The position numbers and the translations under genes were made by a program. Shown here one piece after another: positions 1-64,000 of a stretch of DNA of 64,000 bases. Each line of letters opens with the position of its first letter. Positions within the stretch are counted from its first letter, which is position 1. The stretch covers positions 1 to 64,000 of the forward strand of contig RECQ01000047.1 in NCBI GenBank assembly GCA_007693965.1. The letters run 5' to 3'. This stretch comes from Phycisphaeraceae bacterium (GTDB lineage: Bacteria; Planctomycetota; Phycisphaerae; Phycisphaerales; UBA1924). A model generated the notes under the pieces. That model made no database searches, was not told the origin of the DNA, and saw nothing but the letters and a program-made list of their open reading frames with translations.

Positions 1-50
1 CGCGACGCGCGCCAAAATCTGCGCCTAACACGCGCCGAACGGCGCATAAT

Positions 51-83
51 CCTCCAAGGGGAGAGGGGGGCGGAGGCTCCTGC
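51..83. repeat. GGGAGAGGG-type repeat, upstream copy
   Basis: This copy reads CTCC, then GGGGAGAGGG, then GGAGGCTCCTGC. It is an imperfect direct repeat of the segment at 542-577, which carries the same blocks in the same order. The two copies flank the DUF559 gene. The sequence to the left is cut by the window edge. Confidence 0.5.
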
Positions 84-93
84 TTCGGGTGCG

Positions 94-513
94 ATGCGCA
101 CTGTGTGGAATCAGGGGGCGCCATCGACGAGCATTCCGCCGATCAAGGAAGCAGCGTTCGAGCGAGCTGTGCGGCTGCGTAAGACGATGACGCCGCCGGA
201 GCGTCGGCTGTGGTCGCGGCTGCGAGCGGGGAGAGCGACGGGCCTCAAGTTCCGGCGTCAGCAGGTCATCGGTCCGTACATCGCTGATTTCTATTGTCAC
301 GCCGCCCGGCTCGTGGTTGAGGTCGACGGCGCCCGGCATGACGCCCGGGGCCCTTCGGATCAGCGGGGGGACGCATGGATGCAGCGTGAAGGCTTGCGCG
401 TGATGCGGATTCCTGCATACCTTGTTGTGCGTGATCCGGATCGAGTCGCCGCGAGCGTTATGGAGCGAGCGCAAGAGTTGGTCCGCGCATCGCAATCCAC
501 AGAGAATCCGTGA
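94..513 (+). CDS. DUF559 endonuclease-domain protein
   Basis: This 139-residue protein matches the DUF559 family, a compact PD-(D/E)xK nuclease fold related to very-short-patch repair (Vsr) endonucleases. The diagnostic part is residues 50-90, where YIADFYC is followed by LVVEVDGARHD, giving the acidic residues and VDG turn expected of the active site. Before it lies the usual basic helix with the TPPERRLWSRLR motif. The start at 94 is the first ATG giving a family-sized protein, but no strong Shine-Dalgarno is visible. Family members are often solitary, and no in vivo substrate is established. Copies of a GGGAGAGGG-type repeat lie on both sides (about 51-83 and 542-577), so the gene may belong to a small repeat-associated unit; that link is inference. 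Confidence 0.8.
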   Translation: MRTVWNQGAPSTSIPPIKEAAFERAVRLRKTMTPPERRLWSRLRAGRATGLKFRRQQVIGPYIADFYCHAARLVVEVDGARHDARGPSDQRGDAWMQREGLRVMRIPAYLVVRDPDRVAASVMERAQELVRASQSTENP

Positions 514-541
514 GCCACAGAGACGTCGGCGCCACAACCCA

Positions 542-719
542 CTCCCCCTGGGAGAGGGCAGGGTGAGGGCTCCTTGCCTACTCCTTCTCCTTCGCTCGAA
601 GTTCCCGGAGAGCCTGTATCACAAGCGGGCGCACAACTACAACCGAATGAGAAACAGGAGAGAGAAGGGGGAGAAGAAAGAGAAGAGGAGCCCTCTCCCC
701 GGCCCTCTCCCAGGGGGAG
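542..719. repeat. Palindromic repeat pair with perfect 18-bp arms
   Basis: CTCCCCCTGGGAGAGGGC at 542-559 is repeated exactly in inverted orientation at 702-719. The arms enclose 142 bases of purine-rich sequence without a gene. When translated, such repeats give the PLPLGEGRGEG-like peptides familiar from spurious ORFs in many genomes, so they are dispersed intergenic elements and not protein-coding. This fills most of the 334-base gap between the DUF559 gene and the dehydrogenase gene. It could act as a transcript-end hairpin or be a small non-autonomous mobile repeat. Confidence 0.7.
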
Positions 720-847
720 AGGGTGGGGGAGCGGCCTCTTGCCAGTTTGGCGGTCTGCGGAGACACTGTTCCTCCGCGCCCGGCGGCCGCGGGCATTGTG
801 TTTTCTTCGCCGCCGATGAACATCGCACTTCAGGGTGGACTTGAGAC

Positions 848-1717
848 ATGGCTGACACGGTGAAGAAGATCGGCGTCGTCGGCGCCGGACAGATGGGCGG
901 CGGGATCGCGCAGGTCGCGGCGATGGCGGGGATCGAGGTGGTCGTCCACGACGCCTTCCCCGGCGCCATCGACAAGTGCAAGGGGCTGCACAGCAAGCTT
1001 CTCGCACGCGCCGTCGAGAAGCAGAAGATCACGCAGGCCGATATGGACGGCGCCCTGAAGCGCATCAGCTACACCGAATCGCTGGACGGGTTCAAGGGCG
1101 TCGACTGGGTGGTAGAGGCGATCGTCGAGGATGCGAAGGTCAAGCACGACCTGTTCCAGAAGCTCGCGACCATGCTTCCCGATGAGAAGGTCGTCCTCGC
1201 GACGAACACCAGCTCGATCAGCATCACGCAGATCGCCGCGGCGGCGGGTGATGCGGCCCATCGCATCGTGGGCATGCACTTCTTCAACCCTGTGCCTGTC
1301 ATGCAGCTCGTCGAAGTCATCCGCGGCATGCAGACTTCCGACAACGTGGTCGACCGCACCGTCGCCCTCGCCGAGCGGATGGGCAAGACGCCGCTGAAGG
1401 CCAACGACCGCCCCGGCTTCGTGAGCAACCGCGTGCTCATGCCGCTGATCAACGAGGCGTTTCACGCGCTCATGGAGGGCGTCGCCGAGCCCGAGGCGAT
1501 CGACGGCATCATGAAGCTCGGCTGCAACCATCCGATGGGCCCGCTGCGTCTGGCCGACTTCATCGGCCTTGACACCTGCGTGCACATCATGAACGTGCTG
1601 CACGAGGGGCTGGGCAACCCGAAGTATGCGCCGTGCCCGCTGCTGAAGCAGTATGTCGCGGCGGGTCGGCTCGGCGACAAGTCCGGCGCCGGCGTGTACG
1701 ACTATTCGAAGAAATAG
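848..1717 (+). CDS. hbd: 3-hydroxybutyryl-CoA dehydrogenase
   Basis: This is a 289-residue NAD(P)-dependent 3-hydroxyacyl-CoA dehydrogenase of the single-function short form, which interconverts acetoacetyl-CoA and 3-hydroxybutyryl-CoA in the cytoplasm. The N-terminal Rossmann fold starts with IGVVGAGQMGGGIAQ (residues 8-22). The catalytic histidine lies in MHFFNPVPVMQLVEV (about 142-156), the second conserved signature is NDRPGFVSNRVL, and the C-terminal helical domain ends with the typical GRLGDKSGAGVYDY. Its length is that of the family, with no fused enoyl-CoA hydratase. No thiolase or crotonase neighbours are visible, so the pathway (butyryl-CoA or polyhydroxybutyrate type, or beta-oxidation) cannot be decided from context. 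An acyl-CoA mutase of probable isobutyryl-CoA type is encoded 5.6 kb away. Confidence 0.92.
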   Translation: MADTVKKIGVVGAGQMGGGIAQVAAMAGIEVVVHDAFPGAIDKCKGLHSKLLARAVEKQKITQADMDGALKRISYTESLDGFKGVDWVVEAIVEDAKVKHDLFQKLATMLPDEKVVLATNTSSISITQIAAAAGDAAHRIVGMHFFNPVPVMQLVEVIRGMQTSDNVVDRTVALAERMGKTPLKANDRPGFVSNRVLMPLINEAFHALMEGVAEPEAIDGIMKLGCNHPMGPLRLADFIGLDTCVHIMNVLHEGLGNPKYAPCPLLKQYVAAGRLGDKSGAGVYDYSKK

Positions 1718-1732
1718 GCCGGCTGCTGCGAT

Positions 1733-3040
1733 TCAGTTGTGCATGAACTTTGTGAGGTCCTCGACGGGCACGATCACGGGGCGCCAGAAGATCAGCAGCA
1801 GGATTCCCACCGCGAAGGCGATGGCGAAGAGCCCCGCCACCATGCCGAGCAGGCGCCGGTTGCCCAGCATCCCCACGATGCAGGTCTTGAAGATCATGTT
1901 CGACAACGAGGCGAGGATGATCGCGCGCCACGCGATGTCGGCCGAGAGGCGGTTTTCCTCGACGAGGCGGGCGGTGGAGAGGGTGATGGCGTCCATGTCG
2001 GTGAGGCCGGAGATGGCGGCGACGGCGTAGATGCCGCGGTCGTCGAAGAACTGCTTCGATGCGGCGACGGCGAAGAGCACCACGGTGTACATGACGCCGA
2101 AGACGAGGGCGAAGCGGAGCTCGCTGGGGTTCTCCTGCTCGGGCATCTCGATCTGGACGCCGCGGGTGCGGAGCCACATCGCCAGCCCCAGCGCCAGCGT
2201 GACGGCGAGCATGATGCAGACGGGCCACGCCGCCACGGGCATGAGGCTCGGCCCCACGAGTGAGATCTCGATGAGCACGCGCACGTACATCACCGCGGTG
2301 GCGAGGACGACGATCATGGCGGCGACGGGCGCCAGGTCCGGCGCGGTCGCCGCCCGGCGCGCGTAGCTGACGGTGGTGGCGGTGCTGGAGATCATGCCGC
2401 CGATGAGGCCGCTGAGCACGAGGCCGGCCTGCCTCCGGAAGAACTTGTAGCTGAGGTAGCCGCCCAGGCTGATGCCGGTGACGAGCACCACCATGAGCCA
2501 GGTGATGCGGGGGTTGAAGACTTCGAGGGGGCCGAAGGTGCGGTCGGGCAGCACGGGCAGGATGACCAGGCTGATCAGCACGAACTGCATGATGGCGCGG
2601 ACGTCCTTGTCGCCGAGCGCCTTGGCGAAGCGGCGCAGTGTCTGCTTGGCGTGCAGCAGGATGGCGACAACGGCGCCGACGGCGACGGCGATCTCGGTCG
2701 GGCCGATGACGAGGAAGGCGCCGACGAAGTACATCAGGAAGATGGCGATCTCGGTGGTGATGCCGGGCTTGTACTCGCCGCGGCGGATCTTGAAGACGTT
2801 GCTCACCGCCGTGGCGACCGCGAGCGCCAGCAGGCCGGCGCCGACGGTCCACCCGCCGAGCGGCCCGGCCATCAGCCCGGCGACGGTTCCCAGCAGTGTG
2901 ATGAGAGGGAACGTGCGAATGCCGGCGATGTGCGAAGAGACGCGCTCTCGTTGCATGCCGACGAGCAGCCCCAGCCCGAGCGAAATGCCCAGGGCCATGA
3001 AGGCGTCCGCGGAATCAATGGAGACTCCGTTCATCTTCAC
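1733..3040 (-). CDS. MgtC/SapB family membrane protein with DUF4010 C-terminus
   Basis: This is a polytopic inner-membrane protein of about 435 residues. The N-terminal MgtC/SapB block is clear: GLGLLVGMQRER, then AGIRTFPLITLLGTVAGL. The remaining two thirds are hydrophobic with many transmembrane helices and match the DUF4010 type, with SGLIGGMISSTATT and GLTDMDAITLS among the conserved polar motifs. MgtC proteins are linked to growth at low magnesium and to modulation of the membrane ATPase, but the larger MgtC-DUF4010 fusions have no firmly assigned function. The listed start is a GTG at 3040; an ATG two codons in (3034) is as likely, and neither has a clear ribosome site. The gene is convergent with the dehydrogenase gene, 15 bases apart. 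Confidence 0.8.
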   Translation of the reverse strand: MKMNGVSIDSADAFMALGISLGLGLLVGMQRERVSSHIAGIRTFPLITLLGTVAGLMAGPLGGWTVGAGLLALAVATAVSNVFKIRRGEYKPGITTEIAIFLMYFVGAFLVIGPTEIAVAVGAVVAILLHAKQTLRRFAKALGDKDVRAIMQFVLISLVILPVLPDRTFGPLEVFNPRITWLMVVLVTGISLGGYLSYKFFRRQAGLVLSGLIGGMISSTATTVSYARRAATAPDLAPVAAMIVVLATAVMYVRVLIEISLVGPSLMPVAAWPVCIMLAVTLALGLAMWLRTRGVQIEMPEQENPSELRFALVFGVMYTVVLFAVAASKQFFDDRGIYAVAAISGLTDMDAITLSTARLVEENRLSADIAWRAIILASLSNMIFKTCIVGMLGNRRLLGMVAGLFAIAFAVGILLLIFWRPVIVPVEDLTKFMHN

Positions 3041-3092
3041 AAGAATTTAGCAGAATCGGGCTTGCATGTCGCTTGGGGCGAATCTCGGCGCT

Positions 3093-3476
3093 TCAGCGGC
3101 CGAGGAACTTCTCCACCAGGACGGAACGCAGCACCGCATCGGTGATTGGTTTGTGCAGACGCTGGGCCTTGAGCAGCTCGTCGGGGAGCAGGTGGGGGCT
3201 GGAGTATCCCGTGATGAAGATGTAGGGCAACCCTCTGTTGTGCAGGCGCTCGGCGATGGGCGCACTGGTTCCGCCGCGGATGTTGATGTCGAGGATGCCT
3301 CCGGACAAGTCGCATTGATCCGCGAGTTGCTCCGCCTCTTCGACGCTCGGCGCCGGGCCGACAACATCGCACCCCCATGACTCCAGCATTCGCTTGAGCG
3401 AAGATGCGATCATGAAATTATCTTCAACGACAAGGATCCTGAGACCCTTGAGCGCCCGCGATCCGGCTGCTTCCAT
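3093..3476 (-). CDS. Single-domain response regulator
   Basis: This is a stand-alone CheY-like receiver of 127 residues. ILVVEDNFMIASSL gives the acidic pocket, GGILDINIRGG carries the phospho-acceptor aspartate, YIFITGYS the switch threonine, and LHKPIT the conserved lysine. No output domain follows. The start at 3476 (MEAAGSRALKG) is chosen because the upstream in-frame extension has no receiver homology and overlaps the kinase gene. It lies 52 bases downstream of the HWE kinase gene on the same strand, so it is probably its direct partner. Such small receivers next to HWE/HisKA_2 kinases are best known from alphaproteobacterial stress and light responses. Here the target is unknown. Confidence 0.85.
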   Translation of the reverse strand: MEAAGSRALKGLRILVVEDNFMIASSLKRMLESWGCDVVGPAPSVEEAEQLADQCDLSGGILDINIRGGTSAPIAERLHNRGLPYIFITGYSSPHLLPDELLKAQRLHKPITDAVLRSVLVEKFLGR

Positions 3477-3528
3477 TGAGCGCCTCCAATCCTCGAACGA
3501 ATGGAGGAAGCAGAAGGTGACTGGTGAA

Positions 3529-6500
3529 TCACATGGTGTGCGCGGCAGGTTTGCCTGATTCATGTTCGGGAATGATGGAGTCCAGGGGCGCTTGAAGCGT
3601 ACAGGCAAGTCCCTCTGTATGGAAGCGCATTTCGACTGTGCCGTTGAGCTCGTAGTTGACGGCGCCCTCGATCAGGTCTGACCCGAGGCCGCGGCGTGAA
3701 GGCGCCTCGACTGCTGGTCCGTCTGACTCCCGCCACTCCAGGAAGAAGGTTGGAACAGGCCCTTGATTGTCGACGTTGACCTCCTCAATTCGCCAGTGCG
3801 CTGCGACACGGCCGCCGGGGACGGAGAGCGAGCCGTACTTGGCGGCGTTGGTCGCCAGTTCATGCACCGCCATGCACAGAACCGGCGCCGCGGTGGGAGA
3901 GAGCTCGATGTCCTCGCCCTCGATGGTCACGGTCGAATCCTGATTCATGGCGTATGCCTCGAGGGTGCGCTCCATGAGTTGCCGCAGGCTGATCCCCTCC
4001 CAGCGGCTGTAGGCGAGCAGCGCGTGCATCCGGGCCAGGGCGCGGATTCTCCCGGTGAACGACTCGGCGAACTGATCGAGCGAATCGGAGACCCTGAACG
4101 TGCTCTCCGCGATTGAGAGGACAGTCGCCAAGTTGTTCTTCACACGGTGGTCGAGCTCCTGCATCATGAGCTTCTGGCGTCGCTCGGCGGCTTTCTTCTC
4201 GGTGATGTCCGTGATGCCGCCGACCATGCGGATGGGTTTGCCCTGGCTGTCGCGCAGGATGTCGCCGCGATCGTGAACGATTGCGTATGAGCCGTCGGCG
4301 CGTCTGAGTCGGTACTCCTCAGACCAGTGAACGTCATCGTCGCTGCGTCTGATGCGGTTGAGCGAAGCGGAGACCCGGGATCTGTCCTCGGGATGCACGA
4401 GGTTGGCCCACCAGTCGATTTTACTTGACTGCTCCTCGAGCGTATGTCCGAAGAGCTGAGTCATCCCCTCGCTCCACCAGATGTGGTCATGCACGAGGTC
4501 CCAGTCCCAGATGACATCCGTGGTGGCGCTGGCCACCACATGGAATCGCTCTTCGCTCAGTTTGAGGGCATTCTCCGCTTCGACTCGCTCTGTGATGTCG
4601 CGCCCCGCGGACTGAACCTCGACGAGTCGGCCCGAGTCATCGAAGACGGGCCGGTCCCGCCACTGCATCCAGCGCCGTCTTCCGGCATGATCGATGATGA
4701 GGTTTTCGTATGTGTTGACGCCGACGTTCGGCCCGGCTTGCAGCGCTGTTTCGATCATGCTCTGCTTGAAGTCGCGGGTTTCTTCCGAGACGAAGTCAAT
4801 CCACTTCCTGCCGGTGAGTTCGGCTCCGGAGTCGCCGGCGAACATTCTCTGATAGGCATCGTTGACGAACGTGAGCGTCGTATCCGGTTTCCACCGGCAC
4901 AGCAGCTCAGTCTGGGCCTCGACGACGTGGCGATACAGGGCTTCGCGGTGCGCCAGGGCCTTGCTTGCTCGCACGCGCTCGAGGAACGACCGCAGCAGAC
5001 TTGCGACGGCGTTGAGCAGGTTGCGCTCTTCGGGCAGAAATTCATCATCTCCGGCGTCGGGATCGGGGCCATCCGGATAGACGACCTCGATGCGCCCGGA
5101 TTCGCCGTGGATCGTCGTAAACTCGGCGGCGAGCATGTGCCCGGACACCGTGAAACCCCCGGTCCCATGCTCTTCTCCTGCAAAAACGACGCGAACCTCG
5201 ACGCGATCGGGAGAACGAAGCGCGCCCTTCATCACCGCCGCCACGCTGGAGAGCGCCTGGCTCGTCACGACCGAAGGGTCCTGGAGCAGGTCGAGCACCC
5301 TGTTGAGCGCCTGCATTTCCTTGACGCGCTCGTGCAGCTCCGCCAGCAGTCGCTGCTTCTCGCGCGAGGCATGCATCTGGTCCGTGATGTCGAGCGCGAA
5401 CCCGCCCACGAGTCGACGCCCATCGATGTCCCGGACAGGAAATTTCAGGATCTGCCAGATGTGATCCTGCCCATCGGGGTTGGGAATGGTTTCCTGCGTT
5501 TCAATGGTCCGGTCAGAGCTGAGCGCGAGATCGTCGTTGCTTTTGAGCTCCGCGGCGACCTCGGGCGGGAACAGGTCTGCATCAGTCCGGCCGATCACCT
5601 CTTCTGGAGTCAGCCGATATTCATTCAGAATCGTCTTGTTGAGGTAGACGTATCTGCCGCCCTCGTCCTTGAGCCACGCGCCGGCGGGGCTGTTGTTCAT
5701 GAAGGCGACGAAGCGGCCTTCGCTCTCCCGAAGTCTGTCCTCGGCGTTTTTCCGCTCGGTGATGTCCGAGACCATCGCCAGCGCGCCCTGGAATTCTGAA
5801 TTCTCATCCATGAACGGGCTGGCGATCATGTGAACCCAGATGATCCCGCCGTCGCGCCTGACCAGCCTGATGTCGACATCCTCGGCGACGCCGCGCTCCC
5901 GCCGCCTGATGAGCTCGGTCAATTCATCATCATGCTCAGGCGCGACCAGTTCGCGTGCGTCGCGGCCATGGAGCTCCTCCGGCTCATACCCGAGCATCTC
6001 GGCCATCCGGTTGTTCACGAACGTGGTGCGCCAGGACTCATCGACGACCCACACCCCCTCATGGGTGGTCTCGATGATGCGCCGGTACTGCTCCTCGCTC
6101 TGGCGCCTGGCCCGCTCCGCCGCCACCCTGTCGCTCACATCGCGGATGATGACCTGGATGGCGGATCGTCCCTCATGAATGCAGCCGCTGGCGGCGACCT
6201 CGACCTCCACCGGTGAACCATCGAGCCGCAGAAAACGCTCCTCCAGCCTCGGCACGGACTCGCCACGCTCTAGCACGGCCTGAATCCGTTCTTTGACGAT
6301 CGGGACGAACTCCGGATCAATGTGGCTGAGCGCCGGCCTGCCGATCAGATCGTCAGGCGTCGAGGCGCCCAGGATTTCGGCCGCCGCCATGTTGGCGTAG
6401 ACGAAGCGGTTGTCCTGGTTGATGAGAATGCCGACCGGGGCGCCCTCGACCAGTCGCTGGTAGCGCTGCTCGGTCTCGCGCAGGGCGGTCTCCGCGGCGC

Positions 6501-7086
6501 GCTGGCCGCTCAGATCAGTGATGAGCATGAAAGAACCTCTGATGGCTCCATGCTCATCCCTGTCCGGGGCGCATTCGAGGTTGACCGTTCGACGACCCCG
6601 CATCGTCTCGATCTCGAACTCGTACGACACGCGCTCGCCGGCCAGAGCCGCCTTGATGTGAGCTTTCAACTTCTCATCGGAGTCTGCGCCGAGGATTTCT
6701 TCCGGCGATTTTCCGATGAATGATGAGGATCGATGACCGAACCAGTCCTGGAATCGACTGTTGCCGAGTCGGATCCGCCCTTCGGAGTCAAGACGGGAAA
6801 TCAGCGCCGGAAGATTGTCGAGCAGGCCCTGGAGCTCAGTTTCTCGCGCCCGCGTGATGTGCGCCAGTCGCTTGGTGAGGAGATAGAAAATCACTCCCAT
6901 CACCAGGACAAATCCCCATCCCTTGAGCGTCTGGAACAGGCGCTCCTGCTCAATCTGCAGCCCCAGCAGTTGAGGCGTCAGATCCGAGAAGAAGATCCAG
7001 GCGAAGCCGATCAGCACGAACACCGCCGCGGCGCGGAGCGGCGTGAGTCGCATCATCCAGCTTCGGGGGTCGCGGTCGCGGTCCAT
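3529..7086 (-). CDS. Multi-PAS sensor histidine kinase, HWE family
   Basis: This is an 1185-residue hybrid-free sensor kinase. Two transmembrane helices lie at about residues 17-40 and 54-74 with only a short loop between them, so sensing is mainly cytoplasmic. Six PAS/PAC repeats follow (starting near residues 83, 212, 340, 462, 730 and 855), with a GAF-like segment near 590-720. The kinase core carries QELDHRVKNNLATV, with the phospho-accepting histidine, then HELATNAAKYGSLS as the N-box, and LEWRESDGP, which supplies the W-x-E of the HWE name. The start at 7086 is preferred over 7101 because GGAGA sits 7 bases upstream. The response regulator is 52 bases downstream. The ligand is unknown; PAS repeats may bind small molecules, haem or flavin, and none of this can be read from the sequence. 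Confidence 0.9.
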   Translation of the reverse strand: MDRDRDPRSWMMRLTPLRAAAVFVLIGFAWIFFSDLTPQLLGLQIEQERLFQTLKGWGFVLVMGVIFYLLTKRLAHITRARETELQGLLDNLPALISRLDSEGRIRLGNSRFQDWFGHRSSSFIGKSPEEILGADSDEKLKAHIKAALAGERVSYEFEIETMRGRRTVNLECAPDRDEHGAIRGSFMLITDLSGQRAAETALRETEQRYQRLVEGAPVGILINQDNRFVYANMAAAEILGASTPDDLIGRPALSHIDPEFVPIVKERIQAVLERGESVPRLEERFLRLDGSPVEVEVAASGCIHEGRSAIQVIIRDVSDRVAAERARRQSEEQYRRIIETTHEGVWVVDESWRTTFVNNRMAEMLGYEPEELHGRDARELVAPEHDDELTELIRRRERGVAEDVDIRLVRRDGGIIWVHMIASPFMDENSEFQGALAMVSDITERKNAEDRLRESEGRFVAFMNNSPAGAWLKDEGGRYVYLNKTILNEYRLTPEEVIGRTDADLFPPEVAAELKSNDDLALSSDRTIETQETIPNPDGQDHIWQILKFPVRDIDGRRLVGGFALDITDQMHASREKQRLLAELHERVKEMQALNRVLDLLQDPSVVTSQALSSVAAVMKGALRSPDRVEVRVVFAGEEHGTGGFTVSGHMLAAEFTTIHGESGRIEVVYPDGPDPDAGDDEFLPEERNLLNAVASLLRSFLERVRASKALAHREALYRHVVEAQTELLCRWKPDTTLTFVNDAYQRMFAGDSGAELTGRKWIDFVSEETRDFKQSMIETALQAGPNVGVNTYENLIIDHAGRRRWMQWRDRPVFDDSGRLVEVQSAGRDITERVEAENALKLSEERFHVVASATTDVIWDWDLVHDHIWWSEGMTQLFGHTLEEQSSKIDWWANLVHPEDRSRVSASLNRIRRSDDDVHWSEEYRLRRADGSYAIVHDRGDILRDSQGKPIRMVGGITDITEKKAAERRQKLMMQELDHRVKNNLATVLSIAESTFRVSDSLDQFAESFTGRIRALARMHALLAYSRWEGISLRQLMERTLEAYAMNQDSTVTIEGEDIELSPTAAPVLCMAVHELATNAAKYGSLSVPGGRVAAHWRIEEVNVDNQGPVPTFFLEWRESDGPAVEAPSRRGLGSDLIEGAVNYELNGTVEMRFHTEGLACTLQAPLDSIIPEHESGKPAAHTM

Positions 7087-7295
7087 TGATTCTCCGCGCA
7101 TCGGGCAGGGAAAGATCCCCCCGGGACAGGCCAGGTCCGATTATCGGGCGCCTGACCCGGGGACTCCACCCATCATCTCATCCTTCGGTCGATCCTGTCG
7201 CGCTGCGTTCCGCGCCGCCCCGGCTCGCCCGGCGGCCCCACCCGCCCGAGGAGGCGGATCCTCAAAAAACCCGCTCCCCTCGGCTACACTAGGGC

Positions 7296-9023
<1,728 letters not shown>

Positions 9024-9070
9024 GGATTGGCGTTGCGACTCCGGAGCGCGCATCACCTGGAGAGCTTGGC

Positions 9071-9319
9071 ATGCACATAGAGGACATTCGCAAGGCGAGC
9101 AGATCTGAGCCCTTCAGGCCGTTCACAGTCAATCTGGCCGACGGTCGCAGTTTTCGCGTCCAGCATCCTGAGTTTATTGCGATCCCCCCACAGGGGCGGC
9201 GCACGGTCATCGTCTTTCTGCCCGGCGATGAGGGATTCGAGATCATCGATCCGACCATGGTTGCTTCACTGACGGTCTCAGACAACGGAGAGTCGAACCA
9301 CAGTCGGAGAGCCGGCTGA
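9071..9319 (+). CDS. Small conserved protein, planctomycete-type, function unknown
   Basis: This is a protein of about 82 residues starting MHIEDIRKASRSEPFRPF, with later segments VNLADGRSFRVQHPEFIAI and VIVFLPGDEGFEIID. From memory this layout resembles a small family common in planctomycete genomes (IEEIR, PFxPFxxxLADGR, HPEF, IID); no function is assigned to it. The start at 9071 is chosen over the upstream in-frame start at 9017, which would overlap the mutase gene; GGAG at about 9059 is a reasonable ribosome site. It is soluble and probably a small beta-rich fold. It may be co-transcribed with the mutase gene 47 bases upstream. Confidence 0.65.
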   Translation: MHIEDIRKASRSEPFRPFTVNLADGRSFRVQHPEFIAIPPQGRRTVIVFLPGDEGFEIIDPTMVASLTVSDNGESNHSRRAG

Positions 9320-9710
9320 TCGTGAATGGCTGAAAGGCCGTCAGAATGATTGACGCCTTCGCGCCTGAAGAGTGTTTCGAGGCGCGTTGTCCATGCGGTC
9401 TGATCATCATGACGATGCACGGCGTTGGGATATCCGCCACGCCGCCCCCGCCGACGTCCCCGTCATCCGGCGCCGTGGGGGGACGCGTTCATGGCCCTCG
9501 GACTGACTCCCGGCGCTCTTCGAAACGTGCGCGGGCGCGTCGTCTACGCGCCGCCATTCGGCCTCGACGGAATCGACCCAGACGCGCCCCGCACATCCCC
9601 CGCAGCAGGATGACGCCAGCGACCCTCGCGCGGCGTGTGAATCCGGGGGGTTTCGGAATTCCTGGTCATGCCGCGGCCGACGACCGCCGAGGAGAAACGC
9701 ATCAATTTCA
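9320..9710. other. Intergenic stretch without a supported gene
   Basis: Several ORFs cross this stretch on both strands. They are arginine- and proline-rich and show no recognisable family, as expected of random frames in GC-rich DNA. No RNA gene or clear repeat is seen. A promoter for the next gene begins at its right end. Confidence 0.5.
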
Positions 9711-9739
9711 TTGATTCGCAACCGGCGCTTCGGTAGTCT
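9711..9739 (+). promoter_or_regulatory. Putative sigma-70-type promoter
   Basis: TTGATT at 9711-9716 and TAGTCT at 9734-9739 are separated by 17 bases. They lie 65 bases ahead of the ATG at 9804, giving a leader of roughly 55-60 bases. Confidence 0.5.
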
Positions 9740-9803
9740 GGAATTGCGTCGGAAGCACAGTCTGGCGCAGAAGCTGTCCCTTGCACAGGGGACGAGGAGT
9801 CTG

Positions 9804-10523
9804 ATGATGTCCATTGCGATGCGCGCGTGCGCGGCTGTCGCTGCGCTGTCCGTTCATTGGGCCGCGGCGGCGGGTCCGTCCGCTCCAGCCATTCCCATCG
9901 AGTGGAAGGCGACCGGTGTGGTGACGACCGTCGGCGGCGTGTCCGCGGGCGATGTCCTCGCGGGCGCGCTCCCCGGCGATCGGCTGCTGCTTCACGCCAG
10001 GTTCGACGCTGTCGATTTCTGGAGTGAGTCGTCCGATCACACCCCCGGCGCCGCCGTCGAGGCGATGAGCTATCGCCTGACCAGCGCCGCGCCGGTCGCG
10101 AGCGTCTCGATCACGCGGGACGATGTGATCATTGCGACCTACTACTCGAGCGAGATGCTCGCCACCGTTCATGACGAACGGGCCGGCGCCGGCCCCGGCA
10201 GGGACGCCGTCGAGTTCACGATCATCATCGACCCGCACAGCCTGCCGAAGGACTTCTCCGGCGGCGCCCGGACGCTCGAGCTCTCGATCATCGCCGTCGG
10301 ACCGGAGTCGGCGCTGGACTCGGCCGGCTTCCCACTCTCCCTGAGCGTCGACGACTTCACATCCGTCGAGTTCACATTCACGCTGCTGGATGAGGACTCC
10401 GGCGAGGCGAGAGCGCTCCTGAGCGGCGTCATCGAGGAGTGGAGCTGGGCCGTCGTGCCCGGGCCGGGAACGCTCTCGCTGGCGCTGCTGGCGATCCCGG
10501 TCGCGCTGCGCCGGCGCCGCTGA
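9804..10523 (+). CDS. Exported protein with PEP-CTERM-like anchor
   Basis: This protein of about 239 residues has an N-terminal signal peptide (hydrophobic run ending near AAAAGPSAP). Its C-terminal tail has the PEP-CTERM layout: VPGPGTLSLALLAIP followed by RRRR. Such tails are recognised by exosortase-type enzymes and hold proteins at the cell surface or in extracellular matrix; no exosortase is encoded in the window. The central part is beta-rich and unrecognised. The ATG at 9804 is chosen because GAGGAGT lies just upstream and because the signal peptide begins there. The bases just before the start (GAGTCTGA) recur before two other exported-protein genes. The TetR gene follows convergently after 24 bases. 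Confidence 0.75.
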   Translation: MMSIAMRACAAVAALSVHWAAAAGPSAPAIPIEWKATGVVTTVGGVSAGDVLAGALPGDRLLLHARFDAVDFWSESSDHTPGAAVEAMSYRLTSAAPVASVSITRDDVIIATYYSSEMLATVHDERAGAGPGRDAVEFTIIIDPHSLPKDFSGGARTLELSIIAVGPESALDSAGFPLSLSVDDFTSVEFTFTLLDEDSGEARALLSGVIEEWSWAVVPGPGTLSLALLAIPVALRRRR

Positions 10524-10547
10524 TTTGGCGCGAGGGGGCCGCAGCGG

Positions 10548-11132
10548 TCACACTTCTGCGCACTTCTCCGGGATGCGCCGATCCACGATCGATTTCACGA
10601 GTCGGCGCGCGGTCTCCACGGTCTGCTCTTCGCGGGTGACGTGGCGCGTCACATAGGCGCCTTCGAGGATCATGGCGATCTCCTGCGCAAGCTGCTCCGC
10701 ATCGTCGGCGCCGGCGTAGGCGCCGAGCTGGCGGATGATGTCCTCGAGCGACTTCTTGTGCTCCGCCGCCGCCATGTGGACCGGATCGTGCTTCAGCGGG
10801 AACTCGACCGCGACGTTGATGAAAATACACCCATTGTACTCGCCCGCGTTGAACGCGAAGTTGAGCACCTCGGGAACCGCGAGCAGCTGCGCGCGAGGGG
10901 AGTCGCCGCCGTGCTGATGCAGGATGTTCATGAACGTGTCGCGCCACCAGCGGTCGTGCTTGCGCAGCGCCTCAAGGACCAGGTCTTCCTTGCTTGAGAA
11001 GTGGTTGTAGAACGTCGTCTTCGTCACGCCGACGTCCGCGAGAATGCGGTCGAGGCCGACGCTGTGAAAACCATCCTTGTAGAACAGGTCGTGGGCGACG
11101 CTGATGAGGCGGTCTCGTGTCGAGCTCGCCAT
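10548..11132 (-). CDS. TetR family transcriptional regulator
   Basis: This is a repressor-type protein of about 194 residues. The N-terminal helix-turn-helix is canonical: RDRLISVAHDLFYKDGFHSV, then LADVGVTKTTFYNHFSSKEDL. The C-terminal half is helical, as expected for ligand sensing and dimerisation, with no identifiable ligand. The start is placed at the second ATG (11132) because GGGAG lies at suitable distance from it and too close to the first ATG (11141). It is divergent from the OsmC gene. The perfect palindrome at 11215-11229 in the shared 240-base gap is the probable operator, so this regulator most likely controls itself and the OsmC gene, perhaps in response to peroxides or thiol stress (inference). 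Confidence 0.9.
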   Translation of the reverse strand: MASSTRDRLISVAHDLFYKDGFHSVGLDRILADVGVTKTTFYNHFSSKEDLVLEALRKHDRWWRDTFMNILHQHGGDSPRAQLLAVPEVLNFAFNAGEYNGCIFINVAVEFPLKHDPVHMAAAEHKKSLEDIIRQLGAYAGADDAEQLAQEIAMILEGAYVTRHVTREEQTVETARRLVKSIVDRRIPEKCAEV

Positions 11133-11214
11133 GTTGTGCATCTCCCCGGCGGAGTCTGACGCCGCCGGCGTCCGGACGCCGCGGCGGCAGGCGGCGCCAC
11201 CCGGCCCGCGGCTC

Positions 11215-11229
11215 TTGACTCCAAGTCAA
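11215..11229. promoter_or_regulatory. Putative TetR operator palindrome
   Basis: TTGACT and AGTCAA form a perfect inverted repeat around a 3-base centre (CCA), midway between the divergent TetR and OsmC genes. A further AGTCAA half-site lies at 11246-11251. A dimeric TetR protein would be expected to bind such a site. Confidence 0.6.
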
Positions 11230-11376
11230 CATCAAGTGAACCCGAAGTCAAGCGGCGCGGGGGCAACGCGCTCGTATGTTCTTCCGAAAGAGTCGGGCGA
11301 CGGGGCGGGACAAGGCCCGCCGCCGAAGCGTCCGACACGGATTCTGGTTCAGCATCAATCCTGAAAGGAGACAGCA

Positions 11377-11943
11377 ATGTCATCAGCCGCCACGCAGAAC
11401 ACAGTCGTCAACGGCGTCTCACTCGACGCCCTCCAGAAGCTCGTCGAGAGCGTCAAGGCCGACGCACGCAACGGCCTCGCCGGCTTCCACGCACGCACCC
11501 GCTGGACCGGCGGCACGAAATCGGAATCGACTACCGATTCCTGGACCATCGGCGCCGAAAGCAAGCCCCGTGGCTACACCATCCGCACCGACGAGCCGCC
11601 CGAGCTCTGCGGCGGGAACACCGCGGCCAACCCCCAGGAGGTCCTGATGAGCGCCGTCAACGCCTGCATGATGGTCGGCTATGTCGCGCTCGCCGCCATC
11701 GAGGGGATCACACTCGAATCGCTCGAGATCGAGACCACGGGCGAACTCGACCTCCGCGGCTTCCTCGGCCTCGATCCGACCGTCAACCCCGGCTACGACA
11801 CGTTGCAGTGCACCGTGCGCATCAAGGGCGACGGAACTCCCGAACAGTTCCGCAGGATCCACCAGCTCGTCCAGGCCACCAGCCCCAACTACGCCAACAT
11901 CACCAGAGCCATCCGCTTCTATCCGGAGCTGGTCGTGGGCTGA
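11377..11943 (+). CDS. OsmC family protein
   Basis: This 188-residue protein belongs to the OsmC/Ohr superfamily, thiol-dependent reductases of organic hydroperoxides. The core signature is NTAANPQEVLMSAVNACMMV, with the peroxidatic cysteine at Cys97. In Ohr and OsmC enzymes a second, resolving cysteine lies near the C-terminus in a CP motif. Here that place reads ATSPNYANIT, with Ser169 instead. Extra cysteines at 78 (PELCGGN) and 145 could substitute, or the protein may use an external thiol. A GGAG-type site (AAAGGAGA) precedes the ATG at 11377. The divergent TetR gene and the palindrome between them suggest inducible expression under oxidative or electrophile stress. Confidence 0.85.
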   Translation: MSSAATQNTVVNGVSLDALQKLVESVKADARNGLAGFHARTRWTGGTKSESTTDSWTIGAESKPRGYTIRTDEPPELCGGNTAANPQEVLMSAVNACMMVGYVALAAIEGITLESLEIETTGELDLRGFLGLDPTVNPGYDTLQCTVRIKGDGTPEQFRRIHQLVQATSPNYANITRAIRFYPELVVG

Positions 11944-12092
11944 TTCGCTCGGCGCTCCCGCGCCGCCCGGACACGGCCGACAACTCGTCGGCGCTCCGGG
12001 CCGCGCGAGGGCGGTTCCATTGGTGAGATCCATACGAGTGTCGCCGCAACTCGCGAGATACGATGCAGATCGCACATCTTCGGGAGGCAGCC

Positions 12093-12455
12093 ATGATCGA
12101 CCCTGTCAATCTCGCGGCGAAGTTTGCGATGTTTCATGATCACTGGCGCCCGCGCCTCGCCGCGGAGCTGAACGACCACGCGGTGAAGCTCGTGAAGCTC
12201 AAGGGTGAATTCGTCTGGCACAGGCACGAGCATGAGGACGAGTTGTTCCTGGTGGTGAAAGGTTCACTCGTAATCCGCCTGCGGGATGGGGAGATCCGAC
12301 TTGGGGAGGGAGAGCTGGCGGTCATTCCCCGGGGTGTGGAGCACCTGCCCGTGGCAGATGAAGAGGCCTGGGTGGTGCTGATCGAACCCGGTTCGACGCT
12401 GAATACTGGCGAAGTGCGGTCCGGGCGGACGGTCGAACACCCGGAGCGGATCTGA
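12093..12455 (+). CDS. Cupin-domain protein
   Basis: This 120-residue single-domain cupin has metal ligands in motif 1 (HRHEHEDELFLVVKG) and a histidine in motif 2 (IPRGVEHLPVA), between which lie the strands LVIRLRDGEIRLGEGEL. Proteins of this size resemble mannose-6-phosphate isomerase-type cupins but lack evidence of a specific substrate. The start at 12093 (MIDPVNLAAKF) has CGGGAGG 7-8 bases upstream and is preferred over the in-frame ATG at 12063. A long-looped inverted repeat (arms 12455-12463 and 12490-12498) follows the gene and could end its transcript, though it lacks a T-run. Confidence 0.8.
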   Translation: MIDPVNLAAKFAMFHDHWRPRLAAELNDHAVKLVKLKGEFVWHRHEHEDELFLVVKGSLVIRLRDGEIRLGEGELAVIPRGVEHLPVADEEAWVVLIEPGSTLNTGEVRSGRTVEHPERI

Positions 12456-12589
12456 GGCCGAAAGGGCCATTCCGCCCAGACAGCCGCGATTTCGGCCTCT
12501 GGAACGGGAGCGGTCGGGAGGACGGAAAACCCCCGGCGGGGCCTTGGTCCGCGGAAAAAGGGAATTGCCGCCCGCCCGCCGCCGATCGA

Positions 12590-12598
12590 TGGTAGAAT
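12590..12598 (+). promoter_or_regulatory. Possible extended -10 promoter element
   Basis: TGGTAGAAT matches an extended -10 element. No good -35 box is found at the normal distance. If used, it gives the RRM gene a leader of about 110 bases, similar to the long leaders of cold-induced RNA-binding genes. Confidence 0.35.
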
Positions 12599-12714
12599 GT
12601 TCCGCGATGAGCATGCCCGGCGACAGTCGGCGGGCGGCCTATCAACCGAGGCGGATCGGATTCCCGAGCGTCGGCAGCGGTTCAGAAAAATACTCGGGAT
12701 TTCGGATACGCATC

Positions 12715-13041
12715 GTGAAGAAGATCTATGTCGGTAATCTGCCCTACAGCGTGAATGACGCTGAGATCCGTAAAATGTTCGAGTCTCACGGCGAGGTCGC
12801 TTCGGCGTCCGTCGTGCTCGATCGTGACACGGGTCGTCCCCGCGGCTTCGGCTTCGTCGAAATGTCCAACAACGACGAAGCAGACGCGGCCATCAACGCC
12901 ATGAACGGTCAGGAAATGGGCGGTCGCGCTCTGGTCGTCAACGAGGCTCGTCCCCGCGAGAACAGCGGTGGCGGCGGCGGTCGTGGCGGCTACGGCGGCG
13001 GCGGTGGTGGCGGCGGCGGTGGTCGCCGCGGCGGCTGGTGA
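12715..13041 (+). CDS. Glycine-rich RNA-binding protein with one RRM
   Basis: This 108-residue protein has one RNA recognition motif and a glycine-rich tail. RNP2 is KKIYVGNLPYS at the extreme N-terminus, RNP1 is RPRGFGFVEM near residue 42, and the last 30 residues are nearly all Gly and Arg. It resembles the cyanobacterial cold-inducible Rbp proteins, which act as RNA chaperones. The start is taken as the GTG at 12715, because family members begin right at KKIYVGNL; an in-frame ATG at 12607 would add 36 unrelated residues. A strong intrinsic terminator follows 62 bases after the stop. Confidence 0.9.
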   Translation: MKKIYVGNLPYSVNDAEIRKMFESHGEVASASVVLDRDTGRPRGFGFVEMSNNDEADAAINAMNGQEMGGRALVVNEARPRENSGGGGGRGGYGGGGGGGGGGRRGGW

Positions 13042-13103
13042 TTCGCCGGGCTGACCCTCCCCGGTCGGCCTGACCTGTCATCCAGAATCACAACAGTCAT
13101 GAC

Positions 13104-13133
13104 GCCCCCGGGCCTTTGGGTCCGGGGGCTTTT
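13104..13133 (+). terminator. Rho-independent terminator
   Basis: An 11-bp GC-rich stem (GCCCCCGGGCC against GGTCCGGGGGC, one G-T pair) with a 4-base loop is followed by TTTT. It ends the RRM transcript. Confidence 0.85.
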
Positions 13134-13252
13134 CATTGCGCCGGTCTTCGACTCGGCGATCGCCGGTGTCGGAGCGCACGGCCTCCGATCCGCCGATTTC
13201 ATCGCGATGGCGTCGCGAATCGGGCGTCTTCGCTCACTACACTTTCCGACCG

Positions 13253-14014
13253 ATGTCTGATCACGAACACGCGATTGAGCAGGAGAACGCCGCGGCGATC
13301 GCGGAGGCTTCGCCGGAGCCGTCCGCCTCTGATGCGGACATCGCTCCTCTCGAAGAGCCGGAGCCGACTTCCGCTCGGCGCCGCTACCTCATCGCAGAGT
13401 TCATCATTCTCTTCGGCGGCGGGCCGCTGCTGCACTACTTCGACCTCGTGCCCCTGCATGCCTTTCTCGGCCTCTACTTCTTCACGATCCTGTGCGTGAC
13501 GTTGCTTCTCTTTGACCGCACCTTCGATCGGAGTCGGTTCCTGCGTATTCGTGGGACGTGGCCGCACATCCGGGCCGCCACGCTGCTCTTCCTCCCCCTC
13601 GCCGCTGTATTGACCGCGGCGCTCATGATCTTCGAACCCGAACGCCTCTTCTCCCTGATCCGCAGCCGCCCCGACATCTGGCTGATGGTGATGTGCCTGT
13701 ACCCGATCCTCTCGGTCTATCCGCAGGAGCTGATCTACCGCACTTTCCTCTTCCACCGCTACCGGCACATCTTCACCCGGCCGTGGGTGATGATCACCGC
13801 CAGCGCCCTCTCCTTCGGATACATGCACATTCTGTTTCATCACTGGGTCTCGGTGGCGCTGACGATCATCGGCGGCTACCTCTTCGCCTGGACCTACCAC
13901 CGCTCGCAGTCAACCTTCGCCGCATGGGTCGAGCACGCCCTGTGGGGCTGCTTCATCTTCACCATCGGCCTGGGCTGGTACTTCTTCGCCGGGCGCGATC
14001 CCTTGCCGGGCTGA
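13253..14014 (+). CDS. CPBP family intramembrane metalloprotease
   Basis: This is an integral membrane protein of about 253 residues of the CAAX-protease/bacteriocin-processing (CPBP, Abi) family. After a charged, acidic N-terminus of about 40 residues come several transmembrane helices. The catalytic motifs are present in order: PQELIYRTFLFHR (the usual EExxxR with Gln for the first Glu), SALSFGYMHILFHHW with the conserved histidine, and WVEHALWG near the end. The Glu-to-Gln change at the first position is unusual but the second glutamate is kept. The start at 13253 (MSDHEH) is the first ATG near the family-conserved region; a TACACT hexamer lies about 12 bases upstream. The substrate is unknown. 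Confidence 0.8.
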   Translation: MSDHEHAIEQENAAAIAEASPEPSASDADIAPLEEPEPTSARRRYLIAEFIILFGGGPLLHYFDLVPLHAFLGLYFFTILCVTLLLFDRTFDRSRFLRIRGTWPHIRAATLLFLPLAAVLTAALMIFEPERLFSLIRSRPDIWLMVMCLYPILSVYPQELIYRTFLFHRYRHIFTRPWVMITASALSFGYMHILFHHWVSVALTIIGGYLFAWTYHRSQSTFAAWVEHALWGCFIFTIGLGWYFFAGRDPLPG

Positions 14015-14023
14015 TCGTGGCGG

Positions 14024-14085
14024 CACGGCTCTCCGAGCCGTGGGTCTTGATGCACATTGTCAGTGAATCACGGCTCGAAGAGCCG
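14024..14085. repeat. Two related hairpins, possible bidirectional terminator
   Basis: CACGGCTC-TCC-GAGCCGTG at 14024-14042 and CGGCTC-GAA-GAGCCG at 14071-14085 are perfect inverted repeats sharing the CGGCTC/GAGCCG arm. They fill the gap between two convergent genes. Neither has a T-run, so termination is uncertain; they may be copies of a dispersed intergenic repeat. Confidence 0.55.
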
Positions 14086-14108
14086 CGCCGCCAGTTCAAA
14101 CCCGTTGC

Positions 14109-14885
14109 TCAGTTCGCTTCGCCCCTCCCCCGCATCACACCCCGCATGCGCTCCGCCACCGGCCACACGAGCCACATGATGAGCATGCCAATCTGCACGA
14201 TCAGCCACATCAAGATCAGCCGGTGCGGCCAGGGGCCCAGCGCGTTGATCAGCGTGTCGCGATCCGGGGTGGCGTCGCCGAGGTAGCCGTAGTTCACGCC
14301 GAGCAGGATGTTGAATGGGATGAGGAGGCCCGCATAGACGGCGTTCGCGACGCTCACACGAATGTAATCCGCGAAGACCGGGCGATACCCCCGCGCGATC
14401 AGGTCATACAGCGCCGAGCCCACGATCTGCGTGTGCCCGATCCAGAAAAGCCAGTAGCGCAGATGCCCGGCGCCGTGCTCGAGCACCGGCGTGAAAAAGG
14501 CCTGCGTCGAGAGGCCGAGCCCCCAGAAATAGAGCAGCGTCCGCAGCCACTTGCTCTTCGTCAGCAATGCAAAGGGGGCGATCCACGCCGCAGCGTCGCA
14601 GACGTGCAGCGGCAGGCTCCGCCCCAGCTCGTAGTTCGATGGCAGCAGCCACCACACGACCGCGAAGCCCTGCCACAAGACGATCGCCGCGCACCAGCCG
14701 ATCCGCAGCCGGCGCTCGCGGGCGGTGTCGGCCCAGCGTCTGCCCAGCAGGCAGATCCCGATCATCACCATCGCGCAGACCGCCACCGTGACGAGGTGGA
14801 AGAGCGTGAAGGAGTGAAACTCCTCGAGCCACGAGCCGGCGCTCGCCGCCGCGGCGTCTACGGGAAATGGCGCATCGGGCGTCAT
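14109..14885 (-). CDS. YwaF-type (TIGR02206) integral membrane protein
   Basis: This 258-residue membrane protein has about six to seven hydrophobic helices. The layout fits the YwaF/TIGR02206 family: an N-terminal FHSFTLFHLVTV segment, then LPLHVCDAAAW, YFWGLGLSTQAFFTP, YWLFWIGHTQI and GVNYGYLGDAT. These polar motifs within helices are the conserved family marks. No biochemical function is known. It converges with the CPBP protease gene across the hairpin region, and the DUF1569 gene lies 41 bases upstream on the same strand, so the two may share a transcript. Confidence 0.8.
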   Translation of the reverse strand: MTPDAPFPVDAAAASAGSWLEEFHSFTLFHLVTVAVCAMVMIGICLLGRRWADTARERRLRIGWCAAIVLWQGFAVVWWLLPSNYELGRSLPLHVCDAAAWIAPFALLTKSKWLRTLLYFWGLGLSTQAFFTPVLEHGAGHLRYWLFWIGHTQIVGSALYDLIARGYRPVFADYIRVSVANAVYAGLLIPFNILLGVNYGYLGDATPDRDTLINALGPWPHRLILMWLIVQIGMLIMWLVWPVAERMRGVMRGRGEAN

Positions 14886-14926
14886 CGCGCACCGATCTTA
14901 TCCGCTGCGCGCGCCCGAGTCGGCGC

Positions 14927-15421
14927 TCACGCCTCCTCCGGGTGCAGAAAGCTCAGGTGCAGTTCGGCGTGGCGGAGCTGGAGCGTCGTCCACTGCTCGT
15001 GCGTGAGCCGGCCGAAGACGGGGCTCGGCTGCGTCATCTTCTCGCCGCCGCGCATGCGCTGGAGCTGGATGCGCAGCCGCTCGGCGCCGGTCACGCGGTC
15101 GACGCCCTTCTCAGGAAGCAGCGCCTCGGAGGCGCCGCGGAGCTTCAGCCCCGCGGGGATCGGCTTGCCGAACGCCACCACCCGCACGATGCGACCCAGT
15201 AGCCGGATCGCGATGGGCGCCTTGAACGGAAACCCGTCGTAGGCGAAGCGGATCAGCTTCGCCACATGGTCGAGCGACTCGCCCACCGTCCAGTTTCCCG
15301 CAGTGCGCACGGAGGGCGCCAGCAGGATGCGCTCCAGGTCCGACAGCACATCGTCCGCCGACTCGAAGTGCAGCTCGCGCCGGTCGGTCACCTTCGCCGT
15401 GTGCACGGGCTTTGACGTCAT
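14927..15421 (-). CDS. DUF1569 / DinB-superfamily protein
   Basis: This is a protein of about 164 residues. ESADDVLSDLERILLA, then GNWTVGESLDHVAKLIRFA and LTHEQWTTLQLRHAELHLSF match the DUF1569 family, a branch of the DinB-like four-helix metal-binding fold. The conserved histidines in DHVAKL, LTHEQW and RHAELH would be the metal ligands. The start at 15421 (MTSKPVHTAK) is chosen because upstream in-frame residues have no homology and run into the divergent membrane-protein gene. The function is unknown; DinB relatives include thiol-dependent transferases. It is common in planctomycetes. Confidence 0.75.
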   Translation of the reverse strand: MTSKPVHTAKVTDRRELHFESADDVLSDLERILLAPSVRTAGNWTVGESLDHVAKLIRFAYDGFPFKAPIAIRLLGRIVRVVAFGKPIPAGLKLRGASEALLPEKGVDRVTGAERLRIQLQRMRGGEKMTQPSPVFGRLTHEQWTTLQLRHAELHLSFLHPEEA

Positions 15422-15497
15422 GCCGGAAGTGTACACGCAGACGGCCGCGCCTCGCACGGCCGGCGATCGCCCGGCCGCGACGGGGTACCATGAGCGA

Positions 15498-16295
15498 ATG
15501 ACCAATCTCATCATCGTCGCCGCCGTCACCGCGGCGGCGCTGCTCGCCGGCGCCGGCGCGCTCCACGCGATCCCACGACTCGGCGCCGCCGGCCGCAAAC
15601 TCGGCGACTCCTTCGGCCGGGCGCCGCTGCTGGACCTGATCGTCACCTTTTTCCTGATCGCGCCGCTCGTCGTCGGACCCATCGTCGCGGGATGGTGGGG
15701 GATCGTCGCGGCCCTGGTCGGGCAGATCGTCGCGCTGCAGACCTGGGTCTTCCTGCACGAGCTGGCCCACCCCGCCGCCCGCCGCGGCCCGCGCATCGTC
15801 AAGACCATGAACCGCATCGTCGGGCGCTGGCGCAACCACGCCGCGGTGTGGGCGACGGCCACGGTGGTGCCCCTCTTCTGGTTGGTGCGGCTGGCGCAGA
15901 TCTTCGTGTATCCGCTGCTGACGCTCCTCATCGGCCTGCCGCGCTACAAGGCGGCGGACTGGGTGAACGTGTCGCGCCACAAGTTCGAGGGCCTCGTCGG
16001 CCACGACCTGATCTGGTGCCTCTACTGCGACTGGATGACGGGCGTCTGGTCGCTCGGCTCGGAGATGCTGCGCAACGTCGAATCGTTCTGGTGCCCCATC
16101 CGCTTCGCCAGCGGCAAGAAGTGCGAGAATTGCAAGCTCGACTTCCCCGATGTCGTCGGCGACTGGGTCGCCGCGGACGCAGGGATGAAGGAAGTCACGG
16201 AGGTTCTCGAAGAGAAGTACGCGGGACGGAAGGAGCGCTCGTGGTTCGGGCATCCGGCGCGGCTGACGGTCGAGGGGCGGGATGTGAAGGACTGA
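15498..16295 (+). CDS. Membrane protein with cysteine-rich cytoplasmic part, function unknown
   Basis: This 265-residue protein has an N-terminal helix, then two or three further hydrophobic segments (LLDLIVTFFLIAPLVVGPIV, the following GWWGIVAALVGQIVALQ, and a segment near AVWATATVVPLFWLV). The soluble C-terminal half contains HDLIWCLYCDWMTG, then ESFWCPIRF and KKCENCKLDFPD, with six cysteines in three pairs or near-pairs, as for metal or iron-sulfur binding. I do not recognise a named family. An internal HELAHPAAR motif recalls an HExxH-like start but has HELAH within a membrane-edge helix, so a membrane metalloprotease is possible. The ATG at 15498 lies 7 bases after TACCAT, a possible -10 box. 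Confidence 0.65.
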   Translation: MTNLIIVAAVTAAALLAGAGALHAIPRLGAAGRKLGDSFGRAPLLDLIVTFFLIAPLVVGPIVAGWWGIVAALVGQIVALQTWVFLHELAHPAARRGPRIVKTMNRIVGRWRNHAAVWATATVVPLFWLVRLAQIFVYPLLTLLIGLPRYKAADWVNVSRHKFEGLVGHDLIWCLYCDWMTGVWSLGSEMLRNVESFWCPIRFASGKKCENCKLDFPDVVGDWVAADAGMKEVTEVLEEKYAGRKERSWFGHPARLTVEGRDVKD

Positions 16296-16322
16296 GCGGG
16301 CAAGGCCGCGAGTTGGAGACGC

Positions 16323-16340
16323 ATGGCGTCTGAACGCCAT
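16323..16340 (+). repeat. Small perfect hairpin
   Basis: ATGGCGT-CTGA-ACGCCAT forms a 7-bp stem 27 bases after the membrane-protein stop and just before the next gene. No T-run follows. It is similar in style to the hairpins at 14024-14085. Confidence 0.5.
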
Positions 16341-16363
16341 ACAATTCAAGGGGATTGATCAAT

Positions 16364-17002
16364 ATGCAGCGCGAATCAAACACTCCGACCCGCCGCCGCA
16401 GGCTCCGCCGGTTCGCGCTGATCGGCGTCGCGGTGGTCACGGTGTGCGGCATCGCGCTCGCCGCCGTCGGCTGCGGCGCCACGATCAAACCGCCCGCCGA
16501 CCCATCCAATCCCGCCACCGTCTACATCATCGACTACGGACGCCACACCAGCCTCGTGCTTCCACGCGAATCGGGCGAGCACGTCGAATACTCCTACGGC
16601 GAGTGGAGCTGGTACGCCAAGAACCGCACAGGCGCCCTGCACGTCTTTCGCACGCTGCTCATCCCCAGCCAGGGCGCCCTCGGTCGACGGATTCACGACG
16701 GGCCTCCCGAGGAAGAAGCCCTGCGGCGGGAATTTGTCTTCGATCGCATCCGCCCGATCATCGTCGAGGCAGAGGCAACGCAGGCGTTGGTGAACCGCCT
16801 CGACGAACGCTTTGAAGAGGGGCTCGACACACTCATCTACAACGAGCTGCACGATCTGCGCTTCGTCCACGACCCCGACCGCTACACCTTTTTCAACAAC
16901 TGCAACCCCGTCCTCGCCTCGTGGCTGCGCGAGCTCGGCTGCGAGGTCCGGGGACCCGCCCTGCTGGCGCACTGGCGGATCGAAGAGCCCGAGCCGGGCT
17001 GA
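16364..17002 (+). CDS. Exported DUF2459-like protein, permuted papain-fold candidate
   Basis: This 212-residue protein has a basic N-terminus, a single hydrophobic segment and then AAVGCG, a weak lipobox. The mature part starts with VYIIDYGRHTSLVLPRE and SYGEWSWYAKN, and near its end has TFFNNCNPVLASWLRELGC. A histidine early and a cysteine in an NNC motif late is the order found in permuted NlpC/P60-like folds and in DUF2459-type proteins. A cysteine-hydrolase activity at the periplasmic face is therefore possible but unproven. The ATG at 16364 has AAGGGG 10 bases upstream; the in-frame TTG at 16355 is less likely. Confidence 0.6.
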   Translation: MQRESNTPTRRRRLRRFALIGVAVVTVCGIALAAVGCGATIKPPADPSNPATVYIIDYGRHTSLVLPRESGEHVEYSYGEWSWYAKNRTGALHVFRTLLIPSQGALGRRIHDGPPEEEALRREFVFDRIRPIIVEAEATQALVNRLDERFEEGLDTLIYNELHDLRFVHDPDRYTFFNNCNPVLASWLRELGCEVRGPALLAHWRIEEPEPG

Positions 17003-17052
17003 GCGACGGCCCCGCGCCGTGCGCACAAGCCGCCGCTATCTTCCCCGGCGCC

Positions 17053-17880
17053 ATGCAGCCGCTCTTCCCCACCGATGTCGCCCGCCTTGAAGAGCCGCGC
17101 ATGGTCGCCGACCTCGCGGCCGTCGCCGACCACGCCGAGCCAATCCTCGGCGGCGTGATGGCCCGCTCCGATCCCGGCTCCTGGACCAACCACGCCATCG
17201 GCCTCTGCCTCGACGCCCCCGCGGACGACGCGTCCCTCGACCGCCTGGTTCGCTACTACACCGACCACGGGATCGAGCCGCGTGTCGAGCTCTGCCCCTT
17301 CGCACATGAATCGCTGGCGAAGGGCCTCGGCGCCCGCGGCTTCATCTTCAAGAGTTTCGAGTTCGTATTCGCCCGCGATCTCGATGCACATACGCGCATC
17401 GAGCCGCCGCACCCGGCGCCCGAAGGTCTGACGATCAACCCGATCGACGCCGCCGACGAGGCGGCCCTGCGCGAGTATGCGACCACGATCTACCGCACGT
17501 TCTTCCCACCCGAACACCCCGGCCCCACCGACAACGACGTGACGACGATGCTGCGCTACATCCGCTCAGCCGGCACGACCGCTTTCGCCGCGATGTTCGG
17601 CGCCGAGCTGGTCGGCGGCGGCTCGGTCACCGTTCACGGCCCAGTCGCCACGATCACCGCGGCGGGTGTGAAGGAGGCGCACAGAAGACAGGGCGTGCAG
17701 CAACACCTGCTCGCCGCCCGCCTGCGCCTCGCGGCGGAGTCCGGCGCACAGATCGCCACCGTCGGCTCGCGCCCCGGCGCCGCCACCGAACGCAACGTCG
17801 TCCGCATGGGTTTTAATCACGCCTACTCGCGCGCCATCCTCGTCATGCCCGGCGAGGGGCTGGTGGGAGAGCCGGGGTAA
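17053..17880 (+). CDS. GNAT family N-acetyltransferase
   Basis: This is a protein of about 275 residues with a GNAT domain in the C-terminal half. The acetyl-CoA-binding motif is ITAAGVKEAHRRQGVQQHLL, followed by AAESGAQIATVGSRPGAATE and NVVRMGFNHAYSRAIL, where NVVRMGF is the usual helix-4 signature. The N-terminal half looks like a degenerate second GNAT-like fold, as in double-domain members. The substrate is unknown. The start at 17053 (MQPLFPTDVARL) is preferred to the in-frame ATG at 16921, which lies within the preceding gene. Its 3' end abuts the truncated HEPN remnant encoded on the other strand. Confidence 0.85.
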   Translation: MQPLFPTDVARLEEPRMVADLAAVADHAEPILGGVMARSDPGSWTNHAIGLCLDAPADDASLDRLVRYYTDHGIEPRVELCPFAHESLAKGLGARGFIFKSFEFVFARDLDAHTRIEPPHPAPEGLTINPIDAADEAALREYATTIYRTFFPPEHPGPTDNDVTTMLRYIRSAGTTAFAAMFGAELVGGGSVTVHGPVATITAAGVKEAHRRQGVQQHLLAARLRLAAESGAQIATVGSRPGAATERNVVRMGFNHAYSRAILVMPGEGLVGEPG

Positions 17881-17950
17881 GAAATCTGCGGATCCGATCG
17901 ATGTCCTCGATCATGCCGCGGACGCGTTCCTGCCAGGCATCACGCGACAC
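17843..17950 (-). pseudogene. Truncated HEPN (DUF86-type) toxin remnant
   Basis: A GTG at 17950 overlaps the end of the nucleotidyltransferase gene by 11 bases and starts MSRDAWQERVRGMIEDID, followed by RIRRFL. This is the typical N-terminus of DUF86-type HEPN proteins, which follow MNT genes in this very overlap. After about 24 residues the frame enters sequence antisense to the GNAT 3' end and reaches a stop at 17843. The RxxxxxH RNase motif that defines HEPN toxins is therefore missing. I read this as the 5' stub of a deleted partner. The short length leaves room for chance similarity. Confidence 0.55.
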
Positions 17951-18242
17951 GGCAAAGATCCCTGCTGATGTTCTCCCGGAACCTGGCGCCGAGTCCGGGG
18001 TGATCTTCGATCACATCCACATTTCGGCCGAGCAGTTTGGTGAGCCGCTGAAGAAGTCGAGAGAGTGTGAAGAGCGTGACCATGGCGCCCTCGTCAAATT
18101 CAACGAGGACATCGATGTCGCTGCCGGGCTCGTCATCGCCGCGGGCGATCGAGCCGAAGAGGGCGAGGCCGCGGATGGAGAATTCCCGGCGCAGCTCGGG
18201 CATGGCGTCCTGCAGCGTCGTGATGATGTCGTCGCGGGTCAC
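17940..18242 (-). CDS. Minimal nucleotidyltransferase (MNT, MntA-like antitoxin)
   Basis: This protein of about 100 residues has the nucleotidyltransferase core LALFGSIARGDDEPGSDIDV, with GS and DxD metal-binding residues intact. MNT proteins of this size pair with HEPN toxins; the MNT enzyme AMPylates the toxin. The start is placed at the GTG giving MTRDDIITTLQ, the usual family N-terminus. A second GTG at 18275 overlaps the sucC stop codon and would add 11 residues. The gene follows sucC directly on the same strand, an unusual place for a toxin-antitoxin module, and its partner survives only as a stub, so it may be a relic that still encodes an intact enzyme. Confidence 0.85.
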   Translation of the reverse strand: MTRDDIITTLQDAMPELRREFSIRGLALFGSIARGDDEPGSDIDVLVEFDEGAMVTLFTLSRLLQRLTKLLGRNVDVIEDHPGLGARFRENISRDLCRVA

Positions 18243-18271
18243 GCGGAGATTGTACCCCGCCGCGTCGTTCC

Positions 18272-19483
18272 TCACGAAGCGATCGCCGCCGTCACCTTCT
18301 TCGCCGCGTCCTCCAGGTCCAGCGCGGCCTGCATCGTCGGGATCGAGCTCTTCGCGTCTTCCAGGATCTTCCGGCCCGACTCGACGTTCGTCCCCTCGAG
18401 GCGCACCACCAGCGGCACCTTGAAGCCGACCTCCTTGGCCGCGTTGACGATCGCCTGCGCGATCACATCGCAGCGCATGATGCCGCCGAAGATGTTCACC
18501 AGCACGCCCTTCACCGCCTGATCGCTCAGGATGATGCGGAAGCCCTCTGTGACGGCCTCTTCGCTGGCGCCGCCTCCGACATCGAGGAAGTTGGCCGGCT
18601 CGCCGCCGTGGTGCTTGATGATGTCCATGGTGGACATGGCCAGTCCCGCGCCGTTGACCAGGCAGCCGATGTTGCCGTCCATCGCGATGTAGGAGAGCCC
18701 GAACTTGTGCGCCCGCAACTCGGAGGGGTTTTCCTCGGTGGGGTCGAACATGTCGGCGATCGCCTTCTGGCGGAACATGGCGTTCTCATCGAAGCTGAAC
18801 TTGGCGTCGATGGCCATGACGCGCCCGTCGGGGTGCTCGTCGGTGGGGGGGGTGACGATCAGCGGGTTGATCTCGGCAAGCGAGCAGTCGCGCTCGTCGT
18901 ACACACGGGCCAGCGCCAGCATGATCTTCGTCGCCTCGTTCACCTGCTTGCCGGTGAAGCCGAGCTTGAACGCCAGCCTTCGCGCCTGGTGGGCCTGCAG
19001 GCCCATCGTCGGGTGGATCGGCTCTTTCAGGATCGCGTCCGGCTTGTCCTCGGCGACCTGCTCGATCTCGACGCCGCCCTCGCTCGACGCGATGAGCACG
19101 TTGCGCCGCGTGGCCCGGTCGGTCGTGATCGCCAGGTAATACTCCTTCGCAATATCGACACCCGCGGCGATGAGCAGCTTGCGCACATCGAGCCCTTCAG
19201 CGCCCGTCTGCGGCGAGACCATGCGATTGCTCAACATGAACCGGGCCGCATCGGTCGCCTCTTCGGCCGAGCGCACCAGCTTGACGAAGCCCGCCTTGCC
19301 GCGTCCGCCCGCGTGCACCTGGGCCTTGACCACCGCCAGCCCCTTCTCGCCAAGGCCCGCATCCGAGACGACCTGCTTGTACGCTCCCGCCGCGGCCTCG
19401 ATCGACTCAATGACAACGCCCGGAGGAACGGGGACGCCCGCGTCGTGGAGAATCTGCCTGGCCTGGTGCTCGTGAATCTTCAT
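18272..19483 (-). CDS. sucC: Succinate-CoA ligase, beta subunit
   Basis: This 403-residue beta subunit of succinyl-CoA synthetase couples succinyl-CoA cleavage to nucleotide triphosphate formation in the TCA cycle. It starts [20 protein letters not shown], with the ATP-grasp region containing [19 protein letters not shown], and ends with the CoA-ligase part that includes [20 protein letters not shown] and NFLDVGGGA and [12 protein letters not shown]. The length and motifs are normal. The start at 19483 is fixed by the conserved N-terminus. The partner sucD is not next to it, although the two are usually adjacent. rpmH lies upstream on the same strand, with a perfect palindrome between them. 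Confidence 0.95.
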
Positions 19484-19682
19484 GGTCGGCTCCGAAAAGT
19501 GCGAGTGAGTGGATGCGCCGCGGCGCCGCGACAGAATAACGCTCCCGGCATGATCGCGCCCGATGCTCGCCGCCGATCGCACGAACAGCCAGTGCGCTCA
19601 CCCTCTCACCGGGCGCAGAGAGACAGCGAACGCCGTCATCGAGACTTTATTCTGAAATGGACCCACATCCCGCGGGGCTCAT

Positions 19683-19699
19683 GCATTGAGAGTCAATGC
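19683..19699. promoter_or_regulatory. Perfect palindrome upstream of sucC
   Basis: GCATTGA and TCAATGC flank a 3-base centre (GAG). It lies 200 bases upstream of sucC and 32 bases downstream of rpmH. It could be a regulator site or a short hairpin after rpmH; there is no T-run. Confidence 0.4.
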
Positions 19700-19730
19700 G
19701 GATTCGCCCCGAGTGCAGCGCCAGCGAGAA

Positions 19731-19871
19731 TCACTTGTCCGCGACGTTGACCAGTCTTCCGGTCCGACGCTTGCGGTTGATGATGTTGCGGCCTGCCTTC
19801 GTGCGCATGCGGGCGCGGAAACCGATGCTGCGCTTCCGCTTGATTCTGCTGAGTCGGCGTGGGTAATGCAT
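19731..19871 (-). CDS. rpmH: Ribosomal protein bL34
   Basis: This 46-residue, strongly basic protein is ribosomal protein L34 of the large subunit. MHYPRRLSRIKRKRSIGFRA, then TKAGRNIINRKRRTGR match the family closely, with a slightly diverged N-terminus (the common start is KRTYQPS or similar). In most bacteria rpmH is followed by rnpA; here the next gene on the strand is sucC and no RNase P protein gene is recognisable nearby. rnc is encoded divergently 540 bases upstream. Confidence 0.95.
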   Translation of the reverse strand: MHYPRRLSRIKRKRSIGFRARMRTKAGRNIINRKRRTGRLVNVADK

Positions 19872-20410
19872 GGCGAGACTCTTGAAGCTGGTGGGGTCTG
19901 TGAAGGTCGGCGGTATCCGGATCCGGCGACCTTGGGTGTCTTTCGGGGTCCGGAGACGAGCCGGGAAATATAGCGGACAACCTCCGCCCTGGCCAGTCCG
20001 GGCCCGCGGCCTGATCTTCTCGGCCCCTGGACAAGCGGCAGAGAGGCCGCCCGGGCGGTGTGTCGGGAGGTTGCCCCGTTTCGGCAAAAAGCCCATGTGG
20101 AGGCGGTTTTAATGATGGCAATCCATCCCGGAGCCGATACGCTGCAGCATCGGATCGTGTCGATCCGGTGATTCGGCCGCTTGTGCTCAGTGGCCGTCGT
20201 CGCTCCGGGCGAATCGCCCGATCTGGGCGGAGTCGACGACCGGTGAGCCCACGCGATTGAATCGGGTTTCTCGCTCTCGGACCGCCATGCCACGGCGACC
20301 GATCGGTGGATGTTGTGTGTCCGCCCTCCGGTCCGGTCCGATGCGGGTCTTCTCCGATCAGGCGCCCACCGCCCGCCGCGGCTCGGTGGATCGCCGCAAG
20401 TTTCTGGGTC
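19872..20410. other. Divergent regulatory region between rpmH and rnc
   Basis: This 539-base stretch has no supported gene. The ORFs crossing it are arginine- and proline-rich frames without family similarity. TATATT near 19969-19975 on the rpmH side could be a -10 element, but no convincing -35 box goes with it. No RNA gene was recognised. Confidence 0.4.
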
Positions 20411-21154
20411 ATGGACAACCAAACTCTCGAGCTCGCCCAGCAGAAAATCGGGCATACGTTCAGCGACCGCGAACTTCTCGTGGAAGCTCTCACCCATGCC
20501 TCGATCGCCGATTCCCGCGTGCTCTCCAACGAGCGGCTGGAGTTTCTCGGCGACGCCGTGCTCGGCATGGTTGTGTGCGAACACCTCTTCAGCGAGTTCC
20601 CGGACCTGCTGGAAGGGGACATGACCAAGATCAAGTCCGCCGCGGTTTCTCGCCGGACCTGCGCGGTCATCGCCGACTCACTCGGCCTCACCGACCTGCT
20701 CAAGCTGGGCAAGGGAATGCAGACGCATCACACGCTGCCCTCGTCCCTCGCCGCCGCGGCTCTGGAGTCCATCATCGGCGCCGTCTACCTCGACGGGGGC
20801 TACGAGGCCGCCCGTGACTTCCTGATGCCCCACCTCGCCCCCTTCATTCAGCGCTCCGCCACCAGCGGCCATCAGCACAACTTCAAGTCCGTCCTTCAGC
20901 ACGTCGCCCAGGAGCAGATGGACGCCACGCCCATGTACATCCTTCTGGATGAAAAGGGCCCCGATCACGCCAAGTGCTTTGAGGTCTGCGTCCAGATCGG
21001 CGCCGACCGCTACGAATCGAGCTGGGGCGCTTCCAAGAAGCAGGCCGAGCAGCAGGCCGCCCTCAACGCCCTGAACGCCCTCGGCATTCTCGAAACCGAT
21101 GAAAACGGTGAGGTCACACTCGTCAACGGCGAGGAAACCGCAGCCGCCGGCTGA
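20411..21154 (+). CDS. rnc: Ribonuclease III
   Basis: This 247-residue double-strand-specific endoribonuclease matures rRNA and cleaves structured mRNA. The signature NERLEFLGDAVLGMVV (residues 40-55) carries Glu44 and Asp48. The double-stranded RNA-binding domain spans about 165-235, from NFKSVLQHVAQEQ to GASKKQAEQQAALNAL. In the second metal-binding helix the canonical motif is A-D-x-x-E; here residues 114-119 are AAAALE, so the glutamate (119) is kept but the aspartate equivalent to E. coli Asp114 is Ala116. The codons are plain (GCC GCC GCG GCT), so this is not a reading error in translation. The start at 20411 fits the family N-terminus. Confidence 0.93.
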   Translation: MDNQTLELAQQKIGHTFSDRELLVEALTHASIADSRVLSNERLEFLGDAVLGMVVCEHLFSEFPDLLEGDMTKIKSAAVSRRTCAVIADSLGLTDLLKLGKGMQTHHTLPSSLAAAALESIIGAVYLDGGYEAARDFLMPHLAPFIQRSATSGHQHNFKSVLQHVAQEQMDATPMYILLDEKGPDHAKCFEVCVQIGADRYESSWGASKKQAEQQAALNALNALGILETDENGEVTLVNGEETAAAG

Positions 21155-21159
21155 TCGAC

Positions 21160-22908
21160 TCAGTCCCCCGCCCCGATTTCTCGCCACTTCAACAGATCCA
21201 CCGCGATCCGTCCCGGGGTCTCGCGCCACGGCAGCAGCGCCCTCGGCCACGTCGATCGCTCGCCCTGCCCATTCACACGCTGCATCGCCAGCCGGAGCAC
21301 GCCATCCGGCCCGATCGCCTCCTTCGGGATCGGCACGATCACACTCCATCGGTCCGCCTCGCGCTGCACGCTGAGCCGACTCGGCTCGTCTCCCGGCCGC
21401 TGTTCGTCGACCATCACGCCATCGTCGCTGATGCGCAGCGTCGCCACTGGTCCGATGGTCGGCCCCAGCCACACCCGCACCTGGTCGCGAAACTCCGGGT
21501 CTGCTTGCTCCGTCGGCGCGGTCGGAGTGCGGCACTCGATGTACAGCTCCCACGCGTCACGATGCACGCCCCGTTGCAGCATCGCCGCCGTCGCTCCATC
21601 ACCCATGGCGGGACTGGGCACGCCGGCGTCCCAGTCCACCATCCGCCAGTCGCGAAGCAGCGGACCGATGACCAGACCCGGAGGCGTCACCTCAACAGGG
21701 TTGCACAGCACAAGCTGACGCGCTCGCCGATCCCCCGCCACGATGTCCACCTCCACCGGCCCCGGACCCGCATCAATCGCGCGCACAAGGACGATGCGCC
21801 CGTGCGGCCTCAGCGGCGTGCGCCGTCCTTCCTCCTGCATCCCCAGCCCGGGCAGACGCAGCCCCGCCATTTCCGCCCGCCCCCGACGCTCGGCCACGCC
21901 CAGAGACACGATCGGCGCCCCACGGGCGTCGGCGGCGCCCGCATCATCAATCACCCACGTCGTCAATCCGGATCGCTCCCCCAGCCACACCCGGGCCCGA
22001 TGGGCCAGCCGCTCACCATTCATCCGGGGATCGAGCAACTCGCTCCGGAATCGAACCAACTCCGAATCCGTCGGCGTCCACGCCGGCGCGACCAGGCCGG
22101 CGCCGAAATCGATCACATCCGTCAACGCCGAGGCGACGTCCGCGCACAACTGGGCGTCAACCGCCGCCAACCGATGCAGCGCCGCCCTCCACCGATCCTC
22201 TTCCTGGCGTGCGAACGAGTTCATCACCGGATGCTCATCCGGCTCGTGAGGCTCGACGGCTGCGTGCAACCGCCCGTCGCGGGCCAGGCGGTCGAGCAGC
22301 AGCCCCGCCCGCCATCGCTCCATGGGATCTGCGAGCAGTGCATCGATCCACCTTCCCAGTGCGTCATTGACTCGCGGCATCTCCGTCAGAGGCAGCGGAC
22401 CATGCCCCTCCGGCGCTTCGAGCCAGTTGACCGGCGTCGATGTCTCTCCGATGAGAATCGTGTCTCCTCGCGCTCCTTCGGGCAGGTCGAGAAGCAGGGC
22501 CCAGCCCGCTGTCTCGCTCTCTTTTCGCGCCGCTTCCCCGGCGGTGCGCACCTGCCAGCGCATCGCCGGGGCCAGCCAGGCTCGCACGATCGGATCCTGC
22601 TCCGAGGCGCGGGACATTTCGACTTCGAATCTGTAGAGCGACGCCGCGACCCGCTCGCCATCGCTCAGTCGAACCGTCGGCGCCTCGAAGGCGCGGCCGG
22701 GCGGGCCCGATGCGACCGGAACCACCGCAGGTCGCCCCGCCACCACATCGAGGCGGTCGATCAGCGGCGTGAAATCGGCCCCGACCACCCCGCCGAGCGC
22801 CGCCACAACCCCGACAGCCACAACGCGCCCGCAGCGCGCCGCCGCCGATGCGAAATGTCGCGATGCGGCAGGTCCGATGCGGGTTCTTGTCACAAGTAAA
22901 GACTTCAC
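21160..22908 (-). CDS. Exported protein of unknown function
   Basis: This is a 582-residue protein with an N-terminal signal segment (VVAVGVVAALGGVVGA, ending about residue 45). The rest is soluble. The last 170 residues include VRVWLGPTIGPVATLRI and SVQREADRWSVIVPIP, a pattern seen in family-9-like carbohydrate-binding modules of planctomycete exported proteins; this match is weak. No catalytic motif is seen. The start is a GTG at 22908, with another GTG six codons later (22890); neither has a clear ribosome site. It converges with rnc (5 bases between the stops) and is divergent from the CBM48-like gene. Confidence 0.65.
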   Translation of the reverse strand: MKSLLVTRTRIGPAASRHFASAAARCGRVVAVGVVAALGGVVGADFTPLIDRLDVVAGRPAVVPVASGPPGRAFEAPTVRLSDGERVAASLYRFEVEMSRASEQDPIVRAWLAPAMRWQVRTAGEAARKESETAGWALLLDLPEGARGDTILIGETSTPVNWLEAPEGHGPLPLTEMPRVNDALGRWIDALLADPMERWRAGLLLDRLARDGRLHAAVEPHEPDEHPVMNSFARQEEDRWRAALHRLAAVDAQLCADVASALTDVIDFGAGLVAPAWTPTDSELVRFRSELLDPRMNGERLAHRARVWLGERSGLTTWVIDDAGAADARGAPIVSLGVAERRGRAEMAGLRLPGLGMQEEGRRTPLRPHGRIVLVRAIDAGPGPVEVDIVAGDRRARQLVLCNPVEVTPPGLVIGPLLRDWRMVDWDAGVPSPAMGDGATAAMLQRGVHRDAWELYIECRTPTAPTEQADPEFRDQVRVWLGPTIGPVATLRISDDGVMVDEQRPGDEPSRLSVQREADRWSVIVPIPKEAIGPDGVLRLAMQRVNGQGERSTWPRALLPWRETPGRIAVDLLKWREIGAGD

Positions 22909-22997
22909 AGGGTCGATATATACGCGTCCGCGAGCGCCGTCGATCCCTCGATCGGACGCTTTCCGACGAAGAAAACGAAGAAAGGGGCGCCGGCGGC

Positions 22998-23330
22998 GTG
23001 GTCAGCATCGACGAAGGTGGAATGGCGACATTCCGCGTCTACCTGCCGGACGCAGGACGCGTGCAGCTCGTGGGTGATTTCACCCGCTGGCAGGAATCCC
23101 CCATCGAGATGCTCCGTGAGCCCGGAGGCTGGTGGCGGGTGCAGGCGGCCCCGGCCCCGGGGGAGTACGAGTTCCAGTACCTCATCGACGGCGAGACCTG
23201 GTTGCCCGACTACGCCGCCCACGGGCTTGTCCCGGGCCCGTTCGGCGGCTGGCAGAGTCGACTCCACGTGCTCGACCCGGACGCGCAAGCCCTTTCGAAG
23301 CCCGAACATAGGGCCGAAAAGGCCGCCTGA
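22998..23330 (+). CDS. Stand-alone CBM48/AMPK-type glycogen-binding protein
   Basis: This protein of about 110 residues consists of one early-set beta-sandwich domain. MATFRVYLPDAGRVQLVGDF, TRWQESPIEM, GGWWRVQAAPAPGEYEFQYL and IDGETWLPDYAA match the CBM48/AMPK glycogen-binding layout, with the two tryptophans expected to stack on glucan. No enzyme domain follows. The start is uncertain: a GTG at 22998 has AAAGGGG upstream at about 13 bases, and the ATG at 23022 begins at the domain edge. It is probably a soluble regulatory or targeting protein for glycogen or another alpha-glucan. Confidence 0.75.
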   Translation: MVSIDEGGMATFRVYLPDAGRVQLVGDFTRWQESPIEMLREPGGWWRVQAAPAPGEYEFQYLIDGETWLPDYAAHGLVPGPFGGWQSRLHVLDPDAQALSKPEHRAEKAA

Positions 23331-23390
23331 TCGGCTTCCGACGTGTCCGAATATCGGCATCTCTACCTGCTGGGAATGCTGAATTGTGTA

Positions 23391-23420
23391 TTGACTCTGC
23401 CCCCCCGGGACTGGTACCCT
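23391..23420 (+). promoter_or_regulatory. Putative sigma-70-type promoter
   Basis: TTGACT at 23391-23396 and TACCCT at 23415-23420 are separated by 18 bases. They lie 57 bases upstream of the ATG of the PEP-CTERM-type gene at 23477. Confidence 0.5.
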
Positions 23421-23476
23421 TAGCACAAGACGTCGTTGGGAGGCGACGCACCACTCGGGAGGAGATTCACGTCATC

Positions 23477-24235
23477 ATGAAAAATTCAGCTCTTGCAACC
23501 TCTTCGGTCGCCGCATTGTTCTGCGCAAGCTTCGCCAGCGCGGGCGTGATCGTGCCGACTCTTCAAATGGAGCTCCAGCAGGGTGGCCAGACGATCTGGA
23601 TGATCGAGCCTGCCGGTGTGCCCTCTGACAGCGGCGACAACACATTCGCCTACGGCGGTCAGTGGAACAATTCCGACGTTGAGATTCTGTACGAGGTTGA
23701 AGCCAGCCCCGGTCCTGCGAGCTCCGGTCAGCGCGGCTCTCAGCTTGCGTTCATCAATGCAAGCACGGATGTCACCAACAATTCCATGATGACGCAGCAC
23801 TTCACCGTGATCGCGAACTTGCCTGTCGTCGGGCCGATCATTCCGGCCGTCATGGGCGGTTCTGCGCAAGGTGGAATGACCGCCGGCCCCAACGCTCCCG
23901 CCACGCTCTCTTCTGTCGCGGGCAGCTCCATCTACGCCGGCCTGATTGATCTCATGATCGCATCCGGCTCCGAGTTGTTCCCCCACCTGACTTCGATCAC
24001 CGTCATGGATCCGTTCGAGAGCGACTCACTCGGCTCCATGTCCTTCGGTACGCCGATTCCCAGCGCTCCCGCGCCGGATGTGCTCACGAGCATCGGCATT
24101 CGCTTCGATTTCGCACTCGACCCCGGCGCCACGGCGACGCTCTCCGGCGTCTTCGCCGTCAACATTCCCACGCCCGCCTCCCTGGCCCTCTTCGGCGCCG
24201 CCGGCATCTTCGCCGCCCGCCGCCGCCGGGCCTGA
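23477..24235 (+). CDS. Exported protein with PEP-CTERM-like anchor
   Basis: This 252-residue protein has a signal peptide (MKNSALATSSVAALFCASFA, cleaved near ASAG). Its C-terminal tail has the PEP-CTERM layout: NIPTPASLALFGAAGIFAAR followed by RRRA. The middle is Gly-, Ser- and Ala-rich with no known domain. It is predicted to be exported and held by an exosortase-type pathway, or displayed at the surface. GGGAGGAG lies upstream, but with a spacing to ATG longer than usual (about 16 bases). A promoter at 23391-23420 and a strong terminator at 24271-24303 mark it as a single-gene transcript. Confidence 0.8.
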   Translation: MKNSALATSSVAALFCASFASAGVIVPTLQMELQQGGQTIWMIEPAGVPSDSGDNTFAYGGQWNNSDVEILYEVEASPGPASSGQRGSQLAFINASTDVTNNSMMTQHFTVIANLPVVGPIIPAVMGGSAQGGMTAGPNAPATLSSVAGSSIYAGLIDLMIASGSELFPHLTSITVMDPFESDSLGSMSFGTPIPSAPAPDVLTSIGIRFDFALDPGATATLSGVFAVNIPTPASLALFGAAGIFAARRRRA

Positions 24236-24270
24236 TCGCTCAGCGATCCATACTCCCGACTTGAATTCAA

Positions 24271-24303
24271 ACATGCTCCCGGTTTCCGGGAGCGTGTTTT
24301 TTT
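24271..24303 (+). terminator. Rho-independent terminator
   Basis: ACATGCTCCCGG-TTT-CCGGGAGCGTGT forms a 12-bp stem (one T-G pair), followed by six T residues. It ends the PEP-CTERM-type transcript. Confidence 0.9.
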
Positions 24304-24425
24304 CTTGACGTGTTTTTTCTTGATTCGTGCTCCGCGCTCAGGATCGCCCGGTCGGCAACTGCAGCCTCCCGCAGACTCCCCCCACAGTCGCCCAAAGTTG
24401 GGACCCTGGGCCGGCGCTGCTTCTC

Positions 24426-25484
<1,059 letters not shown>

Positions 25485-25616
25485 GGCGGGAGAATCTCGT
25501 GGCCTGTGTGCGGGGCTGCGAAGTCAGGGCGTTCACCGTCCTGATGCGGATCATAGGCAGAATGGGCCCGGATATGCCCGGCTGCTCTACAGCCCGCAAG
25601 GCCGCCCGGCGCTCGC

Positions 25617-27038
25617 TTACGCCGGTTCGAGCCCCAGCGATTCAACCGCAAGATCATGCAGCTTCTCGATCCCGATGAAAGGCGCCAGCCGCTCGGCGCC
25701 CGGTCCCAGCGCCAGTGCCTCGACATGGTCGCTGGTGTGATCCGGACCCGTAAACGCCACACCGAAATGGTTCGAGATCAACGAGCCGATCGGCGAGGTT
25801 CGCCGGTTGCGGCGATCGTACGGATCCACCGACTCGCCGGAGACCCAGCGATCGAGCGTTCGGATCTCCTCATCGCGCAACGTGATCTTCAACCCTCGCG
25901 CAATCAGCTCCACCAGCGCATCGGTCGTCTCGAGTCGCCTCGGGTGTGCGCCGAGCTCGCGCAAGACCCATGCGAGAGAATGCTCCGCCTTCAGCAGCCG
26001 CTCGAACTGAAGTGTGCCATCAGGCGCATAGCTGGCGAGGCCGGGGTTGGCGTTGGCGTGGTCGGTGGCGGCGATGAGCAGCGTGTCGCCACGCTCCAGA
26101 CAGAAATCGGCCGCCACACTGAGGGCGTCGTCAAACGCCCGCATGTCATGCACCAGGCCCACCGCATCGTTGGCGTGGGCGGCGTGATCAACCCGGGCGC
26201 CTTCGATGTGCAGAATGAAACCGTCCGGCCGATCCTGCAACGCCGTCAGCGCTGCAGCCGTCATTTCCGCCAGTGAGGGCTCGTCCGCCCGTCGGTCGAT
26301 CTCGTAATTCATGTGATCTTCTGCGAAGATCCCGACCACGCGGCCCGCCTGCCCCCCCTTCATCCCAAGCAGTTCATCACGTGTGCGCATCACCCGTGGC
26401 GCAACGCCTTCGCCGAGAACTTCGTCCGTCAGATAGCGTCCGCCGCCGCCCAGCAGCACATCCACGCCGCGCTCGACAATTTGTTGAGCGATCTGGGGCT
26501 CGAATGAGCGCCGCAGCGCGTTGGCGACGAAGCCCGCGGGGGTGGCGTCGGTGAGGCGCGTCGTCGTCACCAGGCCCTGGGCCATGCCGCGACGGGCGGC
26601 CCGAACAAAGAGCGGCGCCGGCTCGCGACCGTCGGAGGTTGTGTTGACCGATCCGTTGTAGACGCGCTGGCCGATGCCCCACGCGCTCGCCGCTGCGGCG
26701 GAATCGGTGACATGGCCGTCGAGAGATGCTGTCTCCATCAGCGCCCGCCGAGCCCCATGCTCGCTGAACAGTTCAATCCAGCGAGAAGGACGGCCGTCCA
26801 GCATGTGCCGGTGCAGGTCATCCAGCGTCAGCGTTCCGGCGCTCATGCCGTCTGGGACGAGGAAAATGAGGTTCCGGGCTCTTCCGGCGCCGGCAAGGTC
26901 GGCCGCGCGGGCCCGCCGCGTGCGCACGCCCGCAGGCAGCGCTCCCGCCGCCGCAGCGCCGAGGCCGGTGAGCAGGAAGTCACGGCGGGGCAGACGCCCG
27001 GCTCGAGACGCTGACGATCCGCGATGCGGAGTCTTCAT
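25617..27038 (-). CDS. Tat-exported alkaline phosphatase (PhoA-type)
   Basis: This is a protein of about 473 residues with a twin-arginine signal (RLPRRDFLLTGLG). The alkaline phosphatase fold is clear: LIFLVPDGMSAGTL holds the first metal-binding aspartate (Asp63), HVTDSAAAASAWG holds the phosphorylated serine (Ser113), TRLTDATPAGFVANALRR the phosphate-binding region. Further metal ligands are in HIEGARVDHAAHANDA, AATDHANANPG and GPDHTSDHVEALALG. It hydrolyses phosphomonoesters in the periplasm or at the surface, and Tat export implies folding before transport. The start at 27038 places the twin arginines normally. Its position between MoxR and BatA-type genes is unusual. Confidence 0.9.
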   Translation of the reverse strand: MKTPHRGSSASRAGRLPRRDFLLTGLGAAAAGALPAGVRTRRARAADLAGAGRARNLIFLVPDGMSAGTLTLDDLHRHMLDGRPSRWIELFSEHGARRALMETASLDGHVTDSAAAASAWGIGQRVYNGSVNTTSDGREPAPLFVRAARRGMAQGLVTTTRLTDATPAGFVANALRRSFEPQIAQQIVERGVDVLLGGGGRYLTDEVLGEGVAPRVMRTRDELLGMKGGQAGRVVGIFAEDHMNYEIDRRADEPSLAEMTAAALTALQDRPDGFILHIEGARVDHAAHANDAVGLVHDMRAFDDALSVAADFCLERGDTLLIAATDHANANPGLASYAPDGTLQFERLLKAEHSLAWVLRELGAHPRRLETTDALVELIARGLKITLRDEEIRTLDRWVSGESVDPYDRRNRRTSPIGSLISNHFGVAFTGPDHTSDHVEALALGPGAERLAPFIGIEKLHDLAVESLGLEPA

Positions 27039-27134
27039 GCACGATGTTCTATCACAGACGGCCGGGCGCCATGATGACCAACGGTTCAGATCGGATGAAG
27101 TCAGCAACCCGCCTGCGGCAGGCAAATTGACGCA

Positions 27135-28088
27135 TCAGAAAGCGATCGAGACGTTGATTCCGAAAAATGGCGCCGGATCATTGACCTGTCTGGACACCCG
27201 ATCCCCGCGCCGATCGAGCGTCTTGAAGCGTTCATAGACGGAGGCGCCGCCCTCGACTTTGACGCTCATGCGATCCGAAGGACGCCATGCCGCCTCTGCG
27301 CTGATCAGGATGCGATCATCCAGAAAGGCGCCGCGCGACAGGGCGTCGCTGCTGGAGGAGAGGCGATACTCCCGCGACTCCCACCGACCACGCAGTGAGA
27401 GATCGAGCGACTCGGTCGCTTCATACGTGAGCCTGGCGCCGGCGCCCTGGGAGTGCAGACGCCATTGCTCATGGAAGCGCCAATCCACGCCGATCAGCGG
27501 GATCACGCGCACATCGTCTTCGAGCCGGGTAGAGACCAGAATGCCCGCGGCGAGGAAAAGGTCCGGCGAGAGGTGTCGTCCGAATGTGGCGAAAATGTTG
27601 CCGGTGATCGAATCTGAAATCCTGGCGTTGGACTCACCTGCGAACGTGACGTTGCCTCCCACGAGGGCGGTCCATTGTTCTTCAAGCTGGATGAAGATCG
27701 AGGGCGTGATGGATGTGGAGTAGAAGTCGTCGAACGGGTCCGTCGAGTCCGGAGCGAGCGTGGTGGCGCCGCCGAAGTTGTAATTCGAATACTCCCCGTC
27801 GATATCGAAATTGAACATCGACCGTTCAGAGAGTGGCAAGCCGAAGCCGACTTGAAGACCGGCGCGGGTGATCGAGACATCGCCCTCGTCGTCCAGGTCG
27901 TGCTTCAAGGTGTGCTTGAATGCGGTGTCGAAACGGATGGCCCATGGGCGTGGCGCTTCGACCTCTTCGATGTCATACGTCTCGCGATCCCGTGTCTGCC
28001 GGGCGTCGGAGGATGGAGCCGCATACAGCGCGCACACAACCGCCGGAATGATTGCGCTCAACTGTCGGCGCGTCAGATTCTGACTCAT
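27135..28088 (-). CDS. Outer-membrane beta-barrel protein (DUF6268-like)
   Basis: This 317-residue exported protein has a signal peptide (MSQNLTRRQLSAIIPAVVCA, cleaved after about residue 30). It has many alternating amphipathic strands, such as RAGLQVGFGLPLSERSMFNF and SIFIQLEEQWTALVGGNVTF, and ends in a phenylalanine (NVSIAF), a hallmark of outer-membrane barrels. It resembles the DUF6268 family of planctomycete and bacteroidete barrels. No transported substrate is known. It lies between the phosphatase gene (96 bases downstream) and the BatA/VWA gene (99 bases upstream). The start at 28088 is preferred to the codon five positions earlier. Confidence 0.7.
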   Translation of the reverse strand: MSQNLTRRQLSAIIPAVVCALYAAPSSDARQTRDRETYDIEEVEAPRPWAIRFDTAFKHTLKHDLDDEGDVSITRAGLQVGFGLPLSERSMFNFDIDGEYSNYNFGGATTLAPDSTDPFDDFYSTSITPSIFIQLEEQWTALVGGNVTFAGESNARISDSITGNIFATFGRHLSPDLFLAAGILVSTRLEDDVRVIPLIGVDWRFHEQWRLHSQGAGARLTYEATESLDLSLRGRWESREYRLSSSSDALSRGAFLDDRILISAEAAWRPSDRMSVKVEGGASVYERFKTLDRRGDRVSRQVNDPAPFFGINVSIAF

Positions 28089-28187
28089 GACTGGAGCTCC
28101 CATCGGTTCCGGGGGGCCGGGGGTCCGGGGTTCCGGTGTCGCCGCTTCATCACGTCATTCATGGGTGAACATGAATGCGAGAAGGTA

Positions 28188-30299
28188 TCAGACCTTTGTC
28201 CGCATCGCAAAGAAGAGCCATTCGATCATCAGGAGCGCAAAGGCGACCATGACGAACCAGTGCCAGATCTCGCGGGGCGCCGCATCGCCGAGGCTGGCGC
28301 TGCGGGCCGACCTCCCCGCCACTTCGACCGTGTCCGATGTCGCGATGGCGCTCTCGTGCGGGCTCACCAGATTGACCGGCAGGATTCGATCCCCCGCCGC
28401 GGCGCCTTCGACCAGATAAACCCCTGCGCGCGGGATGGGGCCGACCACAGCGCGCAGTCGGTCGTCGGCGTCGGCGGTGACGCGGGCTTCGAACGAGATC
28501 GGACCGGTCACGCGCACACGATCAACGCCCGACGCGGCCGCGACGGGCGCCGCCTCTGTGGTTGTGAAACCGCGTCCGGCGCCGCCGTCGCCCGGAGTCG
28601 TGAGCCGCTCCACCACATTCGACATGAAGATGACAAAGCTCGGCTGCAAGGCCCAGGTCGATCGCGCCAGCGGAAAGGCGACCACAACCCGCGTCAGCGA
28701 GCCGTCTTCGATGGAGGCGAGGAGTGGGCCATCCGGACCGATCGCCAGCGGCGTCGCAACGATCCCCCGGCGCCCGGGAGTGTCGCCGTCTGCATCCGGC
28801 CCAGGATCCCCCGTTTCGCCGGGGAGCGTGATGATGCGTGATCGGGAGATGACCACCGGATCGAGCCCAACATTCCGAAGCAGCGGGTTGGTCCGTCGCC
28901 ATGAGAGGAATCGTGAGGAGCCGCGTGCCGCCTCCGGATCGTCCTGGTGTGGATCGACAAGCCCCAGACCTGTGCCGGGAATGGTGGCGCCGAAGCTCAA
29001 TGTCGGCAGCGGTGGGGGAGCGCCGGGGCGCACACGATCGAAAATCACCATGTCGTATGGCGCCAGGCCGTCGCGCTGCCCGGCCAGTCGTTCATAGCCG
29101 TCGCCGTTGACGACGTCCGGCTCGGCTCCGGCGATTTCTTCCAGCGCACGGCGCAGCAGCCCGTCGGCCAGGGAGTCCGCCTCGGTGCGCAGGTCCGGCC
29201 GCACCAGCAGGATGCGCGGCGCGGTAGGCGGGGTGATGAGAAGGGCCGCCTCGTTGTCGGACGCCAGCATGTCGGTCCTGCGGATGGACAGAGCCGCCAG
29301 CCCACCCGACATGGTGCGAAGCTCGAACGTCGCCGGCGCCTCGCCTGGCGCTTCGTTCGAGGCGCCGGGAACGCGAATGGTGCGGACGCCGATGGGTTCG
29401 CCATCGAGCGTCAGTCGAACCGACGCTTCGACCGGATCGGCGCCGGCGTTCTGGAGGCGCGCGAACAGCCGCACGACTCCGGGATCTTCATAGTCGCGCC
29501 GTGCGCTCATGGCGACGATCCCGATGTTGTCGCGCGGGGCGTCCGGATCAGGTCCGATGCGGATGAATCGGAAATCGGCGCCGCCGACGCCGAGCATCCG
29601 GCCACGCTGTGTGCGTCGCAGGGCGCCGTCGCTGAAGAGCACCACCCGCTCCTGCGCAATGTGCTCATCGCCGGCGCGAAGAATCTGCGCTTCGACCAGG
29701 CGCAGAAGGGCTTCAAAGTCCGCGGGCTGGTCGGTGGGCTCGATGCCTTCGATCGCCCGTCGCAGGGCGGTGCGATCGGAGGTGAAGTTGGTGACGATGC
29801 GGGCGTCGTGGGCGAAGGTGATGATCATCGCTTCGCCGGCGCCGGCGCTGCCGCCGTGGGGTTCATCGTCAAAGACCGAGGGGCGAATCCGGATCGCGGT
29901 GCGCCGGGAGAGCCGATCCAGCAGTTCGATCGCCTGGGACTTCGCTTCTTCCAGACGTGTGGGTCCTGCGGCATCATCGCCGGCGGGGGCGGACATCGAT
30001 GCGGAGTTGTCGATCACAATGATCAACCCCGCCGACGCCGGGGGACCGCCGTCGATCGCTGGCCGTGCGAAGGCGATCAGCAGCAGCGCCAGCGCCAGCA
30101 ACTGGAGGATCAGCAGCCACGAGAATCGCAGCATTTTGAAGGGGGCGTTTACCTGCAGATCCCGCACCGCAGACTCCCACAGCATGTTCGAACTGACCCG
30201 CACCGGCCGGCGACGCAGCTTCAAAAAATACAGCAGCGCCAGCAGCGGAATTGTCACCGCCGCGGCGATCAGTCCAGCGATGGGGGAGAGGAAGGTCAC
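28188..30299 (-). CDS. BatA/VWA-domain membrane protein
   Basis: This is a 703-residue protein. The N-terminal BatA segment is typical: SPIAGLIAAAVTIPLLALLY, then FLKLRRRPVRVSSNMLWE, followed by a second helix. A VWA-like domain begins at IIVIDNSASMSA, whose DxSxS metal-ion-dependent adhesion site is intact. The middle is a periplasmic beta-rich region, and a last transmembrane helix (IWHWFVMVAFALLMIEWLFF) precedes the C-terminus. Such proteins work with MoxR ATPases, and moxR is encoded further down the same strand. The start codon is GTG with no clear ribosome site. Confidence 0.88.
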   Translation of the reverse strand: MTFLSPIAGLIAAAVTIPLLALLYFLKLRRRPVRVSSNMLWESAVRDLQVNAPFKMLRFSWLLILQLLALALLLIAFARPAIDGGPPASAGLIIVIDNSASMSAPAGDDAAGPTRLEEAKSQAIELLDRLSRRTAIRIRPSVFDDEPHGGSAGAGEAMIITFAHDARIVTNFTSDRTALRRAIEGIEPTDQPADFEALLRLVEAQILRAGDEHIAQERVVLFSDGALRRTQRGRMLGVGGADFRFIRIGPDPDAPRDNIGIVAMSARRDYEDPGVVRLFARLQNAGADPVEASVRLTLDGEPIGVRTIRVPGASNEAPGEAPATFELRTMSGGLAALSIRRTDMLASDNEAALLITPPTAPRILLVRPDLRTEADSLADGLLRRALEEIAGAEPDVVNGDGYERLAGQRDGLAPYDMVIFDRVRPGAPPPLPTLSFGATIPGTGLGLVDPHQDDPEAARGSSRFLSWRRTNPLLRNVGLDPVVISRSRIITLPGETGDPGPDADGDTPGRRGIVATPLAIGPDGPLLASIEDGSLTRVVVAFPLARSTWALQPSFVIFMSNVVERLTTPGDGGAGRGFTTTEAAPVAAASGVDRVRVTGPISFEARVTADADDRLRAVVGPIPRAGVYLVEGAAAGDRILPVNLVSPHESAIATSDTVEVAGRSARSASLGDAAPREIWHWFVMVAFALLMIEWLFFAMRTKV

Positions 30300-30317
30300 A
30301 GGCGCATGAATCGTAGC

Positions 30318-31100
30318 TCACCCGCCCGGGGTGCGGGCCGCGAGGTAGATCACGAAGTTCTCATCCAGCTCGTCGGGTGATTCGACGGGGCGCAGATAGA
30401 CGCGGCCCTCGGAGTCCACCGCGTCGCCCAGTCGGTCGTGCGTTTCAACGGCGTCGAAGCCCGCCTCCAGCATCGCCTCTTGCAGCTCCGGCGCCGACCA
30501 GAGGCGCCAGTGGTAGACGAAGGCGTCTTCGAGGCGCGTTCCATCGGGGAGCTCGAAGTGCATCGCGTTGACCACCAGGCCGGTGAGCGGATCGGCCTCG
30601 CGCTGCTCCCAGATGTAGCGCACACCGCCGCGGAGTTCGAGATCCGACTCGCCCATCGCGAAGGCGTCGACGCCACCGTACAGATCGGCGACGAAAAGTC
30701 CGTCGGGGCGCAGGCGCTTGCGGACGGCGCCCAGGTAGTCGAGCAGGTCGGAGCGGCGTTTGAGTTCGCAGATCGAAAAGTTCAGCGTCGCGATGATGTC
30801 TGCGGGAGCATCGGCGCTGCGAACGTCTCCCTGAATGATCTTGATGTCGCCGGCGCCGAGCGCTCGCAGCCGGGCGAGCGGCTCAGGATCGTGGTCGATG
30901 CAGATCGCGCCGGCGCCGGGAAACACCTGCGTCCAGGCCCTCGACAGCGCCCCGGCGCCGCAGAAATCCTCACCGAGCACGAGCGACGTTCCGGGGGGCG
31001 CAGGGTGCAGGGCGCGCAGGAATTTCGCCTGCCGCTCCGGGGACTGGGCGGCGCGTTCGTACAGCTCATAGCGATCGGGGAGAGGCGTGGGCGCGGTCAT
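30318..31100 (-). CDS. Class I SAM-dependent methyltransferase
   Basis: This 260-residue protein has a seven-strand Rossmann-type methyltransferase fold. LVLGEDFCGAGALSRAW is motif I, AICIDHDPEPLARLR holds the acidic residue binding the ribose, IIQGDVRSAD motif II, and LRPDGLFVADLYGG motif III. The substrate is unknown. The ATG at 31100 overlaps the stop of the lipoprotein gene (ATGA), indicating translational coupling. It lies 18 bases upstream of the BatA/VWA gene, so it may belong to the same leftward transcript. Confidence 0.85.
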   Translation of the reverse strand: MTAPTPLPDRYELYERAAQSPERQAKFLRALHPAPPGTSLVLGEDFCGAGALSRAWTQVFPGAGAICIDHDPEPLARLRALGAGDIKIIQGDVRSADAPADIIATLNFSICELKRRSDLLDYLGAVRKRLRPDGLFVADLYGGVDAFAMGESDLELRGGVRYIWEQREADPLTGLVVNAMHFELPDGTRLEDAFVYHWRLWSAPELQEAMLEAGFDAVETHDRLGDAVDSEGRVYLRPVESPDELDENFVIYLAARTPGG

Positions 31101-31843
31101 TCCTCGTCGTCTTCGTCATCGCCGTTCTCGGCGTAGACGGGGTCGATGCGCACCGTTCGCAGCATGTCTTTGAAGGGCCAGTAGTTGGCCGTCACGACCG
31201 GCTCGGGGCCGACGAGTCGAAGATACACCGGCCCCAGCGGTCCGCCCTGCACCACGGCGCCGAGCAGCGTCCAGTTCCTGCGCGGCTCGGGCTCTTCGTT
31301 GGGCATGCCGCTCAGGTATGTGCCGGTGGAGGCCGTGAGCGTGATGTAGATCCCGGCGCGTTCCGAGGGGAAGGTTTCAATCGAGGGAAGCAGCGGGCGG
31401 CCGTGCTCACCGACAATCATCCGGGCCCACCGTTCGATGTTCGCATCGACCGTGCCGGCGCCTTCCGGACCGAAGTGGAAGATGACCATTTCCGCGGCGT
31501 CGTACTCTTCGTACTGCGCCTCGATGATCTCGAATTCGGCCACGCGCATTGCGCTGTCCGATTCCACCTGCGACCAGTCATCCGGCGGATTCCACAGAAG
31601 ACCCGCCGCGGCCAGGCGGTCGGAGAGGTCTTCTCCGTTCCTCTGGCGAGTTTCGGCCCGGATCTCTTCGAGGATGTCCTCCTCGTCGACTTCGCTTTTG
31701 CTCCAGAGTTCCTCTTCCGTCCACCCGTCGACATCACCCTCGGAGAGGTACTGGGTGTCCGGGGCTTCTTCGCCGCAGCCGCTGAGGGCCAGCGAGGTGA
31801 GAAGCCCGAGGAGGGTGGTCATGATCGCGAGGGTCCTGAACAT
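31097..31843 (-). CDS. Lipoprotein of unknown function
   Basis: This 248-residue protein has a lipoprotein signal (LTSLALSGCGEEAP: lipobox LSGC, cysteine at residue 22-23). The mature part is acidic, with a charged linker (WTEEELWSKSEVDEEDILEE), then a beta-rich domain containing VAEFEIIEAQYEEYDAAEMV. The C-terminus is a run of Asp and Glu. The family is not recognised. It is coupled to the methyltransferase gene and divergent from the SpoU methyltransferase gene, with about 31 bases between start codons. Confidence 0.75.
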   Translation of the reverse strand: MFRTLAIMTTLLGLLTSLALSGCGEEAPDTQYLSEGDVDGWTEEELWSKSEVDEEDILEEIRAETRQRNGEDLSDRLAAAGLLWNPPDDWSQVESDSAMRVAEFEIIEAQYEEYDAAEMVIFHFGPEGAGTVDANIERWARMIVGEHGRPLLPSIETFPSERAGIYITLTASTGTYLSGMPNEEPEPRRNWTLLGAVVQGGPLGPVYLRLVGPEPVVTANYWPFKDMLRTVRIDPVYAENGDDEDDEE

Positions 31844-31874
31844 GCTTCACCATGCTAGAACATCGGCACACAGG

Positions 31875-32696
31875 ATGCGATTGGAAAGAATCAACCAGCT
31901 CGAAGATCCCCGTGTGGCGGCCTACCGGGACGTCCGGGACGCGGATCTGGCCCGCCGCAGGGGCCTCTTTATGGCCGAGGGGGAGCTGGTGATCCGGCGA
32001 TTGCTCCGGGGTGAACTTTATCGGACGCAGTCCCTCCTGCTCAGCGAGAGCCGCCTCGCCACCATGCAGGACGCCCTCGACGAGGCCCGCCCCGATCTGC
32101 CCGTCTACATCGCCTCACAGGAGGTGATGGACCAGGTGGTGGGCTTCCACATCCACCGGGGCGCCCTGGCGGCGGGAGAGCGGGGGCGCGTCCCCGAGGC
32201 TTCCGAGCTCATCTCGTCGCTGGCGCCGGGCTCGCGCACGGTGCTGCTGCTCGAGGATCTGGCCAACCACGACAATATCGGCGGCGTCATGCGCAACGCG
32301 CTGGCCTTCGGCGTCGATGCGGCGCTGCTCACCAGGCGATGCTGCGATCCGCTCTATCGCAAGGCGATCCGAGTCTCGGTTGGGGCGGCCCTCGACCTGC
32401 CCTTCGCCTACGTGGACTCTGCGAAGGATGGCGCCGCGCTGCTGCGCGCCGCCGGTTTCACCACCATCGCCCTCACGCCATCGCCGGACGCATCCGAACT
32501 CTCCGAATACGCGGCTGGCGCTGCCTCACTTGACCGCGTCGCTCTGCTCCTCGGCGCGGAGGGCCCCGGACTCACGCCGCAGACGATGCAGCACGCCGAC
32601 GTGCAGGCCCGCCTGGCGATGGCGCCCGGCGCCGACTCACTCAACGTCGCGACTGCGAGCGGCGTGGCGCTGTACGCGCTGTCATGTGCGCGGTGA
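31875..32696 (+). CDS. SpoU/TrmH family RNA 2'-O-methyltransferase
   Basis: This protein of about 273 residues is an SPOUT-class RNA ribose methyltransferase. The three knot motifs are LLEDLANHDNIGGVMRNALA, LLLGAEGPGL and MAPGADSLNVATASGVALYA. The N-terminal substrate-binding part includes RRRGLFMAEGELVIRRLL. It could act on tRNA or 23S rRNA; the sequence does not decide. The start is uncertain: ATG at 31875 begins MRLERINQLEDPRVA, and an ATG at 31842 in frame would overlap the divergent lipoprotein gene. Neither has a clear ribosome site. Confidence 0.9.
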   Translation: MRLERINQLEDPRVAAYRDVRDADLARRRGLFMAEGELVIRRLLRGELYRTQSLLLSESRLATMQDALDEARPDLPVYIASQEVMDQVVGFHIHRGALAAGERGRVPEASELISSLAPGSRTVLLLEDLANHDNIGGVMRNALAFGVDAALLTRRCCDPLYRKAIRVSVGAALDLPFAYVDSAKDGAALLRAAGFTTIALTPSPDASELSEYAAGAASLDRVALLLGAEGPGLTPQTMQHADVQARLAMAPGADSLNVATASGVALYALSCAR

Positions 32697-32766
32697 ACTC
32701 TGCGGCGAGAGCACAGCGCACTGTCGACTTTGTGTGAGCGCATCCCACGAGCTGGCGCTGCGGTGC

Positions 32767-33717
32767 TTATGGCCGGCGCTGCGCAAACCGCTCGATGCGA
32801 TCGCGAATGGCGTCCCAGAGGGCGCCTTCGCCGGTGGGGAGCGCAATGGCGATCCGCGAAGGATTGATCGACTCCGCCTCGCGCAGGGCCGTGTAGAGGC
32901 GTGCTGCGCAGGCATCGGCCTCAGCAGGCAGTTCGATGAACCGATAGGGAGTGTCGATGGACGCCAGGTCGGCATTGGCGCAGGCGATGACCACGACTTC
33001 GCCCGGCGCGTGCTCAATCGGTGATGGCCACGCATCGATCTCGAACACCCGATACAGCCCCGCGCTGTCTGCGCCGTGCCTGATCTGCGGCTGCTCGACG
33101 ACGTCGCCGCCCAGTTCTTCGGGGCCGATCGGGCCGCGCCGGAGGATGCGATCGGGCTTGCCCGACGCCGCTCCAAGGCGCAGCACCGTCGATTCGACAC
33201 CCCCGACGCACGCTCCGGCGTCGAGGAGAAAGAGGTCGGCGTCCTTGAACTCGGCGCGCACGTCGGCGGGCGTCGTCGGCGGCAGGTGGTCGGAACGGTT
33301 GGCGCTGGGCGCGACCAATGGGCCGCCGAAGGCGCTGATGAGCGCCAGCGCTGCGGGATGGTCGGGGCAGCGCACGCCCACATCCAGCGCGCCGGCGACG
33401 GCTTCATCAGGCACCATCGGCCCCCGTGGCAGAACCATCGTCAGCGGCCCGGGCCAGAAGCGCGACGCCAGCTCTTCGGCCCGGTCCGTCCACGTCGCGA
33501 CGCAACGGCGCGCCATCTCGGCGTCCGAGACGTGCAGTGTCAGCGGCCGGTCGCTGGGGCGGCCTTTGAGCTTGAAGATGAGTTTGATTGCGTCCGGGCG
33601 CATCGCATCGGCGCCGAGGCCGTAAACCGTTTCCGTGGGAAACGCGACGACGCCTCCGCCCCGCAGCCGCTCAACCGCGGCGAGGATCGACTCAGGATCA
33701 GCGGCGGGCCCGGACAT
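32767..33717 (-). CDS. tsaC: L-threonylcarbamoyladenylate synthase (Sua5/YrdC)
   Basis: This 316-residue enzyme makes L-threonylcarbamoyl-AMP from threonine, bicarbonate and ATP, the first step of tRNA t6A modification. RLRGGGVVAFPTETVYGLGA, IFKLKGRPSDRPLTLHV and PLVAPSANRS are the YrdC core motifs. The C-terminal 120 residues resemble a Sua5-type extension. The start at 33717 (MSGPAADPES) has GGGAG 8 bases upstream and overlaps the TolC stop by about 20 bases, pointing to coupling; an ATG at 33741 is less likely. It is the last gene on this strand before the convergent SpoU methyltransferase gene, another RNA-modification gene. Confidence 0.92.
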   Translation of the reverse strand: MSGPAADPESILAAVERLRGGGVVAFPTETVYGLGADAMRPDAIKLIFKLKGRPSDRPLTLHVSDAEMARRCVATWTDRAEELASRFWPGPLTMVLPRGPMVPDEAVAGALDVGVRCPDHPAALALISAFGGPLVAPSANRSDHLPPTTPADVRAEFKDADLFLLDAGACVGGVESTVLRLGAASGKPDRILRRGPIGPEELGGDVVEQPQIRHGADSAGLYRVFEIDAWPSPIEHAPGEVVVIACANADLASIDTPYRFIELPAEADACAARLYTALREAESINPSRIAIALPTGEGALWDAIRDRIERFAQRRP

Positions 33718-35536
33718 CGATTGCGCTCCCGGCGCTGACATGGTCATCGGAGCCCTGACGCCGCCGATCGACGTCCTCACCGGGATTGGGCACGACAAAG
33801 CGGATTCGGTTCCGCTCCAGCGCGGCGCCGACGGAGCTGTACAGCTCGGCCAGCGAGATGCTGTAGTCGGCGAGCGACTGGATCTCCTGCAATTCGGCGA
33901 TCGCCAGCGCCTCCTGGCGTCGGAACTTGAGGTCAAGGAAGTCCGGCGTGAGGGCGCGGAGGGCTTCTTCCTCGACGAGGAGCGTGCGCAGGTTCTCCGC
34001 CGCGGCCAGACGCGAGGCGCGTGTCTGCTCGATGAGCTGGTAACTGGTGGTGAGGTTGCGCAGGGCCGCTTTCACCTCGACGACGGCGTTCTGCACGGCG
34101 GCCCGATAGTTGATGACCGCCTGCGTGCGCTCCAGTCGTCGCTGGCGCAGGGCAGCCTCGGGGCCGCGGTTGCCGATGGGCATCTCGAAGGCGAGTCCGA
34201 GCAGCATGTCGACGAAGGTGGCCTCACCGATCTCGCGATACGCCCCGTCGACGGAGTCGTCGAGACCGGTGAAGCGGGTCTGGAGCGTGAGGTCGAGGAT
34301 GGGCAGGCGCGCGTTGTCGGCGACGCGCTGGCGGATTGATGCGTCGTCGATGAGCAGCACCGAGCGCTGGATGTCCGGGCGGTTGCCCAGCGCCGTGGTG
34401 ATCGAATCCAGGAGGCTGAACTCAATGGAGGCGTCGATGGGCCGGTCCAGCGCGGTGAGCACCAGCTCATTGCCGACGGTCAGCTCCGGATCATTGATGA
34501 TCGCCTTGAGCTCGTCCGAGCGCAGACGCACGACGTTGGCGGCCCGGATGACATCGGCGCGCCGGCTCTCGACGCGGGCGACGGCGTCGGAGTACTCAGC
34601 CGGCTTCACATCGAAGTCGAGTCTGCCTTCCAGAACATCGCGCGTCTCGATGCCGCGATCGAGCAGGCGCTGGCGGATGTGCAGTTCGTGATGGGCGAGG
34701 TAGAGCGACCAGTACGCCCGCTCGGTCTGCGTCACGGTGTCGATGAGCGTCTGCCTGAGGGTCTGGATCGCATCGCGCTCCAGGTTGCGCGCCAGATGCA
34801 CCTCGGCGAGGTTCACATCCGACCCGAAGCCGCGTAGGAGCGGCTGGCCCAGCGTGATGTCGAGCGACGCCAGCCGGGCGGGGTCGGGGGACAGAGAGAC
34901 GTTCGGCGACTGATTGTCGGTGATCTCCAGACGCTGGGAGATGTCGAGGCGTCCGCCCGATTCGAGCCGGCGTCGGATGCCGGTGTCAAACCCGTAGGCG
35001 TTGCGCCGGTTGATGCTCGACCCGATCGGGACGCCGTTGATCGCAGGCACCACGCTGGGCTGGTCAATTCGTGAAAGGTCCACGCCTCCGAAGACGCTCC
35101 AGTCGAACGCGGCCTCGGCGGCGACGACCTGGGCCTCGCTGATGGCGGGCCCGAGGGTGGCGGTTTGCACGTTCAGGTTGTGGCGCACCGCCCGCGTCAC
35201 CGCATCCTGCAGGTTGATGGCGATGACGACCGTCTCATCCCCCAGCAGGTCCATGCCGAGGGGCGCCTCGACCGAGCGGTAGGCGTCGGGGCCGCCCATC
35301 TCTTCAAGCTCTTCAAGCCGCTCCGGGGTGAATCGCAGGTCGGTCGGCGTCCGCTGGAGAGGCCGGGGGGCGGGCCTGCGGGTGGCCTCCTGGATCTCGC
35401 GTCGGGCCGACTCCATGATGGATTGCCTCAGCGTGTCCGTGGTCTCACGCTCCATCGGGCTGGCGCAACCTGAGAGGGCGAGACAGGATGCAAAACAGAG
35501 CCGCAGTGGCGCATGCGGGCGTAGGAATAGCTTCAT
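33698..35536 (-). CDS. TolC family outer-membrane lipoprotein
   Basis: This 612-residue protein of the outer-membrane efflux family is anchored as a lipoprotein (FASCLALSGCASPME, lipobox LSGC near residue 24). The two TolC-type halves have long helices, for example LAEVHLARNLERDAIQTLRQ, and helical repeats typical of the periplasmic tunnel. Such proteins form trimeric exit ducts for drug pumps or type I secretion, but no inner-membrane pump or adaptor gene is adjacent. The start at 35536 is set by the signal peptide. The SH3-domain protein gene is divergent, with a 236-base gap. Confidence 0.88.
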   Translation of the reverse strand: MKLFLRPHAPLRLCFASCLALSGCASPMERETTDTLRQSIMESARREIQEATRRPAPRPLQRTPTDLRFTPERLEELEEMGGPDAYRSVEAPLGMDLLGDETVVIAINLQDAVTRAVRHNLNVQTATLGPAISEAQVVAAEAAFDWSVFGGVDLSRIDQPSVVPAINGVPIGSSINRRNAYGFDTGIRRRLESGGRLDISQRLEITDNQSPNVSLSPDPARLASLDITLGQPLLRGFGSDVNLAEVHLARNLERDAIQTLRQTLIDTVTQTERAYWSLYLAHHELHIRQRLLDRGIETRDVLEGRLDFDVKPAEYSDAVARVESRRADVIRAANVVRLRSDELKAIINDPELTVGNELVLTALDRPIDASIEFSLLDSITTALGNRPDIQRSVLLIDDASIRQRVADNARLPILDLTLQTRFTGLDDSVDGAYREIGEATFVDMLLGLAFEMPIGNRGPEAALRQRRLERTQAVINYRAAVQNAVVEVKAALRNLTTSYQLIEQTRASRLAAAENLRTLLVEEEALRALTPDFLDLKFRRQEALAIAELQEIQSLADYSISLAELYSSVGAALERNRIRFVVPNPGEDVDRRRQGSDDHVSAGSAIDVRARR

Positions 35537-35772
35537 CGTGCCGGGGAAGGTACGCGGGGGTCGGGATGCGGTCAAAGGTTCAGGAGGCCCTGCCGGGGCG
35601 TCGTCGGCGGCGGGCGGGGCGTTCGTGGGGGTTCTGTGGATCCGAGACCCGAAGCCGAAAAAACCCGCACGAGGACGAAAGCTCGGGTATGTTTACTCCG
35701 ATAATCACCGAGACTCCACATCGGGCTACGGACGGCCGCGAAGCGGCCGGCATGGCTGGAAAGGATGCGTCC

Positions 35773-37293
35773 ATGCACACGGCAGCGACCAATCGTTGGA
35801 ATGCAATCTTCACACGCTCCGGCGCCTTCGCCGGGCTCTGCGCTGTGATGGCGGTTCTCTTTGGCGGCGCCCCTGCGGCGCAGGCCCAGACCACCGACAT
35901 CGAGCCCCATCACGTCGTCGTGACGACGGACACCGCCTCCATCCGCTGCGGCGGGGGGGAGATCTGGTATCCCGTCGGCGAGGCGGAGCGCGGCGACATC
36001 CTGATCGCCGACGGCGAATCCTTCGGCTGGCTCCGCGTGAAGTATCCCGAGGGCATTCGCGCGCTGGTTTCGGTGGACGACGCCGAGTTCGTCGCCGGCC
36101 GCGGCGTGGTGCGCCTGACGCGCCCCTCGCGACTGGCCGCCTACAACCCCAATGCCGATGTGCGCGACAGCTGGCGGCGCCTGCTTCCCGATGCGCTCCC
36201 GGCGGCGACGGAGTTTCAGCACCACGCCACATTGCACGACGGCCGCGGCGAGATCGCCGGTTTCCTCGTCTCCGCCCCGGAGAAGGCGCGTGCCTACATT
36301 AATGAGCAGTTCGTCCGGCGCGCCACCGACGACGAGGTGCGAGCGTTCCGCAACCGCGACGCCGTGCAGGAAGAAACGCCGCAGAATCAGGTCGCCGCAG
36401 CGCCGGAGTCGCGTCCGCGCCCCGCGCCGGAGACCACGACGCAGCCACGTGAATCGACTCCTGACACTGGCGCCGAACCGCAGGCTGAGCCCGAGCGTGT
36501 GGAGCGCGAAACAGAGCGCGAAACAGAGCGCGAAACAGATCGCGACAGGGAGCGGGCTGCGGAGCGTCCCGCGCCTCGCCAGGAGGAGGAGCGTGACCCG
36601 GTCGTCATCGAGATGGAGCAGCCTGATCGCACGCAGCCGTCGCGTCCTGTGGGGCCGTCGCCCACGCGCACCACAGCGCCGGAGCAGGCGGATGAGCCCG
36701 AAACATTCGAGCGCGGCGTCGCCAGCTTCGATCAGCTTGACCGCGCCTTCAAGCAGGTCGTTCGCGAGCCGGTGATGAACGCCGAGCTTCAGCCGCTGCT
36801 GGCCGAGCACAAGCGACTGCTGGAGACGCTGGGCGACTCCGAGGAGGAGCGCATCGTCGCCGACGCGGTGCAGGCCCGGATCGAACTGCTGCAGATCCGC
36901 GTTGATCTTCAGAAGGATTTGCAGCGGCTGGCGGCGCTCGAGGAGCGTGCCACACGCGGCGTCACCGAAATCCGTCAGGCCGTCACCATGCTGGAGGCCC
37001 GCAGGCAGTACGCCGCCGTCGGACGCCTGTCCACCAGTTCGATCTACAACGGCGAGCGCATGCCGCTGATGTACCGCCTGCAGAGCGCGGACACCTCGTC
37101 GCCGCGGACCATCGCCTACATCGTCCCCACCGAGGGCGTAGACCTGAGCGGCAAGCTCGGCGAGCTGGTGGGCGTCGAGGGCGCCACGCAGCTCGACCCC
37201 GCCCTTCGCCTGAACATCATCCGCCCCCGGCATGTTGACGCCCTGCGCGTCGAATCCGCCACGGTTGCGGCGCCGGTGCCGGACGAGGAGTGA
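35773..37293 (+). CDS. Exported SH3-domain protein
   Basis: This is a 506-residue protein. A signal peptide ends near PAAQAQ (about residue 40). An SH3b-like domain follows, including VVVTTDTASIRCGGGEIWYP and GDILIADGESFGWLRVKYPE. A low-complexity, Glu/Arg/Pro-rich linker includes three exact 12-base repeats at 36502-36537. The C-terminal part has a helical coiled-coil region (about residues 325-430), then a small domain. SH3b domains often bind cell-wall peptides, so a cell-envelope role is likely. The start at 35773 has GGAAAGGA 7 bases upstream. It is divergent from the TolC gene. Confidence 0.8.
   Translation: MHTAATNRWNAIFTRSGAFAGLCAVMAVLFGGAPAAQAQTTDIEPHHVVVTTDTASIRCGGGEIWYPVGEAERGDILIADGESFGWLRVKYPEGIRALVSVDDAEFVAGRGVVRLTRPSRLAAYNPNADVRDSWRRLLPDALPAATEFQHHATLHDGRGEIAGFLVSAPEKARAYINEQFVRRATDDEVRAFRNRDAVQEETPQNQVAAAPESRPRPAPETTTQPRESTPDTGAEPQAEPERVERETERETERETDRDRERAAERPAPRQEEERDPVVIEMEQPDRTQPSRPVGPSPTRTTAPEQADEPETFERGVASFDQLDRAFKQVVREPVMNAELQPLLAEHKRLLETLGDSEEERIVADAVQARIELLQIRVDLQKDLQRLAALEERATRGVTEIRQAVTMLEARRQYAAVGRLSTSSIYNGERMPLMYRLQSADTSSPRTIAYIVPTEGVDLSGKLGELVGVEGATQLDPALRLNIIRPRHVDALRVESATVAAPVPDEE
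36502..36537 (+). repeat. Three tandem 12-base repeats in the SH3-protein linker
   Basis: GAGCGCGAAACA occurs three times in a row and is followed by a partial copy, encoding a Glu-Arg-Glu-Thr repeat. Such a repeat is prone to slippage, in steps of four residues without frameshift. Confidence 0.85.
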
Positions 37294-37337
37294 ACGGAGT
37301 CGATGGCGTCAGCAGGGCAATTGCAGCCGCTTGGCTA

Positions 37338-37355
37338 TATACCAATTTTGGTATA
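37338..37355. promoter_or_regulatory. Putative XRE operator palindrome
   Basis: TATACCAA-TT-TTGGTATA is a perfect 18-bp inverted repeat 56 bases upstream of the XRE gene. It overlaps a possible promoter (TTGGCT at 37331 and TATAGA at 37352, 15 bases apart). It is AT-rich in a GC-rich region, as expected of an autoregulated operator. Confidence 0.65.
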
Positions 37356-37410
37356 GAGTGAGAGTGCCTGTGCGTGCCAAGGACGACACCGTACTTCTAT
37401 AGAGACGCCG

Positions 37411-37725
37411 ATGGCGAAGCCGCGAAAGACAACTGATGCGCTCAGAATGATCGATCGCATTGTCGGCGACGACGCCGAGCTGCGGGCCATGATCGACGAG
37501 GAGCGCGCCGGCGCCGAGATCGCTCAACTCGTCTATGACGCCCGGACGCGCGCTGGATTGACCCAGCAGCAGCTTGCGGAGCTCATCGGCACGAGTCAGC
37601 CGACGATCGCCCGACTCGAGGACGCCGACTACGAAGGACACTCTCTCGGGATTCTCCGCCGCATCGCCACGGCCTTGCACATGCGGCTGGAGCTCAGGTT
37701 GATCTCAGAGCAGGACGCGGCCTGA
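37411..37725 (+). CDS. XRE-type helix-turn-helix regulator, antitoxin-like
   Basis: This 104-residue protein has a C-terminal HTH_3 domain: LVYDARTRAGLTQQQLAELI, then GTSQPTIARLEDADYEGHSL. The N-terminal part is helical and acidic. The size and layout match HigA/MqsA-like antitoxins and small phage-type repressors. In HigBA loci the toxin gene precedes the antitoxin; here the 117 bases upstream hold only a 12-codon frame, so a toxin is missing. The palindrome upstream suggests autoregulation. It may be a solitary regulator, or the survivor of a toxin-antitoxin pair. Confidence 0.85.
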   Translation: MAKPRKTTDALRMIDRIVGDDAELRAMIDEERAGAEIAQLVYDARTRAGLTQQQLAELIGTSQPTIARLEDADYEGHSLGILRRIATALHMRLELRLISEQDAA

Positions 37726-37756
37726 CGAAGCATCATCCATCGTTCTCCCGTGTGGG

Positions 37757-38308
37757 TCAGATCCCCACACGCTCCTCTGCGCTGCGGATCGCATCGATGC
37801 ACATCTGGATGTGCGCTGTCTCGTCCACACCGAGCTCCTGCATTCCCCGCGCGATGTCGGCGCGGCTCACGGCGGCGGCGAAGGCCTTGTCCTTCAGCTT
37901 TTTCTTCACGCTCTTGGGCGCCAGATCTTCGATGCCGTTGGGGCGCACCTTGGCGCAGGCGACGATAAAACCGGCCAGTTCATCCACGGCGAAGAGCGAT
38001 TTCGCCATGGGCGTCTCGCGCGGCACGCCGCTGTAGTCCGCGTGGCCCAGGATCGCTGTGCGGATTTCTTCATCGACCCCGATCGATTCGAGATGGCGAA
38101 CGCCCACGAAGGGGTGTTCCTCTTTCGAGGGGTGCTTCTCGTAATCGAAGTCGTGCAGCAGGCCGCAGACGATCCAGCGTTCGTGATCGTCGGGCGCGAG
38201 CTTGTCGGCGCAGGCGCCCATGCACGCGGCGACGGCCTCCATGTGGCCGCGCAGCGCGGGGCTGGGGGTCCACTCCTGCATCAGCGAACGGGCTTCGTCG
38301 ATGGTCAT
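37757..38308 (-). CDS. HD-domain hydrolase
   Basis: This 183-residue protein has an HD phosphohydrolase fold. ALRGHMEAVAACMGACADKL supplies the first histidine (about residue 22), WIVCGLLHDFDYEKHP the HD pair, and ILGHADYSGVPR the next metal-binding histidine. The aspartate of the last helix is in FAVDELAGFIVACAKVRP. The substrate could be a nucleotide or second messenger; small solitary HD proteins of this type lack a defined role. It converges with the XRE gene, 31 bases apart, and the Do protease gene lies 95 bases downstream on the same strand. Confidence 0.85.
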   Translation of the reverse strand: MTIDEARSLMQEWTPSPALRGHMEAVAACMGACADKLAPDDHERWIVCGLLHDFDYEKHPSKEEHPFVGVRHLESIGVDEEIRTAILGHADYSGVPRETPMAKSLFAVDELAGFIVACAKVRPNGIEDLAPKSVKKKLKDKAFAAAVSRADIARGMQELGVDETAHIQMCIDAIRSAEERVGI

Positions 38309-38403
38309 GGTTGGAGGATACAGGAGGGGGGATCCGGGGTCGCGCTGCGATCCCCGAATCCCCCGTCATCTGTCTGATGTCGTCTGTCTCCCGAGACTCT
38401 GAC

Positions 38404-39930
38404 TCACCGTCCGACGCGGACGAACAGGTAGCGTCGGACGCCGTCGGCGAGCACCTGCAGGCGCACGCCGCGGGTGAGGTCGTACGCATCGAGGGCCTCG
38501 CGAAACTCGTTCGCATCGGTGATGCGCCGCGCGCCGACTTCAATCAGGAGATGGCCGGGGCGGAGTCCGGCGCGGGCGGCGACGGAGCCCGGCGTGACCT
38601 CCGTGATGAAGACGCCGCCGATGTCCTCGCTGACGCCCATCCGCGCCGCGGCCTCGGGCGTGAGCGTCTCCACCACGACGCCGAGTTCCTCGATCGCAGC
38701 GGTGTCGCCATCGCGCATTGCTTGAGCGGCGCGGTCATCCAGCCGGCCGATTTCCGCTTGGAGCGTTGTGCGTGATCCGTCGCGGAAGACATGGATCTCA
38801 ACGCTGGAGCCGGGGCTTGTCGAGGCGACGTAGTTGCGGAACTCGTTCATGTCGCGCACCGGGCGGCCGTTGAAGCGCGTCACGATGTCTCCGGGCTGCA
38901 GACCGGCCCGAGCGGCGGGCGAATTTTCGGCGACATCGCCGATCAGGGCGCCGCCGCCGGTGTGCCCGAAGCTCTCGGCGATCTCGGGCGTGAGCGGCTG
39001 GATCTGCACGCCGAGGAAGCCGCGTTCGACATCGCCGGTGTCGATCAGGCTGTCGGCGACGTGGCGGGCCATGTTGATGGGGATGGCGAAGCCGATGCCG
39101 AGGGCGCCGCCGGTGCGGGTGGTGATCGCGGTGTTGATGCCGACGACCTGTCCCTCGAGGTTCACCAGCGCGCCGCCGGAGTTGCCGGGATTGATGGCGG
39201 CGTCGGTCTGAATGAAGTATTCAAAGTCGGCCAGGCCGAGCTGCGAGCGACCCTTGGCGCTGACGATGCCTGCGGTCACGGTCTGCTCGAAGCCGAAGGG
39301 ATTGCCGATGGCGAGCACCCAGTCGCCGACTTCCAGCGCATCGGAATCGCCGAGGCGCGCGGGCGCGAGGCCGCTGGCGTCGATGCGCAGGACGGCGAGA
39401 TCGGTCTGCGGATCGGTTCCGATGACGGTGGCGGAGAAGGTGCGTCGGTCGTGCAGCGTGACCTCGATCTCATCGGCGCCCTGCACGACGTGGTTGTTGG
39501 TGAGCACGTGGCCGGAATCATCAATGATGACGCCGCTGGCGACACCGCTGCGCTCACGCCGCTGCGGCTGCTGAGGCTCTTGGCGCTGCTGATCGAAGTG
39601 CTGCTCGCCGAAGAAGCGCTCGAACATTTCATCGAAGGGGCTGCGGCCGGGTCCGAAGGGGGATGGAGGCGGCGCGAGCCGCTGACGGGGCGGCATCTGT
39701 TCGATGCGGACCGTGCGGATGTTCACCACCGAGTGCGCCGACGCCCGCGACACCTCGCGGAACGCCTCGGAGAGCGAACGGGCGTGGTGGAGCGCTTCCT
39801 CGGATATTTCGGGGGCGCGCTCCTGCGACCTTGCGATTGGTGTGTGCAACGTCAGGGCGCCAAGCGCGATCGCTGCGATCAGCGTCGGGGCGGCGGCCAG
39901 TGAGAAGCCACGAATTCGTGTGCGGGTCAT
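38404..39930 (-). CDS. Do/DegQ-type periplasmic serine protease
   Basis: This 508-residue trypsin-like protease has two PDZ domains. A signal sequence covers the first 35 residues. The triad is His147 (LTNNHVVQG), Asp177 (DPQTDLAVLR) and Ser251 (NPGNSGGALV). PDZ1 is about residues 290-380 (GFLGVQIQPLTPEIAESFG) and PDZ2 about 400-500 (VFITEVTPGSVAARAGLRPG). It degrades misfolded envelope proteins, and its PDZ domains sense unfolded tails. The start at 39930 has AAGGAGA 8 bases upstream. It lies just downstream of the two-partner secretion locus on the same strand, although a 326-base gap separates them, so co-regulation is possible, not shown. Confidence 0.93.
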   Translation of the reverse strand: MTRTRIRGFSLAAAPTLIAAIALGALTLHTPIARSQERAPEISEEALHHARSLSEAFREVSRASAHSVVNIRTVRIEQMPPRQRLAPPPSPFGPGRSPFDEMFERFFGEQHFDQQRQEPQQPQRRERSGVASGVIIDDSGHVLTNNHVVQGADEIEVTLHDRRTFSATVIGTDPQTDLAVLRIDASGLAPARLGDSDALEVGDWVLAIGNPFGFEQTVTAGIVSAKGRSQLGLADFEYFIQTDAAINPGNSGGALVNLEGQVVGINTAITTRTGGALGIGFAIPINMARHVADSLIDTGDVERGFLGVQIQPLTPEIAESFGHTGGGALIGDVAENSPAARAGLQPGDIVTRFNGRPVRDMNEFRNYVASTSPGSSVEIHVFRDGSRTTLQAEIGRLDDRAAQAMRDGDTAAIEELGVVVETLTPEAAARMGVSEDIGGVFITEVTPGSVAARAGLRPGHLLIEVGARRITDANEFREALDAYDLTRGVRLQVLADGVRRYLFVRVGR

Positions 39931-40256
39931 GCGGTGTTCTCCTTGTAAGGAACAGGAAGAAGCAACGGTTGGGTTTCGACATTGCGCCAGGGCTCGTTCG
40001 TGCATGGCGCATCCAGACTGTCGGCGCCGGCGACGAACCGGCGGGGTCAATCCACGGGCGATATACAAGCGGCGCGCCAGTCGGGATGCGTTTCGGGAGT
40101 GGCGCCGGCCGGCGTCACGCGCCGCACATGCAGGCGCAGGGATGGCGCGGCTGCCACTCTGGCAGCCGATCGCGCAGACAGTTCAGGTGATCGCCGGGGG
40201 CCGGGTGTTTCGGACCGGAGGCCGGGCGTTCCGGAAAGGCGCGCCGGCGTGGATCC
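39931..40256. other. Intergenic stretch between TpsA and the Do protease gene
   Basis: No gene is supported in these 326 bases. An 8-bp hairpin (CGGCTGCC-ACTCT-GGCAGCCG) lies at 40148-40168 and lacks a T-run on either strand. It should hold the promoter of the protease gene, but no clear -35/-10 pair was found. Confidence 0.45.
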
Positions 40257-43200
40257 TCACGTCCCCGCGCCGACGGGGGGCTCGGGCGCCGGGGGCGTCG
40301 CTTCGAGCACGCGGGTGAGCTGTTCGACGGTCAGGCCCTCGGCGCTGGCGACCACGCCCAGCAGCCGCGCCCGCGTCTGGCGGTACTCGCCCGGCGTCAG
40401 GCCGAGCCAGCGGAGCTCATCCAGCAGACGCTGCAGGTCGTTGACGTAGGCGTTGGCCGTTGCCAGGTCGTCCTGCTCGTGCAGCATTGTGCGGAAGCGC
40501 TGGGGATCGATTTCCGCGGCGTCGGTGAGCGAGAAATATGTCTCGCGGGCCTGTTCGATCGACGCGATCACGTCATCAACGCGTTCGTCCTCATCGCCGA
40601 AGATGCCGTTGTACGTGTTCACGACCCGCTGCACGATGCCGCGGTCGAAGCGGGATGCGACTGATGTCAGCTCGGCGTCGGTGAAGCCTTCCGGCGAAGC
40701 GGGCAGATCGGTGTAGAGAGCTCTGCGCGAGCCCGCGGCGTCCTGCGACTCACCCGGGCCCACGTTGCGGGCCGCGATGGCGATGCGCTGAAGGAGCTGC
40801 AGATCGAAGACCTCGGGAATCGTGGTGTCCTCGAACTCGGGCGTGATCGGCTCGGCCCCGGCGAGGTCGGGGGCCGGATCGAAATCATCGTCATCCGGCG
40901 GCGGCGTGGGCGCCATGGTGAGCTGGTCGAGCACCACATCATCAAACGTCAGGGTGTCTTCGGTGGTGAGCTCGGACTCAATCAATGTGAACTCGAAGGC
41001 CGCCAGCCGGGGCGTGGCCTCGCCGGTGACTGCGGATGCAAACGTCGGATCCGATCCGGTCGACACGCCGGCGAGCACGATCTCGCCATCGAGGTCGATG
41101 ACGCCGCCGGCGACGAAGTCCAGCCCCCGATCGGTCAGCGTCGAGCCATCGGATGTGAGCACCGAGCCCGGCAGGCGTCGGAGCAGATTGATGGTGGGCG
41201 CCACGACGAGCATGTCGCCGGTGGTTGTCAGGTCGCCGAGGAAGGCGGCCCGATCCGCAAAGACGCCCAAGTCGCCGAAGATGGTGAACTTCTCGTTCTG
41301 ACCCATGACGAAGTCGCGGACGAAGAAGTCGATCGAGCCGTCGCCGAAGATGGTGGCCTGGTTGGGAACCGGACGCGCTGCGCTGTCGCCGGCGGTGCTG
41401 AGGAAAAGATCGCGCAGGCGCTCGATGGCGCCCACATCGCCTTCGAAGACGATCAGGCCGCCGGGCGTGGTGGTGACCGCGAGATCGAAGCCGCCGTTCA
41501 CGCTGGAGGCGAAGCGGATCACGCCATCGTCGAGGCTGGTGAGGCTTGTGTGGTCATCGAGCGTCAGGGCGCCGCCGTAGGTCTGGTCGCCCATGGTGTA
41601 GACGCCACTCCCGGCGATGGTCGTCTCACCGTTCACGGTGAGAGAGGCGAGGGGCGTCCCCATCCCGACGAGACCTGCGAAGAGCGCATCGCCGTTGATC
41701 GACACATCGGAGGCGCCGTCAAGCGACTGGGAGAAGGTTATGAAATCGCCGGTGAAGTTGGTGGTTTCGCCGCCCAGGCTGACGCCTGCGCCGTAGAGCT
41801 GGGCGCCGGTGGTCTCGACGCCCGCGCCGTTGACGGCCGCAGCGCCGGTGATGGCGAGCGACGCCAGCGCGGCATCGGCGCCGACAGGACCGGAGAAGGT
41901 GGTGAGCCCGTCCGCATCGATTTCGAGACCGAAGCCGCCGTTGACTGGGCCGCCGAACGCGATGGCGCCGCCGGCCTCGAGGACGGCGTCGGCGCCGAGA
42001 TCGACACCGCCGTAGCTCTGGGCGCCGGTGGTGGTCACCGCGCCGCCGTTGAGAGCGGTCAGCCCGTCGACGTTCACACTGGCGGCGGCCACCGCGCCGT
42101 CGAAGATCGCTCCATCGCCGATATCGAGGTCACCGGTGAGAGTCACGCCCTGGAAGGCGCCGTCACCGGAGAGCGTGACATTCGAGCCGGTGAGCGCGCC
42201 GATGATGGTCAGGCTGTCGCCTGTAGCGCCGCCGTTGAAAGCGATGGCGTCGCCGGTGAGCGTGCGATCGCCGGTGAGCGTGGCGGCGCCGGCGTAGGTC
42301 TGGTTGCCTGTGGTGGTCACATCCTGGTTGATGAACGCGGGGCCAAGCACGAGCAGCGACGCGAGTGAGAGCTCGCCGTTGATGTTCGAGCCGGTCTGAC
42401 TGGCGAGCGTGAGGGCGCTGCCGGCGACTCGGTTCGGCGTCATCACCGAAACGGCGCCGTCGCTCGATTCGAGCCGGTAGCTCATGCCAGCGACCGAGCT
42501 GCCGAACTGAGTTGGCTGCGGGATGGCGGTGTTGGACAGCGAGGCGTCCTGAATGATGGAGAAGCTGTTCGGGCGTGTCGAGCCGAGGGCGGCGCCCCGG
42601 AAGATCGGCGCGTTGGTGATGGCGTTGACGCTCGCGGCGCCGAGGCCCGAGTTGTTCCCCGATCGAAGAGCGATCTGATTGGCGCCGAGATCGAGTCCGG
42701 GCGAGAGGAAGGCGAGCTGGCCGGCGCCTGTCATGCCCGCGTGCAGGCTGATGAAGTCCTGGGCATGGAGGAAGCCGTCGATGTTGATGTCGAGTCCGGC
42801 GCGGAGGTCGGCGAAGGAGGCGACAGTGAGCCCTTCCTCGACAGTGAGTGATTCGGAAGCGAACCCGTCGAAGCTCGCGACTGTCTGCGAGCTGAAGCCG
42901 CCGAAATTTCCGCCGAGCAGCAGAGAGCCGTCGGTGATGTTGACCACGAAGTTGGTCTCGACGGGGTTGAAGACGAACCCGCCCGGGCCGGCGCCGATCG
43001 CCATGCTCTCCGCCTGCGTGAGGAAGATCGTCTGGCCCGCCGGGACTCCGATGCGTCCAAACTGGATAGAGCCCGTGGTCGCTTCGAGCGTCAGGTCGCC
43101 TGCCGAGGCGGTGAGCGTCATGCCGAACAAGTCAGGGCTGACATCAATGATGTCGCGTCCGGCGGTGAAATTCAGGAACGAGGCCGAGGCGTTCTTCGCC

Positions 43201-44711
43201 GTCACGCCTCCGATGTCGATGCCCATGATGATGTCGTTGAAGGCGAGCAGGGACAGGCCGCCGTTTACTTTTTCGATGTCGGTCGCGAGGTAAATGTCGC
43301 GTGTCGCTTCGAGGAAGACATCGCCCGCGAAGCCCTCGATGGCTGCTCGGGAGATGAAGAAGTCATCCATGCCGCCGTCGCCAGCGCCGACCGAACCGTC
43401 GCCGCTGATGTCGCCGTCGTTCATTCCTGGATCGTTGATGATAAAGATGTCGCGCGGGTCGAAGAGCGCGGTGGAGGCGTCGTATCCGAACTTCACATCG
43501 CCCTTGATCGAGCCGTGCGCGCCGAGGCGCTCGGTGGCGCTGATCTCGACGAAGCCGCCGTGTCCGCCCAGCGCGCCGCCGGAGATGTCGACCTGGGCGC
43601 CGCGGGCGAAGAGCGTGTCGCCCTCCCACGCGTGGACGAGCACTGTTCCGCCGTCGGCGTGGCCTCCGAGGCCAGCGGCGCTGACGACGCTGCCGTCCGT
43701 CAGCGTGGTGCGCAGCGAGCTGGTGATTTCGACCGAGCCTGCGGCGCCGCGCTCGGCGTCTGCGCTGGCGACGCCCGAGTGAACAATCTGCGGCGCCCGG
43801 ACGCTCACCGCGCCGGCCTGGCCTTCGGCCACGCTTGCGGAGAGCTCGCCCGAGTTGTGGATGGCGCCGTCGCGGGCCGTCAGGGCGACGGCGCCGCCGG
43901 AGGCGCTGATCGAGCCGGTGTTGCGCACGGCGAGCGAGTATGCGTCGCCGGCGCCGAGGGAGACGCGGCCGCCCGTCGCCTGCACCGAGCCGGTGTTCTC
44001 GACGGCGGGGGTGTCGGCGGCGCTGACGACGCGGCCGTCGCCGCGGCCCGGCTTCGCATCGGCGTTGAGCGTTTCGCCATCGATACGGACGAAGATCTGT
44101 CCGCCGCGCTCGCCGATGTAGATGTCGTTGCCGGAGAGCATGGTGACGACGCCGCGATCGGCGACGATGGCGCCGTGGTTGGCGACGCGCTGGCCGAGCA
44201 GGTGGATGGCGCCGCCCTGGATGTGGCCGTGGTTGATCACCTCGCCGGAGAGGCCGGTGAAGCGGTCGATGCCCCGGAGGAAATCGCGATCGGTGATGGC
44301 GCCGGCGGCGGCATGGATGCCGCCGACATCGACGAAGGCGTTGGCGCCGAAGATGACGCCCGCGGGATTGACAATGTAAACAAGGCCGTTGGCCTGCAGC
44401 ACGCCGTCGATGCGCGTAGGCGCAGCGCCGTTGATGCGGTTGAGCACGCGGGCGTCGGCGCTGGGCTGGATGAAGCGCACCGTCTGATCGCCGGTGATGT
44501 CGAAGCTCGAGTAGTTGATGATGGTGCGGTCGGCGGCGCGGATGATGGTGGTGTCGCCGTTGCGGATGAACTCGGCGCTGCCGCGCTGGACCCGCTCGCC
44601 GCGCGGACCGGCGAGGGCGATGGGCGCCGCCAGGCTGACAGCGCAGCCGGCGATGAGCGCAATGCGGGCGGCCTTGGAGAGAACATCATTTCTTCGGTTG
44701 TGCATGGCCAT
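40257..44711 (-). CDS. Two-partner secretion exoprotein (TpsA, filamentous-haemagglutinin type)
   Basis: This is a 1484-residue secreted protein. After a signal peptide (about residues 1-34) comes a TPS domain: EFIRNGDTTIIRAADRTIIN, then YIVNPAGVIFGANAFVDVGG, whose NPxGVIFG motif is the signature of haemagglutinin-type secretion domains. The central part is repetitive and should form a long beta-helix; imperfect repeats lie between about 41400 and 42320. The last 250 residues are acidic and helical, with a Pro/Asp linker (TPPPDDDDFDPAPDL). Its transporter, TpsB, is encoded 69 bases upstream. The start at 44711 is preceded by GGAGAAGAGTCTGAG; the third codon is also ATG. Its function could be adhesion or contact with other cells. 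Confidence 0.88.
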   Translation of the reverse strand: MAMHNRRNDVLSKAARIALIAGCAVSLAAPIALAGPRGERVQRGSAEFIRNGDTTIIRAADRTIINYSSFDITGDQTVRFIQPSADARVLNRINGAAPTRIDGVLQANGLVYIVNPAGVIFGANAFVDVGGIHAAAGAITDRDFLRGIDRFTGLSGEVINHGHIQGGAIHLLGQRVANHGAIVADRGVVTMLSGNDIYIGERGGQIFVRIDGETLNADAKPGRGDGRVVSAADTPAVENTGSVQATGGRVSLGAGDAYSLAVRNTGSISASGGAVALTARDGAIHNSGELSASVAEGQAGAVSVRAPQIVHSGVASADAERGAAGSVEITSSLRTTLTDGSVVSAAGLGGHADGGTVLVHAWEGDTLFARGAQVDISGGALGGHGGFVEISATERLGAHGSIKGDVKFGYDASTALFDPRDIFIINDPGMNDGDISGDGSVGAGDGGMDDFFISRAAIEGFAGDVFLEATRDIYLATDIEKVNGGLSLLAFNDIIMGIDIGGVTAKNASASFLNFTAGRDIIDVSPDLFGMTLTASAGDLTLEATTGSIQFGRIGVPAGQTIFLTQAESMAIGAGPGGFVFNPVETNFVVNITDGSLLLGGNFGGFSSQTVASFDGFASESLTVEEGLTVASFADLRAGLDINIDGFLHAQDFISLHAGMTGAGQLAFLSPGLDLGANQIALRSGNNSGLGAASVNAITNAPIFRGAALGSTRPNSFSIIQDASLSNTAIPQPTQFGSSVAGMSYRLESSDGAVSVMTPNRVAGSALTLASQTGSNINGELSLASLLVLGPAFINQDVTTTGNQTYAGAATLTGDRTLTGDAIAFNGGATGDSLTIIGALTGSNVTLSGDGAFQGVTLTGDLDIGDGAIFDGAVAAASVNVDGLTALNGGAVTTTGAQSYGGVDLGADAVLEAGGAIAFGGPVNGGFGLEIDADGLTTFSGPVGADAALASLAITGAAAVNGAGVETTGAQLYGAGVSLGGETTNFTGDFITFSQSLDGASDVSINGDALFAGLVGMGTPLASLTVNGETTIAGSGVYTMGDQTYGGALTLDDHTSLTSLDDGVIRFASSVNGGFDLAVTTTPGGLIVFEGDVGAIERLRDLFLSTAGDSAARPVPNQATIFGDGSIDFFVRDFVMGQNEKFTIFGDLGVFADRAAFLGDLTTTGDMLVVAPTINLLRRLPGSVLTSDGSTLTDRGLDFVAGGVIDLDGEIVLAGVSTGSDPTFASAVTGEATPRLAAFEFTLIESELTTEDTLTFDDVVLDQLTMAPTPPPDDDDFDPAPDLAGAEPITPEFEDTTIPEVFDLQLLQRIAIAARNVGPGESQDAAGSRRALYTDLPASPEGFTDAELTSVASRFDRGIVQRVVNTYNGIFGDEDERVDDVIASIEQARETYFSLTDAAEIDPQRFRTMLHEQDDLATANAYVNDLQRLLDELRWLGLTPGEYRQTRARLLGVVASAEGLTVEQLTRVLEATPPAPEPPVGAGT
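41400..42320 (-). repeat. Imperfect tandem repeats within the TpsA passenger
   Basis: A repeat unit of roughly 70-80 residues recurs about four times. Each has a TTGxQxYxG start (for example VTTTGNQTYAG, VTTTGAQSYGG, VETTGAQLYGA), then strands ending in a Gly-rich VGxxxxLxxL element. The pattern fits rungs of a beta-helix, probably duplicated within the gene. Confidence 0.6.
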
Positions 44712-44780
44712 CTCAGACTCTTCTCCGCGCGCCGGGCGGGCGACCGACGCCCGCGAATACGCGCTTATGATCCCTGTCGG

Positions 44781-46751
44781 TCAGTAAACAAGCGTGATGA
44801 CGAAGTGGACCCTGTTGTCTCCCGCATCGACCCTTCTGCGCCCCGATCCGTCGTCCAGATCCTTCAGTGCGAAGCCCCAGTCCACACGCGCGCTCAGGTG
44901 GCGGCTGATCGAAAGTTCGACGCCGACGCCGGCGCTGACGAGCGTCTGGTTCGCTTCGAACGATAGCCGGTCATTGTCGGTGGTGCGGGCGAAATCGACG
45001 AATCCGCGCAGGAAGAGATCCCAGTCGGTGGGGCCGTACTGGTATTGCGGCGCGAAACGGAAGGGACGTCCGAAAAAGGCGCCCGGCTGCGGGTCCGGCG
45101 AGAGCGCGCGGGGGATGTGGTAGCGATATTCGGCGCTTGCGATGAAAACATTATCGCCCGCGGCGATCGCCTCGGGATACCCGCGGACGGTGTAGAGGCC
45201 GCCGGCGACCTGCTGGAAGTTCGGCGCCAGCCGGTTGCCGAAGGCGAACTGGCCGCGGGCCTGGAAGGCCAACTCGTGCGCCAGGGAGCCCTCCTCGTCG
45301 GCGCTGCGGAAGAACGGGTCGAGGTAGAAGCTGTGCGACGCGTCGTAGAGGAGCGCGACCCAGTTGTTGTCGGCGTCGAAACGTCCGAGGCGGTCGATGT
45401 CCTGCGAGTCCGTGCCGGCGATGCCGGAGAGGTTGGTCTCGAGGAAGGCCGAGGCGCGCGTGGAGCGGTTCTCGCGGAGCTGCTCAAGCCGGAGGCCGGC
45501 GTAGGGGATCACGAAGTCCTCGCGGCCACGCTGACCGATGAACCGGTCGTTCACGCTCACCTGCTGCCAGCGGGCGCCGCCCACCAGGTCGATGAACAGG
45601 TCGCGGTTCTGCACGATGTTGGCAATCAGCTCGGCGCTGGCGCTCCAGCCGCGGCCCTTGAACTCGGCGTCCACAACGCCGACGTCCGTCGCGGTGTACT
45701 CATTCCAGGAGCCGTAGGCCCGCCAGCGCCAGCGCTCGGAGTCGGGCAGGGGCCGCTCGTAGGAGACGGTGACGGCGTGAAGCTCATCGAAGTTGGAGGT
45801 GATGTAATCGGCGAAGAAGATGTCGTCATTGCCCGTGAGCTGGTTGTGGACGAAGCCGAAGCGCTGCCGCAGCCGGTCGGTTGAGCGCGTGCCGGTGTTG
45901 GCGAGCTGGGCATAGAGGAACCAGGGGCGGTTCTCGGTCACGAGGTAGTCCACGGAGACAGCGCCGAATTCGTCGCCGGTTGCGGCCACTGCGACGTCGA
46001 CGCGCCGGCCCGGATGGCGATTGAGTCGGTAGACGAAGTCATCAATCCTGTCGCGTCGAAGCAGGTCCGTGCGGCCTTCCCTGACCTCGCCCGTCTCCGG
46101 GTCGCGGGCAGCGACCGGCGACCTGTCAAGGATGCGCCGATGCGCCGGGTTGTTGATGCGATCGTCCTCAGGCAGGTGATCGCCCATGCCCACGGTGCGC
46201 ACATCGTTGACGACGCCTGTGGTGACCAGGAGTGTGAGCTCCGTCCGGTCGGCGGGGCGCCTGTCCACGACCCGCCCGTCAATGACGGCGAAGTCCTGCG
46301 GATCGGGCTCGACATAGATGCCGATGAAGCCCAACGTCTGCAGCCGTTGCACCGCCGAGGGCGCGATCAGCGCCAGCGCGGAGTCGAAGAACCAGTGGCT
46401 TTCCATCTCGGGCAGGTCTGCGAGCCGCAGCCGCGTCGGTTCGTAGCCCTCGCGTGGGGCGATGAAGCCTTCTTCGGTCTCCTGGAGCACGACGATCGTA
46501 TCGAGCAGCGCCGCCTGGTCCGGATGATCCGGGTTGCGGATGGTGTATCGGAAATCGATGTCCGTGATGCGATGGCGTCCGCCGTCCGCTTCGTCCGGCT
46601 CGGGCAGCGCGGGCGGCGCTTCGACTTGCTGATCTGCGGCGGGCGCGATGTCCGTGTTCTGGGCCTGGCGGGCGTGGGCGGGCGCTCCGGGCGCCAGCAG
46701 CGAGAGAACGAGGAGCGCGAGAAGCGTCGCCGTGAAGGTCCGTGCATGCAT
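44781..46751 (-). CDS. Two-partner secretion transporter (TpsB, ShlB/FhaC family)
   Basis: This 656-residue outer-membrane transporter has a signal peptide (MHARTFTATLLALLVLSLLA), then periplasmic POTRA-like domains, then a 16-strand barrel typical of the Omp85/TpsB superfamily. The barrel contains ENRPWFLYAQLANTGTRSTD, GGLYTVRGYPEAIAAGDNVF (the VRGY/F motif of the conserved lid loop) and ends in a tyrosine (HFVITLVY). The insert near residues 190-250 makes it somewhat longer than usual FhaC. It exports TpsA, encoded directly downstream. The start at 46751 follows GAGG at about 10 bases. The upstream gap to a divergent small lipoprotein gene holds the likely promoter. Confidence 0.88.
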   Translation of the reverse strand: MHARTFTATLLALLVLSLLAPGAPAHARQAQNTDIAPAADQQVEAPPALPEPDEADGGRHRITDIDFRYTIRNPDHPDQAALLDTIVVLQETEEGFIAPREGYEPTRLRLADLPEMESHWFFDSALALIAPSAVQRLQTLGFIGIYVEPDPQDFAVIDGRVVDRRPADRTELTLLVTTGVVNDVRTVGMGDHLPEDDRINNPAHRRILDRSPVAARDPETGEVREGRTDLLRRDRIDDFVYRLNRHPGRRVDVAVAATGDEFGAVSVDYLVTENRPWFLYAQLANTGTRSTDRLRQRFGFVHNQLTGNDDIFFADYITSNFDELHAVTVSYERPLPDSERWRWRAYGSWNEYTATDVGVVDAEFKGRGWSASAELIANIVQNRDLFIDLVGGARWQQVSVNDRFIGQRGREDFVIPYAGLRLEQLRENRSTRASAFLETNLSGIAGTDSQDIDRLGRFDADNNWVALLYDASHSFYLDPFFRSADEEGSLAHELAFQARGQFAFGNRLAPNFQQVAGGLYTVRGYPEAIAAGDNVFIASAEYRYHIPRALSPDPQPGAFFGRPFRFAPQYQYGPTDWDLFLRGFVDFARTTDNDRLSFEANQTLVSAGVGVELSISRHLSARVDWGFALKDLDDGSGRRRVDAGDNRVHFVITLVY

Positions 46752-47157
46752 GCGTCGATGGCCTCGGAATGTGGAGCGAATCAGTTCTCGGGCGCCTGCG
46801 CGCAACGGCCTCGACGACGTCGGGTCGTTGATCCGTCCGAGCGGCGCTTGCACTGATTCGTCCGATGTCTCGTTCATGACCCCTCGGCTTGGGAGAGATG
46901 ACTCCTGCCTGTCCCGGCCTCCCTGCCGACCGCCACCAGTAAATCAGATCACCACGCGGCTGGCAAGCGAATTCAGGCCCGAAAAGTCTTTCGCCACAGA
47001 CACTTCCGGCCGCCGCGATCAATAACGTCGTGCGGACCTCGCCGAAGCGCAAGAGCTGCGCCGGAGTGGGGTATTTGCGGATTTTTCCTTTGGCACGGAC
47101 CGAAAACCCGGCGCCGCGCTTCAGTCGCCTGACACGCGGGTCGATGCCAGTGTCGTT
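46752..47157. other. Divergent regulatory region upstream of TpsB
   Basis: This 406-base gap separates the divergent tpsB and lipoprotein genes. In-frame extensions of TpsB run into it but add no conserved residues. I see no RNA gene, and no promoter pair good enough to name. Confidence 0.4.
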
Positions 47158-47499
47158 ATGACCAACGTCCGAAGCTCAAATCGTCGTCGACTTCCCGGCC
47201 TGTGCGCCGGCTTCGGCCTGTTCGCCTCCACGCTCCTCCTCGCCGGCGGCTGCATGGCGACGGACGCACCGACCACCATTGTCCGACTGGACATGGGCCA
47301 GCCAGGCGATGCGGCTGTGACAGGTCTGGCCGCGGGCGATCACGCTCCCGAGGACCGTCGGAAGCTCCGAGTGGCGACGCTCGGCGCCGGCGATCGGCTG
47401 GGCATGACCATCCGGATGAACGACATCGTGCTGGCAGCCGCCCGCAAGCTGGATCCGGACGATCCCGCGGCCCTCGTCGAAGTCCCCATCGAGGACTGA
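47158..47499 (+). CDS. Small lipoprotein of unknown function
   Basis: This 113-residue protein has a lipoprotein signal (FASTLLLAGGCMATDAPT; lipobox AGGC with cysteine at about residue 32). The mature part of 80 residues contains a short HAPEDRRKLRVATLGAGDRL segment. It matches no family I recognise. It is divergent from tpsB, so a role in that locus is possible, but nothing in the sequence shows it. Confidence 0.55.
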   Translation: MTNVRSSNRRRLPGLCAGFGLFASTLLLAGGCMATDAPTTIVRLDMGQPGDAAVTGLAAGDHAPEDRRKLRVATLGAGDRLGMTIRMNDIVLAAARKLDPDDPAALVEVPIED

Positions 47500-47683
47500 C
47501 GCGGACGCTCGGTCTCCACCGGCCTGATTCGGACTGACACGAAACAACAAGAAACGCGATCCGGCTGCGCTGTCGTTGCGCCGATAACCATGCAAGTGCG
47601 GCGCCGCCACGACGACGCCGCGAGCGACGGATGTGGTTCACACCCTGCGCAGGCAGGTTTTTTCTGGATGCGCAGGGAATTGG

Positions 47684-47711
47684 TTGACCCGCCGCACCCT
47701 CCGTGTATGCT
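47684..47711 (+). promoter_or_regulatory. Putative sigma-70-type promoter
   Basis: TTGACC at 47684-47689 and TATGCT at 47706-47711 are separated by 16 bases. They would give the PEP-CTERM-type gene at 47836 a leader of about 118 bases. The 336-base gap (47500-47835) also holds a direct repeat (47571-47594 and 47793-47814) but no other feature. Confidence 0.55.
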
Positions 47712-47835
47712 GTAAGCGTTCGGCGATGACTTGCCAGGGAGTCGCCGACGCCACAACCAGTCGCCCAGAGTTTCGGCCACCAGACGGCACGTTGTCGTTG
47801 CGCCGATCCATGCACAGGGCGCGGAGGAGTCTGAG

Positions 47836-48537
47836 ATGAACCGATCTGTTACGGCGGTTCGACTGCGGTGTTGCGCACGGTCTGCGGTCATGATCGCCGC
47901 CTGCGTCGTGGGATTGGGCAGCGCGGGCGATGTCCGCGCCGCCATGCTCTTTGATCCCGGGTTTTTCACCGCGCTCGATACTGAAGATTTCACTCTGATC
48001 ACGTTTGACGATCGCTCTCCTGCGCTCGGCATCGGATTCAGTGAAGTGATTCCGGCCGGCGCTTATTCCGATCTTGGCGTCGCGTTCACCGCGATGCCCG
48101 GCGATCCGCAGGTACGATGGGTGCGCGACGGCAGCCCCGATTTCACCGCGGTGCGGAGCATGCTCGGGCTCGGCGACATCTCGATCCCCGGCGCCCTCGT
48201 CGATGAATTTGAGATCGTCTTCTCGACGCCTGTCCTCGCATTCGGGATGTGGGCTATCCACAACAACGGTTTCGAGACGCTGCCGCGCTTCGAGGCATTC
48301 GACAGCGAAGGCGAATCGCTCGGCGAAGTCGTTCTGGGCGATGGCCCCGTGCAGACGCTCGGCGTCGCCGACTATGGGTTCATGGGCATCGTCGCCGATC
48401 GCGAGATCGCCCGGGTCAGCGTGTCCAAGGACGCGGCCATCTTCGACAATCTGTACTTCTCTCCGATCCCGGGACCCGGCCCCGCAGCCGCGCTGCTCAT
48501 CGGCGCCGGCGCCCTCGGGCTTCGAAGGCGTCGCTGA
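47836..48537 (+). CDS. Exported protein with PEP-CTERM-like anchor
   Basis: This is a protein of about 233 residues. A signal peptide (AVMIAACVVGLGSAGDVRAA) is followed by a beta-rich region (DTEDFTLITFDDRSPALG, then VAFTAMPGDPQVRWVRDG) and a C-terminal sorting tail with a PIPGPGPAAALLIGAGALGL segment and four terminal residues of type RRRR. A protein with this layout is exported and probably anchored by an exosortase-type system. The start is preceded by GCGGAGGAGTCTGAG, almost the same as before tpsA. The leader is long (about 118 bases from the promoter at 47684-47711). Confidence 0.8.
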   Translation: MNRSVTAVRLRCCARSAVMIAACVVGLGSAGDVRAAMLFDPGFFTALDTEDFTLITFDDRSPALGIGFSEVIPAGAYSDLGVAFTAMPGDPQVRWVRDGSPDFTAVRSMLGLGDISIPGALVDEFEIVFSTPVLAFGMWAIHNNGFETLPRFEAFDSEGESLGEVVLGDGPVQTLGVADYGFMGIVADREIARVSVSKDAAIFDNLYFSPIPGPGPAAALLIGAGALGLRRRR

Positions 48538-48638
48538 CGGCGAACGGCCCGCCTCGACAGAGGCGGGACACCGGGAATCACATCTGAACCGCACTGGAAA
48601 ACTGCGGTCGCCCATGCTGTCGCGTCGATCACATAGAC

Positions 48639-49913
48639 ATGTCGGATGTGGGCAGAAACATTTCACGCTCAGCGTTTCTGGCGTGGCAGGAAGCGTCGCG
48701 CCGGCTTGATGATGTTCAGATCGTCTTCATCGTCGGACCGCCCAAGACCGGGACGACATGGCTCGCCCGCACAATTGGCGCTCATCCGCAGGTTGCGCTG
48801 TGCATGGAGAGCCAGGCGTGTCATGGGTTGTTCCCCCGATTGAAAGACGCATTCCGGGAACATGCTGCACAGCGCGCCGAATTCACAGGGTATCCGGAGA
48901 GCGAGCCCACATCTCTCGACAGAGCAATGTTGCAATGCCAGGTATTGGACAGGATTCTGCTCCGCACCATCAACCTCGCTGAGAAAAGGGATGGGAAGCG
49001 TGTGAGCACGGTTTTGGAGAAGACGCCGTTTCATGCGAAATCAACCAGGTTCCTGGCTGGTCTCTATCCTGAAGCGAAGTTCATCTGCTGTGTGCGAGAT
49101 CCCCGCGATGGCGCCGTCAGCGGGTGGAGCCACTACCGACAAGGTGGTCAGATGAAGCAGAGCACCATCGAGGAATGGGCTCTGCATTACGTGCGCGAGA
49201 TGTGGGCGCCGTGCCTGAAGTCGGCGCGCGCCACGGGCGCTGCGCTCGGTCCAGACGGCTTCATGGAAGTTCACTACGAGAACCACAAGCAGGACCCCGC
49301 CGGCGTGGTCCGCAGCGCGCTCGAATTCATCGGGATCGACGCTGGGGACGAACCGCTCGCAACATGCCTGCATGCCGGTGATTTCAGAACACTGTCCGGT
49401 GGACGATCGCCTGGGCAGGTAGCGTCCTGGTGGTCGTTCTACCGCAAGGGCGTGGTGGGCGACTGGCGGACCCATTTCAGCGAGGAATTCGGCGCCCACC
49501 TGCTTCAAGAGGCGGAGTCGGCGCTCGATGGCCGCACGAAGGAGCAGTGGTTGCGGACCTGTCTCTGGCGCCAGGCGGCCCGGCGCTGCGAGGCGATGGG
49601 GATGCGACGCGTGGCCCTCTACGGCGCTGGCGAACATACCGATGAACTGCTTGAATACGGTTGGCCTGGCGAGGGGCTCGACCTTGTCGCAATTCTGGAT
49701 GATCACCCGAGACAGGAGCAGATCCGCGGCGTGCGGGTGGTGCAACCCGATCAGATCGACAAGCCTGTTGACGGAATCGTCATTTCATCGGAAACGCACG
49801 AGCAGGCGCTGTCGGACGCCGCGATGCGATCCTTCGGAGGACTTGGAACGCCGATCGTCCGGATCTACTCGCCGGAACTGGAGCCGTCGCCGACGCCGCT
49901 CGGCGCCGCCTGA
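48639..49913 (+). CDS. Sulfotransferase with C-terminal nucleotide-fold domain
   Basis: This is a 424-residue protein. The N-terminal 300 residues form a PAPS-dependent sulfotransferase: VGPPKTGTTWLARTIGAHP (33-51) binds the 5'-phosphosulfate, and CVRDPRDGAVSGWSHY (151-166) the 3'-phosphate. A C-terminal domain of about 100 residues starts at RRVALYGAGEHTDELLE (324-340) and continues LDLVAILDDHPRQE, a Rossmann-like nucleotide- or sugar-nucleotide-binding fold of the kind found in PglD-like and surface-polysaccharide enzymes. The fusion suggests sulfation of a polysaccharide or lipid during envelope synthesis. No ribosome site is evident. The next feature is tRNA-Ala, on the other strand. Confidence 0.85.
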   Translation: MSDVGRNISRSAFLAWQEASRRLDDVQIVFIVGPPKTGTTWLARTIGAHPQVALCMESQACHGLFPRLKDAFREHAAQRAEFTGYPESEPTSLDRAMLQCQVLDRILLRTINLAEKRDGKRVSTVLEKTPFHAKSTRFLAGLYPEAKFICCVRDPRDGAVSGWSHYRQGGQMKQSTIEEWALHYVREMWAPCLKSARATGAALGPDGFMEVHYENHKQDPAGVVRSALEFIGIDAGDEPLATCLHAGDFRTLSGGRSPGQVASWWSFYRKGVVGDWRTHFSEEFGAHLLQEAESALDGRTKEQWLRTCLWRQAARRCEAMGMRRVALYGAGEHTDELLEYGWPGEGLDLVAILDDHPRQEQIRGVRVVQPDQIDKPVDGIVISSETHEQALSDAAMRSFGGLGTPIVRIYSPELEPSPTPLGAA

Positions 49914-49944
49914 ATGGCATCTGAGCTTGTGCAGATTCAGAAAG

Positions 49945-50017
49945 TGGAGCGGACCGGGATCGAACCGGCAACCCCTGGCTTGCAAAGCCAGTGCTCTCCC
50001 AATTGAGCTACCGCCCC
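49945..50017 (-). tRNA. tRNA-Ala(TGC)
   Basis: All arms can be drawn. The acceptor stem pairs GGGGCGG with CCGCTCC (one G-T pair), the anticodon arm is CTGGC-TTTGCAA-GCCAG with anticodon TGC, and the T-arm has GGTTCGATCC. The discriminator is A and CCA is not encoded. It reads GCA-family alanine codons. Confidence 0.95.
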
Positions 50018-50159
50018 GTCGCGATTCAAGGGTGGACATGATACACACCGGGGCGGGCATGGTGAACGGGGGGATGCCGCCGGGCTGAAGATGGTCGCCG
50101 CTCATCCCCGGACCGCCGGGGCAGTCGCTCCCGGCTCAAGGCGTCCGGGGCCCAGATCC

Positions 50160-50636
50160 TCAGTTCACCTGGTTCAGATTCGAGATCGCCGTGTTGTTGA
50201 TCTTGTTGTAGAGCTCGAGGTTGGCGTCCGGATCACCCAGATCGCGAATCCGGGAGCGCAGCGAGCCGTTGGCGGGGTTGTACCACCATCCGAAGGCGGC
50301 GCCCGTGATCAGTTTGTTCGCAGGGTGCCTCGCCGTGGGATCGCCGGGCGGGGCGGTCTCGACGCCCAGCGGTGTGGAGGGCAGCGAGAAGGGGTGAGGC
50401 CGGGCGATGCGGAACCAGCCCTGCAGCATGTCCACCGTGATCTCCTCCGGGAAGACGCCGCCCTCTTCTTGGGCCACGAGCTGCACCTGCGTCTTCATGT
50501 TCTTGAGATCGCTCTGCGTGGCGGAGATGCGCGCATCGCCGGTGACATCGCCGAAGACGGTGAAGACGATGGTAGAGATGATCCCGAGGATCACCACCAC
50601 CACGAGAATTTCGATGAGCGTGAAGGCGCGTCGCAT
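50160..50636 (-). CDS. GspG-like prepilin protein
   Basis: This 158-residue protein begins MRRAFTLIEILVVVVILGII, the prepilin peptidase cleavage site followed by the N-terminal helix of type IV pilins and pseudopilins. The rest is a small globular domain with WWYNPANGSLRSRI and LYNKINNTAIS. It should be cleaved before the phenylalanine, N-methylated and assembled in a filament. GGGAGGG precedes the ATG by 8 bases. It is the last gene of the leftward pilin operon. Confidence 0.85.
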   Translation of the reverse strand: MRRAFTLIEILVVVVILGIISTIVFTVFGDVTGDARISATQSDLKNMKTQVQLVAQEEGGVFPEEITVDMLQGWFRIARPHPFSLPSTPLGVETAPPGDPTARHPANKLITGAAFGWWYNPANGSLRSRIRDLGDPDANLELYNKINNTAISNLNQVN

Positions 50637-50689
50637 TGGGGATTCCCTCCCTGGTGTCGAATACAGGCCGTCCGGCCTCGAATTCCTTG

Positions 50690-51328
50690 TCAGAAAAGCT
50701 GTCGCGGCGCCGCGGACGCGATCAGTCGGATGGTCTGCGGCGTGGTGTCCGCGCCGATGGTGAGATCGACCGAGTCGTTCGGCTCGATGGTCATGTCGAT
50801 TTCGGCCCGGTCAAGGAGCCATGTGCGCTCGTTGAACAGGAGCGTGAAGGTCGCCTGTCGCACGCCGCTGATGAGTGGACGCTCCTCGAGAATCGGCTCG
50901 GCTTCACCCGGCGCGAGCAGGACGAACCACAGTTCGCCCGTGTCTCCGGGCTCGGCGCCGGGGCGGAACTCGATGCGCGTGACGCGCGAAATGCCTCCCT
51001 GCAAGTCGCGCTGGCTCACAAACTCGATATGGTTGGAGATGAGCGGATTCTGCGCAGGATCCAGTACATTGGCCGGAATAGGGCCGAAATCCGTACCCGT
51101 GCGGATCATGGTGAGCACGCGATGCATCACCATCCGGCTGACCACGTGCGTCGAGGCCGATTCGGTGGTCGACTTGTAGTGCTGGAACATGGTGTGCAGC
51201 GATGTCATGGCCGCTGTCAGCAGCAAGGAGCTGATCGTGAGCGCGATCAGCATCTCGACCATGCTGAAACCACGACTTCGGGGCCGCGCCGGTCTCGGAG
51301 CGTTCATGTGTGTGCGTGAGCGAATCAT
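50690..51328 (-). CDS. PulJ/GspJ-like prepilin protein
   Basis: This 212-residue protein has a prepilin signature after a basic leader (RPRSRGFSMVEMLIALTIS), with the cleavage site before FSMVEM, then a globular beta-rich domain. It resembles minor pseudopilins of the GspJ type. The ATG at 51328 overlaps the stop codon of the large gene upstream (TAATG), so the two are translationally coupled; a second ATG at 51307 lacks a ribosome site. It is probably a tip component. Confidence 0.8.
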   Translation of the reverse strand: MIRSRTHMNAPRPARPRSRGFSMVEMLIALTISSLLLTAAMTSLHTMFQHYKSTTESASTHVVSRMVMHRVLTMIRTGTDFGPIPANVLDPAQNPLISNHIEFVSQRDLQGGISRVTRIEFRPGAEPGDTGELWFVLLAPGEAEPILEERPLISGVRQATFTLLFNERTWLLDRAEIDMTIEPNDSVDLTIGADTTPQTIRLIASAAPRQLF

Positions 51329-53946
51329 TAATAGTCCCCCAGGGAGAGCCTGCCTTCGCGATACGATGCGCGCACCGGCTCGATGCGGATCGGCGCAATG
51401 AGCCCGTCTGGCATGATCAGGTCGGGGTCCCAGTTCACGACGATGCGTCCATACCCGTTGAATGGAACGGGTACGGCGCCGTCTTCATACGTGCTGGTGT
51501 CGGGGTAACCGTCTCCGGTGGTGTCGAAACCCACGATCAACTGGCCGTTGTGCTCGAAGATCGTGAAGCCTTCTTCGTCGCCTTCATCCGGGCCGAAATA
51601 GCCGAGGGTCGTGTTGAAGTTGGCCGGATTGCCGACGGGGACGCCGTAGTGCTGCAGGGCGGGATCGTCCTGCGTGGGCTCGAAGGTGAGCAGCAGGGCG
51701 CCGTCGATCTGCGTGTTGCCGCGGATGTCGAGCACGCCCGCGATGATCACGCCCTTCAGGTTCACGTTCTGGTCGGGCGAGGCGTTGTTCTCACCGATGT
51801 CGACCGAGTAGTGGGGGAGCAGCATGGAGCTCTTGGCTATTTCATCCTTGTCGGCGGCCTTGGGGTTGTAGGCGGGGTCGTCGGGGAACTCGGGGTGCTT
51901 CTCCACGAACTTCGTCGCGCCGGTGAACTGGATCTTGTTTCGCACGTGCGTGTAGTTCATCGGTTTGTCCGCAACGATTGCGCCGACGAACGTGCAGTTG
52001 TGGAAGCGAAGGTTGTTTGAGAGCGGCTTGGTGTTGACGTAGGGCACGCCGTTCACTGTCAGCCGGGGAAGCGTGTACGTGAATGGCGGATCGCCGAAGA
52101 AGGTGATGTCGTCGGTGAAATAGTCCTCGTCGAGCTGTGCGTCGCTCTCCGCGGGGGGCGGGGGGAACATCAGTGTCAGGCCGCCGCCTCCGGGGACCTG
52201 GCGACCATAGAACTGCCAGCTTTCGTGTGTATTGTTGTGGTGCGTCTGCACACGGGTCACGCCGGCGAAGGTGCAGTTGATGAAGAGCGCGTTGAGGCCC
52301 TTGGGAATCACAACGTCCTTGAAGACGATGTTCTCGAAGACGGGGCGCTCGTAGTAATCCGCGATGGCGCCGCCGCCCCAGGGCATCCCCTCGATCACCG
52401 TGGGGATCGACGGGTTGTAGCTCTGGCCCACCACAACGCCGTCGGCGTTGGTCACCAGTGTGAACAGCTCGCCGGTGACGCCCGCTTGAGAGGCGAAAGG
52501 AGCGCCGCTTGCGGCTGCGATGAGCGGGCTGTTCTCGGTGGTGAAGGTCTCGGTGTTGATTTCCGGCAGCAACTCATCGCTGGCGTCGAACGTGATGGGC
52601 GACTCGCCGTTCTCGGGGCGGATCGGGCCTTCCATTACCTTCTGGAAGTGCTCCAGGGCCTCGCCGAACCCCATGTCCTGCGCCTCCCAGTCCGAGCGGT
52701 TGGCCCGGATCAGCACGCGGCCGTGAATCTTGGCGTAGCGGTCGCGCGCATCGATGACTCCGTCGGCCCAGCCCAGGGCGGTGTCCTGCGGCCCGCCGAT
52801 CGAGCCGTCGCCGTTGCGGTCGGGCTTGCCCCAGTCGATCAGGCGCGCCAGGTCATCGTCGATTCCCTCGGGAAAGTCCACGCGCGACGAGTTTTCGTAC
52901 GGGCCGCCGTTGCGCATCTCCTGCCACAGGTAGACTCGCCCGTCGCCGGCGCTTGAGTAGTGGTTGATGAAGACATCGAACTCGTCGACAGCGCCGTCGC
53001 CCGTCGCGTCGGCGAACGCGTTGTCGGGCTGGCCGTCGCCGGAGTAGTCGGTCGAGTTGAGCGATGACAGCCCCTGCGACTCGATGGCGTGATTGACACG
53101 GAGGCGGTTGTCGCCGTTGACGTCGTACTGCAGTATCGCGTCCTGAAGATCGCGGATCTTCTGATCAAGCACCGGGTCGAGCCCGATGAAATCGCTCTTC
53201 ATGATGATCGGATGGCCGTTGGGATGATCGACGCCGTCAAAGCGGGCGCCGATGGGCCCGTTGATCTGCACGTTCTTACCGATCATGATTTTGCTGGGGC
53301 CGAGAATCGCCTGATCGACGCGTTTGAAGATGCGGAAGTCCTGCTGCGCTGTGCGGGAGATCCAGCGCTGGCTGGTCCAGTCCCACGCGTAGCCGGTGAC
53401 CACTGTGCGCACCGCGCCTTGCGCGGGCAGCGGGATGTAGGTGATCTGGGCGGCGGTGACGGGCTGGTTGTCGCCGGACGTTTCCAGCACGATCGGATCG
53501 GTCGCGAGCCAGGAGCTCTGCGCGATGTAGTCCAGCGAGATGGACGTTGTGGTGTCGGTGGCGTGCAGACCGGCGAGCAGGCCGCGGACGCCCGTCGTCG
53601 CCGGATTGCCCTGGGCCGTCAGCACCTGGCCTCCCGAGTAGGGCGGGCCGCTCCACAAGTTCATGGCGAAGTCGGGCGTGACCTCGCCGCGCTCGACCCG
53701 GAGCTGCGCCGCCGCCTGGCGGAGTCGCCATGAGGCGATCGCCAGCCCGGTGTCCACAGCGCCGATGGCGTTGTTCACCCGGAGCTGCGTCTGCGCGGTC
53801 TGCAGGTTGCCCTGGCTCACGATCGCCATCGCGACCGCAAGGGACGCGAAGATGACCATGAACATCATCGAGAGGATGCCGACCACGCCGCGGCGCTGCC
53901 TCGGGTGGCGACGTCGCTTCAGGCTTCTTGCATGTGTTCGTCGCAT
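51328..53946 (-). CDS. Large PilX-like exported protein in the pilin operon
   Basis: This is an 872-residue protein. The N-terminus is basic and followed by one hydrophobic helix (GVVGILSMMFMVIFASLAVA) and NLQTAQTQLRVNNAIGAVD, as in PilX-type minor pilins. After residue 300 it becomes a large exported region with calcium-loop repeats, DYSGDGQPDNAFADATGDGA and NGDGSIGGPQDTALGWADGV, then a set of beta-helix-like strands (for example LFINCTFAGVTRV, LRFHNCTFVGAIVAD, VIIAGVLDIRGNTQIDGALL). The start at 53946 is set by the helix. It lies between prepilin genes, the downstream one coupled by a 1-base overlap, so it is likely a pilus- or secretion-system tip or adhesin. Confidence 0.75.
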   Translation of the reverse strand: MRRTHARSLKRRRHPRQRRGVVGILSMMFMVIFASLAVAMAIVSQGNLQTAQTQLRVNNAIGAVDTGLAIASWRLRQAAAQLRVERGEVTPDFAMNLWSGPPYSGGQVLTAQGNPATTGVRGLLAGLHATDTTTSISLDYIAQSSWLATDPIVLETSGDNQPVTAAQITYIPLPAQGAVRTVVTGYAWDWTSQRWISRTAQQDFRIFKRVDQAILGPSKIMIGKNVQINGPIGARFDGVDHPNGHPIIMKSDFIGLDPVLDQKIRDLQDAILQYDVNGDNRLRVNHAIESQGLSSLNSTDYSGDGQPDNAFADATGDGAVDEFDVFINHYSSAGDGRVYLWQEMRNGGPYENSSRVDFPEGIDDDLARLIDWGKPDRNGDGSIGGPQDTALGWADGVIDARDRYAKIHGRVLIRANRSDWEAQDMGFGEALEHFQKVMEGPIRPENGESPITFDASDELLPEINTETFTTENSPLIAAASGAPFASQAGVTGELFTLVTNADGVVVGQSYNPSIPTVIEGMPWGGGAIADYYERPVFENIVFKDVVIPKGLNALFINCTFAGVTRVQTHHNNTHESWQFYGRQVPGGGGLTLMFPPPPAESDAQLDEDYFTDDITFFGDPPFTYTLPRLTVNGVPYVNTKPLSNNLRFHNCTFVGAIVADKPMNYTHVRNKIQFTGATKFVEKHPEFPDDPAYNPKAADKDEIAKSSMLLPHYSVDIGENNASPDQNVNLKGVIIAGVLDIRGNTQIDGALLLTFEPTQDDPALQHYGVPVGNPANFNTTLGYFGPDEGDEEGFTIFEHNGQLIVGFDTTGDGYPDTSTYEDGAVPVPFNGYGRIVVNWDPDLIMPDGLIAPIRIEPVRASYREGRLSLGDY

Positions 53947-54016
53947 GGGTGGCTTGCCTCGCTCTCTCCTCGCAATCGTCGCCGTCAGCACTCGTTTCGT
54001 CTCGCATCGCGTCATG

Positions 54017-54721
54017 TCAGGGAACGATCCATGTGACACGGGTGATCTCGATCGCCTCTGCATCGAGATCGCCCTGATACAGAATGTGCACGGTCACACG
54101 CAGCGGGAACTGGTCCACCGCGATCGCCGGCTGGCCGGGGCCCTCCGGGATGTGGTGATCGTTCGCGACCGTCTGCGTGAAATCGGTGGGGTCGATCTTT
54201 TGCACCCGTACGTACTGCGTCCAGCCCCGCAGCGGCGCCGGGTCGCCATCCTCATCGAGAATCACCAGCCCCGCCCAGTCGGTGTCGGTGATGACATCGC
54301 GGAAAGCGCTGATCGGTCCGGCATGACGCCGGTTGATCGGCCCTGGAATGTTGGGCGCATCGCCGAAGACGACGCCGTCGAGATCATCCAGATCGTTGTA
54401 GTCTTCGAGTGTCAGCTCGTTCGGCCCCGGACCCCAGCCTTGAAAGCCGGAGAACGCTTCGGGGTTCTCGAAGTAGAGCCCGCCCGAGAGCGGATCATGC
54501 TTGGGCCATCCCCGCGTCATCTCGCGGATCTCATTGGCGAGAAACGCGGCGGTGGACGAGTGCGTGGACCAGGCGTTCTTCTGCAGGAACGACTGCTGCG
54601 CCTGGATGATCGCCAGCACGCCCACACCGATAATGATGATGGCGAGGCTGGTCTCCAGGAGCGTGAAGCCCCGCCGCCGAAGCACGCCGCCCTGACGTCG
54701 CTGGAAATGAATCGCGCTCAT
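54017..54721 (-). CDS. Prepilin-like protein (PilV/GspI type)
   Basis: This 234-residue protein has a prepilin N-terminus after a basic leader (RRRGFTLLETSLAIIIIGVG), cleaved before FTLLET, then a globular part (EDYNDLDDLDGVVFGDA, WTQYVRVQKIDPTDFTQTV). It fits a minor pilin of the PilV/GspI class. It sits between the GspF gene and the large PilX-like gene on the same strand. Confidence 0.8.
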   Translation of the reverse strand: MSAIHFQRRQGGVLRRRGFTLLETSLAIIIIGVGVLAIIQAQQSFLQKNAWSTHSSTAAFLANEIREMTRGWPKHDPLSGGLYFENPEAFSGFQGWGPGPNELTLEDYNDLDDLDGVVFGDAPNIPGPINRRHAGPISAFRDVITDTDWAGLVILDEDGDPAPLRGWTQYVRVQKIDPTDFTQTVANDHHIPEGPGQPAIAVDQFPLRVTVHILYQGDLDAEAIEITRVTWIVP

Positions 54722-54780
54722 GGTGATCGCTCCCTGCGCTCGGGGCGCCGGCCCCGTCGCTCTCCGGGAGTCGTATCGGC

Positions 54781-56007
54781 CTAATTCACGATCTGGCTCA
54801 TCTTGAAGATGGGCAGGATGATGGCCATAGCGATGAAGCCGACGACTGAACCCATTACAATGATCATGATGGGCTCGATCATGCTCGTCACGGCCTTGAT
54901 GCGGTCTTTGAGCTGCAGACCGTAATATTCCGAGACCTCATCGAGCACCTCGCCGAGCTTACCGGACTCCTCACCCGCCGAAATCATCTGCACGACCGCT
55001 TTGGGCAGCAGGGTCGTCTTCGCCAGCGGCTGTGAGACCTTCTTGCCCTCTTTCACCGAGCCGTACACGCCTCGCCACAGCCGCTTGTAGAGGCGGTTGC
55101 CGGAGATGTCGCCGGTGATGGCCAGCGTGTCCAGCATGGGGACGCCGGCGTTGATCAGCTCGCCCATCGTCTTCAGCGATCGGCTGATGTAGAGCGCCCG
55201 GAACATGCTGCGGAAGACCGGGAAATTGAGCTTGGTCCGATCAAGCCAGTATCCGCCAATCTCGGTGCGCAAGAAGAAGAACAAGCCGATCGCCAGCGCC
55301 AGCACGACGCCGATGATCAGCGGCCACTGCTCAACCATGAAGGCGCTGAGCCCCATGAGGAACGTGGTGGACCAGGGCAGCGCGTCCTCCTTTCCCTCGA
55401 AGACCGCCGCGAACCGCGGCAGCACGAAGGTGAGCAGGAAGACCGTCACACCCGTCGCCATGCCGCCGATCACGCCGGGATAGATCATGGCGCCGACGAC
55501 CATCTTCTTGGTCTCGATCTGCTGGGCGATGTTGGCCGCGATGCGGTCCAGCATCTTGCCGAATGAGCCGGAGACCTCCGACGCCCGCACCATGTTCATG
55601 TACAGCGGTCCAAAGAGTTTGGGCTTGCGCGCGATGGCTTCCGAGAACTGCTTGCCGGACTCAACATCCGACTTCAGACCCATGATGATCTTCTTGAAGG
55701 CGGCGTGCTCGGTCTGATCGGCGATGCCCTCGAGCGCCGCGCGAAGGCTGATGCCGGCGCGGACCATGACCGCAAGCTGTGTTGTGAAGTCCAGCACATG
55801 CTTCTGCGTCGGCTTGCCGGTGTTCATCTCCCGCAGCTTCGACATGAAGTTCGCGCGGGCGCCGGCGCCTCCGACCGGGTTCAACGCGAGAACATGCAGC
55901 CCCTGATTGCGCAGCAGCGCAGCGCACGTCTGGGCGTTCTCAGCGGAGAGCACCCCGACCGACAACTCGCCCGCGGAAGTCTTCACCTGGTAGCGATAGG
56001 TGGGCAT
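54781..56007 (-). CDS. gspF: GspF/PilC inner-membrane platform protein
   Basis: This 408-residue polytopic protein of the GspF/PilC family forms the inner-membrane platform of type II secretion or type IV pili. It begins MPTYRYQVKTSAGELSVGVL and contains two GspF domains: FTTQLAVMVRAGISLRAALE and RTLYIS-type repeats, for instance ALYISRSLKTMGELINAGVP. Each ends with a hydrophobic segment (SMIEPIMIIVMGSVVGFIAM). The partner ATPase is encoded 24 bases upstream. GGAAAGATG-type spacing supports the listed start. Confidence 0.93.
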   Translation of the reverse strand: MPTYRYQVKTSAGELSVGVLSAENAQTCAALLRNQGLHVLALNPVGGAGARANFMSKLREMNTGKPTQKHVLDFTTQLAVMVRAGISLRAALEGIADQTEHAAFKKIIMGLKSDVESGKQFSEAIARKPKLFGPLYMNMVRASEVSGSFGKMLDRIAANIAQQIETKKMVVGAMIYPGVIGGMATGVTVFLLTFVLPRFAAVFEGKEDALPWSTTFLMGLSAFMVEQWPLIIGVVLALAIGLFFFLRTEIGGYWLDRTKLNFPVFRSMFRALYISRSLKTMGELINAGVPMLDTLAITGDISGNRLYKRLWRGVYGSVKEGKKVSQPLAKTTLLPKAVVQMISAGEESGKLGEVLDEVSEYYGLQLKDRIKAVTSMIEPIMIIVMGSVVGFIAMAIILPIFKMSQIVN

Positions 56008-56031
56008 CTTTCCTCACACGCACGGGGTCTG

Positions 56032-57087
56032 TCACGCCACGAGCTGTCGCTCGAGCTTGTCCGGATAGGCCGACTGCGCGATCGCGTCTTCGCGGCTGAT
56101 CATGCCGTTGAAGTACAGCTCCGCGATCGAAGAATCGAGGCTGCACATGCCGATCGCGCGGTTGGTGTCGATCACGTTGGGAATTTCAAACGTGCGCGCC
56201 TCGCGGATGATGTTCCGCACGGCGGGCGTGCACAGCAGCACTTCGGTCGCCGGCGCCATGCCCGGCTTGTCCACCCGGCTGAAGAGCGTCTGGCTCACCA
56301 CCGCCTGCAGCGTGTTCGAGAGCATCGAGCGGATCTGGTTCTGCTGCGCCGCCGGGTACATGTCGATGATTCGCTCGACCGTCTGGCTCGCGTTCACCGT
56401 ATGCAGCGTCGAGAGCACCAGGTGGCCCGTCTCGGCCGCCGTGATCGCCAGCGCCGTCGTCTCCAGGTCTCGCATTTCACCCACCAGGATGATGTCCGGA
56501 TCCTGACGCAGCGCGTGCTTCAGGCCCGAGGCGAAGCTCGGCATGTCGTGACCCAGCTCACGCTGCTCGAGCAGACACTTGTTCGATTCGAAGGTGTATT
56601 CCACGGGGTCTTCGAGCGTGATGATGTGCTTGCGGTACCGCTCGTTCATCGCCTGGATCATCGCGGCCAGCGTCGTCGACTTGCCCGAGCCCGTATCCCC
56701 CGTCACAAGCACCAGTCCGCGCGGCAGATACGTCAGGCGCGAGATCACCTCAGGCAGGTTCAGATCCGGCAATGGCGGCACCTTCGTCTTCACCACGCGC
56801 ATCGCCAGGCCCAGCGTGCCCCGCTGCATATGCGCGTTCACGCGGTATCGCCCGACGCCCTTGATCGCGAAGGAGAAGTCCGCATCCTTCTGCCGATCGA
56901 AGGTCTCGATCGACTCCTTGCTCGCCATCTGCTCGAACATGCCGCGCACCGTCTCGGCGGTCAGGGCCGGGCAGTCCAGGGGGGTCATCACCGTGTGCAC
57001 GCGGAGAACCGGGGGATGTCCGGCGATGATGTGAATGTCCGATGCGTCGCCTTCGGTGGCTGAACGCAGAATGTCTTCGAGCTTCAT
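56032..57087 (-). CDS. pilT: PilT-type twitching/retraction ATPase
   Basis: This 351-residue secretion-superfamily ATPase is closest to PilT/PilU. Walker A is VTGDTGSGKST (128-138), the Asp box is around IITLEDPVEYTFESNK, Walker B is LVGEMRDLETTALAI, and the His box is GHLVLSTLHTVNASQTVERI. The PilT-specific tail includes NRAIGMCSLDSSIAELY. It would power pilus disassembly, but no PilB extension ATPase is visible, so it may act differently here. The start at 57087 follows GGAGAGGG at good distance. It heads the leftward operon. Confidence 0.92.
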   Translation of the reverse strand: MKLEDILRSATEGDASDIHIIAGHPPVLRVHTVMTPLDCPALTAETVRGMFEQMASKESIETFDRQKDADFSFAIKGVGRYRVNAHMQRGTLGLAMRVVKTKVPPLPDLNLPEVISRLTYLPRGLVLVTGDTGSGKSTTLAAMIQAMNERYRKHIITLEDPVEYTFESNKCLLEQRELGHDMPSFASGLKHALRQDPDIILVGEMRDLETTALAITAAETGHLVLSTLHTVNASQTVERIIDMYPAAQQNQIRSMLSNTLQAVVSQTLFSRVDKPGMAPATEVLLCTPAVRNIIREARTFEIPNVIDTNRAIGMCSLDSSIAELYFNGMISREDAIAQSAYPDKLERQLVA

Positions 57088-57424
57088 GGCGGGGCCCTCT
57101 CCAGACCGATCCCTCGTCCTCGACTTCGGGCGCACTCTCGCGCCGACTCTGCATCGGCCCGGCGCCAACCTGGGATGACCCGTCCACGCAGGCGGGCCAG
57201 AGAGGCCGATCCGTCTGCGCCGCCTTCAACGATTGCGCTGATTTCCCTAGCGGCGCCGTCGACCCCGCCGTGCCCGGCGACGCCCTGTTCGTGTGGGTCG
57301 CCTTGCAAACGGCGGGGGGTCCGATAGCTTCAGTACCGCGAAGTGCTTCGGCGGGCGCGTGGATGCGCTCCGGCCTCGCTCCAGATTCCGGGAGCATGCG
57401 TATTCGCCGCGACGGGGAGATGCG
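57088..57424. other. Divergent regulatory region between pilT and the LuxR gene
   Basis: These 337 bases lie between divergent genes, so promoters for both must be here. No strong -10/-35 pair, repeat or RNA gene was identified; in-frame extensions of both genes are without conserved residues. Confidence 0.4.
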
Positions 57425-57970
57425 ATGACGCGCGCAACAAAGAGAGCCCTCTCCACGGCGACGCCCCAGACCGACGGGCAGCCGCGCCAGCCGGGCGAGA
57501 ACAGGTATCCCACCACTGGTCCCGGTGTACGCCCCCCGGACCATCCCAACGGACGCGATGTCTACGACGGCTGGCGCCTCGAGCTCACGCCGGGCGAGTG
57601 GCGTCATCTGAAACAGTGTCTCGCGTCCCTCACAGAGCGCGAACGGGAGGTCGCCTGCGCCGTCTGCGCCGGCGGCGCCAACGAGGCCGTCGCCGACCGT
57701 CTCTGCATCGCACTGCCCACGCTCCGCACCCATCTGATGCGCATCTATCAGAAACTCGGCGCGGGCAGCAAGAGCGATCTGATCCGCCACATCACAGCCC
57801 AATTGCTCGATGGGTACCGCCGCGGCGCGATCGAACCGGAGCCGAATTCGCGATCTAACTCGTTGCAAGCACGGGACATATCCATTGAATGGCCCGTTCG
57901 CGTCGTCCCCGGGCCAGCGGGGAAATCATCGGTTTCGATGACGACAAGCGGGCCCACCTCTGGACAATAA
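57425..57970 (+). CDS. LuxR-type helix-turn-helix protein
   Basis: This 181-residue protein has a LuxR/GerE DNA-binding domain in the middle: LTEREREVACAVCAGGANEA, then VADRLCIALPTLRTHLMRIY and QKLGAGSKSDLIRHI. There is no receiver or ligand-binding domain; the N-terminal 55 residues are polar and disordered-looking, and the C-terminal tail is Ser- and Pro-rich. GGGGAG lies 5-6 bases upstream of the ATG at 57425. It precedes the large surface-protein gene and is divergent from pilT, so it may regulate either (inference). Confidence 0.85.
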   Translation: MTRATKRALSTATPQTDGQPRQPGENRYPTTGPGVRPPDHPNGRDVYDGWRLELTPGEWRHLKQCLASLTEREREVACAVCAGGANEAVADRLCIALPTLRTHLMRIYQKLGAGSKSDLIRHITAQLLDGYRRGAIEPEPNSRSNSLQARDISIEWPVRVVPGPAGKSSVSMTTSGPTSGQ

Positions 57971-58475
57971 CTCTGTAAGTTTGTAAACGCTCATGAATGA
58001 TGGACCGATCATGAAGGGAACTTCCGGGGCTATCGGGCGTCTTCGAAAGTCGACGGAGTGATGTGAAGAGCCGATAACCGCGATGGACAAGGAACAGCCG
58101 TCGCACTGTGGCGCATCGAGCGGGTTCGGGCCGAACATGGGCCGAGTCGCTCACGCGGGAACGGGAAACAAGAGCGTCGCTCCGCGGCGTGATGGCAACG
58201 GAATCGCCAATCTTCAATGCAAGTGAAGGTCCTACACCGATATTCGCCCCAGTTGGTCGCCAGCACGCGCCCGGTCTGGCCGCATCCATGCCTCCATGTT
58301 TTCCGGGCTCGGGGAGGAGGATTCGTGTGAAACAAACCAGATCCACAGGCCGGGCTCGTTCACCGTGACCGGCCGACCCCCACCGACCAAGGCTCGCAAT
58401 CGCACGCGGGCCACATTCAGAGACAAGCCTTTGACACAGACAATGATTCACCAAGAGAAGAAAGGAACGAATCGC
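57971..58475. other. Long untranslated region upstream of the large surface protein gene
   Basis: This 505-base stretch precedes the ATG at 58476. A 47-codon ATG frame at about 58083-58226 has no family similarity. TTGACA at 58431-58436 looks like a -35 box but has no -10 partner. No riboswitch or tRNA was recognised. A long leader could serve high expression. Confidence 0.4.
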
Positions 58476-61400
58476 ATGAGGCGTTTGACACACCTGATGC
58501 TGACCGCCGCGGCGGCGACTGGCTTTGCCACGTCGTCGGCCATGGCTCAGATCAATATGGTACAGCCCGTGGTTGACAACCAGGGGTTCGCCGGAAATGA
58601 CACCGTCGTTATCTTTGAACTGGACGCCGGCCTAGGCGCATTAGACGGCTTCACAAACACCGAGGAGATCGGAGGCCGCTTCTTCCTCATTGATGATGCG
58701 GGCACGATCCTGCTCGGCCCATTCAATGTCGCTGTAACTGACGACATGGGCGCGGCAGTGGATTACGACAACGGTATGGCAAATACCGGACTGCAGATGG
58801 ATTTCGGTGATGTCACCTTTGCCACAGCGTTGGCGAATCCCGCTGTGACGCGTATCCGACTCCAGATCGGCACCGTGGACAACCCCGTCGGTGACTGGGA
58901 GTTCGCCGCGCTTGACGCGATGGATCCCATGGCCGACGAGACCTTGATCAAGGACATCGAGGCGCCCGTCCTCACCAACGCCTTCCTCAGCAGCGATGGC
59001 GAAGATCTCTTCCTCGTCTTCTCGGAACGCCTGAACAACGCCGCCGCGGCCAACAATCCCAACCACACCGTCGTGGCCGGCCTCGGCGGCGGCGATCTGC
59101 AGTTCAACACTTCCAACTCCTTTGACGGCATGACCCCCAATCCCACGGGTCTCTCCGCTCCCGCCTTCGTCGGCGCTGACAACACCACCGTCGGCTTCAC
59201 CGTCGCCATGATGAGCGACATCGCGCTCGGTGTCTGGCTGCGTCCCACCCACGACGCCATGGACGACCCCGACCACGGCTTCAAGGACATCGTCGGCAAC
59301 TTCGCCACCGACGGCGCCGTCCAGATCACCCAGCTCCAGGAGCTCGCGCCCGTCAGCGCTGAGTGGATCGAGACGGTTCCCGCCAACGGCGGCCCCGTCG
59401 CCGAGGCCGTCCGCGTCGTGTGGAACAACCCGCTCAACCCCATGATGCTGGGCGACGTAGCGTTCTACGACGTCCTCATGCTCGACGGCATGGCCAGCAA
59501 TATCAATGTCCCGGTCGCCGGCGTCGCCGCCGATCCCGACAACGCCTCCGCCGTGCTCCTCAACGTCGACGCCACCGGCGCCGACGGTGTCTCCACCGAC
59601 GGCCTCGACACCGCAACCGGCGAGCAGTTCTCATTCGCCTTCGATTCGATGACGGGCACGCCCCCGACCGACATCTTCAGCCAGGCCTTTGACGGCACGG
59701 CCAACCTCAATATCGGCGACGGCATCGCCCCGGCCATCGTCGGCGCGCCCCGCACCTTCGACACCAACGGCGACGGCCAGATCGACGCCTTCGCGCTGGT
59801 CTTCACCGAGCCCATCGATATCAGCGGCGCCACCGCCAGCGCCTTCACGCTGACGCTCACCGATGGCGCGACCATTCGTCCCTTCTCCGTCTTCACCACC
59901 AACCTCAGTTCGGATCGCATCACCGATCCCACCGATGAGGCCAACGAGGAAGAGATCGATCTCGACGGCGGCGACGGCGAATTCGACGTCAGCGGCTTCG
60001 ACACCTCCGACTCCGACCCCGACGGCGATCGCACCGAGCAGGGCAACGTCCTCGTGATCATGTTCGACCCCGCCGACGTCATCGACGCCGCCAACACCAC
60101 CGGCGCCCCCGGCACCGGCGACGTCAACTGGGCCACCATCGCCGCGGTCGCTGCGGACGCCGGCATCGCCGACGCCAACGGCAATGACTGGGGCGTGGAC
60201 CTCGGGACCACCGCGGTCAGCGTCGACGGCGCGGCCCCCGTTCTCGCTGAGGTCTGGTTCCTCACCGGCGACAACGTCGACATGGGCAACCAGCTCATCA
60301 GCGAGCAGGACGGCGTCGTGGGCGACCAGGACGACAACAACATCGCCCAGCTCATCTACTCAGAGGCCGTCGCTGACGGCGGAATTAACGCCAACGCCGG
60401 CGCGTTCCGCTTCGGCCCCGGCCCCAACGAGCGCTTCGCGATGGGCGACTTCGACGCCATCGTCGGAGACGGCAACAACATCGTTCAGTTCATCGACACC
60501 AACGCCCGCGGCTTCGGCCCTGGCGACATGTTCCGGGTCGTCGCCGACAATGGTGTCGAGGACGCCGCCGGCAACGACTATCCCGGCACGCCCGCGGGCA
60601 TGTCCGAGGATGTGCTCAACCGCACCGCCCCCTACATTGCCCTGCAGCGCGATGTGAACGGCAACACCATTCACGCCGCGTTCCTCTTCGACACCTCCTC
60701 TCCCCAGAACGGCTTCGCCGATCGCCTCGACCTGTTCTTCACCGCTCCGATCGATGAGGACACTGTCGCCGCGGACGACTTCCGCGTCGAGGGCCTCACA
60801 CCCACCGGCGTCACCGTCATCGGCGACCGCGTCCAGCTCACACTCCCCGGCGACCAGTTCTCCGTGGACACCGTGCTGAGCGTTCTGTACCGCGGCTCCG
60901 TCGCCGATCCCACCGTCGCCGACGGCGACGGCAACGCCGTCTCCATGGTGGACGACACCTTCGACGCCCGCGCTGTGCCGCAGCCCGACAGCGATGGCGA
61001 GTTCACGGCCGTCATGAACATCGCCGGCCGCCTCACCACGAATGGAACCACCGCGGTTCCCGCCGGCACCAAGATTTTCAGCTTCATCGCTGTTCCCACG
61101 GCCAAGGCCATCCGCGGCCGCATGGGCAACATGGACTTCGTCCTCACCGACGCCGGTTCGCTCAACGCGATGAACAACTTCCTGCTCGGCATCGCCGAGT
61201 TCGTCTACCTCTATGACGACGGCGGAACGATGTTCCTCCGCAACGACAAGAGCGAGGGCAACTTCAACGTCGGTCAGGCCGGCGCTCGTTCGATCTCTCA
61301 ACTCACCATTAACGCCGGCAACCTCGCCAACGTCACCTTCAACGCCCGCGGCGTGACCACCAGCGGCGGCTTCTCACCCACCACCACCAACGTGACCAAT

Positions 61401-62477
61401 GGTCGTGTCCAGGTCGTGTGGGACGTCCTACGCAGCGCCGACGGCACCGCCAGCAGCCTCTTCAACGATGGCTTCGGCGCCCGTCCCCTCTCTTCCACGG
61501 CCGTCGTCACCGACGAGCCCGGCTCCGGCAACAACTACCTGCTCCACACCACGGCGCCCATCAACGCCTTCACCGGCCTGCCCCGCCTCAACGCGATCGA
61601 CTGGCCTGTGATCATCGTTGTCGAGCTCCCCAATGGCGAGCGCTACCCCGTTTCCAGCCTGCTCAACGCGGTCGACGGCATGGGCCCGATCAGCTTCAAC
61701 CCGGCCAACCGTCGTCAGACGGCCGCCGGCCTGGGCTCCCCTGATCGCTCTTTCAACATCAACCTCGCCAACGTCGGCTCCCAGGAGATCTGGGGCGGCT
61801 GGAACCTCATGGCCTTCCCCCGCCGCAGCGGCTTTGCGACCTCGACCGGCGTCCTGCCTGTCCTGCCCCGCTCCGTCGTCACTGGCGATGTCCGCGTCGG
61901 CGCCCCGCTGACGAACGTCACACCGCTCTCCCAGTTCGTCTTCTTCAATGACGACAACGGCGACGGCGTCTGGACCTTCGCTGACGACGACGCCGCTCCC
62001 TTCGACAGCATCATCGTCGATGTGAACTGCATCCAGCACTTCGCCTTCACGATGACCAGCCGCGGCGTGCAGGTCAGCTCCGCCCACGCTGGCCGCTTCT
62101 CCAACACCATCACCTCTCTGGTCGGTGGCTACGCGGTCGGCTTCTTCAACGGCGAGCGCTCCGGCGGCATGCCCGACAAGCTCGGCGCCTTCCAGTTCGG
62201 CCCGATGATCACGCCCGGCGCGATCTTCGGCTCCGGCGCCCCCTTCCCCAACTCCAACGTCACGCTCGGCTGGGCCCTCGCCACCAACGTTCCCGATGGC
62301 GAGACCGACACTCGCACCGAGTTTTTCGCCAACAACACCCGCGCTGACTTCTACATCCAGTTTGACCGCACCGGTCACAACCTGGTTGACATCAGCACTG
62401 GCGCCACCGCCTCCGGCGTCGCCAGCGACTCCGAGACGGTCCGCCTGCAGGGCCTCTTCGTTCACTACACGCCGTAA
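58476..62477 (+). CDS. Large exported repeat protein, surface-layer candidate
   Basis: This is a 1333-residue protein. The signal peptide is MRRLTHLMLTAAAATGFATS (cleaved near AMAQ). The mature part is acidic, with several Ig-like modules that begin with an AP[VAY] pattern: APVLTNAFLSSDGEDLFLVF, APAIVGAPRTFDTNGDGQID, APVLAEVWFLTGDNVDMGN and APYIALQRDVNGNTIHA. Each has the feature of a L/FxxxFxEPI-type strand. DxNGDG calcium-loop motifs occur (for example DTNGDGQID and NDDNGDGVWTFAD). The last 500 residues form a further domain with GGWNLMAFPRRSGFATSTG. There is no PEP-CTERM tail or dockerin. AAAGGA lies 10 bases upstream of the ATG. A strong terminator follows. An S-layer or matrix role is likely. 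Confidence 0.78.
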   Translation: MRRLTHLMLTAAAATGFATSSAMAQINMVQPVVDNQGFAGNDTVVIFELDAGLGALDGFTNTEEIGGRFFLIDDAGTILLGPFNVAVTDDMGAAVDYDNGMANTGLQMDFGDVTFATALANPAVTRIRLQIGTVDNPVGDWEFAALDAMDPMADETLIKDIEAPVLTNAFLSSDGEDLFLVFSERLNNAAAANNPNHTVVAGLGGGDLQFNTSNSFDGMTPNPTGLSAPAFVGADNTTVGFTVAMMSDIALGVWLRPTHDAMDDPDHGFKDIVGNFATDGAVQITQLQELAPVSAEWIETVPANGGPVAEAVRVVWNNPLNPMMLGDVAFYDVLMLDGMASNINVPVAGVAADPDNASAVLLNVDATGADGVSTDGLDTATGEQFSFAFDSMTGTPPTDIFSQAFDGTANLNIGDGIAPAIVGAPRTFDTNGDGQIDAFALVFTEPIDISGATASAFTLTLTDGATIRPFSVFTTNLSSDRITDPTDEANEEEIDLDGGDGEFDVSGFDTSDSDPDGDRTEQGNVLVIMFDPADVIDAANTTGAPGTGDVNWATIAAVAADAGIADANGNDWGVDLGTTAVSVDGAAPVLAEVWFLTGDNVDMGNQLISEQDGVVGDQDDNNIAQLIYSEAVADGGINANAGAFRFGPGPNERFAMGDFDAIVGDGNNIVQFIDTNARGFGPGDMFRVVADNGVEDAAGNDYPGTPAGMSEDVLNRTAPYIALQRDVNGNTIHAAFLFDTSSPQNGFADRLDLFFTAPIDEDTVAADDFRVEGLTPTGVTVIGDRVQLTLPGDQFSVDTVLSVLYRGSVADPTVADGDGNAVSMVDDTFDARAVPQPDSDGEFTAVMNIAGRLTTNGTTAVPAGTKIFSFIAVPTAKAIRGRMGNMDFVLTDAGSLNAMNNFLLGIAEFVYLYDDGGTMFLRNDKSEGNFNVGQAGARSISQLTINAGNLANVTFNARGVTTSGGFSPTTTNVTNGRVQVVWDVLRSADGTASSLFNDGFGARPLSSTAVVTDEPGSGNNYLLHTTAPINAFTGLPRLNAIDWPVIIVVELPNGERYPVSSLLNAVDGMGPISFNPANRRQTAAGLGSPDRSFNINLANVGSQEIWGGWNLMAFPRRSGFATSTGVLPVLPRSVVTGDVRVGAPLTNVTPLSQFVFFNDDNGDGVWTFADDDAAPFDSIIVDVNCIQHFAFTMTSRGVQVSSAHAGRFSNTITSLVGGYAVGFFNGERSGGMPDKLGAFQFGPMITPGAIFGSGAPFPNSNVTLGWALATNVPDGETDTRTEFFANNTRADFYIQFDRTGHNLVDISTGATASGVASDSETVRLQGLFVHYTP

Positions 62478-62502
62478 TCACGGCGCCCTTGATTGACCCT
62501 TC

Positions 62503-62535
62503 ACGGGGGCCCGCCGAAAGGCGGGCTCCCGTTTT
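62503..62535 (+). terminator. Rho-independent terminator
   Basis: A 13-bp stem (ACGGGGGCCCGCC against GGCGGGCTCCCGT, one G-T pair) closes on a GAAA tetraloop and is followed by TTTT. It ends the large surface-protein transcript. Confidence 0.92.
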
Positions 62536-62655
62536 CGATTTTGATTCGTGATTCTGCGCGCGATATCCTCAGTGTCGCGCACGCGTCCGATGTCGCCGCA
62601 GCGCTCTCCATTCCGGGGGCAGTTCCGGGGACGGTTTCACCGGGAGGATTTCGAG

Positions 62656-63384
62656 ATGTGCAGCAGGAGCCTCATTCTTGCCGTCGCCGGTCTTTTCGTC
62701 GGCGCCCTCGCCGCCGCGCCGGCGCTGGCCCAGTTTTCACCGCCAGGGCAGCAGACATCCATCCAGGAGCGCATCATCGGGGTGATGCTCCCCACTGATG
62801 AAAACCCGGATCCGCCCCAGCCCGGCGACCAGCTCGCCGCCTTCTTCGATGACGAGATCATCGGCCTCTACGCCTTCACATCCGACCAGGACGATCCCCG
62901 TTCCTTCCGCATCCGCCTCTTCGGAAATGACCCCGAAACCGAAGCGACCGAGGGCCCCAATGTCGGCCAGGCCGTGAGTTTCCGGTTCTTCCGCTCCCTC
63001 ACCAACACCGTCATCAACGCGCAGGTGATCGAGCCCGGCTCGGGCCAGCCCTTCAACTTCACGTTCCAGGGCTCCGAGGTGCCGCCCTTCGATTTTCCCG
63101 ACCTGCCCATTGACCTGGTGCCGCAGCGCAACTTCAACATGCGCCTCGGAGCCGCAAGCGGCAATGGCGGCAATGGCGGCGGTGGCGGCGGCGACGGCCC
63201 CAACTACGATGTCAACGGCGATGGCCGCGTCACCCGGGAGGACGCCGCCCTGGTCATCCGCATCATGGTCGGCGCCAGGCGAGGCCTCTCCGAAGACGTC
63301 ATCCGCAGGGCCGATGTGAACGGCGATGGAACCGTCGACTCCAAGGACGTCATCGCCATCTACCGCCATATTCGCGGCGATTGA
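62656..63384 (+). CDS. Exported dockerin-domain protein
   Basis: This 242-residue protein has a signal peptide (SLILAVAGLFVGALAAAP, cleaved near ALAQ). It has a beta-rich N-terminal domain (QERIIGVMLPTDENPDPPQP, then DDEIIGLYAFTSDQDDPRSF), a Gly/Asn linker, and a type I dockerin. The two calcium loops of the dockerin are DVNGDGRVTREDAALVI and DVNGDGTVDSKDVIAIY. In clostridia dockerins bind cohesins; in planctomycetes they mark surface proteins of unclear partner. GGGAGGA lies upstream of the ATG at 62656. It is followed at once by two pseudopilin genes. Confidence 0.88.
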   Translation: MCSRSLILAVAGLFVGALAAAPALAQFSPPGQQTSIQERIIGVMLPTDENPDPPQPGDQLAAFFDDEIIGLYAFTSDQDDPRSFRIRLFGNDPETEATEGPNVGQAVSFRFFRSLTNTVINAQVIEPGSGQPFNFTFQGSEVPPFDFPDLPIDLVPQRNFNMRLGAASGNGGNGGGGGGDGPNYDVNGDGRVTREDAALVIRIMVGARRGLSEDVIRRADVNGDGTVDSKDVIAIYRHIRGD

Positions 63385-63385
63385 C

Positions 63386-63859
63386 GTGCCTGCCGTGACC
63401 CTCCATCGCCGCGCCTTCACACTTCTGGAGCTGCTGGCCGTCCTCATCGTGCTGGCTGCGGTGATCGGGTTGGTCGCCCCTGCGATGGTGCGCGCTTCCG
63501 CCCGTGAAACAGAACGGCGGCAGGTCGCCGAGCTTGTCTCGTGGCTCTCCCTGGAGCGGGTCGAGGCCATGCGCCGCTCGACGGTGGTTGAAGTCGAGCT
63601 CCGTCTGGTGCGGGAGGGGTACATCGCCTCCGGCTCCGGCGGCGAGCGGACCTGGGACGATTGGCGGACGATCCCCATCGACGAATCCCGTGAACCACTG
63701 GGGGAGTCCCGCGTCTATTTCGACGCCCTCGGGCGCACGGCGACCCGCACGCTGTGGCTCCAGTCCGCGGAAGAGTCCGATAGGATATGGCGGGTTGAAT
63801 TCGACCCCATCTCCGGTCGGCCATTTCTGCGCACCGGGGCGACCACGGAGGACTCATGA
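63386..63859 (+). CDS. GspH-like prepilin protein
   Basis: This protein of about 157 residues has the prepilin sequence HRRAFTLLELLAVLIVLAAV near the N-terminus, then a short helix and a beta domain with LREGYIASG-type strands. It fits the GspH class of minor pseudopilins. The start is one of two GTG codons (63386 or 63395), just after the dockerin stop. The stop overlaps the next gene (ATGA), so translation is coupled. Confidence 0.8.
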   Translation: MPAVTLHRRAFTLLELLAVLIVLAAVIGLVAPAMVRASARETERRQVAELVSWLSLERVEAMRRSTVVEVELRLVREGYIASGSGGERTWDDWRTIPIDESREPLGESRVYFDALGRTATRTLWLQSAEESDRIWRVEFDPISGRPFLRTGATTEDS

Positions 63860-64000
63860 ACAGATCAGACTTGAAATCACCATGGAGGATTGCGGACATG
63901 TCCCGTGGCGCTCAACTTCGTCGCGGCGGCTTCTCACTGCTGGAGCTGCTGGTCGCCCTCATCATCCTGGGGCTGCTGGTGACGCTCGTCGCCCCCCGCC
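63856..64000 (+). CDS. gspG: GspG-like major pseudopilin (partial, runs off the window)
   Basis: The first 48 codons of a prepilin gene reach the window edge. After a basic leader comes GGFSLLELLVALIILGLLVT, then LVAPR, which is the GspG-type end of the N-terminal helix. The ATG at 63856 overlaps the stop of the previous gene. With the GspH-like gene it starts a rightward type II secretion operon that continues beyond the window. Confidence 0.8.
   Translation, partial: MNRSDLKSPWRIADMSRGAQLRRGGFSLLELLVALIILGLLVTLVAPR

What the first reader, a model, noticed from the sequence alone, without database searches (positions are those of the whole stretch)
40257..46751. Complete two-partner secretion locus in a planctomycete-like chromosome
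TpsB (VRGY motif, terminal Tyr) and TpsA (NPAGVIFG, repeat passenger) are encoded as an operon with a 69-base gap. Two-partner secretion is best known from proteobacteria. The TpsA C-terminus is acidic and helical without a known toxin fold.
Basis: partly seen in the sequence, partly recalled or inferred. Interest (0 to 1): 0.55.

Follow-up and report, generated by a model that had tools for sequence, protein, structure and literature searches.

The report
Planctomycete two-partner surface-protein export operon
This is a genuine two-gene system that exports a long fibre-like surface protein in a planctomycete; the pathway is known, but here it is an old, widespread planctomycete branch whose exported protein ends in an undescribed helical domain, and relatives often sit directly in front of a bacterial harpoon (type VI secretion) gene cluster.

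Summary
Confirmed: tpsB (44781-46877, -) and tpsA (40257-44711, -), 69 bp apart, form a two-partner secretion operon. TpsB is a remote but real FhaC/ShlB relative: Pfam ShlB hit, modelled two POTRAs plus 16-stranded barrel, best Foldseek hits FhaC and CdiB. TpsA has a TPS domain matching the EtpA, FHA and HxuA structures.

"Unusual for the phylum" is not supported. TpsB homologues occur in 162 of 301 genomes of the order and form one Phycisphaerae clade, not a recent proteobacterial import.

Two things appear undescribed in the papers searched. (1) The acidic tail is a conserved, well-modelled all-helical domain at the end of 26 of 28 complete TpsAs; no known toxin family was found. I infer a folded retention (anchor) domain. 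(2) In relatives, tpsBA is followed directly by tssA-tssB-tssC: 38 of 48 strong VipB/TssC loci have the TpsA end about 2 kb upstream on the same strand, suggesting a tethered adhesin serving T6SS contact. The window's copy belongs to a stand-alone branch; its genome's T6SS lies on another contig.

Verdict: known pathway, new variant; the T6SS linkage is the interesting part. All functional statements are inference.

The parts
44781..46877 (-). tpsB, Omp85/TpsB-type outer-membrane transporter, 698 aa (alternative start 46751, directly before a signal peptide)
   Evidence: ORF; Pfam ShlB 36.9 bits, cut-off 22.7; model and Foldseek to FhaC/CdiB
46668..46751 (-). TpsB signal-peptide region (MHARTFTATLLALLVLSLLAPGAPAHAR)
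   Evidence: read from the sequence; no predictor run
46218..46577 (-). POTRA 1 (beta-alpha-alpha-beta-beta with an insertion)
   Evidence: secondary structure of the AlphaFold2 model; no Pfam POTRA hit
45933..46214 (-). POTRA 2
   Evidence: AlphaFold2 model
44784..45923 (-). 16-stranded beta-barrel ending in an aromatic residue
   Evidence: strand count on the model; C-terminus VITLVY
45177..45188 (-). VRGY motif (loop L6) within GGLYTVRGY
   Evidence: the same motif aligns to CdiB 6wil
40257..44711 (-). tpsA, secreted beta-helix protein, 1484 aa
   Evidence: ORF; Pfam TPS; EtpA structures
44607..44711 (-). TpsA N-terminal signal peptide region
   Evidence: read from the sequence; no predictor run
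43878..44546 (-). TPS secretion domain with NPAGVIFG
   Evidence: PF05860 E 4.8e-24, 1.4e-25 in the genome search
41493..42311 (-). four-copy passenger repeat ([TM]GxQxY...)
40829..40919 (-). proline-rich acidic linker (8 Pro, 10 Asp/Glu, 0 Lys/Arg in 31 residues)
40260..40826 (-). conserved all-helical C-terminal domain of phycisphaeral TpsA proteins
   Evidence: alignments A2, A3; AlphaFold2 pLDDT 89.8, pTM 0.84; profile match 40293-40895 E 7.7e-54

Best explanation
This is a type Vb (two-partner) secretion operon. TpsA reaches the periplasm through Sec, its TPS domain engages the POTRA domains of TpsB, and the chain is threaded N- to C-terminally through the TpsB barrel, folding outside into a long beta-helix that probably works as an adhesin (shown by homology and predicted fold, not by experiment). 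The conserved C-terminal helical domain, after a proline-rich acidic linker, most likely folds in the periplasm, cannot pass the barrel, and so holds TpsA on the cell surface (inferred). Threading and the anchor role are inferred by analogy with FhaB and HMW1/HxuA. In many relatives the same operon heads a T6SS cluster, where a tethered adhesin would bring target cells into firing range (inferred); the window's copy is a stand-alone branch used for adhesion without T6SS linkage.
For: TPS domain and EtpA/FHA/HxuA structures. ShlB hit, tblastn hits to proteins annotated ShlB/FhaC/HecB, fold hits FhaC/CdiB first. In 69 of 80 best genome-contig loci a TPS-domain ORF lies downstream of tpsB on the same strand, median gap 68 bp. 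The C-domain ends within 14 residues of the C-terminus in 26 of 28 complete TpsAs, whatever their length (592-2935 aa). TpsB and C-domain co-occur in 139 of 301 genomes, 23 TpsB only, 6 C-domain only (relatedness not corrected). Confident compact helical model. Retention of TpsA C-termini is established for FhaB and for HMW1/HxuA (passages of PMC8263021 and PMC5422565). 38 of 48 strong TssC loci lie behind this domain.
Against: No experiment. The C-domain could equally be an extracellular head. It has no cysteine pair, so it is not the known HMW1/HxuA lock. Two genomes carry it on a short secreted protein without a TPS domain (L145, L151), which an anchor role does not obviously predict. The window's own locus has no T6SS gene beside it. 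The passenger beyond about residue 430 has no structural match.
Confidence: 0.6

Rival explanations
1. The C-terminal helical domain is exported last and is an extracellular functional head (receptor or matrix binding), not an anchor.
For: Terminal position; only 24% mean column identity although the fold seems kept; FhaB carries a functional C-terminal domain outside before its prodomain (PMC8263021 passages).
Against: A ligand-binding head would be expected to vary with niche, yet the domain accompanies TpsB in 139 of 162 TpsB genomes. The proline-rich acidic linker and compact fold suit a stopper.
Confidence: 0.28
2. CDI-like system: the C-terminal domain is a toxin delivered into neighbours.
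For: C-terminal position; CdiA toxins occupy the same place (PMC5422565 passages).
Against: CdiA toxin tails are highly variable; here one domain family is kept across the order. No Pfam toxin, PT-VENN or pre-toxin match. No recurrent small downstream gene that could be immunity: the largest downstream families are T6SS genes.
Confidence: 0.04
3. Recent horizontal import of a proteobacterial TPS operon.
For: TPS is best documented in proteobacteria (PMC4827864 and PMC3482391 passages); canonical ShlBs of other planctomycetes are interleaved with proteobacterial and cyanobacterial ones.
Against: Phycisphaerales TpsBs form one branch (SH-aLRT 99, 41 rows) with other Phycisphaerae as sister (94), apart from all proteobacterial and cyanobacterial rows (quick method, some long branches); 90 of 148 genera have it.
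Confidence: 0.03
4. The DegP/HtrA protease encoded just downstream (38404-40068, -) is the dedicated processing protease of this TpsA, as DegP is for FhaB.
For: Same strand, next gene; DegP starts FhaB prodomain processing in Bordetella bronchiseptica (abstract and passages of PMC8263021).
Against: Of the 40 fetched loci only the closest relative (L092) keeps degP and the HD gene there. DegP is a general envelope protease.
Confidence: 0.1

Closest known systems
FhaC/FhaB (filamentous haemagglutinin TPS)
   Same: tpsB-tpsA pair; two POTRAs and a 16-strand barrel with VRGY; TPS domain; region after the beta-helix preceded by a proline-rich stretch; retained C-terminus (proposed here, shown for FhaB)
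   Different: Very divergent TpsB (no phmmer hit to FhaC from the single sequence; profile hit only E 0.3); C-terminal domain about 180 aa and unrelated by any search made; shared ancestry with the FhaB prodomain was not tested directly
CdiB/CdiA (CDI)
   Same: TpsB fold (Foldseek E 8.8e-22); large surface beta-helix
   Different: No polymorphic toxin tail, no PT-VENN, no recurrent downstream immunity-like gene
HMW1/HxuA with C-terminal anchor
   Same: TPS domain resembles HxuA; C-terminal domain that may lock the protein in its TpsB
   Different: Known lock is a disulfide loop; here there are no cysteines in the last 189 residues
TasL (Vibrio adhesin-like lipoprotein expressed with T6SS2)
   Same: Idea: a large surface protein provides contact for T6SS killing (PMC9040878 title and passages)
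   Different: Lipoprotein, not TPS; the present link is genomic only and is in relatives, not in the window

Membership tests
TpsB (FhaC/ShlB/CdiB family) | ShlB/FhaC/HecB sequence profile | tested here: met
   PF03865 36.9 bits against cut-off 22.7; 27.9 bits in the genome search
TpsB (FhaC/ShlB/CdiB family) | Two POTRA domains | tested here: met
   AlphaFold2 model, two beta-alpha-alpha-beta-beta units, residues 101-315; no Pfam POTRA hit by sequence
TpsB (FhaC/ShlB/CdiB family) | 16-stranded Omp85 barrel with VRGY in L6 and terminal aromatic residue | tested here: met
   16 long strands in 319-697; motif and terminal Tyr
TpsB (FhaC/ShlB/CdiB family) | Closer to TpsB than to BamA/TamA | tested here: met
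   Foldseek ranks FhaC/CdiB 1-4 (E 4e-23 to 6.5e-20) before BamA (2.5e-18). VIA-align puts FhaC first, but Z 28.6 to 25 is nearly tied with BamA/TamA. The genome's BamA-like Omp85 is a separate locus
TpsB (FhaC/ShlB/CdiB family) | N-terminal plug helix H1 | tested here: inconclusive
   residues 62-84 have pLDDT under 50
TpsA (TPS exoprotein) | N-terminal TPS domain after a signal peptide | tested here: met
   PF05860 at residues 56-278; adhes_NPXG; signal peptide by eye
TpsA (TPS exoprotein) | Beta-helical passenger | tested here: inconclusive
   residues 14-430 align to EtpA, E 3.9e-23; repeats further on, not modelled
TPS system | tpsB and tpsA adjacent and co-oriented | tested here: met
   69 bp gap; 69 of 80 related loci have the pair on one strand
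TPS system | TpsB-dependent export of TpsA | not testable with these tools
   needs an experiment
CDI (CdiBIA) | Polymorphic C-terminal toxin and downstream immunity gene | tested here: not met
   one conserved domain at the C-terminus; no recurrent small downstream gene; no toxin family
HMW1/HxuA anchor | C-terminal disulfide loop | tested here: not met
   no Cys in the last 189 residues; the only Cys of TpsA is residue 23
T6SS-linked phycisphaeral TPS loci | tssA-tssB-tssC directly after tpsA | tested here: not met
   window tpsA is followed by degP; the genome's VipB lies on contig C41, tpsBA on C59. The feature is met in relatives
CdrA/LapG-type release | LapG-cleaved periplasmic C-terminal tail | not tested
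   LapG was not searched in the genome

The most novel reading that the evidence does not exclude
In Phycisphaerales, two-partner secretion and type VI secretion are parts of one machine: a TpsA beta-helix, held in the envelope by a lineage-specific helical C-terminal domain, is co-transcribed with tssABC and acts as the tether or sensor that brings prey into T6SS range (possibly signalling through the anchored domain). Stand-alone copies such as the window's would be derived or duplicated adhesins.
Probability: 0.3. Interest if true: 0.75.

Novelty: new variant of a known kind. Interest (0 to 1): 0.5.

Why it matters
It shows that TPS is an old, common feature of a planctomycete order, with a divergent TpsB subfamily that standard profiles score weakly. 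It also names an undescribed TpsA C-terminal domain, which makes the open question of how TpsA proteins are retained or released testable in a new lineage. The tpsBA-tssABC operons in relatives suggest a concrete, testable link between a surface adhesin and a contact-dependent weapon.

Tried and rejected
DegP link: tested by synteny; only L092 among the 40 fetched loci keeps it, so I do not build on it. C-domain as a TssA-like or T6SS part: hhalign of A3 against TssA gave probability 0.2%. C-domain against solved structures: no Foldseek match with E up to 0.001; best VIA-align Z 5.8, which the tool says is uninformative; HMM search best E 0.0026 ('Win', 75 positions of a helical stretch, not followed); no Pfam family matched more than one of 38 members. 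So no fold assignment, and I do not claim a new fold.

Stand-alone C-domain proteins next to T6SS (G613:C27, G597:C59) turned out to be contig-edge truncations; only L145 and L151 hold a short secreted form. The frameshifted TpsAs L138 and L149 were considered as phase variation at the poly-proline tract; their DNA looks like collapsed or misjoined assembly, so this is rejected as unsafe. Self-BLAST of TpsA returned no repeat pairs at E 1e-3; the repeats rest on the motif count alone. Single-sequence phmmer of TpsB against PDB gave only unrelated hits (a designed ThreeFoil protein, E 4.9e-5 for the whole sequence but no stretch passing alone, and UV endonuclease).

Limits of counts: the test uses place lists copied; the listing is truncated, so 38 is a lower bound, and the 400-bit line was set after seeing the list. 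Over all 74 VipB rows the figure is 39. The Fisher value ignores relatedness. The tree used the quick method with several long branches; one partial row (L212) and one duplicate (L130) were left out, and L246 and L247 gave no TpsB ORF. The 80 loci are the best 80 of 320.
Full report
Observation. The window holds two co-oriented genes on the minus strand. tpsB (44781-46877; probable start 46751, where an internal ATG begins a signal peptide) is followed after 69 bases by tpsA (40257-44711, 1484 aa). TpsA carries a Pfam TPS domain (E 4.8e-24, residues 56-278) and NCBIfam adhes_NPXG. Phmmer aligns residues 14-430 to the solved TPS exoproteins EtpA (E 3.9e-23), 2odl 'Adhesin' and the haem/haemopexin-binding protein HxuA (name HxuA recalled). 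TpsB matches ShlB over the curated cut-off. tblastn finds proteins annotated ShlB/FhaC/HecB in 9 of the 13 plasmid records with a match; the best, Variovorax at E 1e-10, carries no annotation. The genome has one locus of each family.

TpsB is a real but divergent member. An alignment of 25 relatives (A1) still finds CdiB only at E 0.0021 and FhaC at 0.3 by profile, with the GG.Y.VRGY loop aligned. An AlphaFold2 model from the window sequence plus 48 search for related loci relatives has mean pLDDT 85.9 and pTM 0.80. Its secondary structure gives two beta-alpha-alpha-beta-beta units (residues 101-315) and 16 long barrel strands (319-697) (domain reading mine). Foldseek ranks FhaC and CdiB first (E 4.0e-23 to 6.5e-20), before BamA (2.5e-18) and TamA. 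VIA-align also puts FhaC first (Z 28.6, rmsd 6.9, 463 aligned), though BamA and TamA follow closely.

Distribution and origin. The TPS domain is in 36 of 392 sampled genomes of the phylum and ShlB in 41 of 392. In the order, TpsB homologues are in 162 of 301 genomes and 90 of 148 genera. A scan of named genomes found 320 relatives; the best 80 are nearly all titled Phycisphaerales, Phycisphaerae, Phycisphaeraceae or Planctomycetota MAGs. In a 71-row tree (quick method, BamA outgroup from the window's own genome) the Phycisphaerales TpsBs form one branch (SH-aLRT 99) with other Phycisphaerae as sister (94). Canonical ShlBs of other planctomycetes are interleaved with proteobacterial and cyanobacterial ones. 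So the system is old in this lineage. The window's TpsB sits in a six-row clade (100) with L092, L093, L094, L095 and L119.

Literature. I saw passages only. PMC4827864 lists TPS (1.B.20) under Proteobacteria and Chlorobi. PMC3482391 lists T5SS-delivered toxins in several phyla, without planctomycetes. PMC4793230 reports T5bSS in several phyla and names Planctomycetes only for T1SS. PMC2702493 marks no T5SS in Blastopirellula marina. Searches for TPS or haemagglutinin with planctomycetes or Phycisphaer- gave no paper whose listing describes such a system. The library lacks most subscription journals.

The C-terminal domain. With a profile of 33 tails, the last about 190 residues of TpsA match 145 of 301 genomes of the order. 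TpsB and the domain co-occur in 139, TpsB alone in 23, domain alone in 6. Four of those six turned out to be TpsA ORFs open at the edge of the fetched stretch (three at a contig end; L260, L262, L263, L264). Among the 80 named loci, 70 have a TPS-domain ORF, 69 of them downstream of tpsB on the same strand (median gap 68 bp). Of 28 TpsA ORFs that close within the locus, 26 carry the domain within 14 residues of the C-terminus, at lengths from 592 to 2935 aa. The two exceptions, L138 and L149, look like assembly collapse or misjoining at the poly-proline tract. The model is compact and all-helical (pLDDT 89.8, pTM 0.84). No Foldseek match reached E 0.001 and no Pfam family recurs among 38 tails. 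It is acidic in the window (net -14 over 189 residues) and has no cysteines there; a 31-residue linker with 8 Pro and 10 Asp/Glu precedes it.

Mechanism. Shown by homology: Sec-exported TpsA with a TPS domain, and a TpsB pore. Inferred: the tail folds in the periplasm and retains the fibre at the surface. FhaB's prodomain is retained in the periplasm (PMC8263021 passages) and HMW1/HxuA use a disulfide loop to lock the C-terminus in TpsB (PMC5422565 passages). The present domain has no sequence link to either that I found. A conserved tail, the absence of toxin families, and no recurrent small downstream gene argue against CDI. Against the anchor idea stands a short secreted protein in L145 and L151 that carries the domain without a TPS domain.

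T6SS linkage in relatives. In 9 of 34 fetched loci with a TpsA hit, a conserved gene follows tpsA on the same strand, usually with two more; Pfam calls them TssA (ImpA_N), TssB (VipA) and TssC (VipB) (the Tss names are recalled). In L251 the cluster goes on with ImpE, a gp25-like TssE, TssF, TssG, a ClpV-like ATPase and a VgrG-like protein. Across 301 genomes of the order, VipB occurs in 51. Of 48 VipB loci above 400 bits (47 genomes), 38 (37 genomes) have the TpsA C-domain 1.9-2.7 kb upstream on the same strand; of the 26 weaker rows, 1 does. In 11 loci tpsA and tssA are separated by -4 to 81 bases, four of them overlapping by 4 bases. Where sheath genes lie about 12 kb off (G095, G432), tssA still adjoins tpsA. 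Of the ten unlinked strong loci, G504, G571 and G581 have TpsB on the same contig 10-14 kb upstream (places), G422 is divergent, G498 ends at contig edges, and G596, G506 and G509 show no link. Linked TpsBs are scattered over the tree. The window's clade shows no T6SS gene in the fetched stretches, and the window's genome has a VipB on contig C41 in a cluster with an IcmF-like protein, not near tpsBA. Searches for TPS together with T6SS clusters listed no paper on such a linkage; TasL in Vibrio is a functional analogue (PMC9040878 passages).

Verdict. The phylum-level surprise is not: the operon is common in Phycisphaerales. What is new, as far as these searches reach, is the lineage's C-terminal domain and the tpsBA-tssABC operon in relatives. 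The proposed functions of both remain inference.

Noticed in passing
related loci L096, L101, L105, L106, L111, L114, L118, L122, L144, L198 (L115: tssA only): tpsB-tpsA is followed directly by T6SS genes tssA-tssB-tssC; 38 of 48 strong VipB loci of the order lie about 2 kb behind a TpsA C-domain.
   Followed up: yes
38404-40068 (-) and 37757-38308 (-): DegP/HtrA protease and an HD-domain protein follow tpsA on the same strand; the arrangement is kept only in the closest relative L092.
   Followed up: partly
47731-48537 (+): Protein with a weak, sub-cut-off PEP-CTERM-like tail, divergent from tpsB; homologues upstream of tpsB in L092, L093, L094 and L119.
   Followed up: partly
L145:11349-12269 and L151:11237-12100: Short protein with a signal-peptide-like start (by eye) that carries the TpsA C-terminal domain without a TPS domain, just after tpsB.
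   Followed up: partly
L138:14150-14300, L149 near 14501: TpsA reading frame breaks at the poly-proline linker; looks like collapsed or misjoined assembly.
   Followed up: partly
L139, L161, L174: MAG titles 'Leptolyngbya sp. PLA1', 'Acidimicrobiales bacterium' and 'Cyanobacteria bacterium' on contigs with phycisphaeral TpsB genes; probably misnamed MAGs.
   Followed up: no
L250 (G000:C41:26000-45900): The window's genome has a T6SS cluster with VipB and an IcmF-like protein on another contig.
   Followed up: partly
L226, L227, L229, L231: Cyanobacterial plasmid TpsB genes are followed by CHAT-domain genes.
   Followed up: no
49944-50017 (-): tRNA-Ala (TGC) downstream of a sulfotransferase gene at 48639-49913.
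   Followed up: no
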